Shown here one piece after another: positions 1 through 64,000 of a DNA stretch of 64,000 nucleotides. The position numbers were made by a program, and so were the translations under genes. This DNA comes from Halorubrum cibi (GTDB lineage Archaea; Halobacteriota; Halobacteria; Halobacteriales; Haloferacaceae). The notes under the pieces are model-generated. The model had not been told where the DNA came from. It saw only the letters and a list, made by a program, of their open reading frames with translations, and did no database searches. The stretch spans positions 1 through 64,000 of the forward strand of contig NZ_FXTD01000002.1 in assembly GCF_900182635.1 (NCBI RefSeq), in the 5' to 3' direction. Position 1 is the first letter of the stretch, and each line of letters begins with the position of its first letter.

Positions 1-1341
1 CTCCAGGACGACGAGCGCACTTCCTTCGCCTTCGTCGGCAAGCCGGAGGACTCCTCGATCGACGAGATCGAACGCAGCGCGAGCGACCTCGGCGATCTCG
101 GGATCGAGTCACAGCTGTTGATCCTCAACGGCTACCTGACCGAGTCGGTGTGTGACGACCCCTTCTTCGAGGGGAAACGCGCGGACGAGCAGGCCGTCAT
201 CGAGCGCGCCCGCGAGGAGTTCGATGCCGACGCAACGGCGACGTACCCGCTCCAGCCCGGCGAGATCGCCGGGCTCGACCTGCTCGCGGACGTGGGTGGT
301 GTCCTCTACGACGGCAAAGAAGCGACCGTCGACGTCGGGACCGCGACTGACGTCGATGCTGACGGCGCGGCCGAGTTCGATTCGATGGCGGACCGTGACG
401 CGGTCGTCGATCAACTCACGCCGGGCGACGAGACGCAGTACCTCTTCTTCACCGGGAAAGGCGGCGTCGGCAAGAGTACGATCGCCTCGACGACGGCGAC
501 GAAACTTGCCGAGGCGGGCCACGAGACGCTCGTCGTCACGACCGATCCGGCCGCGCACTTAGAGGACATCTTCGGTGAGCCCGTGGGCCACGAACCCACC
601 TCGGTCGGCCAGGAGAACCTCGACGCGGCGCGGATCGACCAAGAAAAAGCGCTTGCGGAGTACCGCGAGCAAGTCCTCGACCACGTCACCGAGATGTACG
701 AGGACAAAGACGACACGCAGATCGACGTCGACGCTGCGATCGCGAACGTCGAAGAGGAGTTGGAGTCACCCTGTGCCGAGGAGATGGCCGCCTTAGAGAA
801 GTTCGTGAGCTACTTCGACGAGGACGGCTACGATGTCGTCGTCTTCGACACGGCGCCGACGGGCCACACGCTCCGCCTGCTCGAACTCCCCTCGGACTGG
901 AAGGGGTTCATGGACCTCGGCTCGCTAACGAAGGGCGCCGCGCCCTCCAAGGGTGACCAGTACGACGAAGTCATCGAGACGATGAAAGACCCCGAACGGA
1001 GCACGTTCGCGTTCGTGATGTACCCCGAGTACACCCCGATGATGGAGGCGTACCGGGCTGCCGCCGACCTCAAAGATCAGGTCGGCATCGAGACCTCGCT
1101 GGTCGTCGCCAACTACCTCCTCCCCGAGGAGTACGGCGACAACGCCTTCTTCGCGAACCGGCGCGCCCAGCAGGTCCAGTATCTCGAAGAGATTCGAGGC
1201 CGGTTCGACGCACCGTTGATGTTGGCGCCGCTCCGGCAGGATGAACCAATCGGGCTCGACGAACTCAGCGCCTTCGGTGAGGAGATTACCGGACTCGCAG
1301 ACGTTGTCGAAGCCGACGCACCGGAGGTGACGCCCTCGTGA
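1..1341 (+). CDS. arsA: ArsA-family ATPase, tandem-domain (5' end outside window)
   Basis: The reading frame is open from base 1, so the start lies upstream and only the last 446 residues are visible. The visible part begins in the C-terminal part of a first ATPase half (SFAFVGKPEDSSIDEIE...) and then has a complete second half with a deviant Walker A, FFTGKGGVGKST, near window codon 150, and the ArsA signature DTAPTGHTLRLL near codon 283. This is the two-half architecture of arsenite-pump ATPases and related anion/tail-anchored-protein targeting (Get3/TRC40) ATPases. In classical systems ArsA drives ArsB efflux of arsenite; no arsB is visible. The stop overlaps the next gene by four bases (GTGA), and both downstream partners end in Cys-Cys, which suggests a dedicated metal- or protein-handling role rather than standard arsenite export. 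Codon third positions look less GC-rich than in genes further right. Family assignment is firm; substrate is not. Confidence 0.9.
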   Translation, partial: LQDDERTSFAFVGKPEDSSIDEIERSASDLGDLGIESQLLILNGYLTESVCDDPFFEGKRADEQAVIERAREEFDADATATYPLQPGEIAGLDLLADVGGVLYDGKEATVDVGTATDVDADGAAEFDSMADRDAVVDQLTPGDETQYLFFTGKGGVGKSTIASTTATKLAEAGHETLVVTTDPAAHLEDIFGEPVGHEPTSVGQENLDAARIDQEKALAEYREQVLDHVTEMYEDKDDTQIDVDAAIANVEEELESPCAEEMAALEKFVSYFDEDGYDVVVFDTAPTGHTLRLLELPSDWKGFMDLGSLTKGAAPSKGDQYDEVIETMKDPERSTFAFVMYPEYTPMMEAYRAAADLKDQVGIETSLVVANYLLPEEYGDNAFFANRRAQQVQYLEEIRGRFDAPLMLAPLRQDEPIGLDELSAFGEEITGLADVVEADAPEVTPS

Positions 1342-1754
1342 GCGACGCACAGGACGTGGAAGGTGCGGCCGAGGACAGCGTGGGCGTACCCGGTGAGGAA
1401 GACGTAGAAGCCAACGTTGAGGCAGCACTCCGCGAGTTCCTCGACGCGCTCAGCGAGTCTGAGACGTATCAACAGTTCGTCGCGGCCGACGAGGCGTTAC
1501 AGGACGATGACGACGCGATGGCGCTGCTCCGCGAGTACCAGCGAAAGCAACAACAGATGCAGCGTGGTGGCTTCGACGAGTCGGTGATGGCCGAGCTGAA
1601 GCAGCTCCAGACTGAAATGTCGAACAACGAGACGATCCAGCGTCAGCAGGCCGCACAGGCCGATCTGATAGAACTGCTTCAGCGGACGAACGACACCATC
1701 AGCGACGAGATCGGCGAGGAGTTCGCGCGATCCACCGGAGGTGGGTGCTGTTGA
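1338..1754 (+). CDS. YlbF-like helical protein with C-terminal Cys-Cys (HcsL-type)
   Basis: A 138-residue acidic, mostly helical protein. Residues about 30-125 resemble the YlbF/YmcA (Com_YlbF) family: a helical hairpin with many Gln and Glu residues, including REYQRKQQQMQ and LKQLQTEMSNNETIQRQQ. It ends in STGGGCC, so two cysteines are the last residues before the stop. Start GTG at 1338 overlaps the arsA stop, and the next gene begins inside its last codons, so the three genes look translationally coupled. From memory, haloarchaeal databases call such ArsA-linked proteins halo-CC-star proteins, with a large (HcsL) and a small (HcsS) member; I could not check this. In bacteria YlbF/YmcA proteins form a complex with YaaT that binds Fe-S clusters and affects RNase Y. 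A metal- or thiol-based role of the CC tail is inference. Confidence 0.75.
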   Translation: MSDAQDVEGAAEDSVGVPGEEDVEANVEAALREFLDALSESETYQQFVAADEALQDDDDAMALLREYQRKQQQMQRGGFDESVMAELKQLQTEMSNNETIQRQQAAQADLIELLQRTNDTISDEIGEEFARSTGGGCC

Positions 1755-1969
1755 GCGCTTCCGGTCAGGACGCTAGCGAGTTAGAAGTGACGGACGAAGA
1801 GGTTGTCGCGGCCGCCGAGGCGCTCGGCGAGGAGCTTGCGGCGGCGAAAGAGTCCTCCTCGGAGTTCACGTTCACCACCATGGTGATGCAGTGTAACGAG
1901 GCGATCGGCGACGAGACTGGTGTCGACTACGGGAGCGTCTGCGGCGCCGACGACGACGGCTGCTGTTAG
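1751..1969 (+). CDS. Small protein with C-terminal Cys-Cys (HcsS-type)
   Basis: About 72 residues, acidic, starting at TTG 1751 or at GTG 1745, both inside the end of the previous gene. The N-terminal part is a predicted acidic helix (VTDEEVVAAAEALGEELAAAKE), followed by FTFTTMVMQCNEAIGDETG and a tail DYGSVCGADDDGCC. The last two residues are cysteines, as in the preceding gene, and two further cysteines lie in the C-terminal half. Tight coupling to arsA and the YlbF-like gene says the three products work together. Four cysteines in so short a protein suggest metal or metalloid binding, but no known metal-site pattern is recognised. The name HcsS is a recollection of a haloarchaeal family, not a verified hit. 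Confidence 0.65.
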   Translation: MSASGQDASELEVTDEEVVAAAEALGEELAAAKESSSEFTFTTMVMQCNEAIGDETGVDYGSVCGADDDGCC

Positions 1970-2012
1970 GGGAGATCACAAAAGTCGTTCCGGCTGACGA
2001 CCCTGCCAATCG

Positions 2013-2279
2013 TCACTCCGCGGACGGAGTTTGCGACAGGAGTTCGTCGAACAGCGAGACGACACGTTCTTCGATCTCGTCACGGATCTCACGAACCTGC
2101 TCGATCGGACGCTCGTGGGGGTCGTCGAGCCCCCAATCGCAATTCTCGCCGTTCCACGTCGCCGGGCACACGTTCGATGCCGAACGTCCCATCCTGACGA
2201 CGAGATCGATCGCCTGGAGCTCGTCTGGCGTCACCTCTCGTGGCGTTCGGTCGCTGAGATCGATGTCTCGCTCTCTCAT
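2013..2279 (-). pseudogene. C-terminal remnant of LMW-phosphatase-type arsenate reductase (ArsC-like)
   Basis: An 88-residue frame starting at ATG 2279 matches the second half of low-molecular-weight phosphatase-type arsenate reductases: AMRERDIDLSDRTPREVT, then VVRMG, then CDWGLDDPHERPIEQVREIRDEI. Family members are about 130 residues and carry the catalytic CX5R loop at the very N terminus; that loop is absent here. The frame upstream of the ATG reads PPAGFVVRAM, still family-like over a few residues (VVRAM), and then meets a stop near 2330, so the first half is gone rather than merely unannotated. The usual MGC..CP segment is altered to MGRSASNVCP. It lies just downstream of the arsA operon on the opposite strand, consistent with decay of an arsenic-resistance locus. 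A short protein could still be made, but catalysis by the family mechanism is not expected. Confidence 0.6.
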
Positions 2280-2377
2280 TGCTCTGACGACAAATCCCGC
2301 GGGCGGCCTCCCGGTCCACTCTTTTGGCTTTCACTACGGGAATCATTCATCTCGTGGCGACGACACGGGCCATTGAG

Positions 2378-2467
2378 ATGAGCGTTGTACTGGCGGTCCT
2401 CTTCGTGCTCAACGGACTAGGTTTCCTCGACGGAGCAGCACTGTATTTCACCCGGTTCTGGCGATAG
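2378..2467 (+). CDS. Possible 29-residue membrane microprotein or membrane-protein relic
   Basis: The frame from ATG 2378 to TAG 2467 encodes MSVVLAVLFVLNGLGFLDGA followed by ALYFTRFWR: one hydrophobic segment of about 18 residues and a basic-aromatic end, a plausible single-span peptide. It lies alone in the gap between the ArsC remnant and the KaiC-like gene. It could equally be the tail of a decayed multi-span protein, since the neighbouring gene is also a fragment. No ribosome-binding site or promoter was recognised. Confidence 0.25.
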   Translation: MSVVLAVLFVLNGLGFLDGAALYFTRFWR

Positions 2468-2557
2468 ATTTGCCCGTTCCTTCCGAAAGATGTCCCAATA
2501 ACGACCGTTTCAGCGGAAGAAACGTCCGAACAACGAGAGTTCGACTGAGCCTCCGCT

Positions 2558-3901
2558 TCAGAAGATGTTCGCCTGTCGGTAGACCGAGATGCCCTCGTTC
2601 GTGATCTCGTAGGGTTTCGTCTCGCGGGAGTGGTTCGCGTCGCGGATCTTCTGGATCTCGACGGCGAGACGGGTCTCCCGGAAATCGGAGCCGCGGACGT
2701 ACTGGAGGACGAACACGCCGTCGGTCAGGTACTCGACGAGGCCGTATCTCGAGGCGTACGGCGTCTCGTCGCTCGCCTCGGAGGTGAGAAGCGTCGTCAC
2801 GCCCGCCTCCTTCAACAGTCGGGTGAACCCGAACACCTCCGAGCGCCGCTTGGCGGGGTGGTCGTACATCATCTCGAGCAGCGAGACGGAGTCGAGCACG
2901 AGACGGTCCGCGCCGAAGTCCGCGATGAGCCGCGTGAGGTCGTTGCGGATCGACGCCAGCGAGTTCGCCATCTCGATGGGGTCGAGCGAGACGACCGCGA
3001 GCTTCCCCTCCTCGACGTACTCCCGGAACGGCCACCCCTTCTCCTCGGCGGTCGCGAGGATCGACTCCCGGCTCTGCTCGAGCGTGATGTACACCCCCCG
3101 CTCGTCGGATTCGAGGGCCTCGTTGAGGAACTGTAGCGAGAACGTGGTCTTGCCGGTCCCCGCGCCGCCGATGACCGTCAGGAGCGACCGGCTCGGCACG
3201 CCCCCGAGGATCATCTCGTCGAGCCCGTCGATCCCGATGTCCGTCCGGTCGATGTCCGACTCGAACTCCTCGGCGTCCGCCTCGTCGAACCCCGTCGGCC
3301 CGTCCGACCCAGCGTCGCCACCGCCACCGCCTCCACCGAAGGGATCTCCCTCACCGAAGGACCCGCCACCGCCTCCACCGAAGGGATCTCCTTCACCGAA
3401 GGACCCGCCACCGCCGCCACCGCCGCCACCGAAAGGGTCTCCCTCGCCGAAGGATCCTCCGCTGCCGCTACCACCGCCGCCACCGAACGGGTCGTCGTCG
3501 CCGAAGGATCCCGCACCGCCGCTCTCGCCGCCACCGCCGCCGAACGGATCACGGTCGACGGTGCCGCCCCCGTCACCGTCGCCACCGCCGTCCCCGTCAC
3601 CGCCGCTACCGCCACCGAAGGGATCTCGCTCGGCCTCGGGGTCGCCCTCGTCCGCCGTCTCGACGTCCGATTCGGGCGCTGGATCACCGCCGCTCGGAGC
3701 GCCGCCGCGCTCGGTTCCGTCGTCGTCTCCGACCGCCCCGTCGTCGAGGTCGATGCCGTCTTCGGCTTCCGAGGTCGGTTCCTCGCCGTTCCGTTCGTCG
3801 GCGTTTCCTTCGCCGTCATCCCGTTCGTCGGCGTCGAGATCGCTCTCGTCGTCGAGTTCCCGCAGCGCGCGTTCGAACCAGTCCTCCTCCTCGTCGCTCA
3901 T
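2558..3901 (-). CDS. KaiC/RAD55-family ATPase with Gly-rich repeat arm
   Basis: 447 residues from ATG 3901 (MSDEEEDWFERALRELDDES). Residues 1-90 are acidic and disordered. Residues about 95-200 are a low-complexity arm of Gly runs separated by DPFGGGG and SFGEGD units. From about residue 215 a single RecA-like KaiC domain follows: IGIDGLDEMILGGVPSRS, Walker A GGAGTGKTT near residue 242, and a Walker B strand DRLVLDSVSLLEMM. It ends YRQANIF. Haloarchaea have many single-KaiC-domain proteins whose roles are mostly unknown (signalling, DNA repair, motility). A longer frame upstream to 3985 exists, but the acidic MSDEEE start is typical and leaves a normal divergent gap to nadK. ATP binding is well supported; the cellular role is not. 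The repeat arm probably tethers or condenses the ATPase. Confidence 0.85.
   Translation of the reverse strand: MSDEEEDWFERALRELDDESDLDADERDDGEGNADERNGEEPTSEAEDGIDLDDGAVGDDDGTERGGAPSGGDPAPESDVETADEGDPEAERDPFGGGSGGDGDGGGDGDGGGTVDRDPFGGGGGESGGAGSFGDDDPFGGGGGSGSGGSFGEGDPFGGGGGGGGGSFGEGDPFGGGGGGSFGEGDPFGGGGGGGDAGSDGPTGFDEADAEEFESDIDRTDIGIDGLDEMILGGVPSRSLLTVIGGAGTGKTTFSLQFLNEALESDERGVYITLEQSRESILATAEEKGWPFREYVEEGKLAVVSLDPIEMANSLASIRNDLTRLIADFGADRLVLDSVSLLEMMYDHPAKRRSEVFGFTRLLKEAGVTTLLTSEASDETPYASRYGLVEYLTDGVFVLQYVRGSDFRETRLAVEIQKIRDANHSRETKPYEITNEGISVYRQANIF
3309..3620 (-). repeat. Imperfect repeats coding the Gly-rich DPFGGGG/SFGEG arm
   Basis: Read on the minus strand this stretch repeats units coding GGGSFGEGDPFGGGGG with variation in Gly number. 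The two most similar units begin near 3332 and 3375 (plus-strand coordinates), about 42 bases apart, and share a nearly identical core. Such GGT/GGC/GGA runs are prone to slippage, so the arm length probably varies between strains. Confidence 0.7.
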
Positions 3902-4018
3902 GGTTCGAGGCGTCCGTTCGGGATCGCCATGTACCGGGGAACGAGGGCCGCCGGCTTGAACCTTTCCGGCGGCAGCGAGGTCCACACGCTTTTACTCGGC
4001 GGGGCGAAATCCGCGGAC

Positions 4019-4840
4019 ATGGAAGTCGGGATCGTGGCGCGGAAGGGGAACCCCGAAGCCGCGTCGGTCGCCGCCGGGATACGCGACGCCGTTCGGAACG
4101 CCGGGGAGGCGGTCTGGATCGACGAGGAGACCGCGATCGACCTCGACGTCGAGGGGCAAGCCGTCGACGCGCTCTCCGACTGCGACCTAGCGGTCGCGGT
4201 CGGCGGGGACGGAACGTTCCTGTTCGTCGCGCGCAACGCCGGCGACACGCCGATACTCGGGGTCAACCTCGGGGAGGTCGGGTTCCTCAACGCCGTTCCG
4301 CCCGAAGCCGCCGAGGAGGCGGTGCTCACGGCGGTCGAGGGGTTCCTCGACGGCGCGATGGCCGTTCGGGAGGTCCCGAGACTCGCCGCGCGCGCCGACG
4401 GCTGGGAGTCCGTCCCCGCGGCCAACGAGGTGGTCGTTCAGGGCGGGCGCCGCGGTCCCGGCGGCGGCGTCGACTACGAGTTGCGCGTCGACGGATCGCG
4501 GTACGCGAGCGGTCACGCCGACGGCGTCCTCGTGGCGACGCCGACCGGTTCCACTGCGTACAACCTCTCCGAACGGGGGCCGCTCGTCCACCCCGACGTC
4601 GACGGCCTGATAGTCAACGAGATGGCTCCGGAGGCGGGGATGCCCCCCCTCGTCGTCGACGTCGACGCGACGGTCACGGTGTCGGTGTCGGACCCGAACG
4701 AGGCGGTCGTCGTCAGCGACGGACGGAACGCCCGGAAGCTCACCGGGCCGGTCGAGGTGACGATCGAGCGGACCACGCCCCCGATGCGGATCGCCGGACC
4801 GGAGTCGGACTTCTTCGAGGCGCTGGAGAAGCTGTCCTGA
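4019..4840 (+). CDS. nadK: NAD kinase
   Basis: 273 residues from ATG 4019 (MEVGIVARKGNPEA); an in-frame upstream extension to 3929 is unlikely because family members start at this strand. ATP-NAD kinases phosphorylate NAD to NADP. The diagnostic motifs are present: VGGDGTFLFVARN near residues 61-73, GVNLGEVGFLN, and the NAD-binding loop TPTGSTAYNLSERGPLVHP with IVNEMAP. Length and motif order fit archaeal PpnK. It is transcribed divergently from the KaiC-like gene with about 117 bases between starts. Cytosolic, probably essential. Confidence 0.95.
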   Translation: MEVGIVARKGNPEAASVAAGIRDAVRNAGEAVWIDEETAIDLDVEGQAVDALSDCDLAVAVGGDGTFLFVARNAGDTPILGVNLGEVGFLNAVPPEAAEEAVLTAVEGFLDGAMAVREVPRLAARADGWESVPAANEVVVQGGRRGPGGGVDYELRVDGSRYASGHADGVLVATPTGSTAYNLSERGPLVHPDVDGLIVNEMAPEAGMPPLVVDVDATVTVSVSDPNEAVVVSDGRNARKLTGPVEVTIERTTPPMRIAGPESDFFEALEKLS

Positions 4841-4907
4841 CGGGACGGCCGTTCCGGCCGAGGGCGACGCGCAACGTTCAACCCGCCGCCGACCCGACCC
4901 GCGAGCG

Positions 4908-5450
4908 ATGAACCTCCCGCTCGGGCTCGGACCGTTCGCCGATCAATCTCCCCGCGATCACGCGCTCGTCCTCGCGCTCGGCGCCCTCGCGTGTCTCGTC
5001 GGATACGTCGGTTCCGCCGCATTGTTCTTCGGACTCGGCGCGCTCGATCACGGCGGATCGGCGGCCCCTCGGCGGGTCGCGTCCGTCTTCGCGTCGCTCG
5101 CCTGCTGGACCGTCTACGCCGTCGCCTTCGTGCGCGGCAGGGGAGGTCCGGTGACGGACGTGCTCGCGTACCCGATCGCGACGGTGGGGGTCGTCCCGTT
5201 CGCGGCCCGTTGGCTCGCCTTCGGACCAGCGTGGGGGGCGCTTCGCGATCGGATCGGATTCTTCCTCTTTCGCCCCGACCTCCTGATCGACGCGGCCGCC
5301 CTCGTCGTTCCGGGGATCGCGCTCTGTGCGAGCCTGCTCACGCTGTGGGCGAGCCGGCTCGGCGAGGCGGAGGTGCGGGCGTGGCAGCGGCGGCACCTCT
5401 CCGCGGAGTTCCGCGAGGCCTTCGTCGAGGAGGCCGACTTCGAGGGGTGA
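4908..5450 (+). CDS. Multi-span membrane protein of unknown function
   Basis: 180 residues with about four hydrophobic segments: residues 20-43 (LVLALGALACLVGYVGSAAL), 58-75, 86-104 (VLAYPIATVGVVPFAARWLA) and 122-148. The C terminus is charged and cytosolic-looking (RAWQRRHLSAEFREAFVEEADFEG). I do not recognise the family. The gene lies between nadK and a TVP38-type membrane protein on the same strand with gaps of about 60 bases, so co-transcription is possible. Confidence 0.7.
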   Translation: MNLPLGLGPFADQSPRDHALVLALGALACLVGYVGSAALFFGLGALDHGGSAAPRRVASVFASLACWTVYAVAFVRGRGGPVTDVLAYPIATVGVVPFAARWLAFGPAWGALRDRIGFFLFRPDLLIDAAALVVPGIALCASLLTLWASRLGEAEVRAWQRRHLSAEFREAFVEEADFEG

Positions 5451-5511
5451 CGTCTCCCCCGAGCTCTTTCGCTCCCACAAGGCGTTTATCGCGCCCGTTC
5501 GTCTCCCCTCC

Positions 5512-6174
5512 GTGAACCGTCGGTACGTCCTCGGCGGCGCGGTCGTCGCGGTCGCGGTTCTGCTGGCGTGGGCCGCGTCGCCGACGGCGGCGCTCGCGAC
5601 GCTCGAGTGGCTCGCGGCCGACCCGCTCCGGTTCGGGATCGCGCTCGTCGTACTGGCGACGATCCGTCCGTTTCTGGCGTGGCCGACGACGCTTATCGCG
5701 GTCGTCGCCGGGTTCGGGTACGGCTGGGCCGGCGTCCCGGTCGGCGCGGTTCTCCTGACGGCGACGGCGGTCCCGCCCTACTGGCTCGCCCGGATCGGAC
5801 GCGTCCGTCTCGTGAACGGGTCCCGGGCGGTCGAGCGCGTCTCGTCGGCCGGCGGACGACTCGTCGCCGACGCGGGGGGCCTCCGAGCGGTCGCGGGGAC
5901 CCGGTTTCTCCCCGTGCCCGCGGACGCGGTTTCGGTGACCGCCGGCGTGTCGAACGTCGGTCCTCGAGCGTTCCTCGCCGGAACCGCGATCGGCGAGTTT
6001 CCGTGGGTGATCGCCGGCGTCGCGGTCGGCGTCTCCGCCGATCGACTCGCGAGCGGGGAGCTGGCCGTCGCCGACCCCGGCCTGCTCGTCGCGTTCGGAC
6101 TCGCGGGCGCGGTTCTGCTCGCTGGACCGCTGTATCGGGCGATTCGGGACCGACCGGCGGACGGGGACGGCTGA
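5512..6174 (+). CDS. TVP38/TMEM64 (VTT/DedA-like) membrane protein
   Basis: 220 residues from GTG 5512 (VNRRYVLGGAVVAVAVLLAW). The order of hydrophobic segments and the central loop resemble the VTT domain of TVP38/TMEM64/DedA proteins: LATIRPFLAWPTTLIAVVAG, then GYGWAGVPVGAVLLTATA, and the re-entrant motif region GTRFLPVPADAVSVTAGVSN followed by FLAGTAIGEFPWVIAGVAVG. Family members are lipid scramblases or transporters in membrane homeostasis. The GTG is preferred because the in-frame upstream extension overlaps the previous gene and is Arg/Cys-rich. Confidence 0.8.
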   Translation: MNRRYVLGGAVVAVAVLLAWAASPTAALATLEWLAADPLRFGIALVVLATIRPFLAWPTTLIAVVAGFGYGWAGVPVGAVLLTATAVPPYWLARIGRVRLVNGSRAVERVSSAGGRLVADAGGLRAVAGTRFLPVPADAVSVTAGVSNVGPRAFLAGTAIGEFPWVIAGVAVGVSADRLASGELAVADPGLLVAFGLAGAVLLAGPLYRAIRDRPADGDG

Positions 6175-6259
6175 GTCGCCGAGGGCGGTCCGCGATCGGT
6201 CGCCGGTTCGTGCGAGCGCGGACGCTACCCATTTCCGCGTCGCGACCGAACCGCCCACG

Positions 6260-8134
6260 ATGACCGACGACACCGGCGAGCCCGCCGCCTCCGACGACGA
6301 CCCCGCCACCGGAGGGGACCCCACCGACGTCCCGATCGATCGGTTTCACGAGGCGCTCGAGGCCGAGGAACGCCCCGTCGCGACCGCCAGCGAGGTGGCC
6401 CGTCGGCTGGGGACGACGCAGGCCGCCGCCCGCGACGCGCTCTCCGACCTCGTCGAGCGCGGGGACGTGGACCGGCTCGACGTCGAGAGCGATCCGGTCG
6501 TCTTCTACCCGAGCGACTGGGGTGCGTTGGCGTCCCGCGAGCGCGTGGTCGCCTTCCCGAGCCGCCGGGAGATCGTCGTCGACCGGCCGACGCAGTTCAC
6601 CCGGGCGCGGCTCTCGCAGTTCGCGTACCTCGTCGACACCACGGGGACCGAGCCCGGCACGCGGGGGTACCTCTACCGGATCCGTCAGGAGGACGTGTGG
6701 GCCGCGCCGTTCGAGGACGCCGACGGACTGATCGGGAGCCTGCGTGCCGTCCTCCCGCGACGCGCCGACCACCTCGAGGAGTGGGTCCGCGACCAGTGGC
6801 GGCGCGCGCACCGCTTCCGGCTGTACACCCACGAGGACGGCTACGTCGTTCTCGAGGCGGCCAACGAGAGCCTGATGGGCAACGTCGCCGAGAGCCACCT
6901 CGAGGACGGCCAGCTCCGCGCGCCGATCTCCGAGACGGAGGCGTGGGTGAACGAGGACGCCGTCGCGAGCGTCAAGCGCGCGCTGTACGACGCGGGCTAT
7001 CCCGTCGAGGACGACAGGGACCTGGAGACGGGCGATCCCGTCGACATCGACCTCACGACCGAGCTTCGCGACTACCAGGAGACGTGGGTCGATACCTTCC
7101 TCGAGTCGCGCTCGGGAGTGTACGTCGGACCGCCGGGCTCGGGCAAGACGATCGCCGCGATCGCGACGATCGCGGCCGTCGGCGGCGAGACGCTGATCTT
7201 GGTCCCCTCGCGCGAGCTCGCGGGACAGTGGCGCGATGAGCTCCTCGCTCACTCCACGGTCGACCCCGCCGACGTGGGGCTGTATCACGGCGGGGAAAAG
7301 GAGATCAGGCCGGTCACGATCGCGACCTACCAGATCGCCGGGATGGACCGCCACCGCTCCCTGTTCGACTCCCGCGAGTGGGGACTGATCTGCTTCGACG
7401 AGGCGCACCACGTCAGCGCGCCCGTCTACTCCCGCACCGCCGAACTCCAGAGCAAACACCGGCTCGGGCTGTCGGCGACGCCGGTCCGGGAGACGGGCAA
7501 CGAGGAGGAGATATACACCCTGATCGGGCAGCCGATCGGGGCCGACTGGGACGCGCTGTTCGAGGCGGGGTTCGTCCAAGAACCGGAAGTCGAGATCCGG
7601 TACGTCCCGTGGCGCGAGGAGCTGGCGCGAAACGAGTACGTCAGCGCCGACGGGCGGGAGCGTCGCCGGCTCGCCGCCGAGAACCCCGCGAAGGTCGCGG
7701 AGGTGCGCTACCTGCTCGCCGCCCACCGGGGGAAGAAGGCGCTCGTGTTCGTCGAGTACCTCGATCACGGCGAGGCGATCGCCGACGCGATCGGCGCGCC
7801 CTTCGTCAGCGGCGAGACGCCCCACCACGACCGCGCGGAGCTGTTCCGACGGTTCCGCGAGGAAGGGAGCGACCTCGACGTGCTCGTCGTCTCGCGGGTC
7901 GGCGACGAGGGGATCGACCTCCCGAACGCGGAGCTGGCGGTCGTCGCGAGCGGCCTCGGCGGGAGCCGTCGACAGGGTTCTCAGCGCGCCGGGCGGACGA
8001 TGCGCCCCGAGGGGTCGGCGCTCGTGTACGTGCTCGCGACCCGCGGGACGAGCGAGGAGGAGTTCGCCCAGCGGCAGATGCGCCACCTCGCGCGCAAGGG
8101 CGTCCGGGTGCGCGAGACGAACGTGGCGGAGTGA
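6260..8134 (+). CDS. XPB/Rad25-like superfamily 2 DNA helicase
   Basis: 624 residues. Residues about 30-80 form a winged-HTH-like region (ATASEVARRLGTTQAAARDA). A damage-recognition-like region follows, then the helicase core: Q-like element LRDYQETWVDTFLE, Walker A GPPGSGKT near 290, DEAH box CFDEAHH near 378, motif III LSATP near 404, and motif VI QGSQRAGRTMRPEG near 578. Archaeal XPB proteins are 3'-5' helicases or translocases linked to nucleotide excision repair, some partnered by the nuclease Bax1; no Bax1 is adjacent here. The start ATG follows a gap of 85 bases. The stop overlaps a short frame that looks like an enzyme tail (next entry). Confidence 0.92.
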   Translation: MTDDTGEPAASDDDPATGGDPTDVPIDRFHEALEAEERPVATASEVARRLGTTQAAARDALSDLVERGDVDRLDVESDPVVFYPSDWGALASRERVVAFPSRREIVVDRPTQFTRARLSQFAYLVDTTGTEPGTRGYLYRIRQEDVWAAPFEDADGLIGSLRAVLPRRADHLEEWVRDQWRRAHRFRLYTHEDGYVVLEAANESLMGNVAESHLEDGQLRAPISETEAWVNEDAVASVKRALYDAGYPVEDDRDLETGDPVDIDLTTELRDYQETWVDTFLESRSGVYVGPPGSGKTIAAIATIAAVGGETLILVPSRELAGQWRDELLAHSTVDPADVGLYHGGEKEIRPVTIATYQIAGMDRHRSLFDSREWGLICFDEAHHVSAPVYSRTAELQSKHRLGLSATPVRETGNEEEIYTLIGQPIGADWDALFEAGFVQEPEVEIRYVPWREELARNEYVSADGRERRRLAAENPAKVAEVRYLLAAHRGKKALVFVEYLDHGEAIADAIGAPFVSGETPHHDRAELFRRFREEGSDLDVLVVSRVGDEGIDLPNAELAVVASGLGGSRRQGSQRAGRTMRPEGSALVYVLATRGTSEEEFAQRQMRHLARKGVRVRETNVAE

Positions 8135-8259
8135 GCCACCTCGCCGTCGTCGGCGACGCGGTCGACGGCGCGCGTGCGCACGACGGACCGGCGCTCGTCG
8201 AGATCGTCACCGACCCGGACGAGCCGCAGGCCAGCGAGTGGATGACTCGGGAACGGTAG
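8131..8259 (+). pseudogene. Possible tail fragment of a thiamine-diphosphate enzyme
   Basis: A 42-codon frame opens at GTG 8131, overlapping the helicase stop. It encodes VSHLAVVGDAVDGARAHDG, then PALVEIVTDPDEPQASEWM. The element ARAHDGPALVEIVTDPD resembles the very C terminus of acetolactate-synthase-like thiamine-diphosphate enzymes, where a strand ends in a conserved DPD. The rest of such an enzyme (about 500 residues) is absent because the helicase occupies the upstream DNA. It may be a relic brought in by recombination, or a chance resemblance of an acidic coding-like frame. Confidence 0.3.
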
Positions 8260-8358
8260 GCCGCCGAACGAACGCGTCCCGAGACTCCGCCTATCGGCGT
8301 CGTCTCCCGTTTCGACCGGAGCGTGAGTCTTAACAACACCCGTTGTGAATCTCGAGAC

Positions 8359-9423
8359 ATGACCAGCGCCAACGACGTCGCCGTCGGGATCGTCGGCCTC
8401 GGCGGCATCGGCACCCACCACGCGAGACAGTTCCTCGAGCGGGACGCGAACCTCGTCGGCGGCATGGACATCGACGCCGACGCCCGTCGCCGATTCCACG
8501 AGGAGTTCGACCTCCACGCCTACGAGGAGGCCGAGGACCTCTACGCCGACTGCGAGGCCGTCCTGATCACCACGCCGAACCGGTTCCACGAGGAGTACGC
8601 GACGGCGGCGCTGGACGCCGGCCTCGACGTGCTCTTGGAGAAGCCGCTCGCACACACCCTCGAGAGCGCCGAGCGGATCGCCGACGCGGCCGCCGACGCC
8701 GACGGGTTCTGTATGGTCGGGTTCAACAACCGCTTTCGGCACCCCGTCCGGGTCATCAAACACCACCAAGACCAGGGGCGCTTCGGCGAGACGAACCACG
8801 TCGAGGCCAACTACGTCCGCCGTCGCGGGATCCCCGGCCGCGGATCCTGGTTCACCTCGAAGGACGTCGCGGGCGGCGGGTCGCTCATCGACATCGGCGT
8901 TCACGCGATCGATCTGGCGCTCTACTTCCTCGATCACCCCGAGATCGTCGAGGTCACCGGGGAGGCGCGATCGGAGTTCGGCGACCGGGAGGACTACGCG
9001 TACATCGACAGCTGGGGGGAGGACGCCGGACCGGAGGGGTTCGACGTCGACGACTCCGCCTCGGCGTTCATCCGCGGAGCCGACGGCAGCACCGTGTCGT
9101 TAGAGGTGGCGTGGGCGACGAACCGACCGGCGACCGACGAGTTCGTGATCCGGGGCACGGAAGCGGGCGCGACGTTCGACCGCGGCCGCGACGAGCTCAC
9201 GCTCCACGAGGCGAGCGTCGGCGGCGGACACCACCTCTCGGACACGGAGGTCGAGACGCGCGACGACAACAGCCACGGGGTCGAACAGGACGTCTTCCTC
9301 GAGGCCGTCGCGGCGGGCGAACAGCCCGCGATCAACACGGTCGAGGAGGGACTGGCCGTCCAGCGCGTGATCGACGCGATCTATCGCTCTTCCGAGACCG
9401 GCCGCGCGGTCCAGTTGGACTGA
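8359..9423 (+). CDS. Gfo/Idh/MocA-family NAD(P)-dependent oxidoreductase
   Basis: 354 residues from ATG 8359. Rossmann motif GIVGLGGIGTHHARQF at residues 9-24, then the family element LLEKPLAHTLESAERIA with the near-invariant EKP, a catalytic-region GGGSLIDIGVHAIDLALYF, and a C-terminal beta-sheet domain. Members oxidise sugars, inositol or related polyols with NAD(P). The sequence does not reveal the substrate. The DIGVH...D arrangement matches the usual catalytic His/Asp region. It stands alone between the helicase and a DUF418 membrane protein on the same strand. Confidence 0.9.
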   Translation: MTSANDVAVGIVGLGGIGTHHARQFLERDANLVGGMDIDADARRRFHEEFDLHAYEEAEDLYADCEAVLITTPNRFHEEYATAALDAGLDVLLEKPLAHTLESAERIADAAADADGFCMVGFNNRFRHPVRVIKHHQDQGRFGETNHVEANYVRRRGIPGRGSWFTSKDVAGGGSLIDIGVHAIDLALYFLDHPEIVEVTGEARSEFGDREDYAYIDSWGEDAGPEGFDVDDSASAFIRGADGSTVSLEVAWATNRPATDEFVIRGTEAGATFDRGRDELTLHEASVGGGHHLSDTEVETRDDNSHGVEQDVFLEAVAAGEQPAINTVEEGLAVQRVIDAIYRSSETGRAVQLD

Positions 9424-9518
9424 CACGGAAGAGGGGATCGACCGCCGATCGAATCGCGAATCCGTTTCGCTCCGGATCACGAACCTATTCGTCGCTGTAG
9501 TCCGTCGACCCGCGTATC

Positions 9519-10709
9519 GTGAGCGACTCGCCCGGACCCACCCCTCCCTCCGAACGGATCGTGAGCCTCGACGCGCTCCGCGGCGTGGCCGTCCTCGGCA
9601 TCCTCGTCATCAATATTCGAGTGTTCTCGATGCCCGAGACGACGCTCCTCAACCCCACCGTGTACGGCGACTTCTCCGGCGTGAACTACTGGGCGTGGCT
9701 CGTCGGGCACGTCCTCGCCGAACAGAAGTTCATCACGGTCTTCTCGGCGCTGTTCGGCGCGGGGATCGTCCTCTTCATCGAGAGCAAGGAGCGGAAGGGA
9801 CAGCCGGCGATGAGGCTTCACTACCGCCGGACGATCTGGCTGATCGTCATCGGGCTGGCACACGCGTACCTGCTCTGGTACGGGGACATCCTCGTCGCCT
9901 ACGGGTTCTGCGGGCTGGCACTCGTCTTCGCGCACGACTGGGAACCGCGGGCGCTCGCCGGGCTGGCTCTCGTCTTCCTCCTCGTTACGCCCCTTCTGGA
10001 GGTGTTCGCGGGGCTCACCGTCGGCGGCGAGGCGATCGCGAGCCAGTGGCAACCGGCGGAATCGATCCTCCGCGCGGAGGTCGAGACCTACCGGAGCGGC
10101 TGGATCGCCCAACTCGATCACCGGGTTCCCACCGCCTTCGAGCGACAGACCGTCGGCTTTCTCGGCGGGACGTTCTGGCGGGTCGGCGGGACCGTCCTGC
10201 TCGGCATGGGCCTCTACAAGTGGGGGGTGTTCACCGCCGAGCGGTCCTCGGCGTTCTATCGGCGGCTCGTCGCGGGCGGGGTCGTCGGCGTCGGGATCGT
10301 TCTCGCCGGCGTCTGGTACGTCGAATCCAACGACTGGAGCGCCGACGCGGCGCTGTTCTGGCGGCAGTTCAACTACGTCGGAAGCCTCCTCGTCGCCGGC
10401 GGCTACGTCGGCGTCGTCACCCTCTACGCGCGCTGGCGTCCGGACGGCCCCGCGACCCGCGCGTTCGCGGCCGTCGGCCGGACCGCGTTCACGAACTACC
10501 TCCTCCAGACGGTCGTCGCGACCACCGTCTTCTACGGGCACGGCCTCGGCCTGTTCGGCTCCGTGAGCCGGATCGAGGCGCTGGGGATGGTGGTCGCCTT
10601 CTGGGCGGTACAGGTGGTCCTCTCGGTGCTGTGGCTCCGTCGATACCGGTTCGGACCGGTCGAGTGGCTCTGGCGGACGCTCACCTACGGCGAGCGCCAG
10701 CCGATGTGA
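9519..10709 (+). CDS. DUF418-family multi-span membrane protein (YeiB-like)
   Basis: 396 residues from GTG 9519. The family start RIVSLDALRGVAVLGILVIN is present, followed by about ten hydrophobic segments, a loop FITVFSALFGAGIVLF, and the C-terminal DUF418 element FAAVGRTAFTNYLLQTVVAT ending in WLWRTLTYGERQPM. The WLWR.LTYG ending is characteristic of the family. Function is unknown; related acyltransferase-3-like folds suggest transfer of acyl groups at the membrane. It ends directly against the FAH-family gene on the other strand with no gap, so the two transcripts converge. Confidence 0.88.
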   Translation: MSDSPGPTPPSERIVSLDALRGVAVLGILVINIRVFSMPETTLLNPTVYGDFSGVNYWAWLVGHVLAEQKFITVFSALFGAGIVLFIESKERKGQPAMRLHYRRTIWLIVIGLAHAYLLWYGDILVAYGFCGLALVFAHDWEPRALAGLALVFLLVTPLLEVFAGLTVGGEAIASQWQPAESILRAEVETYRSGWIAQLDHRVPTAFERQTVGFLGGTFWRVGGTVLLGMGLYKWGVFTAERSSAFYRRLVAGGVVGVGIVLAGVWYVESNDWSADAALFWRQFNYVGSLLVAGGYVGVVTLYARWRPDGPATRAFAAVGRTAFTNYLLQTVVATTVFYGHGLGLFGSVSRIEALGMVVAFWAVQVVLSVLWLRRYRFGPVEWLWRTLTYGERQPM

Positions 10710-11438
10710 CTACTCCGAGCCCGACCCGGCCACGATCCGGTTCGAGAGCGTCCCGACCCCCTCGTAGGTTATCTCCACGCGCTCGCCCGGCTCGACGAGC
10801 CCGGGATTCGCGGGACTCCCGAACGCGACGCAGTCGCCCGGCCGAAAGGTGAACCGGCGGGAGAGATACGAGACGATCTCGTCGGGGGAAAACAGCATCA
10901 GGTCCGTGTTCGCGTCCTGCCGTAGCTCGCCGCTGACCGTCGTCGACATCGCCATCCCCGCGGGGTCGGCGTCGGTCTCGATCCAGGGGCCGAGGGGACC
11001 GGAGCCGTCGAACGCCTTCCGCGCGGTCCGCCCCTGCTGGTCGAGGGCGTCGAGGTCGTTCATGACGGTGTATCCGCGGACCGCGTCCGGCACGTCCTCG
11101 GGTTCGAGGTCGCGACACCGTTCGTCGATCACGGCGACGAGCTCGCCGGCGTAGGTCAGCTCGTCGGTCCACTCGGGGTAGCGGACCGACTGCCCGTGTG
11201 CGCGGAGGCTCGTCGGGGGCTTGACGAAGAAGTCCGGCTCCTCGGGGCGTTCGTACTCCATCTGATCGAGCGTCTCCGCGTAGTTTCGCCCGACGCAGTA
11301 GAGCGCGCTCGGCTCGCACGGAGGGAGGAGCCGACCGTCGCGGCCGACCTCGTACCGGCCGTCGTCGGCGACGACGGCTCCGTCCTCGTATCGACCGGCG
11401 ACCGGTCCATCGGGTGTCAGCAGGCGGGCGAGTCGCAT
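10710..11438 (-). CDS. Fumarylacetoacetate-hydrolase-family protein
   Basis: 242 residues. After an N-terminal strand region (MRLARLLTPDGPVAGRYEDG), the FAH core contains LYCVGRNYAETLDQM, then FFVKPPTSLRAHGQ, TYAGELVAVI with the metal-ligand Glu, and YTVMNDLDALD with ligand Asp. The C-terminal part has LMLFSPDEIVSYLSRRFTFRPGDCVAFGSP and ERVEITYEGVGTLSNRI. Members hydrolyse C-C bonds of 2,4-dioxo or acylpyruvate substrates or decarboxylate oxaloacetate; the substrate here is not determined. It is convergent with the DUF418 gene. Confidence 0.9.
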   Translation of the reverse strand: MRLARLLTPDGPVAGRYEDGAVVADDGRYEVGRDGRLLPPCEPSALYCVGRNYAETLDQMEYERPEEPDFFVKPPTSLRAHGQSVRYPEWTDELTYAGELVAVIDERCRDLEPEDVPDAVRGYTVMNDLDALDQQGRTARKAFDGSGPLGPWIETDADPAGMAMSTTVSGELRQDANTDLMLFSPDEIVSYLSRRFTFRPGDCVAFGSPANPGLVEPGERVEITYEGVGTLSNRIVAGSGSE

Positions 11439-11487
11439 GCGGATCCGTCCTCGGGCGGGCGAGAAAGGTCCGTCGGTACGGGCGGTC

Positions 11488-11886
11488 TCACTCCTCGCTC
11501 CCGTCGACGCCGATCACGACCGCCGACCGGATCTCGAGGGCGGTCTCGAACTCGGCTCGCCGGTCCGTCGTCGATCCCCACCGCTCAACGGCGGTCTCGT
11601 GGGCGCGTTCGGCGGCGTCGCGCTCGCGCTCGGAGAGGCCGAGTCGCACGGCGATCGCCTCCCAGTGGTCGCGCTCGACGAGGAACGTCTCCCGGTCGGG
11701 TGCGGCCTCGATCCGTTCGTACCGCCGTCGGTACTCGTCGATCCGCGGCCCGAGATCGGCCTGGACGCGCGCCAGCAACGAGGGAAGCCGGTCGGCGGGG
11801 ACGCTCGCGAGCGCCGCGGCCTTCAAGAGAGCGGTCCCGTCGATCGGGTGGTCCCCGCCGTCGTTTCCGGTCGATCCCGCGCCCAT
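11488..11886 (-). CDS. Unknown haloarchaeal protein coupled to the SAMP-like gene
   Basis: 132 residues from ATG 11886, whose first base is the last base of the upstream SAMP-like gene's stop codon (TGATG), so translation is coupled. The protein is helical and charged: PIDGTALLKAAALASVPADR, then RIDEYRRRYERIEAAPDRE, and RLGLSERERDAAERAHETAV. The C terminus returns to strand (RRAEFETALEIRSAVVIGVD). I do not recognise the family. Coupling to a ubiquitin-like modifier suggests a partner or target of that protein, but this is inference. Confidence 0.75.
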   Translation of the reverse strand: MGAGSTGNDGGDHPIDGTALLKAAALASVPADRLPSLLARVQADLGPRIDEYRRRYERIEAAPDRETFLVERDHWEAIAVRLGLSERERDAAERAHETAVERWGSTTDRRAEFETALEIRSAVVIGVDGSEE

Positions 11887-12500
11887 CAGCCGCCCGCACG
11901 CATCGCCTTCCGTTCGAACTTCGGGAGGAGCTCCTCGAGGACGCCCTCCTCGCCCGCGAACGACACCGTCACCTCGGTGAGCCTGATGGACGCCGCCGCG
12001 GTCACCTTTCTCGCGGACAGCGTCGCCCGCCAACCGTCGCCGTCGACGCGCGTCGCTTCCGCGGGGTCGTCAGTCCCCACGAGCTCGCCGCCGAGGTTCT
12101 CGAGGTAGTGGGCCGCGAGCCGGCGAGATATCCCTCGGTACGCGACCTCGCGGCGGACCCATCCCCGTTCGGCGGGCGGTTCGGATGCGGGTTCCTCGGA
12201 GTCGACGGCATCGGTTCCGGTCGTCCCGCCGGCGACGGGCGGGAAGACGGAGAGCCGATCGCCGTCGGCGAGATCGGTGTCGAGCCCCTGGAGGTGTAAC
12301 ACCTCCCTGCCGTTCTTCAGGACGTTGATCTGCGGGGCCAACTCGCCGTCGACGATCAACCGACCGTCCATCCCGTCGTACTCGTCTTCCAGGGCGCGAA
12401 GCACGTCCCCGACGTCCGACCCGTCCGGGAACTCGCGGACGACGGTCTTCCCCCCGGCGGCCTCCCGAAACGTCGCGAAGAACCGCAACTCCAGTTCCAT
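11886..12500 (-). CDS. MoaD/SAMP-like ubiquitin-fold fusion with two diglycines
   Basis: 204 residues. Residues 1-92 are a MoaD/SAMP1-type beta-grasp domain: MELELRFFATFREAAGGKT, EVLHLQGLDTDLADGDRLSV, and FPPVAGG with the diglycine at 91-92. That diglycine is not terminal: a Thr/Glu-rich linker follows, then a second domain at about 110-204 (GWVRREVAYRGISRRLAAHY ... AASIRLTEVTVSFAGEEG) that resembles the C-terminal domain of MoaD-related fusions. The whole protein itself ends in KAMRAGG. Free SAMPs act through an exposed C-terminal GG adenylated by UbaA; here either the internal GG must be exposed by proteolysis (JAMM-type) or the terminal GG is used. A UbaA-type E1 lies at 17048-17860. Role in molybdopterin sulfur transfer or protein conjugation is inferred. 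Confidence 0.85.
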   Translation of the reverse strand: MELELRFFATFREAAGGKTVVREFPDGSDVGDVLRALEDEYDGMDGRLIVDGELAPQINVLKNGREVLHLQGLDTDLADGDRLSVFPPVAGGTTGTDAVDSEEPASEPPAERGWVRREVAYRGISRRLAAHYLENLGGELVGTDDPAEATRVDGDGWRATLSARKVTAAASIRLTEVTVSFAGEEGVLEELLPKFERKAMRAGG

Positions 12501-12583
12501 GTCGATCCGGTCGGGCCGCGGCGGCTTAAAAACGGGCGTCTCCGGCGGTACCGGCGGGTGCCGCCGCGGCTCTCGGCGGTCGG

Positions 12584-12653
12584 AAGGTGGCGGCTCGGTG
12601 GAACCTCGTCGTCACGACGGGATCGTGGGGGAGACACGTCGTCACGGCCACCG
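12584..12653 (+). repeat. 70-nt intergenic repeat, copy 1
   Basis: This stretch is about 80% identical to 14657-14726, and the two copies bracket the CocE/NonD gene in the same orientation. Shared blocks include CTCGGTGGAA, CGTCGTCAC (twice) and ACACGTCGTCACGGCCACCG at the 3' end. GGTGGC at 12586-12591 can pair with GCCACC at 12647-12652. It lies between the starts of the SAMP-like gene and the CocE gene, just upstream of the latter's promoter region. Confidence 0.75.
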
Positions 12654-12695
12654 CGTCGGGGCAAAGTTCAAGATCCTCGTCCGAGAGCGTGACGT

Positions 12696-14573
12696 ATGGT
12701 ATCATCGCCCGAGTACGGAGTCGTGGTGCGTCACGACGCGACGGTGGAGACGCGCGACGGCGTCGCGCTCGCGACCGACGTGTACCGCCCGGCCGACCCG
12801 GAGACGGGCGAGCCGATCGACGAGCCGAAGCCGGCGCTTCTCGTCCGCACGCCGTACGACAAGCGCGCCCGCGAGCGCGTCGAGCAGGCGGGGAACTGGT
12901 ACGCCGAGCGCGGCTACGTGGTCGCGCTCCAGGACGTTCGCGGCCGGTACGCCAGCGACGGCGAGTTCTACCTCCTCGTCAACGAGGCCGAGGACGGCGC
13001 TGACACGGTCGAGTGGCTGGCCGACCGCCCGTACTGCGACGGCCAGGTCGGGACGATGGGCACCTCCTACATGGCGTGGGTCCAGAACGCGCTGGCGACC
13101 CAGCGGCCGCGGGGGCTGGCGGCGATGTTCGTCAACCAGGGCGCGGCGAACGCGTGGAAGGCGACGCTGCGACACCACGGGGCCCTCGAGCTGCGGTGGC
13201 TCACGTGGTCGTTGACGATCGGCGGCGGATTCGCGAAGCGCGTCCTCGAGGATGAGGATCTCCGGCGGCGGATCGCCGACGTCGACACGCGCGACATGCT
13301 CGCGAACGAGCCGGTGCTCCCCGGCCAGTCGCCCCTCTCACACCTCCCGAACTACGAGGAGTACGTCTTCGACTTCGCGCGGACGCCCGGCGACGACGCG
13401 TTCTGGGAGGACCCGAGCATCAACTTCGAGGCGCACTACGAGGAGAGCGCCGACGTGCCGACCGTCTACGCCGGCTCGTGGTACGACTCCTACGCGAAGG
13501 CGACCTGTGACAACTTCGAGGCGCTCTCGAAGCGCAAGGCGAGCGATCACTTCCTCGTCATGGGCGCGTGGACCCACGGCGGCCAGTCGACGTGGACGAA
13601 ACCGTACTCGGGCGAGACCGCCTTCGGCGACGCGATGAAACGCGACTACCTCGAGACGAAGCTGCGCTTCTTCGATCGCTATCTCAAGGGGCTGGACACG
13701 TGGAACGAGCCGCGGGTCCAGTACTTCCGGATGGGTGCCGGCGACGGCACCGCGACCGGGGACGGGAAGCTCCGCCACGGCGGCGAGTGGAAGGCGGGGA
13801 GCGACTGGCCGCTGCCGAACACCGACGTCACCGCCTACTACGCGCACGGCGACGGCACGCTCGCGACCGACCCGCCGGAGGCGGTCGGCGCGTCGACGAC
13901 CTACGAGTTCGACCCGCGGGACCCGGTGCCGACGCTCGGCGGGAACTGCTCGTCGTACTACACCTTCGAGCCCCGCGAGGAGCGGATCGAGGACCTCCCG
14001 CTCGCGGACCGGCCGACGGTGAGCATCACGGGTCGCGGCGGCTACGACCAGCGGACGCGCCCGGAGACGTTCGGGGCCGACCCGCCCTACGGCCCGCTGG
14101 AGGAGCGAGACGACGTCGTGGTCTTCCGAACGCCGCCGCTCGAGGAGGCCGTCGAGGTCGCGGGGCCGGTCCGCGTTCGCCTCCACGCGTCGACTGACGG
14201 CCCGGATACCGACTTCACCGCGAAGCTGATCGACGAGTACCCGGCGAGCGAGGAGTTCCCCTCCGGCTTCGCGCTCAACCTCACCGACTCGATCTGCCGG
14301 GGACGCTACAGGAACTACCGGGCCGAGCCGGACCTCCTCGAACCGGGCGAGGTGTACGAGTTCGAGCTGGAGTTATACCCCACCGCGAACGCGTTCGAGC
14401 CGGGACACCGGATCCGGCTCGACGTCTCCTCGTCGAACTACCCGCGGTACGACGTCAACCACAACACGGGCGGCGACCTCTACGGCGACCGCGAGTACCG
14501 GACCGCGACGAACACGATCCACCACGGGGCCGAGCACCCGACGTGCGTGGAGCTACCGGTCCGATCCGGATAG
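12696..14573 (+). CDS. CocE/NonD-family (S15-type) serine hydrolase
   Basis: 625 residues from ATG 12696. The alpha/beta-hydrolase part starts VETRDGVALATDVYRPAD, has the oxyanion-type segment PALLVRTPYDKR, and a nucleophile elbow GTSYMAW (family consensus GxSYxG/A) near residue 127. The C-terminal beta-sandwich has YEFELELYPTANAFEPGHRI and DVSSSNYPRYDVNHNTGG, typical of X-Pro dipeptidyl-peptidase/cocaine-esterase C domains. Members hydrolyse esters or amides; the substrate is unknown. No signal peptide is seen, so it is probably cytosolic. A 70-nt repeat lies on each side of the gene. Confidence 0.9.
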   Translation: MVSSPEYGVVVRHDATVETRDGVALATDVYRPADPETGEPIDEPKPALLVRTPYDKRARERVEQAGNWYAERGYVVALQDVRGRYASDGEFYLLVNEAEDGADTVEWLADRPYCDGQVGTMGTSYMAWVQNALATQRPRGLAAMFVNQGAANAWKATLRHHGALELRWLTWSLTIGGGFAKRVLEDEDLRRRIADVDTRDMLANEPVLPGQSPLSHLPNYEEYVFDFARTPGDDAFWEDPSINFEAHYEESADVPTVYAGSWYDSYAKATCDNFEALSKRKASDHFLVMGAWTHGGQSTWTKPYSGETAFGDAMKRDYLETKLRFFDRYLKGLDTWNEPRVQYFRMGAGDGTATGDGKLRHGGEWKAGSDWPLPNTDVTAYYAHGDGTLATDPPEAVGASTTYEFDPRDPVPTLGGNCSSYYTFEPREERIEDLPLADRPTVSITGRGGYDQRTRPETFGADPPYGPLEERDDVVVFRTPPLEEAVEVAGPVRVRLHASTDGPDTDFTAKLIDEYPASEEFPSGFALNLTDSICRGRYRNYRAEPDLLEPGEVYEFELELYPTANAFEPGHRIRLDVSSSNYPRYDVNHNTGGDLYGDREYRTATNTIHHGAEHPTCVELPVRSG

Positions 14574-14656
14574 GCCCGTCCCGGCGTACGCAACGCCGCC
14601 GACCCGGAGGGCCCGATCCGTTCATCGACGATCGTGCGCGCGGCTCTCCGGGTTCG

Positions 14657-14726
14657 AAGTGGTGGCTCGGTGGAAACCCGTCGTCACAAGGGGCTCAGTG
14701 GGGGTAACACGTCGTCACGGCCACCG
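14657..14726 (+). repeat. 70-nt intergenic repeat, copy 2
   Basis: Second copy of the element at 12584-12653. GGTGGC at 14661-14666 can pair with GCCACC at 14720-14725; the 5' arm sits two bases further in than in copy 1, yet the complementarity is kept, which hints at a structured RNA or DNA hairpin. It follows the CocE stop and precedes the 3' end of the acyltransferase gene. Confidence 0.75.
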
Positions 14727-14748
14727 TTCCGGGTTTGTGGAGTGGAGG

Positions 14749-14832
14749 TTATAAACCCCTCGTGGCCGGAGGGGAAGTCGACTCCACGCTCACGCCCGCG
14801 GCCACGCCGACAATGACTACGCCGCCGACCAC
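14749..14832 (-). CDS. Possible 27-residue hydrophobic peptide
   Basis: Directly downstream of the acyltransferase stop, a frame from GTG 14832 to TAA 14749 encodes a Gly/Val-rich span (VGGVVIVGVAAGVSV) and a short Ser/Pro tail. The same frame runs back into the acyltransferase gene without a stop for several codons, so it could be an alternative C-terminal extension reached by a frameshift, or simply chance. No start signal decides. Confidence 0.15.
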   Translation of the reverse strand: MVGGVVIVGVAAGVSVESTSPPATRGL

Positions 14833-14848
14833 GGCGCCGTCGCCGGCG

Positions 14849-15760
14849 TCACCGCGACTGATTCGGCCGGTGGAGGTCTCGCTGGAACTCGTCGAATCGG
14901 TCGAGGTCGTCGGGGAGTTCGTATTCGATCTCGCGTTCGTCGCTCCGGTCGGGGAGCCGACCGTCCTCGAGGTCCTCGGCTTCGTCCTCCCAGCCGGGTT
15001 TCACGCGGATGCTGCGGGCGGGCGTCCCGACCGCGACGTGGTGGTCAGGGACGTCGCCCTGGACGACGGCTCGCGCACCGACGACGCTGTTTTCTCCGAT
15101 CCGGCAGCCGGCTCGGACCATCGCGTCGTACGTGACTCTGGCGTCGGCGGCGATGACGGTGTGGAAGTTTCGGACCTCGGTCTGATCGACGAGGTCGTGG
15201 TCGTGGCTGTACACGTGGACCCCGTCGGAGACGGACGCGCGGTCGCCGATCGTCAGCCTGCCGCGGTCGTCGAGGTGGACGTCGTCGTGGATCACGACGT
15301 TGTCGCCGATCTCGATGTTGTGCCCGTAGGTGAAGGAGATCCCCTTGAAGAAGCGCACGCCGTCGCCGCACTCGGCGAACAGGTGGTTGCCGAGCATCCG
15401 TCGGAACCGGAGGGCGAACTCGACGTTGTCGGCCATCGGCGTGGCGTCGAACTGCCGCCAGAGCCACTGGAGGTGTTTCGAGCGCCGGAACTCCTCCTCG
15501 TCCTTCTCGGCGTAGTACTCCGACTCGAGCGTGGCGTTACACGGGTCGTATCCCTGGAGCCGGACGCGTTCGGCCTTCGAGACGTCCTCGCCCGCCTGCC
15601 ACGCCTCCCACGCCTCGCGGTCGCCGTGGAGGTCGATCAGCGTGTCCCGAACGACGTCGCAGGTGTCCTCGTTCGAGGAGAGCCTGTCGTCGACCTCGTC
15701 GATGAAGCCCTGGACCGACGCCTCCGCGTCGTCCGGCAGGGACACGTGTCGCTTTGTCAT
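14849..15760 (-). CDS. Left-handed beta-helix (LbH) acyltransferase
   Basis: 303 residues from ATG 15760 (MTKRHVSLPDDAEASVQGFI). Residues 1-110 are helical with WEAWQAGEDVSKAERVRLQG. From about residue 120 hexapeptide repeats of the LbH fold follow: NIEIGDNVVIHDDVHLDDRG, RLTIGDRASVSDGVHVYSHD, then GCRIGENSVVGARAVVQGDV and the family ending VAVGTPARSIRVKPG. The pattern matches maltose/galactoside O-acetyltransferases, with a catalytic-type His in the YSHDHD loop. The acceptor is unknown. The helical N-terminal part is longer than in classic Maa/LacA enzymes. Confidence 0.87.
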   Translation of the reverse strand: MTKRHVSLPDDAEASVQGFIDEVDDRLSSNEDTCDVVRDTLIDLHGDREAWEAWQAGEDVSKAERVRLQGYDPCNATLESEYYAEKDEEEFRRSKHLQWLWRQFDATPMADNVEFALRFRRMLGNHLFAECGDGVRFFKGISFTYGHNIEIGDNVVIHDDVHLDDRGRLTIGDRASVSDGVHVYSHDHDLVDQTEVRNFHTVIAADARVTYDAMVRAGCRIGENSVVGARAVVQGDVPDHHVAVGTPARSIRVKPGWEDEAEDLEDGRLPDRSDEREIEYELPDDLDRFDEFQRDLHRPNQSR

Positions 15761-15927
15761 CGGAAGGATTTCGGCCGGGACCCTCAAATGGGTTCGGTTG
15801 TGTGGCGCACGTGCCACCGCGCGGCCGTCTCGTCGGCCACAGCGGTCGACACGCCGGGGGAGTCCCGCGATCCCAGCGACCGGGGACGACCGCGCCCGAT
15901 AAGTGTCCTCGCTTCCAACGGCGCTTC

Positions 15928-17001
15928 ATGCAGCACCGAGAACTCGGGACCTCCGGCGTCGAGGTGTCGGAGATCGGCTTCGGCGCGTGGGTCGTCGGGA
16001 CGGACTGGTGGGGCGACCGCTCGGACGACCAGGCGGTGTCGATGGTCCGAGACGCCCTCGATTCGGGCGTCACCTACGTCGACACCGGCGACGTGTACGG
16101 CCACGGCGACAGCGAACGGATCGTCGGGGAGGCGATCGCCGACCGCCGCGAGGAGGTCACGCTGGCGACGAAGGTCGGCTACGACTTCTACGACAACCCG
16201 CAGGCCGGCCACGGCGAACTCCCGAAGGAGCTGAACGAGGAGTACCTCCGCGAGGCGCTCGAGTCCTCTCTCGACCGACTCGACACGGACTACGTCGACC
16301 TGCTCCAACTTCACAACGCCAACGTCGACGAGGTCACGCCCGAGGTGCGGGACCTCCTCCGCGAGTGGAAATCGGAGGGGCGGGTACGGGCGCTCGGCTG
16401 GGCGCTCGGTCCCTCGATCGGCTGGTTGGCCGAGGGCGACGCCGCCGTCGAGTACGACGAGTTCGACGCGGTCCAGACCGTGTTCAACCTCTTCGAACAG
16501 GAGCCCGGCCGACACTTCATCGACACGATCCGCGAGACGGGTTCCGACACCTCCGTCATCGCGCGCGTCCCGCACTCCTCGGGACTGCTCAACGAGCAGG
16601 TGACGCCCGACACCGTGTTGGAGGACGGCGATCACCGCTCACATCGCCCGACGGAGTGGTACGAGACCGGCTGGGAGAAGGTCGAGTCGATCCGCTTTTT
16701 GGAGGACCCCGACCACGCCGAGGGAACCCGAACCCTGAGTCAGGCGTCGATCCGGTGGCTGCTCGCACACGACGAGGTCGCCTCCGTGACGCCGACGTTC
16801 CGCGACGGCGACGACATCGCCGAGTGGAGCGCCGCGAGCGACGTGCCCCCGATCTCCGAGGCCGAGTACGACCGGCTCGAGGAGTTGTACGCGCGCAACT
16901 TCGACATCGACCGCGACGACGGGATGGACGTCCTCCGAACCTCCGTCGACGGCGAGGACATCGCGGCCGCGGGCCTCGACAAACGCGCTGCCTCGTACTG
17001 A
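15928..17001 (+). CDS. Aldo/keto reductase
   Basis: 357 residues from ATG 15928 (MQHRELGTSGVEVSEIGFGA). AKR (beta/alpha)8-barrel motifs are in order: VTYVDTGDVYGHGDSERIVG with catalytic Asp and Tyr, EVTLATKVGYDFYDNP with catalytic Lys, and DYVDLLQLHNANV with His. A C-terminal AKR cofactor-loop region contains LSQASIRWLLAHDEVASVTP. NAD(P)H-dependent reduction of carbonyls is expected; substrate unknown. It is divergent from the acyltransferase gene with about 170 bases between starts and convergent with the UbaA-like gene. Confidence 0.92.
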   Translation: MQHRELGTSGVEVSEIGFGAWVVGTDWWGDRSDDQAVSMVRDALDSGVTYVDTGDVYGHGDSERIVGEAIADRREEVTLATKVGYDFYDNPQAGHGELPKELNEEYLREALESSLDRLDTDYVDLLQLHNANVDEVTPEVRDLLREWKSEGRVRALGWALGPSIGWLAEGDAAVEYDEFDAVQTVFNLFEQEPGRHFIDTIRETGSDTSVIARVPHSSGLLNEQVTPDTVLEDGDHRSHRPTEWYETGWEKVESIRFLEDPDHAEGTRTLSQASIRWLLAHDEVASVTPTFRDGDDIAEWSAASDVPPISEAEYDRLEELYARNFDIDRDDGMDVLRTSVDGEDIAAAGLDKRAASY

Positions 17002-17047
17002 CCGGTCGATTCGGCCGGACCGGCGGCCTCGCCGTCGACGCCGGCGA

Positions 17048-17860
17048 CTAGTCCGCGTCGATGCGACAGCCGCCGGTGTAGTCGACGCCCTCGATCGTCT
17101 CGATCCCGCCCTCGCCACACACCGGGCAGTCCGGGTTCCGCCGATACGGAACCGTCTCGAAGGTCATGTCCATCGCGTCGTAAAACAGCAGCCGGCCCGC
17201 GAGCGGGTCGCCGGCGTCGAGCAGGAGTTTGACCGCCTCCGTCGCCTGGATACACCCGAGCGTGCCGGGGAGCACGCCGAGCACGCCGGTCGTCGCGCAG
17301 TCGGGGACGGTTCCCGGCTCGGGTGCTTCCGGGAACAGACACCGGTAGCAGGGGCCGTCGGGGACGAGCGTCGTCGCCTGCCCCTCGAACTTGTAGATCG
17401 CGCCGTGAGCGACGGGGACGCCCTCGATCCGGGCGGCGTCGTTGACGACGTACCGCGTCCGGAAGTTGTCCGCGCAGTCGACGACGACGTCGTACCCGCC
17501 GATCAGCTCGCGGGCGTTCTCCACGTCGAGGCGGGTCTCGTGGGTCTCCACGTCGACGTCGGGGTTGAGCCGGTCGACGAACCGCTCGGCGGACTCGACC
17601 TTGGGCTCGCCGACGTCGGCGTCGCCGTGGATCACCTGTCGCTGGAGGTTGGAGCGCTCGACCACGTCGTCGTCGACGATCCCGAGGGTTCCGACGCCGG
17701 CGGCCGCGAGGTACTGGATCACGGGCGCGCCGAGCCCGCCCGCGCCGAGGACGAGCGCGCTGCTCTCCAGGAGTCGCTTCTGTCCCTCCGGACCGACCTC
17801 GTCCATGATGATGTGTCTGGAGTACCGGTCGAGCTGCGTGGCGTCCAGCGAGAGACTCAT
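17048..17860 (-). CDS. ubaA: SAMP-activating E1-like enzyme (UbaA/MoeB/ThiF family)
   Basis: 270 residues from ATG 17860. The adenylation domain has RYSRHIIMDEVGPEGQKRLL at 13-32, the nucleotide loop VLGAGGLGAP at 37-46, and DNFRTRY near 131. Two CxxC zinc pairs are at Cys171/Cys174 and Cys245/Cys248. The catalytic cysteine of this family falls at Cys188 in PDCATTGVLG. UbaA adenylates SAMP C-terminal glycines and supplies them for protein conjugation, tRNA thiolation and molybdopterin sulfur transfer. The C terminus lacks a rhodanese domain, as in haloarchaea. A SAMP/MoaD-like fusion is encoded 4.5 kb away. The promoter region holds two copies of a TATA-containing repeat. Confidence 0.93.
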   Translation of the reverse strand: MSLSLDATQLDRYSRHIIMDEVGPEGQKRLLESSALVLGAGGLGAPVIQYLAAAGVGTLGIVDDDVVERSNLQRQVIHGDADVGEPKVESAERFVDRLNPDVDVETHETRLDVENARELIGGYDVVVDCADNFRTRYVVNDAARIEGVPVAHGAIYKFEGQATTLVPDGPCYRCLFPEAPEPGTVPDCATTGVLGVLPGTLGCIQATEAVKLLLDAGDPLAGRLLFYDAMDMTFETVPYRRNPDCPVCGEGGIETIEGVDYTGGCRIDAD

Positions 17861-17884
17861 GGATGGACGTGGGAGGTGATCGGG

Positions 17885-17929
17885 TATAACGGCTTTCCCG
17901 ACGGTTCGGATACAACGGCTTTCCCGACG
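17885..17929 (-). promoter_or_regulatory. Duplicated promoter-like repeat upstream of ubaA
   Basis: Two copies of a 19-base repeat with one mismatch lie at 17885-17903 and 17911-17929, 26 bases apart. Read on the minus strand each copy contains GGGAAAGCCGTTATA (or GTTGTA), resembling a haloarchaeal BRE/TATA unit. The proximal TATA lies 26-28 bases from the ubaA ATG, which fits a leaderless transcript. The region is also the divergent promoter of the Nmad3-like gene. Confidence 0.45.
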
Positions 17930-17976
17930 CGGGGCAGCCAGCACCGTTATGCGACCCCGTCTCGTACGTCGGCGCA

Positions 17977-18762
17977 GTGAATGACGAGTTCGAGCCCCGC
18001 ACCGTCGCCGTCAACGTCGCCGCCAACACCAACGATCCCGGCTTCCGCGGCCCGGTGTACCCCGACGGGTCGTTCGCGTACGTCCCGATCCCTGAATCGG
18101 CCGAGACGCTTCCCCGCGACCGATTCCCGGTCGACGAACCGCTCCCGACGTACGCCGACCTCGACGTCCCGTTCGCGCTCCCCGACCCGCTCCGTGACCG
18201 GCCGGTCCACATGGATCCGGAGTTCCCCGGCGTCCACGGCCGAGAACACGCGACGTACGGCGATCCCCACGGGATCAAGGCCGGTCCGATCGGCGAACTC
18301 GAGCCGGGCGACTGGCTGCTTTTTTACGCGACGCTCTCGCTCCGGCCGGCGGGGTGGGGCGGTCCGGATGCCGAAGGGGGCTCGGTTACCGAGCGCGTCG
18401 ACGACGACCTCGCGCCCGACTGGGGCGCGTACCTGTTCGCCGGGATCCGGGTCGATCGGGTGATCGAGAACCCCGAGCGCGCCGCGGCCGCCGAGGCCGT
18501 CCCGACGAACGCCCACCTGAAACGCGACCCCTTCGACGCCCGGGTCGTCGTTGCCGGCGACACGGAGGAGTCCGGGCTCTTCGAACGCGTCGTTCCGCTG
18601 AGCACGCCGGAGTCGGGATCCGACGCGAACGAACTCGTCACCGACCGCTCGAGCGACTCCGGGAAGGGACCGTGGTGGCGGCGACCGCTGCGGTTCGACG
18701 AGCCCGCGACGGCGACGCTTCTGGAACGGGTCTGCGTGCGCGGTCGATCGACCTACTCGTAG
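17977..18762 (+). CDS. Nmad3-like (nucleotide-modification-associated) protein
   Basis: 261 residues from GTG 17977. The N-terminal half follows the Nmad3-type order: NDPGFRGPVYPDGSFAYVPI then PE, PTYADLD, a PVHMDPEFPGVHGREHATYG segment, and LEPGDWLLFYATLSL. The Nmad families were described as companions of modified-nucleotide systems in phages and mobile elements. Here no DNA modification or restriction gene is adjacent, so the protein is an orphan. The C-terminal half (LFAGIRVDRVIENPERA and ERVVPLSTPESG) looks like the rest of the same ASCH/PUA-like barrel. It overlaps the end of hisS by 10 bases on the opposite strand. The family call is from remembered motif resemblance and needs a profile search. 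Confidence 0.65.
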   Translation: MNDEFEPRTVAVNVAANTNDPGFRGPVYPDGSFAYVPIPESAETLPRDRFPVDEPLPTYADLDVPFALPDPLRDRPVHMDPEFPGVHGREHATYGDPHGIKAGPIGELEPGDWLLFYATLSLRPAGWGGPDAEGGSVTERVDDDLAPDWGAYLFAGIRVDRVIENPERAAAAEAVPTNAHLKRDPFDARVVVAGDTEESGLFERVVPLSTPESGSDANELVTDRSSDSGKGPWWRRPLRFDEPATATLLERVCVRGRSTYS

Positions 18763-20075
18763 TCGTCGTACGTCGGTCGACCCGACTCCGGCGGGAACTC
18801 CTCGACCGGCGCGGTCGTCTCGTCGCCGCTTTCCATGTCCTTCACCGTCACCTCGCCGTTCGCGAGGTCGCGCTCGCCGACCACGACCACCGTCTCGGCG
18901 TTGATCGAGTCGGCGTAGCCGAGCTGTGCGCCGAACGAGCGGTCCGAGACGTCGCTTTCGACGACCACGTCGTCGCCCAGCGCGCGGAGGTCTCGGGCGA
19001 TCTCGGCCGCCTTCGAGCGGGTGTCGCCGACCGAGAGGACGTAGTAATCCGTCGAGAGCTCCTCGTCGGGCCAGACGCCGGCGCGCTGACACAGCAGTTT
19101 GAGCGTGGCGTGCCCGGGCGCGACGCCCACCGCGGGCGTGGGCTGGCCGCCGAAGCTCTCGATCAGGTCGTCGTAGCGGCCGCCGCCGAAGACCGACCGG
19201 GAGACTTCGCCGGTGGAGTCGAAACACTCGAAGACGACGCCGGTGTAGTAGTCGAGCCCGCGGGCGGTCGTGAGCGATATCTCACAGAACTCGCCCGCGC
19301 CGAAGTCGTCGGCGGCGGCGAGCACGCTCCGGAGGTTCGAGACGGCGTCCTCGACGTCCTCGCCGCCCGCCTCGGCGACCGCGTCGAGGTCCGCGGGGTC
19401 GTCCACGTTCGAGATGAGGTCGTCGAACTCGCGGGCGGTCGAGCGGTCGAGTCCGGCGTCCGACAGCAGGCCGAAGTACTCGCCGTCGTCCACCTTCGCG
19501 CGCTTATCGACCGCGCGGATCGCGGCCTCGGTGTCGACCGCGTCGGGATCCTCGGCGAGCGCGCGAACGAGTCCGCCGAGCACGTCCCGGTGGGAGACGC
19601 GGAACTCGAAGTCGTCTCCGGTGAGTCCCAGGTCGGTCAGGGCGTCGGCCGCGACCGCGAGGACCTCGGCGTCGGCCTCCGGCGCGGACGATCCGAATAT
19701 GTCGATGTTCGTCTGATAGAACTCGCGGAACCGCCCCTGTTGGACCTGCTCGTAGCGCCAGAACGGCCGGGTCGACGTCCACTTGATCGGCTTCGAGAGC
19801 TCCTGGCCCTTGGCGACGACCATCCGGGCGACGGTCGGCGTGAGCTCGGGAGTGAGAGACACCTCGCGGCCGCCCCTGTCCTCGAAGGCGTACAGTTCCT
19901 CGACGATCCCCTCCCCCGACTTGTCGACGTACATCTCGGTCCGTTCCAAGGCGGGCGTCGCGACCTCGCGGAAGCCGTACCGCGCGGCCGCGCCCTCGAT
20001 CGCGTCCGTCACCTCCCGGCGGGCCGACTGCTCCCCGGGGTAGAAGTCGCGAAAGCCTTTGAGTCCCTCGTACAT
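18753..20075 (-). CDS. hisS: Histidyl-tRNA synthetase
   Basis: 440 residues. Class II catalytic core: motif 1 around ATPALERTEMY, LTPELTPTVARMV, motif 2 RPFWRYEQVQQGRFREFYQ, the histidine-specific region ARGLDYYTGVVFECF and GGRYDDLIESFGGQPTPAVG (motif 3). The anticodon-binding domain at about 330-420 includes YVLSVGDTRSKAAEIARDLR and ESDVSDRSFGAQLGYADSIN. It charges tRNA-His in the cytosol. Length is normal. Its start lies about 75 bases from the stop of the ferritin-like gene upstream on the same strand. Confidence 0.97.
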   Translation of the reverse strand: MYEGLKGFRDFYPGEQSARREVTDAIEGAAARYGFREVATPALERTEMYVDKSGEGIVEELYAFEDRGGREVSLTPELTPTVARMVVAKGQELSKPIKWTSTRPFWRYEQVQQGRFREFYQTNIDIFGSSAPEADAEVLAVAADALTDLGLTGDDFEFRVSHRDVLGGLVRALAEDPDAVDTEAAIRAVDKRAKVDDGEYFGLLSDAGLDRSTAREFDDLISNVDDPADLDAVAEAGGEDVEDAVSNLRSVLAAADDFGAGEFCEISLTTARGLDYYTGVVFECFDSTGEVSRSVFGGGRYDDLIESFGGQPTPAVGVAPGHATLKLLCQRAGVWPDEELSTDYYVLSVGDTRSKAAEIARDLRALGDDVVVESDVSDRSFGAQLGYADSINAETVVVVGERDLANGEVTVKDMESGDETTAPVEEFPPESGRPTYDDYE

Positions 20076-20150
20076 GGACGCGGCTTCGACGAGCGCCCGC
20101 TTGAAACCATCCTTTCGGGAGCGGGCGGGACGGACCGCGGCGAGCCTCGG

Positions 20151-20606
20151 CTACTCCGACCGGTACTCCTTCTCGAAGCCGCGGAACTCGGTGCGGTGGG
20201 CCTCCTCGTCCGAGAGGATCGTCACGGCGAGGTCCTCGGTCACGGGGTCGTTCGCCTCCTCGGCGGCGTCGATCAGGTCCCGGTAGGTCGCGATCGCGTC
20301 CTCCTCGGCGTCCAGCACGCCCTCGATGACGGCGAGCACGTCGGTCGAGTCCTCTGGCGGCTGGAGCGAGTCCTGGCGGGCAGTGAACTCCGCGGACCCC
20401 GGCGGTCGCGCGTCGAGCTGTTTGAGCCGCTGGCCGAGCTGTTCCGCGTGGCCGAGCTCCTCTTGGATGTCCGTCTGGAGGCTCTCCTTGATCTCCTCGG
20501 CTCGGACGCCGTCGAGAACGATCGCGTTCGTCTGGTAGTTCATCACGGTCTCGATCTCGTCGGCGTACGCCTTCCGGAGCAGGTCGACGACGCGGTCTGA
20601 TGCCAT
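20151..20606 (-). CDS. Ferritin-like diiron-fold protein
   Basis: 151 residues from ATG 20606 (MASDRVVDLLRKAYADEIET). A four-helix bundle with ferritin-like spacing of ligands: YADEIETVMNYQ, then EELGHAEQLGQRLKQL (ExxH), EEDAIATYRDLIDAAEE and LSDEEAHRTEFRGFEKEY (ExxH). This matches the ferritin-like/bacterioferritin-associated families of haloarchaea that store iron or protect against peroxide. Upstream in-frame codons are Arg-rich and not part of the gene. Confidence 0.85.
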   Translation of the reverse strand: MASDRVVDLLRKAYADEIETVMNYQTNAIVLDGVRAEEIKESLQTDIQEELGHAEQLGQRLKQLDARPPGSAEFTARQDSLQPPEDSTDVLAVIEGVLDAEEDAIATYRDLIDAAEEANDPVTEDLAVTILSDEEAHRTEFRGFEKEYRSE

Positions 20607-20690
20607 GCCAACACGTAGTCGCCGTGGACCGAAAGCCGTTCCGGCTCCTCTCATCCGACAGGAACGCACGGCTCGACCGCTACCCGTAGC

Positions 20691-21284
20691 TCAGTCGTTC
20701 CGCCCGTGGACGTACGTCTGGTCGTGGTCCGGGAACACGTCCGCGACCGTCTCCTCGCCGTGTTCCTCGGCGATGAGCGCGCGCAGCTCGTCCTCGTAGT
20801 CGGCCTTCGGGACCTGCTCGCTCGGGCCCTGTTCGACCTCGAAGGTCGCCTCCACGAGCCGGTCGACCGCGTGCCGGCCGAACCCCGAGAGCGGCGAGAT
20901 GTAGTCGACGTCGTGACGGTCCTCCAGGCTCTGTGCCTGCGCGCGCGAGACCGTCGGAACCCGGTCGTCCCGGCGGCTGCCGTCGGCGATCGCGTCGACG
21001 TCGCGTTCGGCGATCGTCTCCAGCGCGTGTTCGTGGACCCGTTGGATCCCGTTTCGAGGGTAGCCGTCGGCGATCATGCGCTCCGCGGCCTCCTCGGCGA
21101 TCGCGCGGTCGAGTTCGATCCGCTCGAACGGGAAGCCGATCTCCGCGGCCGCGCGCTCGGCGTGCTCCCAGTCGTCGGTGAGCCCGAAGCTGCCCGTCAC
21201 GCACCGAACGTCGTAAAACCGGTCGAGCAGGGCCGCGGCGAGCGAGGAGTCCTTTCCCCCGCTGTACAAGAGCGCGAGCTCCAT
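20691..21284 (-). CDS. PP-loop ATP pyrophosphatase family protein
   Basis: 197 residues. It begins MELALLYSGGKDSSLAAALL, a canonical PP-loop SGGKDS at 9-14. Further conserved elements are GSFGLTDDWEHAERAAAEIG and DAIADGSRRDDRVPTVSRA, the latter resembling the second adenylation motif of N-type ATP pyrophosphatases, and DYISPLSGFGRHAVDRLVE. Relatives thiolate tRNA or form amide bonds (diphthine ammonia ligase), but this short single-domain form is typical of an uncharacterised archaeal branch. The ATG directly follows the stop of the PDCD5 gene with no gap, so the two are an operon; a translation-linked role is likely. Confidence 0.85.
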   Translation of the reverse strand: MELALLYSGGKDSSLAAALLDRFYDVRCVTGSFGLTDDWEHAERAAAEIGFPFERIELDRAIAEEAAERMIADGYPRNGIQRVHEHALETIAERDVDAIADGSRRDDRVPTVSRAQAQSLEDRHDVDYISPLSGFGRHAVDRLVEATFEVEQGPSEQVPKADYEDELRALIAEEHGEETVADVFPDHDQTYVHGRND

Positions 21285-21638
21285 CTACCGCCGCCGGATG
21301 TCGAAACTCTTCTGCTCGGGCTGGAGCTCCTTGAGCAGGTCGCGCATCTGGTCCTCGTCGATGCGCCCCTGGACGCGACCGCTCTGTGCGAGCGCCGCGA
21401 CCTGTTGTTTGACCTTCTTCGCGAACTCCGGTTTCGACATCTCGACCGCGTTGAGACGCTGGCGCGCGCCGTCGGTCAGGTACTGTTTGAGAACGGCCTC
21501 CTGTTGGGCCTCCGCGCGCTGTTGGGCCTCCTGTTGGGCCTCGGCGTCGCCGCCGCCCTCGCCCGCTCGGTCCTGAAGCTCCTGCATCTTCTTCTCCCGC
21601 AGTTCCTCGAGCCGTTCGTCGTCGGAGTTACCGCTCAT
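21285..21638 (-). CDS. PDCD5-family DNA/ribosome-associated protein
   Basis: 117 residues from ATG 21638 ([20 protein letters not shown]). The family order is clear: N-terminal charged helix, a Gln/Glu/Ala linker here expanded ([17 protein letters not shown]), then [19 protein letters not shown] and [20 protein letters not shown] ending in [17 protein letters not shown]. Archaeal homologues (MTH1615 type) form a three-helix bundle and are often encoded next to ribosomal protein genes. The longer frame upstream is Arg-rich and overlaps the divergent nmd3 start, so it is excluded. Confidence 0.93.
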
Positions 21639-21768
21639 ACCCGTCCGTTCTCGGTCCGGGCGAAAAACGATTTCGGAGGATCGACCGCGTCCCGACGCCC
21701 CGGAGAACCGACGGCGTTTCGACCGACGCTTCGGGCCGCTTAAACGGCTCACCGCCGTATTCGCGTTC

Positions 21769-22875
21769 ATGAGCGAGTCGCGGGAGTTCTGTCCCCGGTG
21801 TGGCGACGCGGTTCCGGAGCGTCGCGACCCCTTACCCGGCGATCCGGCGGGGCGGGACGCGCTGTTGTGTGACGACTGTTACTTCGAGGACTTCGAGCTC
21901 GTGGACGCGCCGGACCGGATAGAGGTGCTCGTCTGCTCGGGCTGCGGGGCGGTCCGCCGCGGGGAGTCCTGGCGGGACGTGGGCGCGCGCGACTACACCG
22001 ACGTCGCGGTCGACGAGGTGGCGGAGGCGCTCGGCGTCCACGTCGCCGCCGAGGACGTCGAGTGGGGCGTCGAGCCCGAACAGGTCGACGAGAACACGGT
22101 CCGGATGCACTGCCGCTTTTCCGGGGTCGTCCGCGGGACGCTCCGCTCGGCGGAGGCGGTCGTTCCGGTGAAGGTGTCTCGGGGGACCTGCGACCGGTGC
22201 GGCCGGATCGCCGGCGGCTACTACGCCGGGGTCGTTCAGGTGCGCGCGGACGATCGCCAGCTGACCGCCGAGGAGCGCGCGGAGGCGCTCGAGATCGCGG
22301 AGTCGTACGTCGCCGAACAGGAGTCGAAGGGCGACCGGGAGGCGTTCATCACGGAGGTGAAAGAGACCGACGACGGTCCCGACGTCAAGGTCTCCTCGAA
22401 CCGACTCGCACAGAACGTCGCGACGCGGATCACGGAGGAGATGGGCGGGAGCTTCGAGTCGTACCCGACGCTCGTCACCGAGGATGGCGACGGCAACGAG
22501 GTGTACCGGGTGACGTTCGCGGTCCGGCTCCCCCGGTACGCGCCCGGCGAGGTCGTCGACCCGGAGGACGGCGACGGACCGGTGCTCGTCACCGGCGTCT
22601 CCGGCCGGATCCGAGGGGTCCGCCTCGCGACCGGCGAGGAGTACGAGTCGGCGTTCGACGAGGGCGAAACGCCGGAGGCGACGCGGCTCGGTAGTCGGGA
22701 GGACGCGACCGAGACCACCGTCGTGACCGTCGAGGACGACCGCGCGATCCAGGTGCTCGACCCGGAGACGTACGAGGCGCGGACGGTGCCGAACCCCGCG
22801 TTCGTCGACGACGACGCGGACGCCGTGTTGGCGTTCAAACACGGCGAGGAGGTCCACCTGGTCCCCAACGAGTAG
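21769..22875 (+). CDS. NMD3-like ribosome biogenesis protein
   Basis: 368 residues. Zinc-binding pairs at the N terminus ([24 protein letters not shown]), then [16 protein letters not shown] and a fourth CxxC in [20 protein letters not shown] match archaeal NMD3. The eIF5A-like and middle domains contain [20 protein letters not shown] and [18 protein letters not shown]. The eukaryotic homologue is the 60S export adaptor; the archaeal protein is thought to act in late large-subunit maturation. It is divergent from the PDCD5 gene with about 130 bases between starts. Confidence 0.93.
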
Positions 22876-23019
22876 CGTCGCGATCGTCACTCGGGAGGCT
22901 TTCGGAGGGAGACGGAACCGGAGAGCGGACCGCTCGCGAGTGCGGGATCCGCGAAAAGTGAGGACGAACGCGAGTCTGCGTGAGGGTCCTGGTCGGTCGA
23001 TTCCGGATCGATCGCCCGA

Positions 23020-23211
23020 TCAGTCCGCGCGGGCGGTGTGGTCGCTCCCGGCCGCTGCCGAGCGCTCGGCTTCGGTTACCTCGATGCCGCGCCGCTCCAG
23101 CTGCCGGATGAACTCCGACTCGCTGACGCCCGCCTGCGTCGCCGCCTGTTCGAGCGTCAGCGTTCGCGCACCGTACAGGGTCAGCGCACTCGACAGCGCG
23201 TTCGTTGCCAT
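23020..23211 (-). CDS. Small HTH-like protein
   Basis: 63 residues from ATG 23211 (MATNALSSALTLYGARTLTL); a GTG two codons earlier is also possible. LTLEQAATQAGVSESEFIRQ followed by LERRGIEV reads as a helix-turn-helix with a following strand, like small haloarchaeal repressor-type or UPF0175-like proteins. The C-terminal tail is disordered. A perfect inverted repeat lies 60 bases upstream of the start and could be its operator. Family is not certain. Confidence 0.75.
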   Translation of the reverse strand: MATNALSSALTLYGARTLTLEQAATQAGVSESEFIRQLERRGIEVTEAERSAAAGSDHTARAD

Positions 23212-23269
23212 ACCCACCTATCCTGTGTGAACGTTTATGAAGCTTACTAATTCATTCAGGACCATGATA

Positions 23270-23290
23270 CACCTTATACGATATAAGGTG
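23270..23290. promoter_or_regulatory. Perfect 8-5-8 inverted repeat, probable operator
   Basis: CACCTTAT at 23270-23277 is the exact reverse complement of ATAAGGTG at 23283-23290, with the five-base spacer ACGAT. Each arm carries part of a TATA-like element (TTATA/TATAA). It lies in the AT-rich divergent region between the small HTH gene (minus) and a 27-residue membrane peptide (plus), the usual place for a dimeric regulator's site. Confidence 0.55.
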
Positions 23291-23390
23291 ACACAGCCAC
23301 CAGTGGAAATATATAATGATCGATCGTCTTCAGAGCTCGTTGACGACGACGGCCCGGAGGAATTATGAGCCTCTACGGCCGAGGCGGGAC

Positions 23391-23474
23391 ATGGACAGAC
23401 AGCAGGCCATCGCGCTGTTCTTCGCGTTCCTCATGGTGAGCTCGATGGTCGCCTGGGGCATCAGCTTCCTCTAA
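23391..23474 (+). CDS. 27-residue single-span membrane microprotein
   Basis: ATG 23391 to TAA 23474 encodes MDRQQAIALFFAFLMVSSMV followed by AWGISFL: a short polar N terminus and a 20-residue hydrophobic helix, the typical form of a haloarchaeal small membrane protein. A purine-rich stretch GAGGCGGG precedes the ATG by a few bases, and AT-rich DNA lies upstream. It is transcribed divergently from the small HTH gene and converges with the XPD-like helicase 50 bases downstream. Function unknown. Confidence 0.5.
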   Translation: MDRQQAIALFFAFLMVSSMVAWGISFL

Positions 23475-23524
23475 AGCTCGGCTCGACCGCCACGCGGAGG
23501 ACGGACCCGGCTCCCGAACGACCG

Positions 23525-25411
23525 CTACCCGTCGCCCCAGACGTCCGAGAGCGGATGCTTCTCCCGTCGCTCCGCGTCGGCTTCCGATCTGGTTCGGGTG
23601 GTCTCGCCGCCGTCGGTGTCGCTCGCCGAGCCGGATCCGCCCGACGTTCCGTCGCGATCGTCACCCTCGCCGGACAGTCCGACGGAGGCGGAGCCGCTCG
23701 ACCGTCGGCGTCCGGCTCGACCGGGACCGGACGGGTCGGCGTCGAGCCCGGCGAGCGCGGCCGACGGGTCGAACTCGGGGAGGTCGGGAGTCGTCATCGC
23801 GTCGACCTGATCGCGGAACCAGGGCGGGGTGTCAGCCGCAGCCCGGTCGAACAGATCGAGGAGCGAGTCGTCGGCGAGGTACGTCGCGCCGTGATCGTCG
23901 GGCGCGCGGATGACGCGCCCGCACGCCTGTATCACGGTGCGCAGCGCGGTCCGGTGGTACCACGCCCACTGCCCGTCCGCCAGCCGTCGAGCGACGCGGG
24001 AGTCGTTGGTGTTCCGGTAGGGCGCTTTACACACCACCTGCCAGCGGCAGAGGTCCCCTTCCAGGTCGAGCGCCTCCTCCATCTTCACGGAGACGAACAC
24101 CTCGGGATCCGAACTCGCCTTCCACGCCTCGAGTTCGGCGTCACGGTTCGATCGCGCGTGTCGGCGGACGCGCGCGGCCACGCCGAACTCGCCCAGCTTC
24201 TCGACGAGCCGCCCCGCGATGTCGTAGGAGTGGGCGTGGATCAGCCCCTTCTGGTCCGGATGCTCGGCCATCAGCCGGACGATCAGTCGAGCGATCTTCG
24301 GCACCGTCTCGTCGCGGTGCTCGTACGTCATCGACCCCTGCGTCACGTCGTAGAGCGGGCGGTTCGAGAGCGGGAACGTGTGCTCGACGTCGACGAGGGC
24401 GACGTTCGCGGGGTCGAGTCCGACGCCCCGGCAGAACGCGTCCTTCGAGAGGATCGTCGCCGACAGCAGCGCGAACTTCTCGCCGCGGTCCCAGACGGTG
24501 TGTCTGAGGTAGCGGGCGGGGTCGAGCGGCTTGATCGCGATCGCCGACCCCTCGCCGTCGGGCTGGTCGACGACCCACGTCGTCGGCGAGTCGAGGTCGC
24601 GGTAGTCCTCGAGGAACCAGCCGAGCTCCGAGATCAGCTCCTGGAGCCGATCGCGTCTGGCGACCTCCTCGCGGCTCAGTTCGGGCCGTCCGACGAGGTC
24701 GTCCTTCGCGCGCTTCGCCACGTCGCGGAGGCTCTCGACGAACCGGGCGGTGCGGTCGAGCGCGTCCTCGTCGGCGCCGGCGTCCCGCTCCACGTCCGGG
24801 ACGCCGACGTCGTCCCAGACGGGGACGCGCTCGGGCGAGAGGTCGATCGTCGCGTACATCTCCGCCCACTCCGCGAGCCCGTGCGCCTCGTCGATCACGA
24901 CGACGTCGCGCTTGCGGAAGGTCTCCGACCCCGCGGTCCGCATGAAGTACGCGAGCGTCATGGCGGCGAACCGCCCAGACGAGGCGATCGCGCGGTCCGA
25001 GAAGTACGGACAGCGGTGTTTGATCGAGCAGTCGAACCCCTGCTCGCGGACGCAGGGTGCGCGGTCGACCGGCGTGTCGTGTTCGCCGGGGAGGACGCAG
25101 TCGTAGTTCGATTTCCCGCGGATCACTTTCAGGTCGGAGAGGAGGTCGTCCGCGGCCACGTCATCGAGCTGGGAGACCTGCGGCGTGGTGTAGTAGGCGT
25201 CGGTCGGCTCGCTCGGGGCCGCGTCGGCGACTTCGCGGGCCGCGCCCATCACGGCCCGCGCGAGCAGGGACTTGCCGCTGCCGGTCGGCGCGCGCACCAA
25301 CACCACGTCGTTGCCGGCGGCGAAGGCGTCCCGGACGTCCGCGAGCGCGCGCTCCTGTGCGCCGCGGAAGCTCGGAGCCGGGAACTCCGCGGGGATCCGA
25401 TCGGGGTCCAC
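23525..25411 (-). CDS. XPD/Rad3/DinG-like Fe-S helicase
   Basis: 628 residues from GTG 25411 (VDPDRIPAEFPAPSFRGAQE). Walker A RAPTGSGKSLLARAV lies near residue 40. Between motifs Ia and II four cysteines (CVLPGEHDTPVDRAPC, then CSIKHRC) match the 4Fe-4S cluster of XPD-type 5'-3' helicases. Motif II is VVIDEAHGLAEW near 172. C-terminal helicase motifs include MEEALDLEGDLCRWQ and VIQACGRVIRAPDDHGATY. The last 50 residues are Ser/Gly-rich and end HPLSDVWGDG. Likely a repair or replication-linked helicase. The GTG follows a Met-poor upstream frame and leaves about 130 bases to the divergent acyl-CoA synthetase. Confidence 0.92.
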   Translation of the reverse strand: MDPDRIPAEFPAPSFRGAQERALADVRDAFAAGNDVVLVRAPTGSGKSLLARAVMGAAREVADAAPSEPTDAYYTTPQVSQLDDVAADDLLSDLKVIRGKSNYDCVLPGEHDTPVDRAPCVREQGFDCSIKHRCPYFSDRAIASSGRFAAMTLAYFMRTAGSETFRKRDVVVIDEAHGLAEWAEMYATIDLSPERVPVWDDVGVPDVERDAGADEDALDRTARFVESLRDVAKRAKDDLVGRPELSREEVARRDRLQELISELGWFLEDYRDLDSPTTWVVDQPDGEGSAIAIKPLDPARYLRHTVWDRGEKFALLSATILSKDAFCRGVGLDPANVALVDVEHTFPLSNRPLYDVTQGSMTYEHRDETVPKIARLIVRLMAEHPDQKGLIHAHSYDIAGRLVEKLGEFGVAARVRRHARSNRDAELEAWKASSDPEVFVSVKMEEALDLEGDLCRWQVVCKAPYRNTNDSRVARRLADGQWAWYHRTALRTVIQACGRVIRAPDDHGATYLADDSLLDLFDRAAADTPPWFRDQVDAMTTPDLPEFDPSAALAGLDADPSGPGRAGRRRSSGSASVGLSGEGDDRDGTSGGSGSASDTDGGETTRTRSEADAERREKHPLSDVWGDG

Positions 25412-25540
25412 ACGACCCCCTCGCGCGCTCCGGGAATTAAACCCTCGGAGAACCCTTGAAGACCCCTCGACCGGACCGGTCGAGCGAAAGAAACGAACAA
25501 CCACCGGATCGTTTATCACACGTCCGTGAGTCTCGGCGGT

Positions 25541-27589
25541 ATGAGTTGGCAGGAAGCCGAGCGCCGGTTCGCGGACGACGCCGTCGCCCGCGAGACCCTC
25601 CCTCGCACGTTCGAGCGCTCCGCCGCCCGCAACGCCGACCGCGTCGCTCAGCGATACAAGGGCGGGATATATGACCGGTCACTCGTCGCCGCCGGCGTCC
25701 TCGATCCCGCGCCCGTCGGCGACTACGCCGACCTCACCTACGCGGAGATGCGGTCGATCGTTCGGAACCTCGCGACCGGGTTCCGCGAGATCGGCGTCGA
25801 GGACGACACTCGACTCGCGGTGTACGCACAGACGCGCATGGAGTGGGCACAGGTGGACTTCGCGGCGCTCGCGGCCGGCGCGGTCGTCACGACGGTGTAC
25901 GCCTCCTCGTCGCCCTCGCAGGTCCGCTACCTGCTCGAGGACCCCGAAGCGACGGTCGTCGTCGTCGAGAACCGGGCGCTCCTGCGGGAGGTGCTCGACG
26001 TCCGCGACGACCTCGCACACGACCTGGACGCGATCGTGACGATGGACGAACTCGTCGATGGCGACGACAGCGACACCGACGAGAGCGCCGATGGAGACGA
26101 CGACGTCTACACCCTCGGCGAGGTCCACGGACTCGGCGCGGACGCGTTCGACGAGGAAACCTACGACTCGTGGCTCGACGCGACCGCCGTCGACGACCTC
26201 GCGAGCCTCATCTACACCTCCGGGACGACCGGGGAACCGAAGGGGGTCCGGCTCACCCATGGGAACTTCCGCTCGAACGTGAACCAGTGTTACAAGCGCT
26301 TCGCGGACCGGCCCGACCGCGACGAGGGGGTACCCGGGATCTCCGCGGAGACGACGACCCTCTCGTTTCTCCCGCTCGCGCACGTCCTCGAGCGGCTCGC
26401 GGGCCACTACATGATGTTCGCGGCCGGCGCGACCGTCGGCTACGCCGAGAGCCCGGACACGCTCCGGGAGGACTTCGGGCTCGTCCGGCCGACGACGACG
26501 ACCAGCGTCCCGCGGGTCTACGAGAAGCTCTACGACGCGATCCGCGAGCAGGCGTCGGCGTCGCCGGTGAAAGAACGGATCTTCGAGTGGGCCGTCGACG
26601 CGGGGAAGCGACACCACGCGGCCGACGACCCCGGCCCGGTTCTCGACGCGAAGCGGGCGCTCGCCGACCGGCTGGTCTTCTCGTCGGTGCGGGAGGCGAT
26701 CGGCGGGAACGTCGACTTCTTCATCTCCGGCGGCGGGTCGCTGTCGGCGGAGCTGTGCGCGCTGTATCACGCGATGGACCTCCCGATCCTCGAGGGGTAC
26801 GGGCTCACGGAGACGTCGCCTGTGATCTGCGTCAACCCCCCCGAGGAGCCGAAAGTGGGGACCATCGGACCGCCGGTCGTCGACACCGAGGTCGCGATCG
26901 ACGGCCGCGTCGTCGGCGAGGAGGTCGCGGACGTCCCCGGCGACGTGGGGGAACTGCTGGTTCGCGGCCCACAGGTGACGGCGGGGTACTGGAACAGACC
27001 GGACGCAACCCGCGAGGCGTTCTCGGCACACGACGCGCTCCCCGCGGACGCGACGGTGGCGGGCACGCCGCCGGGAGAGCGCGACGGCGACCCCGAAGAT
27101 CCGTGGTTCCACACCGGCGATATCGTCCAGCTCCGTCCCGACGGGTACGTCGCGTTCCGCGAACGGGCCAAACGGTTGCTCGTGCTCTCGACGGGAAAGA
27201 ACGTCGCGCCCGCGCCCATCGAGGACCGCTTCGCCGCGAACGAGTTGGTCGAGCAGTGCGTCGTGCTCGGCGACGGCCGCAAGTTCGTCTCGGCGCTCCT
27301 CGTTCCGAACTTCGAGGCGGTCGAGACGTGGGCCGACGACGAGGGGATCGATCTCCCCGACGATCGGCGGGGGATCTGTCGGGACGAGCGCGTCCGCGAC
27401 CGGTTCCGGACCGAGGTCGACGCGGTGAACGAGGCGTTCGAGCCCTACGAACGGATCAAGCGGTTCCGGTTGGTCCCCGAGGAGTTCTCCGAGGAGAACG
27501 ATCTCCTCACGCCCACGATGAAGAAGAAGCGTCGGAACATCCTCGACCGGTTCGCCGACGAGATCGAGATGATATACGACGAGGAGTAG
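25541..27589 (+). CDS. AMP-forming long-chain acyl-CoA synthetase
   Basis: 682 residues from ATG 25541 (MSWQEAERRFADDAVARETL); a GTG five codons upstream is an alternative. ANL-superfamily motifs: the phosphate loop YTSGTTGEPKGVRLTHGNF near residue 225, GYGLTETSPVI, DPWFHTGDIVQL, and the acceptor-lysine region STGKNVAPAPIED. The length and the LPLAHVLERLAGHYMM element fit FadD-type long-chain enzymes. An acidic stretch near 170-185 (DGDDSDTDESADGDDD) is a halophile-type surface insertion. It activates fatty acids to acyl-CoA. Confidence 0.93.
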   Translation: MSWQEAERRFADDAVARETLPRTFERSAARNADRVAQRYKGGIYDRSLVAAGVLDPAPVGDYADLTYAEMRSIVRNLATGFREIGVEDDTRLAVYAQTRMEWAQVDFAALAAGAVVTTVYASSSPSQVRYLLEDPEATVVVVENRALLREVLDVRDDLAHDLDAIVTMDELVDGDDSDTDESADGDDDVYTLGEVHGLGADAFDEETYDSWLDATAVDDLASLIYTSGTTGEPKGVRLTHGNFRSNVNQCYKRFADRPDRDEGVPGISAETTTLSFLPLAHVLERLAGHYMMFAAGATVGYAESPDTLREDFGLVRPTTTTSVPRVYEKLYDAIREQASASPVKERIFEWAVDAGKRHHAADDPGPVLDAKRALADRLVFSSVREAIGGNVDFFISGGGSLSAELCALYHAMDLPILEGYGLTETSPVICVNPPEEPKVGTIGPPVVDTEVAIDGRVVGEEVADVPGDVGELLVRGPQVTAGYWNRPDATREAFSAHDALPADATVAGTPPGERDGDPEDPWFHTGDIVQLRPDGYVAFRERAKRLLVLSTGKNVAPAPIEDRFAANELVEQCVVLGDGRKFVSALLVPNFEAVETWADDEGIDLPDDRRGICRDERVRDRFRTEVDAVNEAFEPYERIKRFRLVPEEFSEENDLLTPTMKKKRRNILDRFADEIEMIYDEE

Positions 27590-27742
27590 GGGGTCGAGCG
27601 CCTCGAGGCGAACGCCCGACGTTCCATGCTGTTCGTCACGGCAGCGAGCGAGTTTTTCGCACCGATCGCATAATTTCATCCTTGTTATACATATCTAAAT
27701 TTATCATACTTTCACAAGGCTCGAACCGGAACGTCGCCGACG

Positions 27743-28036
27743 ATGTCCACGATCCGAAACGCCGTCGATTCGGTCCGACGCACCGCGTCGACAGCTACGA
27801 CCCACGTCGTCGAGGCGGCGACCGTGCTGTTGGTGGGCCTCGGGCTCGCCGGCTGGTCGCTGTTCTGGTCGCGGGTCGGTCGGATGCACTACGCCCAGGG
27901 TGATCTCGTCTCCGCGGCGTTCACGACGACCGTCTTCGTTCTCCCCGCGATCGGGGCCTTCGTCTGGTACGTCGCCACGTCGCTCGACGTCGACACAGGG
28001 CCGACAGAGATCGACGTGAACGTGATCGGAGGCTGA
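27743..28036 (+). CDS. Small two-span membrane protein
   Basis: 97 residues. Two hydrophobic helices at about 24-45 (AATVLLVGLGLAGWSLFWS) and 60-82 (FTTTVFVLPAIGAFVWYVAT) with a basic, amphipathic N terminus and a strand-like C terminus (GPTEIDVNVIGG). The upstream region is AT-rich with TATA-like elements. I do not recognise a family; it lies alone between the acyl-CoA synthetase and the TRIC-type channel. Confidence 0.65.
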   Translation: MSTIRNAVDSVRRTASTATTHVVEAATVLLVGLGLAGWSLFWSRVGRMHYAQGDLVSAAFTTTVFVLPAIGAFVWYVATSLDVDTGPTEIDVNVIGG

Positions 28037-28133
28037 TCGCCTCGCGGGGGGCGAACCCGTCCGACTCGTCCCCGGCGGACCCGCGGATCCGCTGACGGCA
28101 CATTCAAGCCTTCGGCTCGCGGAGCACTCGCCA

Positions 28134-28790
28134 GTGAGCCGGGGACTCCTCGTGGCGCTGTTCGGCGATCCGTTCGCGGTGATGAACACGATCGGGCTCG
28201 TCGCGTTCGCGCTGGTCGGGTCGACGAAGGCGATCCGCGAGGAGTTCGACCTGTTCGGGATCGCGATCGTCGGGCTGGCGATGGCGTTCGCCGGCGGGGC
28301 GACGCGGGACCTCCTCGTGATGCGAACGCCGCTGGCGCTCCAGTCGCCCGTCGAGATCGCGCTCGGACTGCTCGGCGTCGCCCTGGCGATCGGGTTGCGG
28401 GCCGTGCTCGCCGCGCCGGACACGCACCCGATAACGCTCGTGTCGGACGCGATCGGGCTCGCCGCGTTCGCCACCACGGGGGCGATCGTCGCCGCGGACG
28501 CGGGCGTCTCCGCGTTCGGCGTCGTCGCGATCGCGACGATAAACGCGGTCGGCGGCGGCGCGTTCGCCGACCTGCTTCTCGACCGCGCCCCGTTCATCCT
28601 CTTCGAGGACTTCTACGCGAGCTGTGCCGTATCGGGCGGGATGGTCTACGTCGCCGCCGGAGCCGTCGGAGTCGCCGGCGGTACCGCCGCCGCCCTCTGT
28701 GCGGCCGTCACCGTCGTCACGCGGCTCGCGGCCGTCACTTACGGCTGGGAACTCCCCGCCGCCGACGACCTGGAACCGCCGGGGCGCTGA
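28134..28790 (+). CDS. TRIC/UPF0126-type cation channel protein
   Basis: 218 residues from GTG 28134. Two repeats of three helices, the family layout: FAVMNTIGLVAFALVGSTKA then VGLAMAFAGGATRDLL in the first half, and VSDAIGLAAFATTGAIVAAD then VVAIATINAVGGGAFADLLL in the second. The paired G-G-x-x-R-D and G-G-G-x-x-x-D signatures are those of prokaryotic trimeric intracellular cation channels (YadS/YicG). Probable monovalent cation permeation at the cytoplasmic membrane. The 3' end overlaps the convergent methylthiotransferase gene by 52 bases. Confidence 0.9.
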   Translation: MSRGLLVALFGDPFAVMNTIGLVAFALVGSTKAIREEFDLFGIAIVGLAMAFAGGATRDLLVMRTPLALQSPVEIALGLLGVALAIGLRAVLAAPDTHPITLVSDAIGLAAFATTGAIVAADAGVSAFGVVAIATINAVGGGAFADLLLDRAPFILFEDFYASCAVSGGMVYVAAGAVGVAGGTAAALCAAVTVVTRLAAVTYGWELPAADDLEPPGR

Positions 28791-30046
28791 CGCTCGCCGG
28801 TCGGCTCCCCGAACGCGTAGACGGTGTTGTGACCGGTCACCTCGACGGTGAGGAAGTCGCCGACCTCGACCCCGCGATCGGTCGCGCTCTGGACGATTAT
28901 CTGCCGGTAGGCGGAGTCTCGACACTTCACCGAGTCGCCCGTTCCCTCCTCAACGACGAGCGCCTCGAACTCGTCGCCGACCATCGACTCGTACGCCTCG
29001 CCGACGACCTCCATCTTCAGCTCCGACATCGCCTTCGAGCGCTCCTTTTTCACCGTCCCGCCGAGCCCCTTCATCTCGGCGGCGTCGGTTCCGGGCCGCT
29101 TCGAGAAGCGAGTGACGTTGATCTTCTCGGGGCGGACCTCGGAGAGCAGATCCATCGACGCCTCGTGGTCGGCCTCGTTCTCGGTCGGGAAGCCGACGAT
29201 GAAATCCGTCGAGAGCGTCCAGTGGTCGAGCCGGTCGTCGAGGGCCGCCACGACCTCGCGGAACTTGTCGACGCGGTGTTGCCGGCGCATGTCCGCGAGC
29301 ACGTCGTCGGAGCCGGACTGTACCGGGGCGTGGATGAAGTCGTACAGCTTCTCGTTTCGCGCGAAGACGTCGGCGAGCTCCTCGTGGATCCCGTGGATCC
29401 CGCCGGGGTTCGCCATCCCGAGTCGGACCCGGAACTCGCCGTCGATGGCGCAGATCCGGTCGAGCAGCTCGGGGAGCTTCCGGTCGCCCGTGTCCCAACC
29501 GTAGACGCCGGTGTCCTGTCCGGTGACGCGGATCTCCTTCGCGCCGGCGTGTACCAGCGCGCGGGCCTTCTCGACGTTCTCCTCGATCGACGGGGAGTCG
29601 ACCCGGCCGGTCGCGAACTTGGTGATACAGTACGAGCAGTTGCTCATGCAGCCGCGCGCGATGGGGAGGATGCCGATCACGCCGTCGAGGATCGGCTCCG
29701 TGTCGGGGGTGTGGGTGGGACACTCGCCGTTGAGCACGTGTTCGGGTACCTCGTCCCAGTGGAGCACCTCGGCGTCGATGCCGGCCTCGCGGAACTCCTC
29801 GCCCTGCGCGAGCGCCATACAGCCGGTGACGACGAGTTCGGCCGTCTCCTCGGCCAGCTCCTCGGCGCGCCGGAGCATGTTGCGCTCGGTCTTCTCGACG
29901 ACCGTACAGCTGTTGAGAATGGCGACGTCGGCCTCCTCGGGACCGTCCGCGGGGCGGTGGCCGCCGTCGCGGAGGGCGCGCTCGATCGCGCGGCTCTCGC
30001 CCCGGTTGGACGTACAGCCGTACGTCTCGATGTGGTACGTCGCCAT
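28739..30046 (-). CDS. tRNA threonylcarbamoyladenosine methylthiotransferase (e-MtaB type)
   Basis: 435 residues. The N-terminal UPF0004 domain carries cluster cysteines Cys11, Cys47 and Cys76. The radical-SAM triad is Cys133-xxx-Cys137-xx-Cys140 in RGCMSNCSYC. A TIM-barrel region (TGQDTGVYGWDTGDRKLPEL) and a C-terminal TRAM domain (YRQIIVQSATDRGVEVGDFL) follow. The architecture is that of CDKAL1/e-MtaB enzymes, which convert t6A37 to ms2t6A in tRNAs reading ANN codons. The Ser/Gly/Pro tail overlaps the TRIC gene on the other strand. Confidence 0.92.
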   Translation of the reverse strand: MATYHIETYGCTSNRGESRAIERALRDGGHRPADGPEEADVAILNSCTVVEKTERNMLRRAEELAEETAELVVTGCMALAQGEEFREAGIDAEVLHWDEVPEHVLNGECPTHTPDTEPILDGVIGILPIARGCMSNCSYCITKFATGRVDSPSIEENVEKARALVHAGAKEIRVTGQDTGVYGWDTGDRKLPELLDRICAIDGEFRVRLGMANPGGIHGIHEELADVFARNEKLYDFIHAPVQSGSDDVLADMRRQHRVDKFREVVAALDDRLDHWTLSTDFIVGFPTENEADHEASMDLLSEVRPEKINVTRFSKRPGTDAAEMKGLGGTVKKERSKAMSELKMEVVGEAYESMVGDEFEALVVEEGTGDSVKCRDSAYRQIIVQSATDRGVEVGDFLTVEVTGHNTVYAFGEPTGERQRPGGSRSSAAGSSQP

Positions 30047-30129
30047 CGGTTACCCGTCATACCCGGCGGGCGGGCAAAAGGGCGACGGATCGGCGAACGA
30101 AGGCGATGGCGGACGTATCCGAGTGACGG

Positions 30130-30417
30130 TCAGTCCTCGGCGACGACCGCGGACGGTGCGGGACCGCGAGCGGACTCCGCGTCAACGGAATCGGCGGGTT
30201 CGTACACCGATCGACGCGCGTCGGTGGGGCAGAAGCCCTCCTCGACGAGGTCGGCCTCGGCGAGCTTCTCGATGGCGAACCGGACCGTACGCGTCGAGAG
30301 TCGGGTCTCCTCGGCGAGCCCGGTCTGGTCGAACCGCCCCTCGGCGTCCAGCACGTAGTACACGAGCTTGGCGCTCGGCGGGAGCGGTTCGAGCCGTTCG
30401 CGCGCGTCGTCGTCCAT
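30130..30417 (-). CDS. MarR-like winged-HTH regulator
   Basis: 95 residues from ATG 30417 (MDDDARERLEPLPPSAKLVY). A winged helix: PPSAKLVYYVLDAEGRFDQT, recognition region LAEETRLSTRTVRFAIEKLA, and wing EADLVEEGFCPTDARRSVYE. The tail is acidic. It resembles short haloarchaeal MarR/TrmB-type transcription factors, with no ligand domain. It sits just downstream of the large histidine kinase on the same strand, and in-frame upstream codons overlap that gene's end and are not needed. Confidence 0.85.
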   Translation of the reverse strand: MDDDARERLEPLPPSAKLVYYVLDAEGRFDQTGLAEETRLSTRTVRFAIEKLAEADLVEEGFCPTDARRSVYEPADSVDAESARGPAPSAVVAED

Positions 30418-30523
30418 ACCGATCGGTGGGGCGAGCCGGCCATAACCGTGGTCCGGGTGTGCGTAGGCTGCGCACGTCCGATGGTGGCTATCCCGAGCCC
30501 GCGGCTCACTCCGTTCGCGGACG

Positions 30524-33178
30524 CTATCCGTCGGTTCGGAACTCGAAGCGCGCCCCCGATTCATTTCCGTTCTCGTCCGCGTCGTCTCCGCCCTCACCGA
30601 CCGCGATCCGCCACCCGTGTGCGTCGGATATCTCCCTGACGATCGCCAGTCCGAGCCCGGAGCCGTGGTCCGCGCTCGAGACGCCGTACTCCATCGCCTG
30701 ATCGGGATCGACCCCGTCGAACCCCGGTCCGTCGTCGGCGACGAAGAAGCCGTCCGGCAGCGGTCCGACGGTCACGGTGACGTCCGGGTCGCCGTCCGAT
30801 TCGGGTGAGATCCGGCTGCCAGTCGAACCGTGTTCGACGCTGTCGTCGGCCGTAGGCCGACTGCTCGTGGAATGGTTCGAAAACTCCGAGGAGGAGTTTT
30901 CGTCATCACGAGAGACGGCGACGCCGTCTCTCGAACGACCGTGTTCCACGCTGTTCCGAAACAGGTTCTCGAACATCGTCCGGAGTCGCTCGGGGTCGGC
31001 GTGAACGGTCGCGTTTCCGGTTTCGACCTCCAGAGCGACGCCGTCCGTATCGACGGTCCTCCACGCCTCCCGAGCGGCGTCGGCGAGCGCGACCGGCTCC
31101 GGTTCGTCGACCGTCCTCCCCTCCCTGGCGAGCGCGAGGAGGTCGTCGATCAGCTCGCCCATCCGCGCGTGGGCGTTCTCGATCCGGTCGATCTGTTCGT
31201 GGACCTCGTCGGCGTCGTCGTCGATCAGCGCACGGAGGAGCTCGACGCGCCCGCTCGCGACCGTGAGCGGATTTCGGAGGTCGTGTGAGACCACGCCCGC
31301 GAACTTCTCGAGGCGGTCGAGCTCCCGTTGGAGCGCGGCGTCGCGCTCGCGGAGCTGTTCGGTCCGTTCGGCGCGGTCCAGCGCGGTGGTCACGTTCGCG
31401 GCCAACACCCGCGCGAGCTGGACGCCCGTGTCGTCGAAGAAGTTCGGGTCGGGCGAGCCGAGCGGCATCACGCCGTGACCCCCGAGGGACACGACGAGCA
31501 GGCTCCGGAGGTCGCCGTACCCCACGCTCGTCTCCTCGTTTCGGAGATCGTCCACGACGACCGTCTCGTCGCGATCGTACGCGTCCCACACCAGCCCGTC
31601 GCCCGGACCGAACGGCGGCCGCTCGCCGAACACCGCGGTCGCCTCCTCGCTTATCGCCGTGGGTCGAAGCGTCCCCGAGTCGGGGTCGTACAGCCGGATC
31701 CCGCTGGCGGGGAATCCGAGCGTGTCGATCGCGGTCCGCGTCGCGATCTCGGCGACCGTCTCGCGGCCCTCGCCGGAGAACATCTCCCGCGTCGCCTCGT
31801 GGAGCCGGCGGAGGGTCCGCTCGATCCGCTTCTGTTCGTCGATGTCGGCGTACACCAAGTGGAGAAGCACCTCGTCGTCGCGCTCCGTGGGGATCGCGTT
31901 CAGGATGAAGTCCCTGACCCCCGACGACGTCCGGCGCTCGACCTCCGTCCGGATCGGGTCCAGATCGGTGTCGGACCAGTCCGGCTCGATCGAGTCGACG
32001 CCGTCGGGGACGATCCTCGCACACATCTCCTCGTACGTGACCTCGCCGGCCGCACAGCCGAACGTCGATTCGAACGCGTCGTTCGTCGCGTCGAGCGTGC
32101 GCGCTCCCGATCCGTCGATAGCGAGCCGTGCGACCGGCGAGGGGACGTTGTCGAAGAGCGCCGCGAGCCGGTCGCGCTCGGCCCGGAGCGCCCCCTCCGT
32201 TTCGATCTGCTCCATCGCCTCCGCGGCGTGTGCGGTGACCAACTCCGCGAACTCCACGTCCCGTTCGTCGAACGTGGCCCGTCCGCTGGAGATCGCCTGG
32301 AAGTTCCCGTACCCGCCGATCGGCACGCTGATCGCCGATTCGATGTCGTCGGCGACGGGGTCGGCGTCCGGCGACCTTTCGACCTCCTCGACGAGGAACG
32401 TCCGCTCCTCCGCCACGGTTCGACCAGCGATCCCCTCGCCGAGTTCGAACCGGCGCACGTCGTCCTCGGTGACGCCCTCCGAGAGCGCCGCCGGGTGGAC
32501 GTACTCTCCCTCCCGTCGGGCGGTGAGACAGCGGTCGAACTCGAGGACCTCGGACGCGACGTCGATGACCCGCTCGAACACCTCCTCGACGGTGTCGACA
32601 CAGGAGAGTTCGGTCGCGAAATCGTGGATCGCGGTCACCTTCCGGTTGACTTCCCGCAGGTCCGATTCGGCCTGTCGACGGGAGAGCGCGTTGTCCACGC
32701 GGTTCGCGAGCATCTCGTACCCGTCCGCGCCGCCCTTCTGGAGGTAGTCCGTGACGCCGGCGGAGATCGCCTCGCTCGCGATCTCCTCCGACCCCTTCCC
32801 CGTGAACAGCAGGAAGGGAACCTCGCCTATCTCGGAACGAACCGTCTCGAGGAGTTCCAACCCGGTCGATTCCGGCATGTCGTGATCGCTGACGACGCAA
32901 TCGATCGGCCGCTCCCGGAGCCGCTCGAGCGCCGCGGTCGGCGACGTCACCGTGATCGTCTCGATCCCGTCGAGGAGTCGTTCGAGATACGTCGCCGCCA
33001 GATCCGCCGCGCCGGGCTCGTCGTCGACGACGAGCACGACCTCCCGCCGGTCCGCGGTTCCCCCGTCCGTGACGACCGCGCCCCTCGCGTCGCTCGCGGG
33101 CCGCGTCGTGCGCTCGTTCCGGCTCCCGTCCCGCCCCCCCGTCGACTCCTCGGAGTCGCTCCCGGGGCGTGCTACCAT
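30524..33178 (-). CDS. Hybrid sensor: REC-GAF-PAS-GAF histidine kinase
   Basis: 884 residues. Order: disordered N terminus; receiver domain about 46-165 with Asp52/Asp53 and phospho-acceptor Asp98 (CVVSDHDMP) and FTGKGSEEIASEAISAGVTD; GAF about 180-315; PAS about 325-445; second GAF about 455-605; HisKA with phospho-His near 634 (VVSHDLRNPLTVASGR); HATPase with N box ENLFRNSVEHG near 740, G1 FFVADDGPGFDG and G2 HGSGLGLAIVREIS. About 45 extra residues sit inside the HATPase just after the N box and repeat SVEHG; the DNA there is a series of hairpins. No membrane helix, so a cytosolic sensor. An AT-rich promoter precedes the ATG. Confidence 0.93.
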   Translation of the reverse strand: MVARPGSDSEESTGGRDGSRNERTTRPASDARGAVVTDGGTADRREVVLVVDDEPGAADLAATYLERLLDGIETITVTSPTAALERLRERPIDCVVSDHDMPESTGLELLETVRSEIGEVPFLLFTGKGSEEIASEAISAGVTDYLQKGGADGYEMLANRVDNALSRRQAESDLREVNRKVTAIHDFATELSCVDTVEEVFERVIDVASEVLEFDRCLTARREGEYVHPAALSEGVTEDDVRRFELGEGIAGRTVAEERTFLVEEVERSPDADPVADDIESAISVPIGGYGNFQAISSGRATFDERDVEFAELVTAHAAEAMEQIETEGALRAERDRLAALFDNVPSPVARLAIDGSGARTLDATNDAFESTFGCAAGEVTYEEMCARIVPDGVDSIEPDWSDTDLDPIRTEVERRTSSGVRDFILNAIPTERDDEVLLHLVYADIDEQKRIERTLRRLHEATREMFSGEGRETVAEIATRTAIDTLGFPASGIRLYDPDSGTLRPTAISEEATAVFGERPPFGPGDGLVWDAYDRDETVVVDDLRNEETSVGYGDLRSLLVVSLGGHGVMPLGSPDPNFFDDTGVQLARVLAANVTTALDRAERTEQLRERDAALQRELDRLEKFAGVVSHDLRNPLTVASGRVELLRALIDDDADEVHEQIDRIENAHARMGELIDDLLALAREGRTVDEPEPVALADAAREAWRTVDTDGVALEVETGNATVHADPERLRTMFENLFRNSVEHGRSRDGVAVSRDDENSSSEFSNHSTSSRPTADDSVEHGSTGSRISPESDGDPDVTVTVGPLPDGFFVADDGPGFDGVDPDQAMEYGVSSADHGSGLGLAIVREISDAHGWRIAVGEGGDDADENGNESGARFEFRTDG
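30824..30954. repeat. Hairpin array with flanking direct repeats inside a histidine kinase gene
   Basis: A near-identical block of about 19 bases occurs at 30824-30843 and 30936-30954 (core GTGTTCGACGCTGT and GTGTTCCACGCTGT). Between them lie three perfect inverted repeats: TCGGCC/GGCCGA at 30846-30860 (3-base loop), AAAACTCC/GGAGTTTT at 30880-30900 (5-base loop) and GAGAGACGGC/GCCGTCTCTC at 30910-30932 (3-base loop). The coding frame is kept, so the array is a tolerated in-frame insert in the ATP-lid region of the kinase. Confidence 0.85.
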
Positions 33179-33263
33179 ACGAGCCGAAACAGGTCGTGTT
33201 TATTTGAAGTTTTTGTGAAAATATCAGAAATGATGGGGCCGCGTCCGAGTCGGCTGGAACGCC

Positions 33264-34133
33264 CTACAGGAAGCTCTCCACGTGGTCGGCGACCTCCTCG
33301 GGGGTGTCGCCGACGGGGACGCCCGCGTCGTTGAGCGCGTCGATCTTCGACTCCGCGGTGCCCGTCCCCGAGCCGGAGACGATGGCGCCCGCGTGGCCCA
33401 TGCGCTTGCCCGGCGGGGCGGTTCGGCCGGCGATGAAGCCGGCGACCGGGGTGTCCATGTGCTCGCCGATGAACGCCGCGGCCTCCTCCTCGTCCTCGCC
33501 GCCGATCTCGCCGCACATCACGACCGCGTCGGTCTCGTCGTCGGCCTCGAACGCCTCGAGGGCGTCGATGAAGGAGGTGCCGATGATCGGGTCGCCGCCG
33601 ATGCCGATGGCGGTCGTCTGGCCGATCCCGCGCTCGGTGAGGTTGTCGACGACCTGGTAGGTCAGGGTCCCCGAGCGGGAGACGAGCCCGACGTTGCCGT
33701 CGGCGAAGATGTTGCCCGGCAGGATGCCGAGCTTCGCCTCGCCCGGCGTGATGATTCCGGGGCAGTTCGGGCCGAGCAGCCGCGTGTCGGTCTCGGAGAG
33801 CCGCTTGTTCACCTTCGCCATGTCCTGGGTCGGGATCCCCTCGGTGATCGCGACCGCGAGGTCGAGGTCGGTGTCGAGCGCCTCGAAGACCGCGTCGGCG
33901 GCGAACGCCGGCGGCACGAAGATCACGGAGGCGTCGGCGTCCTCGGCCTCGACCGCCTCGTCGACCGTGTCGTACACCGGAACGCCGGCGGCCTCCTGGC
34001 CGCCCTTGCCGGGCACCGCGCCGGCGACGACGTTCGTCCCGTACTCGATCATCTGTTCGGCGTGGAACTTGCCTTCCCCGCCGGTGATCCCCTGGACCAC
34101 CACGCGCGTGTCGTCGTCGACGAAAATGCTCAT
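33264..34133 (-). CDS. sucD: Succinyl-CoA synthetase, alpha subunit
   Basis: 289 residues. CoA-binding N-terminal domain: [20 protein letters not shown] and [13 protein letters not shown]. The catalytic phospho-histidine lies in [20 protein letters not shown], and [20 protein letters not shown] with [20 protein letters not shown] is typical of ADP/GDP-forming enzymes. It interconverts succinyl-CoA and succinate with nucleotide phosphorylation in the TCA cycle. Its ATG overlaps the sucC stop by four bases. Confidence 0.97.
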
Positions 34134-35275
34134 TGGGTCACCTCCTCGGCGTTTGCCACCGCACGCTGGACGGCGTCCTCCAGCGTCTCCTCGACCTCCA
34201 CGAGTTCCGTGTTCAGGATCTCCATCCCCTCCTCGGCGTTCGTGCCGGCGAGCCGGACGACGACCTTCTTCGGGATCTCGTCGAACTGCTCTAAGGCCTC
34301 GTTGATCCCCTTCGCGACCTCGTCGCCGCGGGTGATCCCGCCGAAGATGTTGAAGACGACGCTGTCGACGTTGGGGTCGGAGAAGACCATGTCGAGCGCG
34401 TTCGCGACGCGGTCGGCCTTCGCGCCGCCGCCGATGTCGAGGAAGTTGGCGGGCTTCCCGCCGTAGTAGTCGACCAGGTCGAGCGTCGTCATCACGAGGC
34501 CCGCGCCGTTGCCGATGATGCCGACGTTGCCCGACAGGCGGACGTAGTCGAAGCCGTACTCGCCGGCCTTGCGCTCGAGGTCGTCCTCGTAGGACTCCTC
34601 GGCCATCTCGGCCAGCTCGGGCTGGCGGAACAGCGCGTCCTCGTCGACGTTCATCACGGCGTCGGCCGCGATCACGTCGCGGTCGCTCGTGATCATCACC
34701 GGGTTGACCTCGATCTCCGAGGCGTCGCTGTCCTCGTAGAGGTCGTACAGCGTCGAGAGGATCGACGCCACGTCGAGCGCCACGTCGGCGTCGACGCCGG
34801 CCTCGTAGACGACCTTGCGGGCCTGGTACGGATGGAGCCCGAACGCGGGATCGACGTGTTCGCGGGCGATCGCGTCGGGATTCTCCGCCGCGACCTCCTC
34901 GATGTCGACGCCGCCCTCGGTCGAGACCATCAGGACCGGCTCGCCCTCGCCGCGGTCCATCGTGACGCCGACGTACAGCTCGTCGACGAAGTCGACGCCC
35001 GACTCGACGAGGACCTTCTCGACGGTGTACCCCTTGAGGTCCATCCCGAGGATCCGCTCGGCGTACTCCTCGGCCTCCTCGCGGTCGGTCGCGATCTCGA
35101 TCCCGCCGGCCTTCCCGCGTCCCCCGACGTGGACCTGTGCCTTGATCGCGGCCGGATACCCGATCTCGTCGACGGCGTCGAGGGCCTCCTCGACGGTCGT
35201 CGCGAGCCGGGAGTCCGGTACCGGGATCCCGGCGTCCGCGAAGATAGACTTCGCTTGATACTCGTGAAGTTTCAT
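34130..35275 (-). CDS. sucC: Succinyl-CoA synthetase, beta subunit
   Basis: 381 residues beginning [20 protein letters not shown], the classic ATP-grasp start. [20 protein letters not shown] binds nucleotide, [20 protein letters not shown] gives metal ligands, and [16 protein letters not shown] binds the phosphate. First gene of the sucC-sucD operon, coupled by an ATGA overlap. The next gene upstream on the same strand is fumC, but sucC is nearer its own promoter gap of about 75 bases. Confidence 0.97.
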
Positions 35276-35350
35276 CCGTTTCGAAGAGCGGGCGACGCCG
35301 GCTTAAATGGTGCCGATTCCGGCTCGACGCGTCGCGGAACGCGTCTCAGT

Positions 35351-36760
35351 TCACTCCTCGTCGCCGAGGATGACGCGGTGGGTCATCGCCTCGGGGTCGA
35401 GCACCTCGTCGGCCTCCGCCTCGGTGAGGTACCCCTCCGCGACGGCGACCTCGCGGACGCTCTTGTCCTCGGCGAGCGCCTGCTTGGCCACCTTCGAGGC
35501 CTTGTCGTAGCCGATCGCGGGGTTGAGCGCGGTCGCGAGCGCCATCGACTGCTCGACGCGAGTCTCGCAGTGCTCCTCGTTCGCCTCCAGCTTCGCGACG
35601 AACTTCTCGCCGAACGTCTCGGCCGCGTTCGAGAGCAGCTCGGCCGACTGGAGGAAGTTGTGCGCGACGACCGGCTTGTACAGGTTCAAGTCGATCTCGC
35701 CGCGGGCCGCGCCCGCGGAGACGGCGGCGTCGTTGCCGACCACCTGCTTGTGGACCTGGTTGACCGACTCGGCGACGACCGGGTTGATCTTCCCGGGCAT
35801 GATCGAGGAGCCGGGCTGGTTCTCCGGCTGTTCGACCTCGCCGAGTCCGTTTCGGGGGCCGGAGGCCAGGAGCCGCAGGTCGTTCGCGATCTTGTTCATG
35901 CTCCCGGCGACGGTGCGGAGCGCGCCGTGCGCCTCGGCCATCGCGTCGTGGGCGGCCTGCGCCTCGAAGTGATTGTCGGCCTCGCGGAAGGTCGTGTTCG
36001 TCTCCTCGGAGATGTACTCCGCCGCGAGCGCCGGGAACTCGGGGTGCGTGTTGAGTCCGGTGCCGACCGCGGTGCCGCCGAGCGCCAGCTCGCGCAGGTT
36101 CGGCTGGACGGCCTCGGCGCGTTCGATCCCCTTCACGATCTGCGTCCGGTAGCCACCGAACTCCTGGCCGAGCCGGACCGGCGTCGCGTCCTGGAGGTGG
36201 GTGCGCCCGGTCTTGACGACGCCGTCGAACTCGGCTTCCTTCGCCTCCAGTTCCGCGTGGAGCGTCTCGAGGGCGGGCACGAGGTCCTTCTCGACGGCCT
36301 CGAGGGCGGCGACGTGCATCGCCGTCGGGATCACGTCGTTCGAGGACTGCCCGTAGTTGACGTGGTCGTTGGGGTGGACGACGCGGTCGCCGATCTCCGC
36401 GCCCGCGATCTCGGCGGCGCGGTTGGCGATCACCTCGTTGGCGTTCATGTTCGAGGAGGTGCCGGAGCCCGTCTGGAAGACGTCGACGGGGAACTGGTCG
36501 TCGTGATCGCCCGCGATCACCTCGTCGGCGGCGGCGACGATCGCCTCCGCGGTGTCGTCGTCGACGAGCCCCAGGTCCCGGTTCGCCTGCGCGGCCGCCT
36601 TCTTCACCACGCCGAGAGCGCGGACGAACCGCCGTCCGAACCCGATCCCCGAGACGGGGAAGTTCTCGACGGCCCGCTGGGTCTGTGCGCCCCAGTAGGC
36701 GTCGGCCGGCACTCGCATCTCCCCGAGGCTGTCCTCCTCCGTGCGGTAGTCCTCATCCAT
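35351..36760 (-). CDS. fumC: Class II fumarate hydratase
   Basis: 469 residues. The superfamily signature GSSIMPGKINPV lies near residue 315, with HPNDHVNYGQSSNDVIPTAM, KTGRTHLQDATPVRLGQEFG and the N-terminal AYWGAQTQRAVENFPVSG. Length and motifs fit FumC rather than aspartase. It hydrates fumarate to malate. It is followed on the same strand by sucC-sucD with a gap of about 75 bases, so three TCA genes cluster here. Confidence 0.95.
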   Translation of the reverse strand: MDEDYRTEEDSLGEMRVPADAYWGAQTQRAVENFPVSGIGFGRRFVRALGVVKKAAAQANRDLGLVDDDTAEAIVAAADEVIAGDHDDQFPVDVFQTGSGTSSNMNANEVIANRAAEIAGAEIGDRVVHPNDHVNYGQSSNDVIPTAMHVAALEAVEKDLVPALETLHAELEAKEAEFDGVVKTGRTHLQDATPVRLGQEFGGYRTQIVKGIERAEAVQPNLRELALGGTAVGTGLNTHPEFPALAAEYISEETNTTFREADNHFEAQAAHDAMAEAHGALRTVAGSMNKIANDLRLLASGPRNGLGEVEQPENQPGSSIMPGKINPVVAESVNQVHKQVVGNDAAVSAGAARGEIDLNLYKPVVAHNFLQSAELLSNAAETFGEKFVAKLEANEEHCETRVEQSMALATALNPAIGYDKASKVAKQALAEDKSVREVAVAEGYLTEAEADEVLDPEAMTHRVILGDEE

Positions 36761-36846
36761 ACCTCAACCTTCCCCGGAGACGGAGTAAAAGCTACCTTTC
36801 CCGGCGTGGCCGCATCGCTTTTGTCGTCTCCCGTGGTAGGGCGAGC

Positions 36847-37113
36847 ATGCGAGCTCACCTACTCCTCGCCGCCGGGATCCTCGGGCTGATCGAGGCGGTC
36901 GCGCCCGGTCCGCTCGTCCGAGTGCTCACCCGCGTCGCCTACCGAAACGCCGAGGACGCGGAGCCGAAGTCGTGGGTCCTCGCGGCCGCCCGGATCGAGG
37001 GAGCCGTGGTCGTCGCCGGCGCGCTCGTCGGGCTCTTCCGGCTCGCGAACGCCGACGGGTCGAAACCGAACGCGCGAGACGCCGGGAATTATCCGACCGA
37101 TTCCGGATCATAA
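36847..37113 (+). CDS. Small membrane protein
   Basis: 88 residues from ATG 36847 (MRAHLLLAAGILGLIEAVAP). Hydrophobic segments at about 4-25 and 47-67 (AARIEGAVVVAGALVGLFRL), with a polar tail ending YPTDSGS. It resembles small haloarchaeal proteins with a GLIEAVAPGPLV-type first helix; function unknown. It is divergent from fumC with about 86 bases between starts. Confidence 0.75.
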   Translation: MRAHLLLAAGILGLIEAVAPGPLVRVLTRVAYRNAEDAEPKSWVLAAARIEGAVVVAGALVGLFRLANADGSKPNARDAGNYPTDSGS

Positions 37114-37215
37114 TACCACGTTCGATCGTCTATCGACGGTCCCGGTACCTCGAGACGACGCACGTCGGTCCTCCCACCCGAAGATATATTTCACGCGACA
37201 GTCTGTCGTACTATC

Positions 37216-38412
37216 ATGGCCGATCCCCTCCACCGGTCGGAGACCGTCCGGGACGACGGGATCCGAGTCCTCCACGTCGACGACGATCCGTCGTTCACCG
37301 AACTCGTCGCCACGTACCTCGAGCGTATCGACGACGCCTTCTCGGTCCGGTCGGAGACCACCGCGGCCGACGCGTTGGAGGCGCTCGAGGCGGGAGACGA
37401 ACGGATCGACTGTATCGTCAGCGACTACGACATGCCGGGGACCGACGGACTGGAGCTCCTCGAGACGGTCCGCGAGCGAGACGTCGACGTCCCGTTCGTG
37501 CTGTTCACGGGGAAGGGAAGCGAGGAGATCGCGAGCGAGGCGATCTCCGCGGGCGTCACCGACTACCTCCAGAAGGACGGCGGCACCGACCAGTACACCG
37601 TGCTTGCCAACCGGGTGCGAAACGCGGTCGACCAGCACCGCTCCAAGCGGGCGCTTGCGGCGAGTCAGGACCGGCTCTCGCGGTTCATCGAGCAGTCGCC
37701 GCTCGGCACCATCGAGTACGACGAGACGTTCGAGATCGTTCGGGTGAACTCGATCGCCGAGGAGATAACCGGCTACGACGCCGAGGAGCTCGTCGGCGGC
37801 ACGTGGATGCCGATCGTCCCCGAGGACCAGCGGCGTCGCGTGGCGGAGATCGAACGCGGTCTGCTCGCCGACCGCGGCGGGTACCGGAGCGTCAACGAAA
37901 ACGTCACCCGCGACGGCGAGCGGATCCGGTGTGCGTGGCACAACCAGGTGGTGACCGACGACGACGGCGAGGTGATCCGGGTCTTCTCGCAGTTCGAGGA
38001 CATCACCGAACGAGAGGAGCGGAAGCGCGAACTCGAGCGCACGAACGCCGTCCTCTCGACCGTGTTCGACACGCTCCCGCACGGCGTGCTCGTCGAGGAC
38101 GCCGACCGGAACGTCCTCGCCGTCAACGACCGGCTGTACGACCTGTTCGACGTCGACGGCGACCCGGAGGAGGCGGTGGGTGCCGACTGCGAACGGTTCG
38201 CGATCGAGGTGAGCGACCGGTGTGCCGACCCGGAGGGGTTCGTCACGCGAATCAACGCGGTCGTCGAGGATCGAGAGCCGGTCTACGACGAGCGGTTGGA
38301 CCTCGCCGACGGTCGGACGCTCCGTCGCACCTACCGACCGGTGGACCTCCCGCAGGGCGGGGGCCACCTCTGGCTGTATCGAGCGGCGGAGAGCGGAGAC
38401 GACGGGAAGTGA
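37216..38412 (+). CDS. REC-PAS-PAS signalling protein without kinase domain
   Basis: 398 residues. Receiver domain about 15-135 with Asp22-24 and phospho-acceptor Asp70 (CIVSDYDMP); PAS about 155-285 (FIEQSPLGTIEYDETFEIVR) ending in the PAC-like RVFSQFEDITEREERKRELE; a second PAS about 290-385. No HisKA or HATPase follows. Its receiver shares a near-identical run, FTGKGSEEIASEAISAGVTD, with the hybrid kinase at 30524-33178, so the two are close paralogues. It probably relays or senses in a phosphorelay with a separate kinase. Confidence 0.9.
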   Translation: MADPLHRSETVRDDGIRVLHVDDDPSFTELVATYLERIDDAFSVRSETTAADALEALEAGDERIDCIVSDYDMPGTDGLELLETVRERDVDVPFVLFTGKGSEEIASEAISAGVTDYLQKDGGTDQYTVLANRVRNAVDQHRSKRALAASQDRLSRFIEQSPLGTIEYDETFEIVRVNSIAEEITGYDAEELVGGTWMPIVPEDQRRRVAEIERGLLADRGGYRSVNENVTRDGERIRCAWHNQVVTDDDGEVIRVFSQFEDITEREERKRELERTNAVLSTVFDTLPHGVLVEDADRNVLAVNDRLYDLFDVDGDPEEAVGADCERFAIEVSDRCADPEGFVTRINAVVEDREPVYDERLDLADGRTLRRTYRPVDLPQGGGHLWLYRAAESGDDGK

Positions 38413-38472
38413 GCGGAGCGCGGGGACCAGCCGGGGACCAGCCGAGTTCCGTCTCCCCTGTGAGTCGGGTCG

Positions 38473-38856
38473 CTACAGGTCCGAGAGCCGGATCCCGTCG
38501 TCGACGAGCCGGAAGTTGCGCTCGCGGTCGAGCTCGCCGGCGAGCCACTCGTGTTCGTACAGTTGCCCGATCAGCTCGACGTAGAGGTTCCGCCAGGCGA
38601 TCGCGTAGATCGGCGACTGTCCCCACGCGCGGAGCTCGGGGACGAACTCGTGGTAGGTGCTCGCCTGCTCCTCCATGCGTTCGACCGCGTCGACGACGAC
38701 CGCCGCCGCGTCCGCCGGGTCGCTCCCGCCGATCTCCTCGTTCAGCCGGGACTGGATCCCGGCGATGGCCCGCCGCATGTCCCGTTCGGCGGTCTCGTCT
38801 CCCTCCGGCAACGACTCGATGACCCCTCGCGGGACGCCTAACTCGATCTCGGGCAT
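38473..38856 (-). CDS. Unknown haloarchaeal helical protein
   Basis: 127 residues from ATG 38856 (MPEIELGVPRGVIESLPEGD). Mostly helical: ERDMRRAIAGIQSRLNEEIG, AVERMEEQASTYHEFVPELR and AIAWRNLYVELIGQLYEHEW. It carries three Trp residues and several conserved-looking acidic patches. I do not recognise the family. It lies between the REC-PAS-PAS gene (convergent) and the AbrB-PhoU gene (same strand, about 80 bases away). Confidence 0.7.
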   Translation of the reverse strand: MPEIELGVPRGVIESLPEGDETAERDMRRAIAGIQSRLNEEIGGSDPADAAAVVVDAVERMEEQASTYHEFVPELRAWGQSPIYAIAWRNLYVELIGQLYEHEWLAGELDRERNFRLVDDGIRLSDL

Positions 38857-38935
38857 GCCACGGAGTCCGGCGTCAACGGACAAAAAGACACGGCTACCCG
38901 TTCGAGCCCGGATCGCCGACGGACGGTCCGGCGAT

Positions 38936-39934
38936 TCACGGCGTCGGCGCGGCCTTCTGGAGGGCGGTCTCGGCGACGTTTCCGCCGTAGTCGGCCGACC
39001 GGAGGACGGAGTCGACCACGAGACCCAGAAGCTGTGCCCGCGTCGGGTCGAGCCCGCGGAGTAGCTCGTCGATGGCCCGCACGCGCTCGTCGATGGCCCG
39101 CACGCCGGTTCGCGCCTCGTTCGCCAGCCGGGTGGCCTCGTCGTTGTCCTCGGCGAACAGCGCGTCCATCGCGGTGTCGACGACCTCGACGGCGTCGCCG
39201 TGGAGGTCGTCGATGGCGTCGATCACGTCCTCGGGAAGCGGCTCCTCGATGTTCAGCGTCAGGTGGGCGATCTTGGTCGCGTGGTCGCCGATCCGCTCCA
39301 GCTGGCGGGCGCTCGAGTGGTAGTCGAAACACTCCTCGCGGGGGAGTCCGAGCTCCTCCGCGGCCTTCGGCGTCCGGAGGGTGGCCCGGAAGATCCGCGA
39401 GACGACGAGCCACAGCCGGTCGAGGTCGTCGTCGCGGCCGATCACGTCGCGTGCGAGGTCGTGGTCGAGCTCGGAGAGCGCCGTGATCGCGTCCTGGAGC
39501 ATCGACAGCGAGATCAGCCGCATCCGGGTGACGGCGTTGTGGATCGACAGCTCCGAGGAATCGAGCAGGTCCCGGACCACGACGCGGTCGCGAGTCTCCT
39601 CCAGCACTTCGAGGCCGACGAGGCTCTGGACCGCCTCCCGGACCGTCGAGCGCTGTTCGGTGGTGATCTCGCCGCCCGTCAGTTCGATGACGTCGAACCC
39701 GCTGACGTACATCGTCGTCACCGCGCGGGTGAGGTCCTGACCGGTCAGGTCGGTGATCTCGAGGCTGCCTCGGGTCCGCTCCTCCTCCGAGCGCGGCGTG
39801 AGGAACAGCGAGTCGCCGTCGGGATAGAACTCGACTTCGGTGCCCGCGCCCACGTCGTTTTCGGTCGCCCAGGACTTCGGGATCGAGACCGTGTACGTCG
39901 AGCCGCCGGTGACTTGCACCTTCCGCGTTTCCAT
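38936..39934 (-). CDS. AbrB-like/PhoU-domain regulator
   Basis: 332 residues. The N-terminal 45 residues are a SpoVT/AbrB swapped-hairpin DNA-binding domain: METRKVQVTGGSTYTVSIPK then SWATENDVGAGTEVEFYPDG. Two PhoU-type three-helix repeats follow, with SARQLERIGDHATKIAHLTL carrying the PhoU metal-type E-R-x-x-D motif. Such fusions are haloarchaeal regulators linked to phosphate control, although no pst transporter is adjacent. An AT-rich upstream region with a TATA-like element lies about 40 bases from the ATG. Confidence 0.9.
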   Translation of the reverse strand: METRKVQVTGGSTYTVSIPKSWATENDVGAGTEVEFYPDGDSLFLTPRSEEERTRGSLEITDLTGQDLTRAVTTMYVSGFDVIELTGGEITTEQRSTVREAVQSLVGLEVLEETRDRVVVRDLLDSSELSIHNAVTRMRLISLSMLQDAITALSELDHDLARDVIGRDDDLDRLWLVVSRIFRATLRTPKAAEELGLPREECFDYHSSARQLERIGDHATKIAHLTLNIEEPLPEDVIDAIDDLHGDAVEVVDTAMDALFAEDNDEATRLANEARTGVRAIDERVRAIDELLRGLDPTRAQLLGLVVDSVLRSADYGGNVAETALQKAAPTP

Positions 39935-40289
39935 GTACGCGAGTTGTGGTCGCCTCGACTTAAGACTGTACTGGAAATATATAGTTCGATTCGAAAGGGC
40001 TTCCGCCCCACGCGTGGAGCGTCGCGAGACTGGATCATTTCGGATGAGGAAGTCGGTTGCTTTCTACCGAATACATATATTGAACCAGAGATATATATGA
40101 GCGTGATCGGCCCACGATCGACTCGTGACTGCGTGGTGATCGGCCTCCGATCGACGGTCACTGCCGACTGACGATCGTGACTGACCAACGATCGCGACAG
40201 CTCTGTCTCGATTCGCGGGCGTGTGAACGCGTGTCTCGGTGAAGAGAGTTGAGAAGAGTTAAATCGACCCCGTCGTAACGGGTGAACGC
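39935..40289. other. 355-base AT-rich intergenic region with clustered GATCG repeats
   Basis: This gap separates the AbrB-PhoU gene from tRNA-Glu. It contains several TATA-like runs (ATATATAG, ATATATATG) and a cluster of GATCG/CGATC elements at about 40102-40190. Two units read GATCGGCCCACGATCGAC and GATCGGCCTCCGATCGAC about 39 bases apart. A 24-codon frame from ATG 40097 to TGA 40171 spans them and encodes VIGPRST and VIGLRST; I do not count it as a gene. The region may hold the PhoU-gene promoter, the tRNA promoter and an operator array or small RNA. Confidence 0.5.
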
Positions 40290-40400
40290 GCTCGGTTGGT
40301 GTAGTCCGGCCAATCATGTTGGCCTTTCGACGAACGCGGTACGTCGCCGTGCCGGTTCGGAAGACAGCCGACGACCAGGGTTCAAATCCCTGACCGAGCA
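40290..40400 (+). tRNA. tRNA-Glu (UUC) with a 36-nt archaeal intron
   Basis: Exon 1 is 40290-40329 and exon 2 40366-40400; the spliced tRNA is 75 nt. Acceptor GCTCGGT pairs with ACCGAGC, discriminator A; anticodon stem TTGGC/GCCGA; anticodon TTC at 34-36; T-stem CAGGG/CCCTG around TTCAAAT. The intron 40330-40365 follows position 37. A canonical bulge-helix-bulge can be drawn: 4-bp helix CTTT/GAAG, 3-nt bulges CGA and ACA each cut after the second base, and intron helix CGAAC/GTTCG. CCA is not encoded. It decodes GAA and, by wobble, GAG codons. Confidence 0.93.
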
Positions 40401-40493
40401 CTTCTCGCGCAGCCGACTTCGGAGCCGCCGGCTTCCTCCCCGTCGCCGACCGGAAGGACAAGAGTGACGACCCCGGCCGCCGAGGACCCAGGC

Positions 40494-41696
40494 ATGAGCG
40501 ACCGCGACCCAGCGACCGACGGCGGCGACGACGTCGATTCCGAAGACGCCCGATTCGAGACGCGGGCGATCCACGCCGGTCAGGATCCGGACCCTGAGAC
40601 GGGCGCGCTGATGACGCCGATCCACGCCAACTCGACGTATAAGCAGGACGGTCCGGGCGACCACCGCGGCTACGAGTACTCCCGGACCGGGAACCCGACG
40701 CGAACCGACCTCGAGGAGAACCTCGCGGCGCTGGAATCGGGCAGTCACGCCCGCTGTTTCTCCTCGGGCATGGGCGCGATAAACACCGTCCTCAACCTGC
40801 TCTCGGCAGGCGATCACGTCGTCGCCGGCGACGACGTCTACGGGGGCACCCACCGGATCCTCACGCAGGTGTACGACAAGTACGACCTCGAGACCACCTT
40901 CGTCGACACCACCGACCACGACGCGGTCCGCGAGGCGATGGAGCCGAACACGGAGCTGGTCTGGGTCGAGACGCCCACGAACCCGCTGATGAACGTGAAC
41001 GACGTCGGCGCGCTCGCCGACATCGCCCACGAGAACGACGCGCTGTGTGCGGTCGACAACACGTTCGCGACGCCGTACCTCCAGCGCCCGCTCGAGCACG
41101 GCGCGGACGTCGTCTGCCAGTCGCTCACGAAGTACCTCGGCGGCCACTCCGACACGATCGGCGGGGCGCTGATCGTCGACGACGCAGACCTCGACGAGGA
41201 GATCGGCTTCTATCAGAACTCGGTCGGCGCGACGCCCGGCCCGTTCGACGCGTTCCTCGTCCTTCGAGGCACGAAGACGCTCCCGGTGCGGATGGACCGC
41301 CACTGCGAGAACGCCGCCGAGCTCGCCGAGTGGCTCCAGGGCCACGACGACGTGAGCCGGGTCTACTACCCCGGACTCGAGTCGCACCCGCACCACGACC
41401 TCGCCGCCGAACAGATGGACGACTTCGGCGGGATGCTCTCCTTCGAGTTCGACGGCAGCCTCGAGCAGGCCTCGACGGTCGTCGAGGAGACGGAGGTGTT
41501 CACCCTCGCGGAGTCGCTCGGCGGCGTCGAGAGCCTCATCGAGCAGCCGGCCGCGATGACCCACGCCGCGATCCCTCGCGATGAGCGGCTCGCCGCCGGG
41601 CTCACCGACGGGCTGATCCGCGTCTCGGTCGGCATCGAGCACGTCGACGACATGAAGGCGGACCTCCAGCGAGCGTTCGACGCCGCACTGGAGTGA
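40494..41696 (+). CDS. Cys/Met-metabolism PLP-dependent enzyme (cystathionine synthase/lyase family)
   Basis: 400 residues from ATG 40494; a GTG at 40464 would add ten. Signature elements: YEYSRTGNPTRTDLEENLAA, the cofactor loop SSGMGAINTVLNLLSAGDHV, WVETPTNPLMNVNDV, and the PLP-lysine region QSLTKYLGGHSDTIGGALIV. The C-terminal domain has TLAESLGGVESLIEQPAAMT and RVSVGIEHVDDMKADLQRAF. Family members include cystathionine gamma-synthase, gamma-lyase and O-acetylhomoserine sulfhydrylase; these cannot be separated from sequence alone. It follows tRNA-Glu by about 90 bases. Confidence 0.93.
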   Translation: MSDRDPATDGGDDVDSEDARFETRAIHAGQDPDPETGALMTPIHANSTYKQDGPGDHRGYEYSRTGNPTRTDLEENLAALESGSHARCFSSGMGAINTVLNLLSAGDHVVAGDDVYGGTHRILTQVYDKYDLETTFVDTTDHDAVREAMEPNTELVWVETPTNPLMNVNDVGALADIAHENDALCAVDNTFATPYLQRPLEHGADVVCQSLTKYLGGHSDTIGGALIVDDADLDEEIGFYQNSVGATPGPFDAFLVLRGTKTLPVRMDRHCENAAELAEWLQGHDDVSRVYYPGLESHPHHDLAAEQMDDFGGMLSFEFDGSLEQASTVVEETEVFTLAESLGGVESLIEQPAAMTHAAIPRDERLAAGLTDGLIRVSVGIEHVDDMKADLQRAFDAALE

Positions 41697-41735
41697 GCGG
41701 GCGGGCGTTCGGCCGCGTCCGATCCGGGCGGGGTG

Positions 41736-42068
41736 CTACTCGATGTCGACGCCGTCGGGGACGTCGACCGCCGCGTCGAGCGCGTCGGTGTGGTTCTGTG
41801 CGATCGCCGATCCGAGCGCGCCGAGCCCGCCAGTCGACCCGTCGAGCCAAGTGACCGCGCCGTTGGCCTCGAGGAATCCGGCGCGCCCCCGCTCGTCGTC
41901 GATCACGAGGACGCCGGCGAAGAGTCCGCCGACGCCCTCGGCGAGCGCGAGCGCGTACCCGCGACTCTCCAGTCCGTCGCGGTACCGCTCCATGCGCGCC
42001 CGCAGCGACTCGCGCTGGTCGGTCGTCAGCGGCTCGAAGTACCGATGAACGACGTCGTCGTCAGTCAT
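41736..42068 (-). CDS. Unknown 110-residue protein, last gene of DUF2589-type operon
   Basis: 110 residues. N-terminal helix (VVHRYFEPLTTDQRESLRAR then MERYRDGLE), a Gly-rich middle (LAEGVGGLFAGVLVIDDERG) and a second Gly-rich segment (STGGLGALGSAIAQNHTDAL). The ATG overlaps the stop of the upstream coiled-coil gene by four bases, so it belongs to the same operon. No membrane helix is convincing. I do not recognise the family; strand-loop alternation in the middle suggests a small alpha/beta domain. Confidence 0.75.
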   Translation of the reverse strand: MTDDDVVHRYFEPLTTDQRESLRARMERYRDGLESRGYALALAEGVGGLFAGVLVIDDERGRAGFLEANGAVTWLDGSTGGLGALGSAIAQNHTDALDAAVDVPDGVDIE

Positions 42069-42877
42069 CGCTTCTCCCCCGTCGGTTCGTCTCCCTCGTC
42101 CGTCGCGTCGAGCGTCCCCGCCCGCCGGAGCGGCCAGCCCTCCGGGAGGTCGATCCCGAGGAACGGCCGGCTCGAACCGGATTCACCTCGATCGGACGAT
42201 CTCCGCTTTCTCGAGGGAGGCTCAGCCCGTTTCTCGTCGTCCGCCGATCGATCCGACCGCCGTCGGTCCGTTTCGGTGTCGTCATTGGTTCGCTCATCGT
42301 TCGCGCCGCTTCGTTCGCTCGACTGCTTCTCGCGTTCCTCGCGCCGTTCGCGTTCCTTGCGTTCCTCGCGCCGTTCGCGTTCCTCGCGTTCCTTCCGTTT
42401 CTGCTCCTCACGCTCCTGTTTTCGATAGTACTCCTCTTTCGGATCGACTCGTTCTCCGCTCGTCCCGTAGTCGTCCGGATCGGCCTCGCGGCCGGCTCCC
42501 GCCGGGGGGTCCTCGAGCGGCACGTGGACGTCGACGGTCCGGTGGTCCGGTTTCCTCCGCTCGAGGCCTTCGTCCGGGAGGTCGCCCGCCTCGAGGAAGT
42601 CGTACACCTCGAGGTCGAACTCGAGGGCGGTGTCGTCGCCCTCGCCGGGTTCCGTGACGAACAGCTGGATCCCGCGTTTCGTCCGTTTGGCCTCGAGTCC
42701 GACGTCGAGCGACACGGAGAGGTCGTTCGCGTGGTAGACGGGTAGGCTCACGTCCTCCGGAAATCGCCCGGACTCGACCATCCGTTCGAGCCGAGTTCGC
42801 CCGTTCAACAGCGCCTGCATCTCCGCCTCCGAGACCGCGTCGAAAAGCGACGTGAGGAAGTGTCTGAGCTCAGTCAT
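42065..42877 (-). CDS. DUF2589-operon protein with long charged helix
   Basis: 270 residues. Residues 1-110 form a mixed domain: MTELRHFLTSLFDAVSEAEM, then SLPVYHANDLSVSLDVGLEA, FEFDLEVYDF-like strands. The segment LPVYHANDLSVSLDVGLEAK recalls the VPYFEVETVTIDFNVKLNS strand pair of the operon's DUF2589-type proteins, so it may be a diverged relative. Residues about 150-205 are an uninterrupted Glu/Arg/Lys helix (YYRKQEREEQKRKEREERER ...), then a disordered acidic linker and a hydrophobic end RPFLGIDLPEGWPLRRAG. Start and stop overlap both neighbours by four bases. Function unknown. Confidence 0.8.
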   Translation of the reverse strand: MTELRHFLTSLFDAVSEAEMQALLNGRTRLERMVESGRFPEDVSLPVYHANDLSVSLDVGLEAKRTKRGIQLFVTEPGEGDDTALEFDLEVYDFLEAGDLPDEGLERRKPDHRTVDVHVPLEDPPAGAGREADPDDYGTSGERVDPKEEYYRKQEREEQKRKEREERERREERKERERREEREKQSSERSGANDERTNDDTETDRRRSDRSADDEKRAEPPSRKRRSSDRGESGSSRPFLGIDLPEGWPLRRAGTLDATDEGDEPTGEKR

Positions 42878-43569
42878 TCGTCGTCCCCCTTGATCGTTGG
42901 ATCTTCGGATCTCTCACGTGTCGCCTCCTCTCGACTCGTTTTCTCTCGTCTCGCTTCCTTGCGTTCCGCCTTCGCCCGCTTCGCTTTCTCTCGCTCCGTC
43001 GGCGTCGCTCCCGCCGCCTCGGAGTCGCCGTCGACGACGGTCGTCATCAGCGATCGCTCGAGCAGGTCCATCCCGGTCGAGCGGTTCTCCACCTCGGCGC
43101 GCATGGTGACGTCGAGATCGAACGTCGTCTTGGTCCGGCGCGCGAACGTCTCCGACTGTCCGGCGGGCGCGACGTGGAGCCGCTGCGGGCGCAGCGACGG
43201 CGACTTCGTGCGACCGGTGACTGCGTCCTCATCGTCGTCCTCGCGTTCGACGTCCTCGACGTCGACGATCCGCGCGGAGAACGTCTGTTCGATCTCGTGG
43301 ACGACGAGTTCGGGCACTGAGAGGAACAACAACAGCGGGACCTCGAGCGTCTTCGGCCGCCGCCGCTGCTCGCCCGTCGCGTCGTCAACGTCCGTCGTCG
43401 CGTACTCGAACGACACCGTCGCGGGAGTCCCGTCGGACTCGAACCCGACCTCGCGGAGGAGGTCGATCGTCTCCGTCTGCGCCTGCGCGCTGGCGTCTAT
43501 CGCCGCTATCAGCGGCGCGGAGAACAGCGTCGCGAGCGGGAGGTCAGCGAGCGTGTCGGTCGGGCTCAC
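42874..43569 (-). CDS. DUF2589-type protein, paralogue B
   Basis: 231 residues from GTG 43569. Residues 3-110 align with the next gene upstream: LADLPLATLFSAPLIAAIDA, IDLLREVGFES, a strand TVSFEYATTDVDDATGEQRR, and LEVPLLLFLSVPELVVHEIE. The pattern (short N-terminal helix with P-L-x-A-A, then VPLL and a basic/acidic strand pair) is that of DUF2589 proteins. After about residue 115 it diverges, and the last 45 residues are a Lys/Arg/Glu helix (REKAKRAKAERKEARREKTS) like the helix of the following gene. Six bases separate it from the upstream stop. Confidence 0.85.
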   Translation of the reverse strand: MSPTDTLADLPLATLFSAPLIAAIDASAQAQTETIDLLREVGFESDGTPATVSFEYATTDVDDATGEQRRRPKTLEVPLLLFLSVPELVVHEIEQTFSARIVDVEDVEREDDDEDAVTGRTKSPSLRPQRLHVAPAGQSETFARRTKTTFDLDVTMRAEVENRSTGMDLLERSLMTTVVDGDSEAAGATPTEREKAKRAKAERKEARREKTSREEATRERSEDPTIKGDDE

Positions 43570-43575
43570 GCCGGG

Positions 43576-44187
43576 TCACTCCTCTTCGCCGTCGCCGTCG
43601 TCCGTCACGTCGGTGATCGTGGTCTCCAGCGCGGAGAACAGTTTGGAGACCCCTTCCGGCGGGTCGATGGATCCGGCCTCGACGTGGACGCGCTGGTCGT
43701 AGGTCCGCTCCACCTCCCGTCCGCGGCGAGTCGACGACTGATAGCTCATGTTGACCGACGTCTTCGTCTTTCCGTCGAGGAACCCGAGATCGAACCCGCC
43801 CTCCGACTGGTTGCTGAAGTCGAACTCGAACTCGCTGGAGCGCGAGTACGCCTCGACCGAGTTCAGCTTCACGTTGAAGTCGATCGTGACGGTCTCCACC
43901 TCGAAGTACGGGACGTGGATCAACAGAAGCAGCGGCACGGTCATCGTGTGGCTCTCGATCCGTTCGCTGCCGGTCTCCGGGTCGACTTCGCGGCGCTCGT
44001 AGGCGAAATCGACCGTCACCGGTTCCGCCTCGCCGACGACCGGTTCGGTGAACCCGACCGTCCGGATGAACTCCGCCGCGGTCATCGACGCGCTCGCGTT
44101 CGCCTCGACGGCGGCGCGCAACGGCGTCCCGATGACCTCCTCGTACGGTATCGATGCGAGCTCCGCCGGAAAGTTCGGACTAGGCAT
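43576..44187 (-). CDS. DUF2589-type protein, paralogue A (first gene of operon)
   Basis: 203 residues from ATG 44187 (MPSPNFPAELASIPYEEVIG); a TTG at 44202 is less likely. It shows the family order: ELASIPYEEVIGTPLRAAVE, MTAAEFIRTVGF, TVDFAYERREVDPETGSERI, MTVPLLLLIHVPYFEVETVT and IDFNVKLNSVEAYSRSSEF. The C-terminal part (KTKTSVNMSYQSSTRRGREV then ERTYDQRVHVEA) is a repeat-like strand region, as in bacterial DUF2589 proteins, and ends acidic. Family function is unknown. It lies directly behind a strong AT-rich promoter and leads the four-gene operon. Confidence 0.87.
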   Translation of the reverse strand: MPSPNFPAELASIPYEEVIGTPLRAAVEANASASMTAAEFIRTVGFTEPVVGEAEPVTVDFAYERREVDPETGSERIESHTMTVPLLLLIHVPYFEVETVTIDFNVKLNSVEAYSRSSEFEFDFSNQSEGGFDLGFLDGKTKTSVNMSYQSSTRRGREVERTYDQRVHVEAGSIDPPEGVSKLFSALETTITDVTDDGDGEEE

Positions 44188-44207
44188 GGTACCACTACCC
44201 AATGTGA

Positions 44208-44230
44208 GTGTTTTAATATATACTTTACTA
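44208..44230 (-). promoter_or_regulatory. Promoter of the DUF2589-type operon
   Basis: On the minus strand the sequence reads AGTATATATTAAAAC, with the TATA element at about 44215-44222. That is 28-35 bases before ATG 44187, so transcription should start at or a few bases before the start codon, as in typical haloarchaeal leaderless genes. The surrounding 40 bases are markedly AT-rich compared with the rest of the window. Confidence 0.6.
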
Positions 44231-44371
44231 TGATTTTAATAGACAATTAAAATCCGAACACGTGAATTCTTCTCCGGAGGGAGGAACCAGCCGACCGCGG
44301 ACGATCCGCCGGTCCCGGTAGTCGGGGCCGCGGTGCCGAGCCTTTTGGTCCCCCTCGCCGTCTCCACGGCC

Positions 44372-45319
44372 ATGACGGACCCGGACGTCGTCGTCCTGCG
44401 ACAGAAGATCCACGGCATCGAGGGGAGCGACTACGCCGAGAGACTCCGCGATCGGCTCCCGGATCGCGAGGTCGCGCTCGCGCGGACGCCAGCCGAGGAG
44501 CGCGAGTACCTCTCGCGGGCGCGGGTCGCGACCGGCTTCGCGGCCGAGGAGGACGACCTCGCGGCCGCCGAGAACCTGGAACTCTTCGCCTGCGTGTACG
44601 CCGGGACGGGCCACCTCCCGCGCGAGGCGTTCGAGGAGCGCGGGGTCGCGGTGACGAACGCCTCCGGCGTTCACGGGCCGAACATCGCCGAGTACGTCGT
44701 CGGCGCGATGATCGGCCACGCCCGCGGGTTCCACCGCGCCCAGCGCCAGAAACAGCGCCGCGAGTGGCGCTCGTACCCCACGACCGAGGTGTACGGTTCC
44801 CGCGTCGCCGTCGTCGGTCTGGGCGCGATCGGCGAGACGATCGTCGACCGGCTCTCCGCGTTCGACGTCGAGACGGTCGGCGTCCGCTACACGCCGGAGA
44901 AGGGCGGTCCGACGGACGAGGTCGTCGGCTTCGACCGGATCCACGAGGCGGTCGCCGACGCCGAGTACGTCGTGCTCGCCTGTCCGCTCTCGGACGCGAC
45001 GGAGGGACTGGTCGACGGCGACGTCCTCCGGACCATGCGCGCGGACGCCGTGCTCGTCAACGTCGCGCGCGGCCGCGTCGTCGACACCGACGCGCTCGTC
45101 TCAGCGCTCCGGAACAACCGGATCCGCGGGGCCGCCCTCGACGTGACCGACCCCGAGCCGCTCCCCGAAGACCACCACCTGTGGGGGCTCTCGGACGTCA
45201 CGATCACGCCGCACAACGCCGGGCACACGCCCGAGTACTTCGACCGCCTCGCCGGCATCCTCGCGGAGAACCTCGATCGACTCGACGCGGGCGAGGAACT
45301 CCGAAATCGAGTGTTCTGA
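44372..45319 (+). CDS. D-2-hydroxyacid dehydrogenase
   Basis: 315 residues from ATG 44372. NAD-binding motif VAVVGLGAIGETIVDRLSAF near residues 148-167, then VLACPLSDATEGLVDGDVLR, the arginine-containing VLVNVARGRVVDTDALVSAL, DVTDPEPLPEDHHLWGL with catalytic Glu, and ITPHNAGHTPEYFDR with catalytic His. All three catalytic residues of the family are in place. Substrate may be a 2-oxo acid such as glyoxylate or hydroxypyruvate; not determined. It is divergent from the DUF2589-type operon. Confidence 0.93.
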   Translation: MTDPDVVVLRQKIHGIEGSDYAERLRDRLPDREVALARTPAEEREYLSRARVATGFAAEEDDLAAAENLELFACVYAGTGHLPREAFEERGVAVTNASGVHGPNIAEYVVGAMIGHARGFHRAQRQKQRREWRSYPTTEVYGSRVAVVGLGAIGETIVDRLSAFDVETVGVRYTPEKGGPTDEVVGFDRIHEAVADAEYVVLACPLSDATEGLVDGDVLRTMRADAVLVNVARGRVVDTDALVSALRNNRIRGAALDVTDPEPLPEDHHLWGLSDVTITPHNAGHTPEYFDRLAGILAENLDRLDAGEELRNRVF

Positions 45320-45354
45320 GCGGCCCTCGTCTGATCTGCCGTCCGGATCGTCGC

Positions 45355-45819
45355 TCAGAACGTGACTCGTCGGGGGTCCTCTTCGGTGAGCCGCCGCACG
45401 GTCAGGACGGGGACGCGACAGGTTCTGACGACGTTCTCGGCGACCGACCCGATGAGAAATCGGTTCTCCCCGTGTCGCCCGCGCGTCCCGGTGACCACGA
45501 GATCGGCGTCGATCTCGTCGGCGTACGAGACGATCTCCCTCGCCGGCCGTCCCTCGCGGACGCCGGTCACGACCTCGAGGTCGGCGTCGCGCTCCGTGCC
45601 GCTCTCGACCACGTTCGCGAGCGCCCGTTCCCCGTGGTCGTCGAGCGCGTTTCGGAGGTCCTCGCGCACCTCGTCGGGCGACGACTCGACCTCGCCGGTG
45701 TCGAGGACGTACAGCGCGTGGACCGTCGCGTCGAAGCGAGCGGCCACGTCGACCGCGACGTCGACCGCCCGACCCACGCTGTCGGAGCCGTCCGTCGCGA
45801 CCACGATCGTGTCGAACAT
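45355..45819 (-). CDS. UspA-family universal stress protein
   Basis: 154 residues. MFDTIVVATDGSDSVGRAVD opens the fold, DADLVVTGTRGRHGENRFLI gives the ATP-binding G-x(2)-G-x(9)-G type loop (GTRGRHGENRFLIGSVAENV), and the last strand is CRVPVLTVRRL. Small cytosolic ATP-binding stress proteins of this type abound in haloarchaea. It is convergent with the dehydrogenase gene. Confidence 0.93.
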   Translation of the reverse strand: MFDTIVVATDGSDSVGRAVDVAVDVAARFDATVHALYVLDTGEVESSPDEVREDLRNALDDHGERALANVVESGTERDADLEVVTGVREGRPAREIVSYADEIDADLVVTGTRGRHGENRFLIGSVAENVVRTCRVPVLTVRRLTEEDPRRVTF

Positions 45820-45948
45820 GGCCGACGGTTCGCCGACGCGGAAGTTAAAAGGGGGCGGTCGCGGGATCGGCGACGGGTCGCGGGGCGGGGTCGGTGGCGC
45901 TCCGCGGGTCGAAGTCGAGACGGTCCGCCGGGACGGACTCGATCCGTC

Positions 45949-47670
45949 TCAGGCTAAGAAGACGTGCCGGGGTCGGTCCGCGAGGACCTCCCGTCCCCAC
46001 TTGACCGTCTCGCGGAAGTCGTCGGATCCGAAGAACTCCATCGCGTCGTCCCTCGCGCGCCACTGGCTGGCGATGAACATGTCGTTCTCGTCCTCGACGT
46101 TCACCATCAGGTCCGTCTCGAGGTGACCGTCCATCCCGGCGAGCGCCTCGCCCACCTCGTCGAACGTGTCGGTGAAGTCCTCGCGGTGTTCGGGTTTGAC
46201 GGTGTAGAACATACCCATCGTCCCGAAGCCGGACTCCTCGCCGGCGCGACCCACGACGTCCGGCAACTCCGAGAGGAACCCGGCGGCGGTCTCGGCCGCC
46301 GAGGCGGTCTCCCAGAGGGAGACGACCGCGGCGCGGTCGGTGGAACGACCCCCGTACACCGCGGTCTTCACGTGCGTACCGTAGTGGTCGAAGTTGGCGC
46401 GGAGGCCCTGGACCTCCTCGAACAGTTCGTCGGCGTCGGCCTCGCTGTACAGCACCGTCGCGAACACGTCCTCGCCGTGGGGCTTGCCGGCGTAGATGTC
46501 GAGATCGGCGAGTTCGCCGCGGATCTCGTCGGCGTCGGCGGACCCATCCGCGTCGCCTCCGCCGTCACCACCGCCGTGGTGTCCGTGAGTCGAGTCGTCT
46601 TCGCCGTGGTGGCCGTGCGCGTCGTCCCCATCGTGGTGGCCATGAGCCGAGTCGTCCTCGCCGTGGTGGCCGTGCGCGTCGTCCCCATCGTGGTGGCCGT
46701 GAGCCGAGTCGTCCTCGCCGTGGTGGCCGTGCGCGTCGTCCCCATCGTGGTGGCCATGAGCCGAGTCGTCCTCGCCGTGGTGGCCGTGCGCGTCGTCCCC
46801 ATCGTGGTGGCCATGAGCCGAGTCGTCCTCGCCGTGGTGGCCGTGCGCGTCGTCCCCATCGTGGTGGCCGTGAGTCGAATCGCCCTCGCCGGTCGGGACC
46901 GCCTCGCCGGCCAGGTACGCGCCGAGGTCGGCCGGCGGGAACCGACGGCCGACGTAGAACTGCCCGAACTCGCCGTACCGCGAGGAGGCCTCGTCGAAGC
47001 GCATCTCGTAGACGATGTCCTTGATGTCGGTCGGGTCGGAACCGAACAGCGTCACACCCCACTCGTGGTCGTCGAAACCGACGGAGGAGGCGATCACCTG
47101 CTTGATCTTCCCCGCGTACTCGCGGCCGGTGTCGCCGTGTCCGGACATCAACTCGGCGCGCTCCTCGAAGGAGAGGTCGTACCAGTTGTACTCCTCGCCG
47201 CGGCGCTTGCTCATCGGGTAGAAGGAGACGTACTCGTCGTCCGGCATCTCCGGTTTCAGCTTCCCCTCGATGTACCGGCGGAGTCCCTCGTCGACCGCCT
47301 CCTCGTCGCCCTCGAAGTAGTCGTCCGAGACGTACCCCGACACCTCGGTGACCGAGACGTACGACGACTCCTTCGTCGTGAACTCCGCGAGCGCGGTGTT
47401 CTCGAAGCCCCGCTCGATCGTCGACAGCTCGTCGAGCGTCGGGCGGAAGTGGATCGTGAGCAGATCCGCCTTGTGCCCGAGCACGGAGAAGAGCGCGGAG
47501 TCGCCGGCGTCGGCGGCCGCGAGCCTCTCACGGTGGAGCAGGTACGACCGGCCCTCCTCGACGGCGCGCTCCCGCTTCCGGTCGGGCGCGTCCCGCCACG
47601 CGTCCCAGTCGATCGACCGGAACTCGTGTAGCGCGAACCACCCTTCCTCCGTCGCTGGTGCCTCGACCAT
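45949..47670 (-). CDS. pitA: PitA: chlorite-dismutase-like domain fused to ABM domain
   Basis: 573 residues. Residues 1-255 are a chlorite dismutase/HemQ-type domain (GWFALHEFRSIDWDAWRDAP, DLLTIHFRPTLDEL, YVSFYPMSKRRGEEYNWYDL, GVTLFGSDPTDIKDIVYEMR). Residues about 263-370 are a His/Asp/Gly linker of 19-residue repeats. Residues about 385-573 form an antibiotic-biosynthesis-monooxygenase (ABM) ferredoxin-like region (YTVKPEHREDFTDTFDEVGE, NDMFIASQWRARDDAMEFFG). The fusion is known in Haloferax as PitA. By family, a role in heme maturation (coproheme decarboxylation) is plausible; the linker suggests metal binding. Confidence 0.92.
   Translation of the reverse strand: MVEAPATEEGWFALHEFRSIDWDAWRDAPDRKRERAVEEGRSYLLHRERLAAADAGDSALFSVLGHKADLLTIHFRPTLDELSTIERGFENTALAEFTTKESSYVSVTEVSGYVSDDYFEGDEEAVDEGLRRYIEGKLKPEMPDDEYVSFYPMSKRRGEEYNWYDLSFEERAELMSGHGDTGREYAGKIKQVIASSVGFDDHEWGVTLFGSDPTDIKDIVYEMRFDEASSRYGEFGQFYVGRRFPPADLGAYLAGEAVPTGEGDSTHGHHDGDDAHGHHGEDDSAHGHHDGDDAHGHHGEDDSAHGHHDGDDAHGHHGEDDSAHGHHDGDDAHGHHGEDDSAHGHHDGDDAHGHHGEDDSTHGHHGGGDGGGDADGSADADEIRGELADLDIYAGKPHGEDVFATVLYSEADADELFEEVQGLRANFDHYGTHVKTAVYGGRSTDRAAVVSLWETASAAETAAGFLSELPDVVGRAGEESGFGTMGMFYTVKPEHREDFTDTFDEVGEALAGMDGHLETDLMVNVEDENDMFIASQWRARDDAMEFFGSDDFRETVKWGREVLADRPRHVFLA
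46591..46875 (-). repeat. Five tandem 57-bp repeats coding the His-rich linker of PitA
   Basis: Units begin at 46591, 46648, 46705, 46762 and 46819, each 57 bases, nearly identical, followed by a degenerate partial unit at 46876. Each codes a 19-residue block of the type DSAHGHHDGDDAHGHHGED. The exact period and low divergence point to recent expansion. The frame is preserved, so copy number can change without breaking the protein. Confidence 0.92.
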
Positions 47671-47777
47671 ACCCGAGGTTGGGTCGCCGTGACTTAGGGG
47701 TTTTCGAGTCGGCGACGAGGTCGTGACGGGTCGACACCGACACCCCTTAGTCGGAGGGTCGCGACACGTGAACTCGA

Positions 47778-47861
47778 GGTGGGGTGGCAGAGCGGCCCAT
47801 TGCGCCGGTCTTGAAAACCGGTAGCCTCACGGCTTCCTGGGTTCGAATCCCAGCCCCACCG
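47778..47861 (+). tRNA. tRNA-Ser (UGA)
   Basis: 84 nt. Acceptor GGTGGGG pairs with CCCCACC, discriminator G. Anticodon stem CCGGT/ACCGG encloses CTTGAAA, anticodon TGA. A long variable arm with stem GCC/GGC is present, as in class II tRNA-Ser, and the T-stem is CTGGG/CCCAG around TTCGAAT. No intron. CCA is not encoded. The last 22 bases plus flank are repeated 113 bases downstream. Confidence 0.95.
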
Positions 47862-47989
47862 TGAGCGCGTGACGCAGTTCTCGTCGCGCGCGTCTCGTGA
47901 AGCGGATTCGAATCAGAGAGCGGGAGGTGAGCGAGCGAACGGGAGCGACCGTGGTTCGAATCCCAGCCCCACCGTGAACGCGCGACGTG
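47840..47989 (+). repeat. Duplicated tRNA-Ser 3' end, att-like direct repeat
   Basis: The 25-base block GGTTCGAATCCCAGCCCCAC plus CGTGA at 47840-47864 recurs exactly at 47953-47977. Similarity continues into the flank for another dozen bases (GCGCGTGACG against ACGCGCGACG). The 88 bases between the copies carry no integrase or other gene. This is the pattern left by site-specific integration into a tRNA gene: one end of the tRNA restored, the other copy marking the far attachment site, with the cargo lost or never retained. Confidence 0.7.
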
Positions 47990-48222
47990 GTCCCGCGGTG
48001 CCGTCGTCTCCGATTCTGTGTGTAACTGGTAGTAGTTACGCCCGGCGGGGTTGACCCGGCCTCCTCGCAGTCGTCTGCGGAAGCGCCGTTTCGCCTGAAC
48101 CGCGAGCGTACCGTCCTCGTTCGTCGACGTCCGGTAACACTCGCGTCCGGTGACGTATGGTATCAGGTGCCGCATTATCTTTAACAGGTTTCCGACCGAT
48201 GTCGGAGGTAGGTGATACAGAC
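47862..48222. other. 361-base gene-free region between tRNA-Ser and sod
   Basis: Holds the second copy of the tRNA 3' end (47953-47977), then about 170 bases without a recognisable gene, then the sod promoter with a palindrome at 48191-48206. Long frames on either strand here have Arg-rich, non-halophilic composition and are not genes. Confidence 0.6.
48191..48206. promoter_or_regulatory. Palindrome in the sod promoter
   Basis: TCCGAC at 48191-48196 is the reverse complement of GTCGGA at 48201-48206, with spacer CGAT. It lies just downstream of a TATA-like TTATCTTTAAC and 17 bases before the sod ATG, a position where a bound regulator would block initiation or the first steps of transcription. 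Confidence 0.45.
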
Positions 48223-48822
48223 ATGAGCTACGAACTCGATCCGCTTCCGTACGATTACGACGCGCTGGAACCGCACATCTCCGAGCAGGTGCTCGAATGG
48301 CATCACGACACCCATCACCAGGGCTACGTGAACGGCTGGAACTCGGCCGAGGAGACGCTCGAGGCCAACCGCGAGGAGGGTGACTTCTCCTCGTCCGGCG
48401 GCGCGATCCGCAACGTGACCCACAACTCCTCGGGTCACATTCTCCACGACCTGTTCTGGCAGAACATGTCGCCGGAGGGCGGTGACGAGCCCGAAGGTGA
48501 CCTCGCCGACCGCATCGAGGAGGACTTCGGCTCGTACGACGCCTGGAAGGGCGAGTTCGAGGCGGCGGCCTCCGCGGCGGGCGGCTGGGCGCTTCTCGTT
48601 TACGACACGTTCTCGAACCAGCTCCGCAACGTCGTGGTCGACAAACACGACCAGGGAGCGATCTGGGGCGGTCACCCGATCCTCGCACTGGACGTCTGGG
48701 AGCACTCCTACTACCACGACTACGGCCCGGCCCGCGGCGAGTTCGTCGACAACTTCTTCGAGGTCGTCGACTGGGAGGAGCCGTCCGCCCGCTACGAGCA
48801 GGCCGTCGAGCTGTTCGAGTAA
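48223..48822 (+). CDS. sod: Superoxide dismutase (Mn/Fe type)
   Basis: 199 residues from ATG 48223 (MSYELDPLPYDYDALEPHIS). Metal ligands are in the usual places: WHHDTHHQGYVNGWN (first His), NSSGHILHDLFWQNM (second His) and the signature LDVWEHSYYHDYG with Asp and His. GGWALLVYD precedes it. Haloarchaeal enzymes of this kind use Mn. It removes superoxide in the cytosol. The upstream extension from 48157 is rejected because SOD proteins begin at this ELDPLPY strand. Confidence 0.97.
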   Translation: MSYELDPLPYDYDALEPHISEQVLEWHHDTHHQGYVNGWNSAEETLEANREEGDFSSSGGAIRNVTHNSSGHILHDLFWQNMSPEGGDEPEGDLADRIEEDFGSYDAWKGEFEAAASAAGGWALLVYDTFSNQLRNVVVDKHDQGAIWGGHPILALDVWEHSYYHDYGPARGEFVDNFFEVVDWEEPSARYEQAVELFE

Positions 48823-48976
48823 CCCGACAGCCGGAACGCGCCACCCCGCGCGTCGAATCCCGACGTTTTTTTCGAACCGCCACGGTCGCCAGCGGCGGCC
48901 GTTTGATCGTCCCCGAGTTCGTCGAGCGCGTCGAACATCGCCAGCGTTTACGCAACCGCACGCGTAGCCGACGGAC

Positions 48977-49294
48977 ATGCCGAGACCGAGATCCGCCTTC
49001 GAGGAGACCTTTCCGTGTGACTTCTACGAGCCCGCCGAGCTGTTCGATCCGGACCTGCTGTACACGATCCCGGAGATCGGGCGACTGCTCCAGGGGCTCG
49101 AGCCCGACGCCGAGATCGACGCGGACACCGAGGCCGTGCTGATCGACTGGGCGATCCCGTGGGTGATGGTCCACGCCGACGACATGGTCGTCGCCGAGCC
49201 GCCGACCGACGACAGTCCCGGATACTACGGGCTGGCGACGGATGCGGCCACCGGCTCTCCCGGCGACGATGCCGACGCCGCCGACGAACGGTGA
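48977..49294 (+). CDS. DUF5827-like haloarchaeal protein
   Basis: 105 residues. The motif order CDFYEPAELFDPDLLYTIPE, IGRLLQGLEPDAEIDADTEA and VLIDWAIPWVMVHADDMVVA appears typical of a conserved haloarchaeal family (I recall it as DUF5827). The C-terminal 25 residues are disordered and acidic. Its stop overlaps the next gene's GTG by four bases, so it is co-translated with the P-loop ATPase. Function unknown. Confidence 0.8.
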   Translation: MPRPRSAFEETFPCDFYEPAELFDPDLLYTIPEIGRLLQGLEPDAEIDADTEAVLIDWAIPWVMVHADDMVVAEPPTDDSPGYYGLATDAATGSPGDDADAADER

Positions 49295-50250
49295 GCGCGA
49301 ACGCACGCGGCGAGGACCCGTCGGATCCGCCGACCCTGCTCGTCGCCGGCGGCGCGCGCGTCGACGCCGGGAAGACGACGTTCTCGACGGGGCTGCTCGC
49401 GACGCTCGCGGCGCGGGTCGGCGACGCGACCGGGGTGAAACCCCGCGCCGGAAACGATTACTGGTTCGACCAGGACGACGTCCGGATTGCCACCGGTTCC
49501 GGCCGACTGTACGGCAAGGACGCGCGAAAGCTCGCGGCCGCGAGCACCTGCCCGCTGGGCGCGTCGGGCGGTGAGGCCGTCGGTCACGACGAATCGCCCG
49601 CTCGCGGCGCGGTCACGCCGGAGTCGATCAACCCCCTCCACCGGCTGTGGCGACCGACGCCCGGCCGGACCGGAATGTTGGGAGAGTCGGATCGGACGTT
49701 CCTCTGTGACCGGGTCACGTCCCCGGCGGCCGACGGGGGCGGATCGCGGTTCGTGCTCAACGGCGCGGCCACGGACGCGGGGCTGATCCCGGAGACGCTC
49801 CGGGAACGTCTCCCGTTCGCCGACGCGGTCCGCGTCGATGACGTGGCCGAACTCGACGAGACGACCGCCGAGGCGTACCTCCCCGCGTTCGACCGGCTCG
49901 CGGAGCGCGTCGAGGACGCGGCCGTCCCGGTCGTCGTCGAGTCCTACGGGGACGTCGCTGCCCCGCTGTCCGTCGAGTACGACGCGGTCGCCGTCGTCGA
50001 ACCCGGTAGGGCGCGGATCTACGCCGGCGACCGGTACCGCAAGGCCCGCGCGGTCGCCTCCGGCAGCCCGCGGGAGGGCAGCCTCGAGGAGCACACGGGA
50101 ACGGTGACGGAGATGATCGAGCCGCTCGCGACGGCTCGGTTGCCCGCGCTGTCCGGCGGGGAGCGCGGCGATCCCGATGTCGTCGCGGATCGATACGAGC
50201 CGGCGTACGAGGCGCTGCTCGGGGCGGCAGCGACCGGAACGAAGGAGTAG
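49291..50250 (+). CDS. P-loop ATPase/GTPase of unknown role
   Basis: 319 residues from GTG 49291. N-terminal Walker A GGARVDAGKTTFSTGLLATL, then GVKPRAGNDYWFDQDDVRIA, SGRLYGKDARKLAAASTC, and RFVLNGAATDAGLIPETLRE. The end of the ATPase fold includes AVAVVEPGRARIYAGDRYRK. The layout resembles dethiobiotin-synthetase/SIMIBI-type P-loop proteins, and archaea carry an uncharacterised predicted ATPase of this kind. Coupled to the DUF5827-like gene. Confidence 0.82.
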   Translation: MSANARGEDPSDPPTLLVAGGARVDAGKTTFSTGLLATLAARVGDATGVKPRAGNDYWFDQDDVRIATGSGRLYGKDARKLAAASTCPLGASGGEAVGHDESPARGAVTPESINPLHRLWRPTPGRTGMLGESDRTFLCDRVTSPAADGGGSRFVLNGAATDAGLIPETLRERLPFADAVRVDDVAELDETTAEAYLPAFDRLAERVEDAAVPVVVESYGDVAAPLSVEYDAVAVVEPGRARIYAGDRYRKARAVASGSPREGSLEEHTGTVTEMIEPLATARLPALSGGERGDPDVVADRYEPAYEALLGAAATGTKE

Positions 50251-50264
50251 GCCGATCCCGGCGT

Positions 50265-51569
50265 CTACGGCTCCAGCCGGTTGGGGTCGCGCGGGAACAT
50301 GATCGCCTCCTTGATGTTGTCGAGGCCGGCGACCTGCTGGACGAGCCGGTCGATGCCGAGCCCGTACCCGCCGTGCGGGGGCGTCCCGAAGCTCAGCGCC
50401 TCGATGTAGAACTCGAAGTTCGCCTGCTCGACGCCCTCCTCTTCCATCACTTCGACCATGCGCTCCACGTCGTGTTCGCGCTGGCCTCCAGAGGAGAGCT
50501 CCTGGCCCTCGTAGATGAGGTCGAACTTCCGGGAGGCGATCTCGTCGCCCTCCACGTCCTGCATGTAGTAGAACTTCTCGTCGGGGTAGCCGACGACGAA
50601 GAAGGCGGGGTGCCCCTGCTCCGCGAAGTGCTCGCCCAGCAGTTTCTCGCCTTTGGTGTCGAGGTCGGTCGGGTCCTCCGGGAAGTGGCCGAACTCCGTC
50701 TCGAGGAGGTCGAGCGCCTCGTCGAAGGTGATCCGGGGGAAGTCCTCCTCGGGGACGGTCAGGTCCACGTCGAGCAGGTCGAGTTCGCGCTCCGCGTTCT
50801 CGACGACGGCCCGGATCGCGTGCCGGAGCGACTCCTCCTGGACGTCCATCACGTCGTCGTGGTCCTCGATGTACGCCAGTTCGACGTCGAACATCGCGAT
50901 CTCGGAGACGTGCCGGGAGGTCGCGAAGTCCTCGGCGCGGAACGCGGTGCCGGTCTCGTAGACCGCCTCGTAGCCGGCCGCCATCAGGATCTGCTTGTAC
51001 AGCTGCGGGCTCTGCGAGAGGAACGCGTCACGGTCGTAATAGAGGATCGGGAACAGCTCCGCGCCGCCCTCCGCGCCGCCCTTCGAGATCAGCGGCGTCT
51101 TGATGTCGACGAACCCCTCCTCGTCGAACCACTCCTCCATCGCGGTCATCAGCTTCGAGCGCAGCGAGAACACCGCGAGCGTCTCGGGCTTGCGGAGGTC
51201 GAGCGCGCGGTTGTCGAGCCGGGTCGAGAGGTCGACGTCGACGTCCTTCGATATCTCGAGCGGAAGCGGCGAGTCCGCCTCGTCGAGGACCTCGTAGGCC
51301 GTCGGCGCGAGTTCGACCCCGCCCGGTGCCTGGTCGCTTTCGAGCGGCTTACCGACGACCCGGACGACGTCCTCCGAGCCCGCGTCCTGAACGGCCTCGA
51401 ACAGCTCCGGCTCCCGCTCCTCCTTGAAGACGACCTGGATGAGTCCCTCGCGGTCGCGCACGATTAGGAAGACCAGTCCGCCGAGGTCCCGGATCTCGTG
51501 GACGTGGCCCGCGATCGCGACCTCGTCCGCGTCCGGGTCGACCTCCGACGTGTGAATTCGCTCGATCAT
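50265..51569 (-). CDS. aspS: Aspartyl-tRNA synthetase (archaeal, probably non-discriminating)
   Basis: 434 residues. OB-fold anticodon domain at 1-110 ([20 protein letters not shown]); class II core with motif 1 [20 protein letters not shown], motif 2 [20 protein letters not shown] and motif 3 [20 protein letters not shown]. Length matches the archaeal/eukaryotic type without the bacterial insertion. Archaea often use it on tRNA-Asp and tRNA-Asn, with GatABC amidation; whether this one is non-discriminating cannot be seen here. Confidence 0.96.
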
Positions 51570-51689
51570 AGGGTAGCTTACCTCCGAGTGGCCGGGCGTC
51601 GGTCATAGGCCTGTCGTCTTCGCGTCGGAGCTCCGGCGTCCTCGCGTTGGTGAACGGGTCGTACGCGCGGATCCGGGCGGTCTCCCGGC

Positions 51690-53099
51690 TCACTCGTCCG
51701 CGTCGACCTCGGCGAGTTCGTCGCGGACGCGCGACTCGGCCCGGCGGAGCACCTCGCGGACGGGGATTCCCGTCTCGGCGGCGACCGCTGCCGCCTCGTC
51801 GTACTCGGCGCTCACGTCGTAGACGTCGCCGTCGGCGGTCGAGGCCACCTTCACCGACACCTCGTGATCGACCTCGTCGATCGAGAGCGTCGCGGTCTCG
51901 AAGGCGCGCTCGGCGATCCAGCGGTGGCTCGCGCCCGCCTGTCGCACGCCGAGGGTACCGGTCTCCCGAGCGAGCCGCTCCGCGACCGCCGCCGCGTCCC
52001 CCGGCTTACAGATCACCTTCACGAGGTGGCCCGGCCGCGACTTCTTCATCGTCGTCGGCACGACCGTCACGTCGCGAGCGCCGACCGCCGCGAGCGACTC
52101 CTGGAGGCCGCCGAGCACCTCCGGCGCCGCGTCGTCGAGGTTGGTCTCCAGAACGGCGACGTCGTCGTCGACGAGCCCGCCGGAACCGGAGCCGCGTTCC
52201 TCGATCGATTCGGTCCCCGTCCCGCCGTCGCCGACGACTGCGCGGAGCACGTTGGGATGGCGGTCGAAGGTCGCGTCGCCCGCACCGTACCCCGCGCCGT
52301 CGACGCGGAGCTCCGGCAGCGCGTCGACGGCCTCGGCGACGGCCCCGAGGATCGCCGCCCCGGTCGGCGTCAGCAGTTCGCGGTCGACCGGGCCGCCGAC
52401 GAGCGTGAGGCCGGCGCGTTCCGCGATCCCGACCACCGCCGGAGCCGGAACCGGGTAGACGCCGTGAGCCATCTCGACCTCGCCGCCGCCTGCCGCCAGG
52501 GGCGTGGTGACGACGCGGTCGACGTCGAGATCGTCGAGGAGCAGCGCCGCGCCGACGACGTCGGCGATCGCGTCGTCCGCGCCCACCTCGTGGAAGGCCG
52601 TCTCCTCGAGGTCGGTCCCGTGCGTCGACGCCTCCGCCCGACCGAGCAGTTCGAAGGCTTCGAGCGCGGTCGACTCGACCGCGGCGGGCAGCCCCATCGA
52701 CTCGACGACCTCGACGACCTCCGGGTAGGTCCGGTGGACGCCGGCTCCCTCGGCGTGCGTGTGTCCGTGGTCGTGACTGTGATCATGACTATGGTCGTGG
52801 TCGTGAGAATGGCCGTGGTCGTGATCGTGGCCGTGACCGTGAGAATGACCGTGAGGACTGCCGTCGCCGTGGTTCTCCCCGTCAGCGCCGCGGTCGGCGT
52901 CGTCCAACTCCTCCTCGAGAAGCACGTCGACCGTCGTCGCCCGGATCCCGTTTTTGGTCGTCTCGTCGACCGCGTAGCGGACGGAGAGTCGTTCCTCGAC
53001 CGGATCGAGCGCCGCCGGGTCGGCACCGGCCGCGATCAGCGCGGCACAGATCATGTCGCCGGCCGCGCCGGTCCGACCGTCGAAAGCGAGCGTACGCAT
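51690..53099 (-). CDS. larC: LarC-type nickel-insertion protein
   Basis: 469 residues from ATG 53099 (MRTLAFDGRTGAAGDMICAA). LarC hallmarks: GAAGDM start, a long His/Asp/Gly insert at about 80-118 (HSHGHGHDHDHGHSHDHDH ...), ETAFHEVGADDAIADVVGAA, and a C-terminal domain with LETNLDDAAPEVLGG, TTMKKSRPGHLVKVICKPGD and GVRQAGASHRWIAERAFETA. LarC inserts Ni into the pincer cofactor of lactate racemase-type enzymes. No larA, larB or larE is visible in this window. The upstream frame runs through the divergent promoter and is not coding. Confidence 0.93.
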   Translation of the reverse strand: MRTLAFDGRTGAAGDMICAALIAAGADPAALDPVEERLSVRYAVDETTKNGIRATTVDVLLEEELDDADRGADGENHGDGSPHGHSHGHGHDHDHGHSHDHDHSHDHSHDHGHTHAEGAGVHRTYPEVVEVVESMGLPAAVESTALEAFELLGRAEASTHGTDLEETAFHEVGADDAIADVVGAALLLDDLDVDRVVTTPLAAGGGEVEMAHGVYPVPAPAVVGIAERAGLTLVGGPVDRELLTPTGAAILGAVAEAVDALPELRVDGAGYGAGDATFDRHPNVLRAVVGDGGTGTESIEERGSGSGGLVDDDVAVLETNLDDAAPEVLGGLQESLAAVGARDVTVVPTTMKKSRPGHLVKVICKPGDAAAVAERLARETGTLGVRQAGASHRWIAERAFETATLSIDEVDHEVSVKVASTADGDVYDVSAEYDEAAAVAAETGIPVREVLRRAESRVRDELAEVDADE

Positions 53100-53364
53100 G
53101 GGGGTACGAACACGGCCGATGAATAAAGAGCCGTCCCACTCGATGCCGGCGCGACACCGGCCGTCGGATCCGAACCCACGGACGGATAGGTCGCCACTAC
53201 ACGGGATATCAATCACATTTCGAGAACGATACCGGTTCGTCGAACGTCGACGAAACGGCGAAGAACGTCTCTTTCGACCCGAATATGGATCAGGGACGTT
53301 CAGTATGTCTGCCCGCTGTGATTTCCGAACACCTAAGCCCGAAGTGGCCGAGTCGGGAAGTAAT

Positions 53365-55359
53365 ATGGACCATCCAGGCCCGCCGCAGTTCGTCGCCGTC
53401 GGCGACGCGATACAGTTAGCGCCACGCGACCCCGACCCCGAGGCCACCTACCGGTGGACGGTCACCGAGACACCGATCGCGAGCGAGGCGACCGTCGGCG
53501 ACGGGGCGGTCGAGGAGTTCGTTCCCGACACGCCAGGACGGTACCGGATCACGCTGGAGACGCCCGCGGAACGCCATAACCTGACGATCCGCGTCTTTCC
53601 GGGCGACCACAGACCCACCGGCGAGGGGGCCGGCGGTGCCGGGGCCACCGGACGGAGCGGACACAGCGGGGAGAGCGGGTACGGCGGGCGGAGCGGCTCC
53701 GCCCGCAAGAGCGGCGGGCAGAGCGGCTTCGCCTCGGGCTCCGGATCGGGTGCGCGCGAGGAGCCGACGGAACACGAGGACGGCCGGCCGCGCGTCCGGC
53801 TCGACGCCGATATCGAGGGTGAGGAGGCGGTCGTCCGGGCGACCCCGACGCCGCACCCGGACTCGTTGCGAGATGCGAGCGACCTCGACGTGGAGTTCCT
53901 CCTCGACGACCGCGACGGCGTGACCCGCGGCGACGTGACGATCGAGGGCCGCGAGCTTCGCGTCCCGCTCGCGGCGATCGACGATCGGCTCCGCGTCCAC
54001 GGGGTCGCAGTCGGCGCGAGCTACAGCGTCGCCGACGCGGTCAGCGTCGATCGGCTCGGCGACGGCGACGACTTCGGCGTCACGCGGCTCAACGACCCGC
54101 CGGCGTGGGCGACGGACGCCACGTTGTATGAGATCTACGTCCGTGGCTACGCGGCCGACGACGACGAGGCCGAGACGACCTTCGAGGCGCTCGAGAAGCG
54201 GCTCGACTACCTCGCGGAGCTCGGCGTGGACACGCTGTGGCTCACGCCGGTGCTCCAACACGACGGCGCGCCCCACGGCTACAACATCACGGACTTCTTC
54301 TCCATCGCCGACGACCTCGGCGACCGCGAGGATTACGAGGCGTTCGTCGACGCGGCCCACGACCGGGGGATGAAGGTGCTCTTCGACCTCGTGTTGAACC
54401 ATTCCGCGCGCGACCACGAGTGGTTCCGGGACGCCTACGGAAACCCCGACTCGCCGTACCGCGACCGCTACGAGTGGCAGGAGTCGGGCGAGCCAGGCAC
54501 CTACTTCGACTGGGAGCTCATCGCCAACTTCGATTTCACCAGCCTCGAAGTCCGCCGGCACCTCCTCGACGCCGCCGACACGTGGGCCGCGGTCGCGGAC
54601 GGGTTCCGGTGTGACATGGCGTGGGCGGTCCCCGAGTCGTTCTGGAAGGAACTCAGAGAGCGGCTCAAAGCCGAGGATCCGGAGTTCCTGCTGTTGGACG
54701 AGACGATCCCGTACATCGCCGACTTCCACGAGGGGATGTTCGACGTCCACTTCGACACCACGCTGTATTTCACCCTCCGACAGGTCGGCCGCGGCCACGA
54801 GCCGGCCGACTCCCTGCTCGACGCGATCGAGGGCCGGGCGCGCTCCGGCTTCCCGGACCACGCCGCGTTCATGCTCTACTTGGAGAACCACGACGAGACG
54901 CGGTACCTCGTCGAGTGCGGCGACGACGCCGCGAAGGCCGCCGCCGGCGCGCTGTTCACCCTCCCGGGGATCCCGATGCTGTACGGCGGCCAGGAGCTCG
55001 GCCAACGGGGCAACCGCGACCCCCTCGCGTGGGATCACGCCCGCGAGGAGATCCGCGACCACTACGACGACCTGCTCGCGCTCCGCGAGGCGCATCCGGT
55101 CCTCGGCTCCGCCGGCGACCTCGCCCGCGTCGACTACGAGACGGCGGGGACGGCCGACACCGACGCCGCCGACGTCGTCGCCTTCGCTCGCGAGGGCGAA
55201 GAGACGAGCTACGTCGTGCTGCTCAACTTCGGATCCGAACCCGCCGTCGTCGGGATCGACGAGGCGGTCGACGCGACCGACCTCGTCTCAGGCGAGTCGC
55301 GGGCGGCGGCCGAGGGCCTGACCGTCGAGGACGTTGCGGTCTTCGAGGTCGCGGACTGA
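53365..55359 (+). CDS. GH13 alpha-amylase-family glycoside hydrolase
   Basis: 664 residues from ATG 53365 (MDHPGPPQFVAVGDAIQLAP); ATG 53305 is an alternative. Residues 1-80 are a PKD/Ig-like beta domain; 85-135 a Gly/Ser linker; about 140-225 a second beta domain; from 250 the GH13 barrel: DLVLNHS near 340 (region I), GFRCDMAW with nucleophile Asp417, LLLDETIP with acid/base Glu446, and ENHDETR with Asp510. A C-terminal beta domain ends the protein. No signal peptide, so an intracellular maltodextrin/glycogen-type enzyme is likely. Divergent from larC. Confidence 0.93.
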   Translation: MDHPGPPQFVAVGDAIQLAPRDPDPEATYRWTVTETPIASEATVGDGAVEEFVPDTPGRYRITLETPAERHNLTIRVFPGDHRPTGEGAGGAGATGRSGHSGESGYGGRSGSARKSGGQSGFASGSGSGAREEPTEHEDGRPRVRLDADIEGEEAVVRATPTPHPDSLRDASDLDVEFLLDDRDGVTRGDVTIEGRELRVPLAAIDDRLRVHGVAVGASYSVADAVSVDRLGDGDDFGVTRLNDPPAWATDATLYEIYVRGYAADDDEAETTFEALEKRLDYLAELGVDTLWLTPVLQHDGAPHGYNITDFFSIADDLGDREDYEAFVDAAHDRGMKVLFDLVLNHSARDHEWFRDAYGNPDSPYRDRYEWQESGEPGTYFDWELIANFDFTSLEVRRHLLDAADTWAAVADGFRCDMAWAVPESFWKELRERLKAEDPEFLLLDETIPYIADFHEGMFDVHFDTTLYFTLRQVGRGHEPADSLLDAIEGRARSGFPDHAAFMLYLENHDETRYLVECGDDAAKAAAGALFTLPGIPMLYGGQELGQRGNRDPLAWDHAREEIRDHYDDLLALREAHPVLGSAGDLARVDYETAGTADTDAADVVAFAREGEETSYVVLLNFGSEPAVVGIDEAVDATDLVSGESRAAAEGLTVEDVAVFEVAD

Positions 55360-55605
55360 TCGATCGGCCCGCTCGCCGACCGCCGTCTCACTGACCGCCG
55401 TCTCGTCGACCGACCGCGCTCCCGGTCCCCCGGTGAAAACGCACGGTGACGACGGGGTTTTAAACGCGGAGGCTGTACCATGAGATAAGATGGCACACCT
55501 CATCGCGGACGGCCCACGAACCGTCCGATCGACGGGAGGGACCCCTCGGAGCAACAGGCTTATTCCCGAACCGGGTGCAGGTACGGCTATCCCCCGCGAG
55601 GAACC

Positions 55606-57828
55606 ATGAACGAAGTCCAACTCGAAGTGGCGAAGGCGTACCCGAACGACTCGGGGCGCGGTATCGCGCGACTCGACCCCGACACCCTGCTCCATCTCAA
55701 GCTCTCGCCCGGCGACATCATCGAGATCGAGGGCGCGGAGACGACCGCCGCGAAGGTGTGGCGCGCGGACCGCCAGGACTGGAACACCGACACGGTCCGC
55801 GTCGACGGGTTCACCCGTCAGAACGCCGACGTCGGGATCGGCGAGCGCGTCACGATCCGGAAGGCCGAAGCGGAGAAGGCCGACAAGCTCGTTCTGGCCC
55901 CGCCGGAGGAAGCGTCGGTCCAGTTCGGCTCGGATGCCGCCGGCATGGTGAAACGTCAGATCCTCAAGCGGCCGGTCGTCGAGCGCGACATCGTCCCCGT
56001 GATGTCCTCGACGAACCACCCGTTCATGCGCTCGCCGGGCCAGGCGATCCCGCTCATCGCCGTCGAGACCGAGCCCGACGGCGTCTGTCTCATCACCGAG
56101 GACACGGAGGTCGAACTGCGTGAGGAACCGATCTCCGGGTTCGAAAAGACCGGCAGCGGGATCACCTACGAGGACATCGGCGGGCTCCAGAGCGAGATCC
56201 AGCGCGTCCGCGAGATGGTCGAGCTGCCGATGAAACACCCGCAGATCTTCTCGAAGCTCGGGATCGAGCCCCCGCAGGGCGTGCTTCTTCACGGCCCGCC
56301 GGGAACCGGGAAGACCCTGCTCGCGAAGGCGGTCGCCAACGAGACGAGCGCCTCGTTCTTCTCGATCGCCGGCCCGGAGATCATCTCGAAGTACTACGGC
56401 GAGTCCGAACAGCAGCTCCGGGAGATCTTCGAGGACGCGAAAGAGGAGTCGCCGTCGATCGTCTTCATTGACGAACTCGACTCCATCGCGCCCAAACGCG
56501 AGGACGTGACGGGCGAGGTCGAACGGCGCGTCGTCGCCCAGCTGTTGACGATGATGGACGGGCTCGAAACCCGCGGGCAGGTGGTCGTCATCGGCGCGAC
56601 CAACCGCGTCGACAGCGTCGACCCCGCGCTGCGTCGGCCCGGGCGATTCGACCGCGAGATCGAGATCGGCGTCCCCGACGAGGTCGGTCGCAAGGAGATC
56701 CTCCAGATCCACACCCGCGGCATGCCGCTCTCCGACGACGTCTCCTTGGACCACCTCGCCGACGAGACGCACGGTTTCGTCGGCGCCGACGTCGAGAGCC
56801 TCACGAAGGAGGCGGCGATGAAGGCGCTCCGGCGGTACCTCCCCGAGATCGACCTCGACGAGGAGGAGGTCCCCCCGAGCCTCATCGACCGGATGATCGT
56901 CAAACGCGACGACTTCGCGGGCGCGCTCACGGAGGTCGAACCCTCCGCGATGCGGGAGGTGCTCGTCGAACTGCCGAAGGTCTCCTGGGAGGACGTGGGA
57001 GGCCTGACCGAGGCGAAACAACAGGTACAAGAGTCCGTCGAGTGGCCGCTCACGACCCCCGAGAAGTTCGAACGGATGGGGGTGGAGGCCCCCAAGGGCG
57101 TGCTGTTGTACGGGCCGCCGGGGACCGGGAAGACGCTGATGGCGAAGGCGGTCGCCAACGAGACGAACGCGAACTTCATCTCCGTGCGCGGGCCGCAGCT
57201 GCTCTCGAAGTGGGTCGGCGAGTCGGAGAAGGCGATCCGCCAGACCTTCCGGAAGGCCCGGCAGGTGAGCCCGACCGTGATCTTCTTCGACGAGCTGGAC
57301 AGCCTCGCGCCCTCGCGCGGCCAGGAGATGGGTAACAACGTCTCCGAGCGCGTCGTCAACCAGCTGCTGACGGAGCTCGACGGGTTGGAGGAGATGGGCG
57401 ACGTGATGGTGATCGGCGCGACCAACCGCCCCGACATGATCGACCCCGCGCTGATCCGCTCCGGCCGCTTCGACCGGCTCGTGATGATCGGTCAGCCCGA
57501 CCAGGAGGGTCGCGAGCGGATCCTCGAGATCCACACCGGTGACACACCGCTCGCACCCGACGTCAGCCTTCGGGAGGTCGCTGAGATCACCGACGGCTAC
57601 GTCGGTTCCGACCTCGAGGGGATCGCCCGCGAGGCCGCCATCGAGGCGCTGCGGGACGACGACGACGCCGAGGAAGTGGAGATGAAACACTTCCGGCGGG
57701 CGATGGAGTCGGTCCGGCCGACAATCACCGAGGACATCATGTCCTACTACGAGGAGGTCGAACGCGAGTTCAAGGGCGGCGGCCGCGACGCGCTCCGAGA
57801 CACCGGCGGCCGGGTCGGGTTCCAGTAG
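55606..57828 (+). CDS. cdc48: CDC48/VCP-family AAA+ ATPase
   Basis: 740 residues. Two N-subdomains at 1-185 ([28 protein letters not shown]). D1 AAA+: [19 protein letters not shown] near 230, Walker [12 protein letters not shown] near 287, and [21 protein letters not shown]2: [19 protein letters not shown] near 502, [14 protein letters not shown] near 563 and [21 protein letters not shown] short acidic-basic tail ends GGRVGFQ. It unfolds or extracts proteins from complexes, often feeding the proteasome, and archaeal versions can handle SAMP-linked substrates. Confidence 0.97.
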
Positions 57829-57911
57829 GAGTCCGCGTCCATCCTTTCACGTCGCCGACTCGGTCCGCCCGTTTCCGCGCCTTTTAACCGCCGCAACGGC
57901 AAAGACGCGGC

Positions 57912-58445
57912 ATGGCCCAGCCGCGCGTTCCCGGCGACGACGACCACGCGCTCGAGCTCCCGTGTGGCGAGACCGTCGGCCTCGGGGAGTTGGACCTCGG
58001 AATGCGGGAGTTCGAATGCGACTGCGGCGAGACGCACGCGGTCGTGATGGACGTCCATCCGCCGGAGCGCTTCCTCCCCGAGTTCCTCGTCGACGTCCTC
58101 CGGGAGGCGATAGAGACGACGAGCGAGGAGATGCCGGAGTTCGACACGCCGCACCTCCTCGGCGTCGTCTTGGAGGAGTTCCCCGAGTCGATCGTCACAC
58201 ACGACGCCAGCGGCGACGGCGAGGTCGGCTACGCGATGGTGTGGGTGGCCGATTTCGACTCCCGCCGCCTCCACGAGGTGATCGTCGAACTCGTCGTCGA
58301 GCTGATGGAACACGCCGTCAGTCACGCCGAGGACGACGACGCCCTCTCGGAGTTCGAGCGGGAGATGATGGAGTTCGACGTGAGCGAGTTCGTCGAGCAG
58401 TACCGCGCGGAGCGCGACCTCGAAGCCGAAGATCCCTACGCCTGA
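57912..58445 (+). CDS. DUF5815-like haloarchaeal protein
   Basis: 177 residues. CGETVGLGELDLGMREFECD then CGETHAVVMDVHPPERFLPE gives three or four cysteines near the N terminus that could form a small metal site; HLLGVVLEEFPESIVTHDAS and a helical C-terminal half (VELVVELMEHAVSHAEDDDA) follow. It resembles a conserved haloarchaeal family I recall as DUF5815. It follows cdc48 on the same strand with an 83-base gap. Function unknown. Confidence 0.8.
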   Translation: MAQPRVPGDDDHALELPCGETVGLGELDLGMREFECDCGETHAVVMDVHPPERFLPEFLVDVLREAIETTSEEMPEFDTPHLLGVVLEEFPESIVTHDASGDGEVGYAMVWVADFDSRRLHEVIVELVVELMEHAVSHAEDDDALSEFEREMMEFDVSEFVEQYRAERDLEAEDPYA

Positions 58446-58567
58446 GCGGTCTCCGATCCCGACGGGTGGAACCGGTCGGATCGGTCGCTAGCGGTCCCCT
58501 GTGTCCGACACGCGTCCGACTCGTGTCTCACTGAAACCTATACCGTCGGCGCGCGTACGTAAGACAC

Positions 58568-58774
58568 ATGCACACCCACGAATACGAGCAGATCCGCGGT
58601 GTGCTCGCCGACGCCGAGGAGCCGCTGACGGCGCGGGAGATCCTGGCGCTCTTGGAGGAGACGGAAGGGATCGACAGCCCGCATCGCGTCGCGACCGTGT
58701 TGGGACGGTGGGCGAAACGCGGCGAGGTGGACGTGATCGTCGGGCAGCCGTACCGCTACGAACTGAACACGTAG
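58568..58774 (+). CDS. Small winged-HTH protein
   Basis: 68 residues: MHTHEYEQIRGVLADAEEPL, LTAREILALLEETEGIDSPH, then RVATVLGRWAKRGEVDVI. The helix-turn-helix with a following beta wing (VIVGQPYRYELN) is that of one-domain haloarchaeal winged-helix proteins. No ligand domain. A start codon of ATG is preceded by a TATA-like ATACC and the gene lies between cdc48-linked genes and carB. It may act on the nearby palindrome, but that is conjecture. Confidence 0.8.
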   Translation: MHTHEYEQIRGVLADAEEPLTAREILALLEETEGIDSPHRVATVLGRWAKRGEVDVIVGQPYRYELNT

Positions 58775-58951
58775 CGGTCACAGCGGTCGCTCCGCTCTCG
58801 CGAGCGGTCACCGGGGCCGCCGCGATCGGGAGCGACGGCCACGGTCGGTCCGAGTTCGGGTCGTTTAGCCACCGAGCGGAGCGCGGTGGCCGCTCTCGAC
58901 CGAGTCGTCGGCGCCGATCGAGTGGTACCATGGTCCGTGTGGACGAGTGGC

Positions 58952-58966
58952 TTGCGAAAATCGCAA
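58952..58966. promoter_or_regulatory. Palindromic operator upstream of carB
   Basis: TTGCGA-AAA-TCGCAA is a perfect 6-3-6 palindrome. A related half-site TTGCGAGATTCG begins 20 bases downstream (about 58972), in the same orientation, before TATA-like TTTATCG and TTATTACG elements. The carB ATG is at 59030. Such duplicated sites are typical of regulators that control pyrimidine/arginine genes. Confidence 0.5.
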
Positions 58967-59029
58967 ATAGCTTGCGAGATTCGTACTTTATCGTCGACCT
59001 TATTACGATGAGCGTACTCGGACGCGATA

Positions 59030-62000
59030 ATGAGCGAGGACCGGACCATACTGCTCATCGGCAGCGGGCCGATCCAGATCGGACAGGCGGCGGAGTTCGA
59101 CTACTCCGGAGCGCAGGCGTGTCGTGCGCTCCAGGAGGAGGGCGCGCGAGTCGTCCTCGTGAACTCGAACCCGGCGACGATCATGACCGACCCCGAGACC
59201 GCCGACCGGGTGTACATCGAGCCGATCAGCCCCGAGGCGATCGCGGAGGTCATCCGGATCGAGAAGCCCGACGGCGTCATCGCCGGACTCGGGGGACAGA
59301 CCGGACTCAACGTCACCGCCGAACTGGCCGAGCAGGGAATCCTGGAGGAGTACGACGTCGACGTGATGGGGACGCCGCTCGATACGATCTACGCGACCGA
59401 AGATCGGGACCTCTTCCGTCAGCGGATGGAGAACCTCGGTCAGCCGGTCCCGAAGTCGACGACCATCTCCCTCGACGAGGACGAGTCGGTCACCGACTTC
59501 GACGAGGGCGCGCTCCGAGAGCGCGTTCAGGCCGCCGTCGACGCGGTGGGCGGACTGCCCGTCATCGCACGGACGACCTACACTCTCGGCGGGTCCGGAT
59601 CCGGCGTCGTCGACGACTTCGAGGAACTCGTCGAGCGCGTCCGTAAAGGGCTCCGGCTCTCGCGGAACGGCGAGGTCCTCATCACCGAATCGATCTCGGG
59701 ATGGGTCGAGCTGGAGTACGAGGTGATGCGCGACGCCGACGACTCCTGTATCATCATCTGTAACATGGAGAACATCGACCCGATGGGGATCCACACCGGC
59801 GAATCCACCGTGGTCACCCCCTCGCAGGTGATCCCGGACGACGGCCACCAGGAGATGCGGGACGCGGCGCTCGAAGTCATCCGCGATCTGGGAATTCAGG
59901 GCGGGTGTAACATCCAGTTCGCGTGGCACGACGACGGCACGCCCGGCGGCGAGTACCGCGTCGTCGAGGTGAATCCCCGTGTCTCCCGCTCCTCCGCGCT
60001 GGCCTCGAAGGCGACCGGCTACCCGATCGCCCGCGTCACCGCGAAGGTCGCGCTCGGCAAGCGGCTCCACGAGATCGACAACGAGATCACCGGCGAGACG
60101 ACGGCCGCCTTCGAGCCCGCCATCGACTACGTGGTGACGAAGGTACCGCGCTGGCCCATCGACAAGTTCGACGACGTCGACTTCGAGCTCGGGACGGCGA
60201 TGAAATCGACCGGCGAAGCGATGTCGATCGGTCGGACGTTCGAGGAGAGCCTCACGAAGGCGCTCCGCTCCTCGGAGTACGACCCCGCCGTCGACTTCGC
60301 GGCGGTCTCCGACGAACGACTGGAGACGGAGTACCTCGAGCGGCCGAGCCCGGACCGCCCGTACGCGATGTTCGAGGCGTTCGACCGCGGCTACGGCGTC
60401 GACGACGTGGTCGATCTCACCGACATCCACCGCTGGTACGTCGAACGGTTCGCGAACGTCGCCGACGCGACCGCGGCGGCCGCCGAGGGCGATTTCACCG
60501 CGGCCGCGATGGCCGGCCGGACGAACGCCGAGATCGCCGCGGTCGCTGGTGACGGCGGGACAACCACGGCGGTGGGCGACGTCGAGTCCGCGGTCCCCGA
60601 GCGCACGTTCAAGCAGGTCGACACCTGCGCGGGCGAGTTCGAGGCGTCGACGCCGTACTACTACTCGGCCCGGCTACCCGAGTTCCTCGCGGGGGCGGAC
60701 ACGGCCGGCGCGGCCAACGAGGTCCGCGTCGATCCCGACGTCGAGAGCGTCGTCGTGGTCGGCGGCGGCCCGATCCGGATCGGACAGGGCGTGGAGTTCG
60801 ACTACTGCGCGGTCCACGCGGTCCGGGCGCTCCGCGAGCTCGGTATCGACGCGCACGTCGTCAACAACAACCCGGAGACCGTCTCGACGGATTACGACAC
60901 CTCCGACGGACTCTTCTTCGAACCCATCTCTGCCGAGGAGATCGCGGACGTGATCGAGACGACGGACGCGGACGGCGTGATGGTCCAGTTCGGCGGCCAG
61001 ACCTCCGTCAACGTGGGCGAACCGCTGGAAGAGGAGATCGAGCGTCGCGGGCTCGACTGTTCCGTCCTGGGAACGAGCGTCGAGGCGATGGATCTGGCGG
61101 AGGATCGCGACCGCTTCAACGTTCTGATGGACGAGATCGGGGTCGCCCAGCCCGAGGGAGGGACGGCGACGAGCCGCGAGGAGGCGCTCGATCTGGCCCA
61201 TCAGGTCGGCTATCCCGTGTTGGTGCGCCCCTCCTACGTGCTCGGCGGCCGCGCGATGCGCGTCGTCGAGGACGACGCGGAGTTGGAGGAGTACATCGAG
61301 GAGGCGGTCCGTGTCAGTCCGGACAAACCGATCCTGATCGACCAGTTCCTCGCGGACGCGGTCGAACTCGACGTCGACGCGGTCGCGGACGGCGAGGACG
61401 TGCTGATCGGCGGCGTGATGGAGCACGTCGAGAGCGCCGGCGTCCACTCCGGCGACTCCGCCTGTATGATCCCGCCGCGCTCGCTCGCGGACGACACCCT
61501 CGAACGGGTCCGCGAGGTGACCGAGGACATCGCCCGCGCGCTCGACACCGTCGGACTGTTGAACGTCCAGCTAGCGGTGACGGGCGTTCACGATCCCGAA
61601 TCGGACGCCGAGGTGTACGTCCTCGAGGCGAACCCCCGCTCCTCGCGGACGGTGCCGTTCGTCTCGAAGGCGACGGGCGTTCCGATCGCCAAGCTCGCGG
61701 CGAAGGTGATGACCGAGCGGTCGCTGGCCGACCTCGACGTGGATGAGCAGATCCCGGAACACCTGAGCGTGAAGGAGGTCGTCCTACCGTTCGACCGGCT
61801 GCCGGGCTCGGACCCGCGGCTCGGCCCCGAGATGAAATCGACCGGCGAGGTGATGGGCACCGCACGCTCGTTCGGGAAGGCGTACGACAAGGCCCAGGAC
61901 GCGACCGGCAAGCCGATCCCCGAATCGGGCACTGCCGTCGTCGACCTCTCCGCGGAGGAGTTCCCGAACCCGGACACGGCGGACGGAGAAGCGCTCGTCG

Positions 62001-62251
62001 AGGGGTTCTCAGAGCACTTCGAGCTGTCGACGGCGACGGACCTCATCGAAGCGGCGCGGCGCGGCGAGATCGACCTCATCGTCTCGCGGCAGCGGGAGCT
62101 GTTGGAGGTGGCCGTCGAGGAGGAGATCACCTACTTCTCGACGCACGCGAGCGCGAGGGCGGCGCTCGAGGCGATCGATCACGCGAGCGACGATCTCGAC
62201 GTGATGGCGGTGTCGGACCGGCCGAAGCGCGTCGAGAACTGGGGCGAGTAG
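59030..62251 (+). CDS. carB: Carbamoyl-phosphate synthase, large subunit
   Basis: 1073 residues in two homologous halves. First half: LLIGSGPIQIGQAAEFDYSG, GVIAGLGGQTGLNVTAELAE, ARTTYTLGGSGSGVVDDFEE and IQFAWHDD with VVEVNPRVSRSSALASKATG. Second half: VVGGGPIRIGQGVEFDYCAV, GVMVQFGGQTSVNVGEPLEE, RPSYVLGGRAMRVVED and VLEANPRSSRTVPFVSKATG. A C-terminal MGS-like domain (from about 930) closes it. Ammonia from glutamine is joined with bicarbonate and ATP to carbamoyl phosphate for pyrimidines and arginine. The small subunit carA is not adjacent. Confidence 0.97.
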   Translation: MSEDRTILLIGSGPIQIGQAAEFDYSGAQACRALQEEGARVVLVNSNPATIMTDPETADRVYIEPISPEAIAEVIRIEKPDGVIAGLGGQTGLNVTAELAEQGILEEYDVDVMGTPLDTIYATEDRDLFRQRMENLGQPVPKSTTISLDEDESVTDFDEGALRERVQAAVDAVGGLPVIARTTYTLGGSGSGVVDDFEELVERVRKGLRLSRNGEVLITESISGWVELEYEVMRDADDSCIIICNMENIDPMGIHTGESTVVTPSQVIPDDGHQEMRDAALEVIRDLGIQGGCNIQFAWHDDGTPGGEYRVVEVNPRVSRSSALASKATGYPIARVTAKVALGKRLHEIDNEITGETTAAFEPAIDYVVTKVPRWPIDKFDDVDFELGTAMKSTGEAMSIGRTFEESLTKALRSSEYDPAVDFAAVSDERLETEYLERPSPDRPYAMFEAFDRGYGVDDVVDLTDIHRWYVERFANVADATAAAAEGDFTAAAMAGRTNAEIAAVAGDGGTTTAVGDVESAVPERTFKQVDTCAGEFEASTPYYYSARLPEFLAGADTAGAANEVRVDPDVESVVVVGGGPIRIGQGVEFDYCAVHAVRALRELGIDAHVVNNNPETVSTDYDTSDGLFFEPISAEEIADVIETTDADGVMVQFGGQTSVNVGEPLEEEIERRGLDCSVLGTSVEAMDLAEDRDRFNVLMDEIGVAQPEGGTATSREEALDLAHQVGYPVLVRPSYVLGGRAMRVVEDDAELEEYIEEAVRVSPDKPILIDQFLADAVELDVDAVADGEDVLIGGVMEHVESAGVHSGDSACMIPPRSLADDTLERVREVTEDIARALDTVGLLNVQLAVTGVHDPESDAEVYVLEANPRSSRTVPFVSKATGVPIAKLAAKVMTERSLADLDVDEQIPEHLSVKEVVLPFDRLPGSDPRLGPEMKSTGEVMGTARSFGKAYDKAQDATGKPIPESGTAVVDLSAEEFPNPDTADGEALVEGFSEHFELSTATDLIEAARRGEIDLIVSRQRELLEVAVEEEITYFSTHASARAALEAIDHASDDLDVMAVSDRPKRVENWGE

Positions 62252-62693
62252 CGCCGCTGGACGGGTCGCGTCGCCGGAACCGGCCGGACGACTGGCGAAC
62301 AGGCGGCGTGACTTCGGTCCCGCGACGGGTCGCCACGCACCCGCCTCGACCGCCGCGGGGCGGCTCTCAGGTCACGGGGAGTCTGATGCGTCATTCCACT
62401 TGAACCGTCGTCCTCTTTCGTCTCGTCTCCACTCGACCGATCCGACTGAACTCCTCTCTGGGACCGGCTCTTCCGAAAGGACGGTATATCTCGCGTGTGA
62501 GCGGTACGAATCGCGTGATCATGGCACGAGTCGTGAGCGGCCTGGCGGGCCGCTCGCGGCTCGCGGTTACACCGCTTGAGCCGTCGCTCACTTCTTCGCT
62601 CGTATGGTGTGAAATCTCCGTCCAGGTGAAATATCCGTCCGTGACATCCCGTTCGTCCCGGCCGGCACTGGTACCTCTAACGAAGCGAATCGA
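62252..62693. other. 442-base intergenic region with tandem 15-base repeats
   Basis: No convincing gene on either strand; frames that are open are Arg/Ser-rich. A TATA-like GGTATATC occurs near 62484. GTGAAATCTCCGTCC at 62609-62623 is followed by GTGAAATATCCGTCC at 62626-62640, one mismatch and a 17-base period. GC-rich hairpins (GCGGCCTGGCGGGCCGC) precede it. This could be a small RNA or an operator region. Confidence 0.45.
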
Positions 62694-63107
62694 TCACGGC
62701 CAGTCGTCTCGGGAGGGTTCCTCGGGCTCTTCGGTCTTCTCCGGCGTTGCGAGGGTCCACCCGGCGGCCTCCGCGGCGTCCTCGACGTGGAGGAACTCCC
62801 AGTCCGTCGCCTCCGCGACCGCGGCGTCCTCGTCGTCGACGCCGACGAAGACGTGTCGGTCGGTGTCGAACTGGCTCCTGATGTTCTCCAGGCTCTCCTC
62901 GACGCCGCGTGGCCCGGAGAAGAAGTCCTGGCGCACGCGGTGTTTCCGGGTGAAGTTCGTGACGACGTACGTGGGCTTCTCGCTCACGACTCCCACGTAC
63001 TCCGTCCACTGTCGAGCGCCACTGAACACGGCGTTCGGGTCGGCGAGCGCCTTCAGTGCCTCCAGTTCGAACGCCAACGTCATGTCGCTTGATCCGCCGC
63101 TGTCCAT
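62694..63107 (-). CDS. Conserved haloarchaeal protein of unknown function
   Basis: 137 residues from ATG 63107; a second ATG eight codons in (MTLAFELEALKALADPNAVF) may be the true start. Strand-helix alternation: VGVVSEKPTYVVTNFTRKHR, DRHVFVGVDDEDAAVAEATD, and EFLHVEDAAEAAGWTLATPE. The tail is acidic (EKTEEPEEPSRDDWP). I recall similar proteins as a haloarchaeal DUF but do not know a function. Flanked by intergenic DNA on both sides. Confidence 0.75.
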   Translation of the reverse strand: MDSGGSSDMTLAFELEALKALADPNAVFSGARQWTEYVGVVSEKPTYVVTNFTRKHRVRQDFFSGPRGVEESLENIRSQFDTDRHVFVGVDDEDAAVAEATDWEFLHVEDAAEAAGWTLATPEKTEEPEEPSRDDWP

Positions 63108-63197
63108 GCGTCACGTTTCGCATCGCGGGCGAAAACGACTTCGCTTCTCACGCGTGTCGCGAGTCGCAAGGAGATCGACGGGGGAACCGCAGGCGGA

Positions 63198-63386
63198 TCA
63201 CCGAGTTCGGATCAGAGAGCAATCGGTGAACTTCACCACGTCGCCATCCTCGAGATCGGCGGATTCCAGGGCGGTCCGCGGTCGATCGGCCAGTTCGGGG
63301 ACGACCGCCTGCGTCCGCTCGTCGAGCTCGTCGTAGTGACGGACCCGCGCGTCGGACGGTACCCTCCCGGTTCGACGCAGCCGCAT
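63198..63386 (-). CDS. Small conserved-looking protein
   Basis: 62 residues from ATG 63386: MRLRRTGRVPSDARVRHYDE, ELDERTQAVVPELADRPRTA and LEDGDVVKFTDCSLIRTR. The GDVVKFTD strand near the end and the YDELDE turn look like a small beta-rich domain. Two other frames overlap it but are Arg-rich, whereas this one has halophile-like acidic composition. It lies between the unknown 62694-63107 gene and a histidine kinase. Confidence 0.55.
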   Translation of the reverse strand: MRLRRTGRVPSDARVRHYDELDERTQAVVPELADRPRTALESADLEDGDVVKFTDCSLIRTR

Positions 63387-63494
63387 CCATCGTCTCTCCT
63401 CACGGATCGATGTATGCTAACGTATTTCATGAAATGTGGTAACTCGTTCATGCAGTTCACACAGCAGGTGCGCTCCGACGAACGGCCCGACGAG

Positions 63495-64000
63495 TCACGA
63501 GCCGCTCACGGAGTCCTCGCGTCGCGGCAGCGTGACCGTCACCACGGTGCCGCGGGGCTCGGCGTCCGCGGCCGTCGCCGATCCGCCGGACTGCTGGAGC
63601 ACCCAGTACACGAGCCACAGTCCGAGCCCGCTGCCGTGATACAGCGCGTCGACGGCGCGCCCGGTCTCCAACACGTCGCGGTTCATGCCGTTCAGCCCGG
63701 GACCGTCGTCGACGACCCGGATCACCACCGCCTCGGCCGTCGATTCCACGGCGACCTCGACGGACTGTCGGTCGCGGTCGTGATGGACGATCGCGTTGTG
63801 GATCAGTTCCCTGATCGCCCGATCGATCCAGCCGGTCGCGGACGCGATCGCCTCGCCCGCGGCGGGCGTCGACGCCGAGACCGACGCGTTCGGGAACTCC
63901 GCGGCGGTCGCTTCGACCAGCTGATCGACGGTTCGACCGACGTCGACCCGCTCCGCAGTCGGTGGATCGCTCAGCACTTCGGTGATGTGATGAGCCTTCT
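63495..64000 (-). CDS. Histidine kinase, C-terminal part (start outside window)
   Basis: The frame is open at base 64000, reading KAHHITEVLSDPPTAERVDV, so the N-terminal sensor and HisKA parts lie to the right. The ATPase domain shows N box RELIHNAIVHHDRDRQ, G1 RVVDDGPGLNGMN and G2 HGSGLGLWLVYWVLQQSGG, ending VTVTLPRREDSVSGS. It is a normal haloarchaeal sensor kinase end, without the N-box insert seen in the kinase at 30524-33178. Confidence 0.88.
   Translation of the reverse strand, partial: KAHHITEVLSDPPTAERVDVGRTVDQLVEATAAEFPNASVSASTPAAGEAIASATGWIDRAIRELIHNAIVHHDRDRQSVEVAVESTAEAVVIRVVDDGPGLNGMNRDVLETGRAVDALYHGSGLGLWLVYWVLQQSGGSATAADAEPRGTVVTVTLPRREDSVSGS

What the first reader, a model, noticed from the sequence alone, without database searches (positions are those of the whole stretch)
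41736..44187. Four-gene operon with two paralogous DUF2589-type proteins: best candidate for an undescribed system
Seen: genes 43576-44187 and 42874-43569 encode aligned paralogues (LASIPYEEVIGTPLRAAVEA against LADLPLATLFSAPLIAAIDA; VPLLLLIHVPYFEVETV against VPLLLFLSVPELVVHEI). The third gene (42065-42877) has a similar strand pair and a long Glu/Arg/Lys helix; paralogue B has a like charged helical tail; a fourth small unknown gene follows. Three of the four junctions are four-base overlaps or six-base gaps, and a strong TATA element lies 28 bases before the first ATG. Known: DUF2589 has no assigned function. Inference: A and B form a hetero-oligomer or filament, and the charged helices of B and the third protein dock on each other. 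No enzyme, transporter or toxin motif is seen, so a structural or assembly role is more likely than catalysis.
Basis: partly seen in the sequence, partly recalled or inferred. Interest (0 to 1): 0.78.

Follow-up and report, generated by a model that had tools for sequence, protein, structure and literature searches.

The report
Mobile haloarchaeal operon of DUF2589 paralogues
A salt-loving archaeon carries a tightly packed four-gene cassette in which three proteins descend from one uncharacterised protein family; the same gene set turns up scattered through other archaea, bacteria and some viruses, and in bacteria it sits beside wall-cutting enzymes, which suggests an undescribed machine that acts on the cell envelope.

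Summary
Four genes (A, B, C, D) lie at 44187-41736 on the minus strand. A and B match DUF2589 (PF11655, E=7e-26 and 5e-12); C and D match no family. All four stay together, mostly with 4-base overlaps, in 13 other haloarchaeal genomes with different flanks. D, and the N-domain of C, occur only where A and B do. A related Halorubrum has a clean empty site.

New here: (1) C is a remote third paralogue of A and B (profile chain with shuffled controls). In other haloarchaeal groups its tail holds helix-hairpin-helix motifs, so the Glu/Arg/Lys helix is a local feature and the 'docking helices' idea fails. (2) Related sets occur in Archaeoglobaceae, methanogen-group archaea, Bacteroidetes, Proteobacteria and uncultured tailed phages. 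(3) In all seven readable bacterial loci a murein hydrolase, of five unrelated families, lies close by.

Best reading: a mobile, soluble hetero-oligomer working at the cell envelope, teamed with wall cutters where there is murein. A holin-like or pore role is inference (a Ser/Thr-rich hairpin in A). No fold match was found and no function has been tested. The only paper found mentions lactate induction in Archaeoglobus.

The parts
43576..44187 (-). gene A, DUF2589 protein, 203 aa, long form with a Ser/Thr-rich hairpin segment
   Evidence: PF11655 E=7.4e-26; kept in 14 haloarchaeal genomes; dN/dS 0.11-0.14
43702..43860 (-). A residues about 110-162: Ser/Thr-rich segment between predicted strands 3 and 4, alternating hydrophobic pattern in most A proteins, absent or replaced in B; candidate membrane-contact or oligomer hairpin (inference)
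   Evidence: moment z about +1 to +3.3 in most of 30 rows, negative in three haloarchaeal rows
42874..43569 (-). gene B, second DUF2589 paralogue, 231 aa, lineage-specific charged tail
   Evidence: PF11655 E=5e-12; tail only in window, L015 and L016
42065..42877 (-). gene C, 270 aa; N-terminal about 125 aa is a remote DUF2589-superfamily domain, C-terminal low-complexity charged region
42503..42877 (-). C N-terminal domain (about residues 1-125)
   Evidence: profile chain A9n-A6n-A7, scores 31.6 and 45.0 against shuffled 10.7+/-1.9 and 10.3+/-2.0
42329..42393 (-). 27-bp tandem repeat coding part of the Glu/Arg/Lys run of C
   Evidence: TRF 2.4 copies, 94% match
41736..42068 (-). gene D, 110 aa, small conserved protein with no family; occurs only with A-B-C
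44211..44220 (-). TATA-like promoter element before A
   Evidence: sequence

Best explanation
The four genes form one translationally coupled, horizontally moving accessory cassette. A, B and C are three anciently diverged paralogues of one superfamily (DUF2589 plus its remote C branch) and most likely build a soluble hetero-oligomer, with D as an archaeal accessory subunit. The complex most likely works at the cytoplasmic membrane or cell envelope. Bacterial forms of the same module are paired with murein hydrolases of unrelated families, five of seven without a recognisable export signal, as if the DUF2589 assembly gives passage through, or needs a gap in, the envelope. Archaea have no murein, so there the module stands alone. 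Most likely action (inferred): regulated perforation or bridging of the membrane by the oligomer, with the hairpin segment of A as the part that touches the membrane. Shown: operon, co-inheritance, paralogy, mobility, hydrolase neighbours. Inferred: oligomer, membrane action, purpose.
For: Kept as A-B-C-D in 14 haloarchaeal genomes at several different chromosomal sites. D occurs in exactly the sampled genomes that have A-B (6 of 195), and the C N-domain likewise. C joins the superfamily by a profile chain with controls. The A/B split needs 2 label changes on the tree against 17 shuffled. Empty site in G142: about 70 bp between the same flanking genes. Hydrolase neighbours: PF00959 lysozyme overlapping B by 17 nt in Burkholderia, GH108 in L074 and PF11860 in L075, PF11860 in L073 and M15 in L106, SLT in two Vibrio plasmids. 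None is named among 92 other annotated genes of the same three plasmids. Hydrolases without a hydrophobic N-terminus: 5 of 7. The A/B pair is also close to portal and capsid genes of uncultured tailed phages.
Against: None of A-C has a transmembrane segment or signal peptide, and D is borderline, so membrane action is not visible in the sequence. The hairpin pattern of A is only modestly above shuffles and negative in three haloarchaeal rows. The fold is unresolved (pLDDT 66, no PDB match). In the phage contigs no Pfam-recognised hydrolase lies beside the pair. L106 looks like a prophage contig, so its M15 gene may be that phage's own endolysin. Seven bacterial loci is a small sample found by similarity, and the hydrolase background was counted by product name only. 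HHH_5 motifs in C of other groups could instead mean a nucleic-acid role.
Confidence: 0.4

Rival explanations
1. Particle or appendage model: A, B and C are subunits of a large released or surface-exposed assembly derived from or shared with tailed phages. The hydrolases serve to let it through the wall or to lyse the producer, as in tailocins.
For: A/B pair inside phage structural gene clusters near portal and HK97-type capsid genes; endolysin-type enzymes beside bacterial copies; three paralogues suit a heteropolymer.
Against: No tail, sheath, baseplate or capsid gene seen in the archaeal or most bacterial loci; no PHROG matches for A or B; no fold match.
Confidence: 0.2
2. Anti-virus or abortive-infection module: a patchy, mobile cassette that kills or protects the cell on infection.
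For: Patchy distribution (11 of 392 haloarchaeal, 13 of 55 Archaeoglobaceae genomes), clean presence/absence polymorphism, occurrence on plasmids, relatives in phages.
Against: No PADLOC match; haloarchaeal flanks look like housekeeping genes, not defence islands; no sensor or effector domain.
Confidence: 0.15
3. Intracellular nucleic-acid or protein scaffold: C binds DNA or RNA through its HHH_5 motifs and A/B form a scaffold on it.
For: HHH_5 over its cut-off in C of L064 and L023, and by eye in L020, L065 and L109.
Against: The motifs are missing in the Halorubrum lineage including the window and were not seen in the bacterial, methanogen-group and Archaeoglobus sets examined; the hydrolase link would be unexplained.
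Confidence: 0.12
4. Metabolic or stress accessory operon without an envelope role, e.g. carbon-source dependent as reported for Archaeoglobus.
For: AF0414-AF0417 are up-regulated with lactate (PMC3949148).
Against: No enzyme, transporter or regulator domain in A-D or their relatives; one expression report only.
Confidence: 0.1

Closest known systems
DUF2589 family (Pfam PF11655)
   Same: A and B are members above the curated cut-off; helix, beta strands, helix layout
   Different: The family has no function. The four-gene haloarchaeal set, the third paralogue C and the accessory D were not found in the literature held.
Archaeoglobus fulgidus AF0414-AF0417 (lactate-induced DUF2589 genes, PMC3949148)
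   Same: A, B and a C-type third gene in the same order
   Different: No D and no charged or HhH tail on C; B of A. fulgidus is broken into two short frames
Phage holin-endolysin lysis cassettes
   Same: Bacterial relatives put DUF2589 genes beside signal-less endolysin-type enzymes, once overlapping
   Different: A-C have no transmembrane segments; no hydrolase in the archaeal operon; lysis never shown
Beta-barrel pore-forming proteins (aerolysin type)
   Same: Soluble proteins with a Ser/Thr-rich alternating hairpin between two long strands in A
   Different: No sequence or significant fold match (best Foldseek E about 0.9); resemblance only by pattern

Membership tests
DUF2589 (PF11655) | hmmscan score over curated cut-off of 23 bits | tested here: met
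   A 91.8 and B 46.9 bits
DUF2589 (PF11655) | same test for C and D | tested here: not met
   no hit; C reaches the superfamily only through intermediate profiles; D does not
Holin-endolysin lysis cassette | holin with transmembrane segment(s) | tested here: not met
   no clear TM segment in A, B or C; D borderline at 1.89
Holin-endolysin lysis cassette | adjacent murein hydrolase | tested here: not met
   absent in the window; present in 7 readable bacterial relatives
Holin-endolysin lysis cassette | causes timed lysis | not testable with these tools
   needs an expression experiment
Known anti-phage defence systems (PADLOC) | match to a PADLOC model | tested here: not met
   no match at E<=1 for A-D
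Tailed-phage virion proteins (PHROGs) | match to a PHROG family | tested here: not met
   no hit for A or for the phage copies of A and B
Beta-barrel pore-forming proteins | fold similarity to solved pores | tested here: inconclusive
   no hit with E<0.9; model low in confidence exactly in the hairpin

The most novel reading that the evidence does not exclude
DUF2589 paralogue sets are a previously unrecognised envelope-acting machine shared by archaea, bacteria and tailed phages: soluble subunits assemble into a membrane-perforating or membrane-bridging hetero-oligomer, which in murein-walled cells works with whichever wall hydrolase is at hand, making a holin-like device without transmembrane helices.
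Probability: 0.22. Interest if true: 0.88.

Novelty: categorically new. Interest (0 to 1): 0.62.

Why it matters
A family of unknown function present in archaea, bacteria and phages is shown to come as a set of two or three interdependent paralogues with a repeated kind of partner in bacteria. That turns an isolated DUF into a testable system, gives a specific cell-level hypothesis (action at the envelope), and gives a genetic handle: closely related Halorubrum species with and without the cassette at the same site. 'Categorically new' means here that no known kind of system was matched; it does not mean the function is known.

Tried and rejected
Pfam, NCBIfam, PADLOC, PHROGs and PDB sequence searches gave only DUF2589, for A and B. 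The first AF2 model of A with 36 rows was poor (pLDDT 57); the second, on an Archaeoglobus A with 52 rows, reached 66 with a confident core. Foldseek found no PDB relative, and the aerolysin and toxin-pore rows in its list are not significant. D compared with C, the Archaeoglobus third gene and the bacterial 91-aa protein: no relation. Docking of charged helices: rejected. Defence-island reading: flanks look like housekeeping genes. ARAGORN tRNA-Asp inside C rejected: not found by Rfam. Bacterial genomes at large could not be sampled (no bacterial genome handle; genome-contig scan spent), so the bacterial evidence rests on plasmid, phage and viral-contig records. E. coli genomes matched only the lysozyme part of the Burkholderia locus.

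Full report
Observation. The window's four minus-strand genes are as described: A 44187-43576, B 43569-42874, C 42877-42065, D 42068-41736, with gaps of 6, -4 and -4 nt. A and B match Pfam DUF2589 with E=7.4e-26 and 5e-12; C and D match nothing convincing in Pfam, NCBIfam or PADLOC. Purifying selection acts on all four. The only held paper that names DUF2589 reports lactate induction of AF0414-AF0417 in Archaeoglobus fulgidus (PMC3949148).

A conserved unit. tblastn and profile searches find A-B-C-D in the same order in 13 further haloarchaeal genomes: L015, L016, L017, L018, L019, L021, L020, L023, L064, L065, L107, L108, L109 (C of L107 was read directly). B-C and C-D overlap by 4 bases in most. 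The unit is patchy: 7 of 148 genomes of the family, 11 of 392 of the order. D is found in exactly the sampled genomes that hold A-B (6 of 195). Full-length C behaves the same; its other matches cover only the part after the N-domain. Flanks differ between groups: a mutL region, a hemC/RecJ-like region, an Lhr-like helicase next to a metallo-beta-lactamase-type gene, and a NADH dehydrogenase region (names by eye). In Halorubrum the site is constant, and G142, over 90% identical in the flanking genes, has about 70 bp where the window has the operon. So the cassette is gained and lost as a unit.

C is a third paralogue. Haloarchaeal C N-domains align with C-type proteins from methanogen-group archaea and a Bacteroidetes-like contig (score 31.6; shuffled 10.7+/-1.9). 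Those align with DUF2589 (45.0; shuffled 10.3+/-2.0) and with the third gene of Archaeoglobus operons (59.2; shuffled 11.3+/-2.1). The direct comparison of C with DUF2589 is not significant (13.3), so the link rests on intermediates. The C-terminal half of C is not constant: in L064 and L023 it holds HHH_5 motifs over the cut-off, L020, L065 and L109 look alike by eye and L107 possibly so, and in Halorubrum it is charged low-complexity sequence, with a 27-bp tandem repeat in the window. The charged tail of B exists only in the window, L015 and L016.

Distribution beyond haloarchaea. In Archaeoglobaceae 13 of 55 genomes have the family, as an A-B pair followed by a C-type gene where read. L060-L063 and L068 have A and a C-type gene, and four of them a further gene of about 190 aa. 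Gut Bacteroidetes-like contigs L073 and L086 have A, C-type, B. Proteobacterial loci L069, L070, L074, L075 have B, A and a conserved protein of about 90 aa. Uncultured phage contigs L077-L085 and L103-L105 have A and B together, in the first group upstream of a portal gene (PF04860, phrog_12) and, in L085, an HK97-type capsid gene (PF05065). On a tree of 51 sequences the A/B labels need 2 changes against 17 in shuffles, and a single origin is not excluded: the duplication is probably older than the spread.

Murein hydrolases next door. In all seven bacterial loci with readable surroundings a wall-cutting enzyme is near: phage lysozyme PF00959 overlapping B by 17 nt (L071, Burkholderia); GH108 directly upstream of B (L074); PF11860 muramidase (L075; L073); M15 peptidase (L106; prophage-like contig); SLT transglycosylase fused to a solute-binding domain (L069, L070). 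Five of the seven lack a hydrophobic N-terminus. Among 92 other annotated genes on the same three plasmids none is named as a wall hydrolase. Streptomyces L072 (fragmentary) and L086 (followed by an integrase gene) could not be judged. Unrelated enzymes with one activity beside a constant core suggest that cutting murein is what the bacterial module needs. Archaea of these groups have no murein (general knowledge), so its absence there is expected. In the phages no Pfam-recognised hydrolase is adjacent.

Fold. AlphaFold2 on an Archaeoglobus A with 52 rows gives a confident core: helix 15-45, strands 54-64, 71-81, 91-105 and 148-161, helix 166-177; residues 107-148 are unresolved (pLDDT about 31). 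Foldseek finds no PDB match below E=0.9 and one unnamed viral protein at E=5e-12 with 35% identity, in effect another DUF2589. The unresolved segment is Ser/Thr-rich with alternating hydrophobic residues and a Gly/aromatic turn in most A proteins (z about +1 to +3.3 in most rows, negative in three haloarchaeal rows). It recalls membrane-inserting hairpins, but that is a lead, not a test.

Mechanism. Shown: a co-inherited, mobile, translationally coupled set of three paralogues plus D, and wall hydrolases beside bacterial relatives. Inferred: a hetero-oligomer acting at the membrane or envelope (about 0.4); perforation or a holin-like role specifically (about 0.2). Rivals: phage-related particle, virus defence, nucleic-acid scaffold, metabolic accessory. 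None is excluded.

Novelty. The DUF2589 family is known by name only; the multi-paralogue system, its C and D partners, the HhH variant of C, the phage copies and the hydrolase link were not found in the held literature. It matches no known kind of system by family, defence or fold search, hence 'categorically new', with the caution that function is unknown and the structural model is weak.

Noticed in passing
window 46575-46891: 57-bp tandem repeat (5.6 copies, 96%) coding a His/Asp/Gly-rich linker inside the 573-aa gene 45949-47670 (HemQ/chlorite-dismutase type, by eye); possibly a metal-binding, length-variable linker.
   Followed up: no
window 42728-42804 (+): ARAGORN calls a tRNA-Asp (anticodon atc) antisense inside gene C; Rfam does not find it, so it is probably a false call.
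   Followed up: yes
L078-L085, L103-L105 (IMG/VR contigs): DUF2589 A/B pair in uncultured tailed-phage genomes, in one group followed by a possibly papain-like 195-aa protein and preceded by a coiled-coil protein with a C-terminal membrane segment; absent from the PHROGs library.
   Followed up: partly
L066:9068-9361, L067:9163-9489: Short archaeal proteins with a signal-peptide-like N-terminus followed only by the N-terminal helix part of DUF2589.
   Followed up: no
L054:8588-8979: In Archaeoglobus fulgidus the B gene is broken into two short overlapping frames, unlike relatives where it is intact.
   Followed up: no
L069:8896-9171, L070:8833-9108, L075:6936-7199, L074:6687-6968: A conserved protein of about 90 aa and no known family follows A in proteobacterial loci (pattern YHxGFxRKP near its end); not related to D.
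   Followed up: partly
L064:10108-11049, L065:10523-11332: B of this haloarchaeal group has a C-terminal helical module (TVSELR...RKTARRAIERR) that looks like a small SAP/HeH-type domain; HHH motifs sit in its C neighbour.
   Followed up: no
L086:2956-4956: In a Bacteroidetes-like contig the B gene ends early just before an integrase gene, as if interrupted by a mobile element.
   Followed up: no
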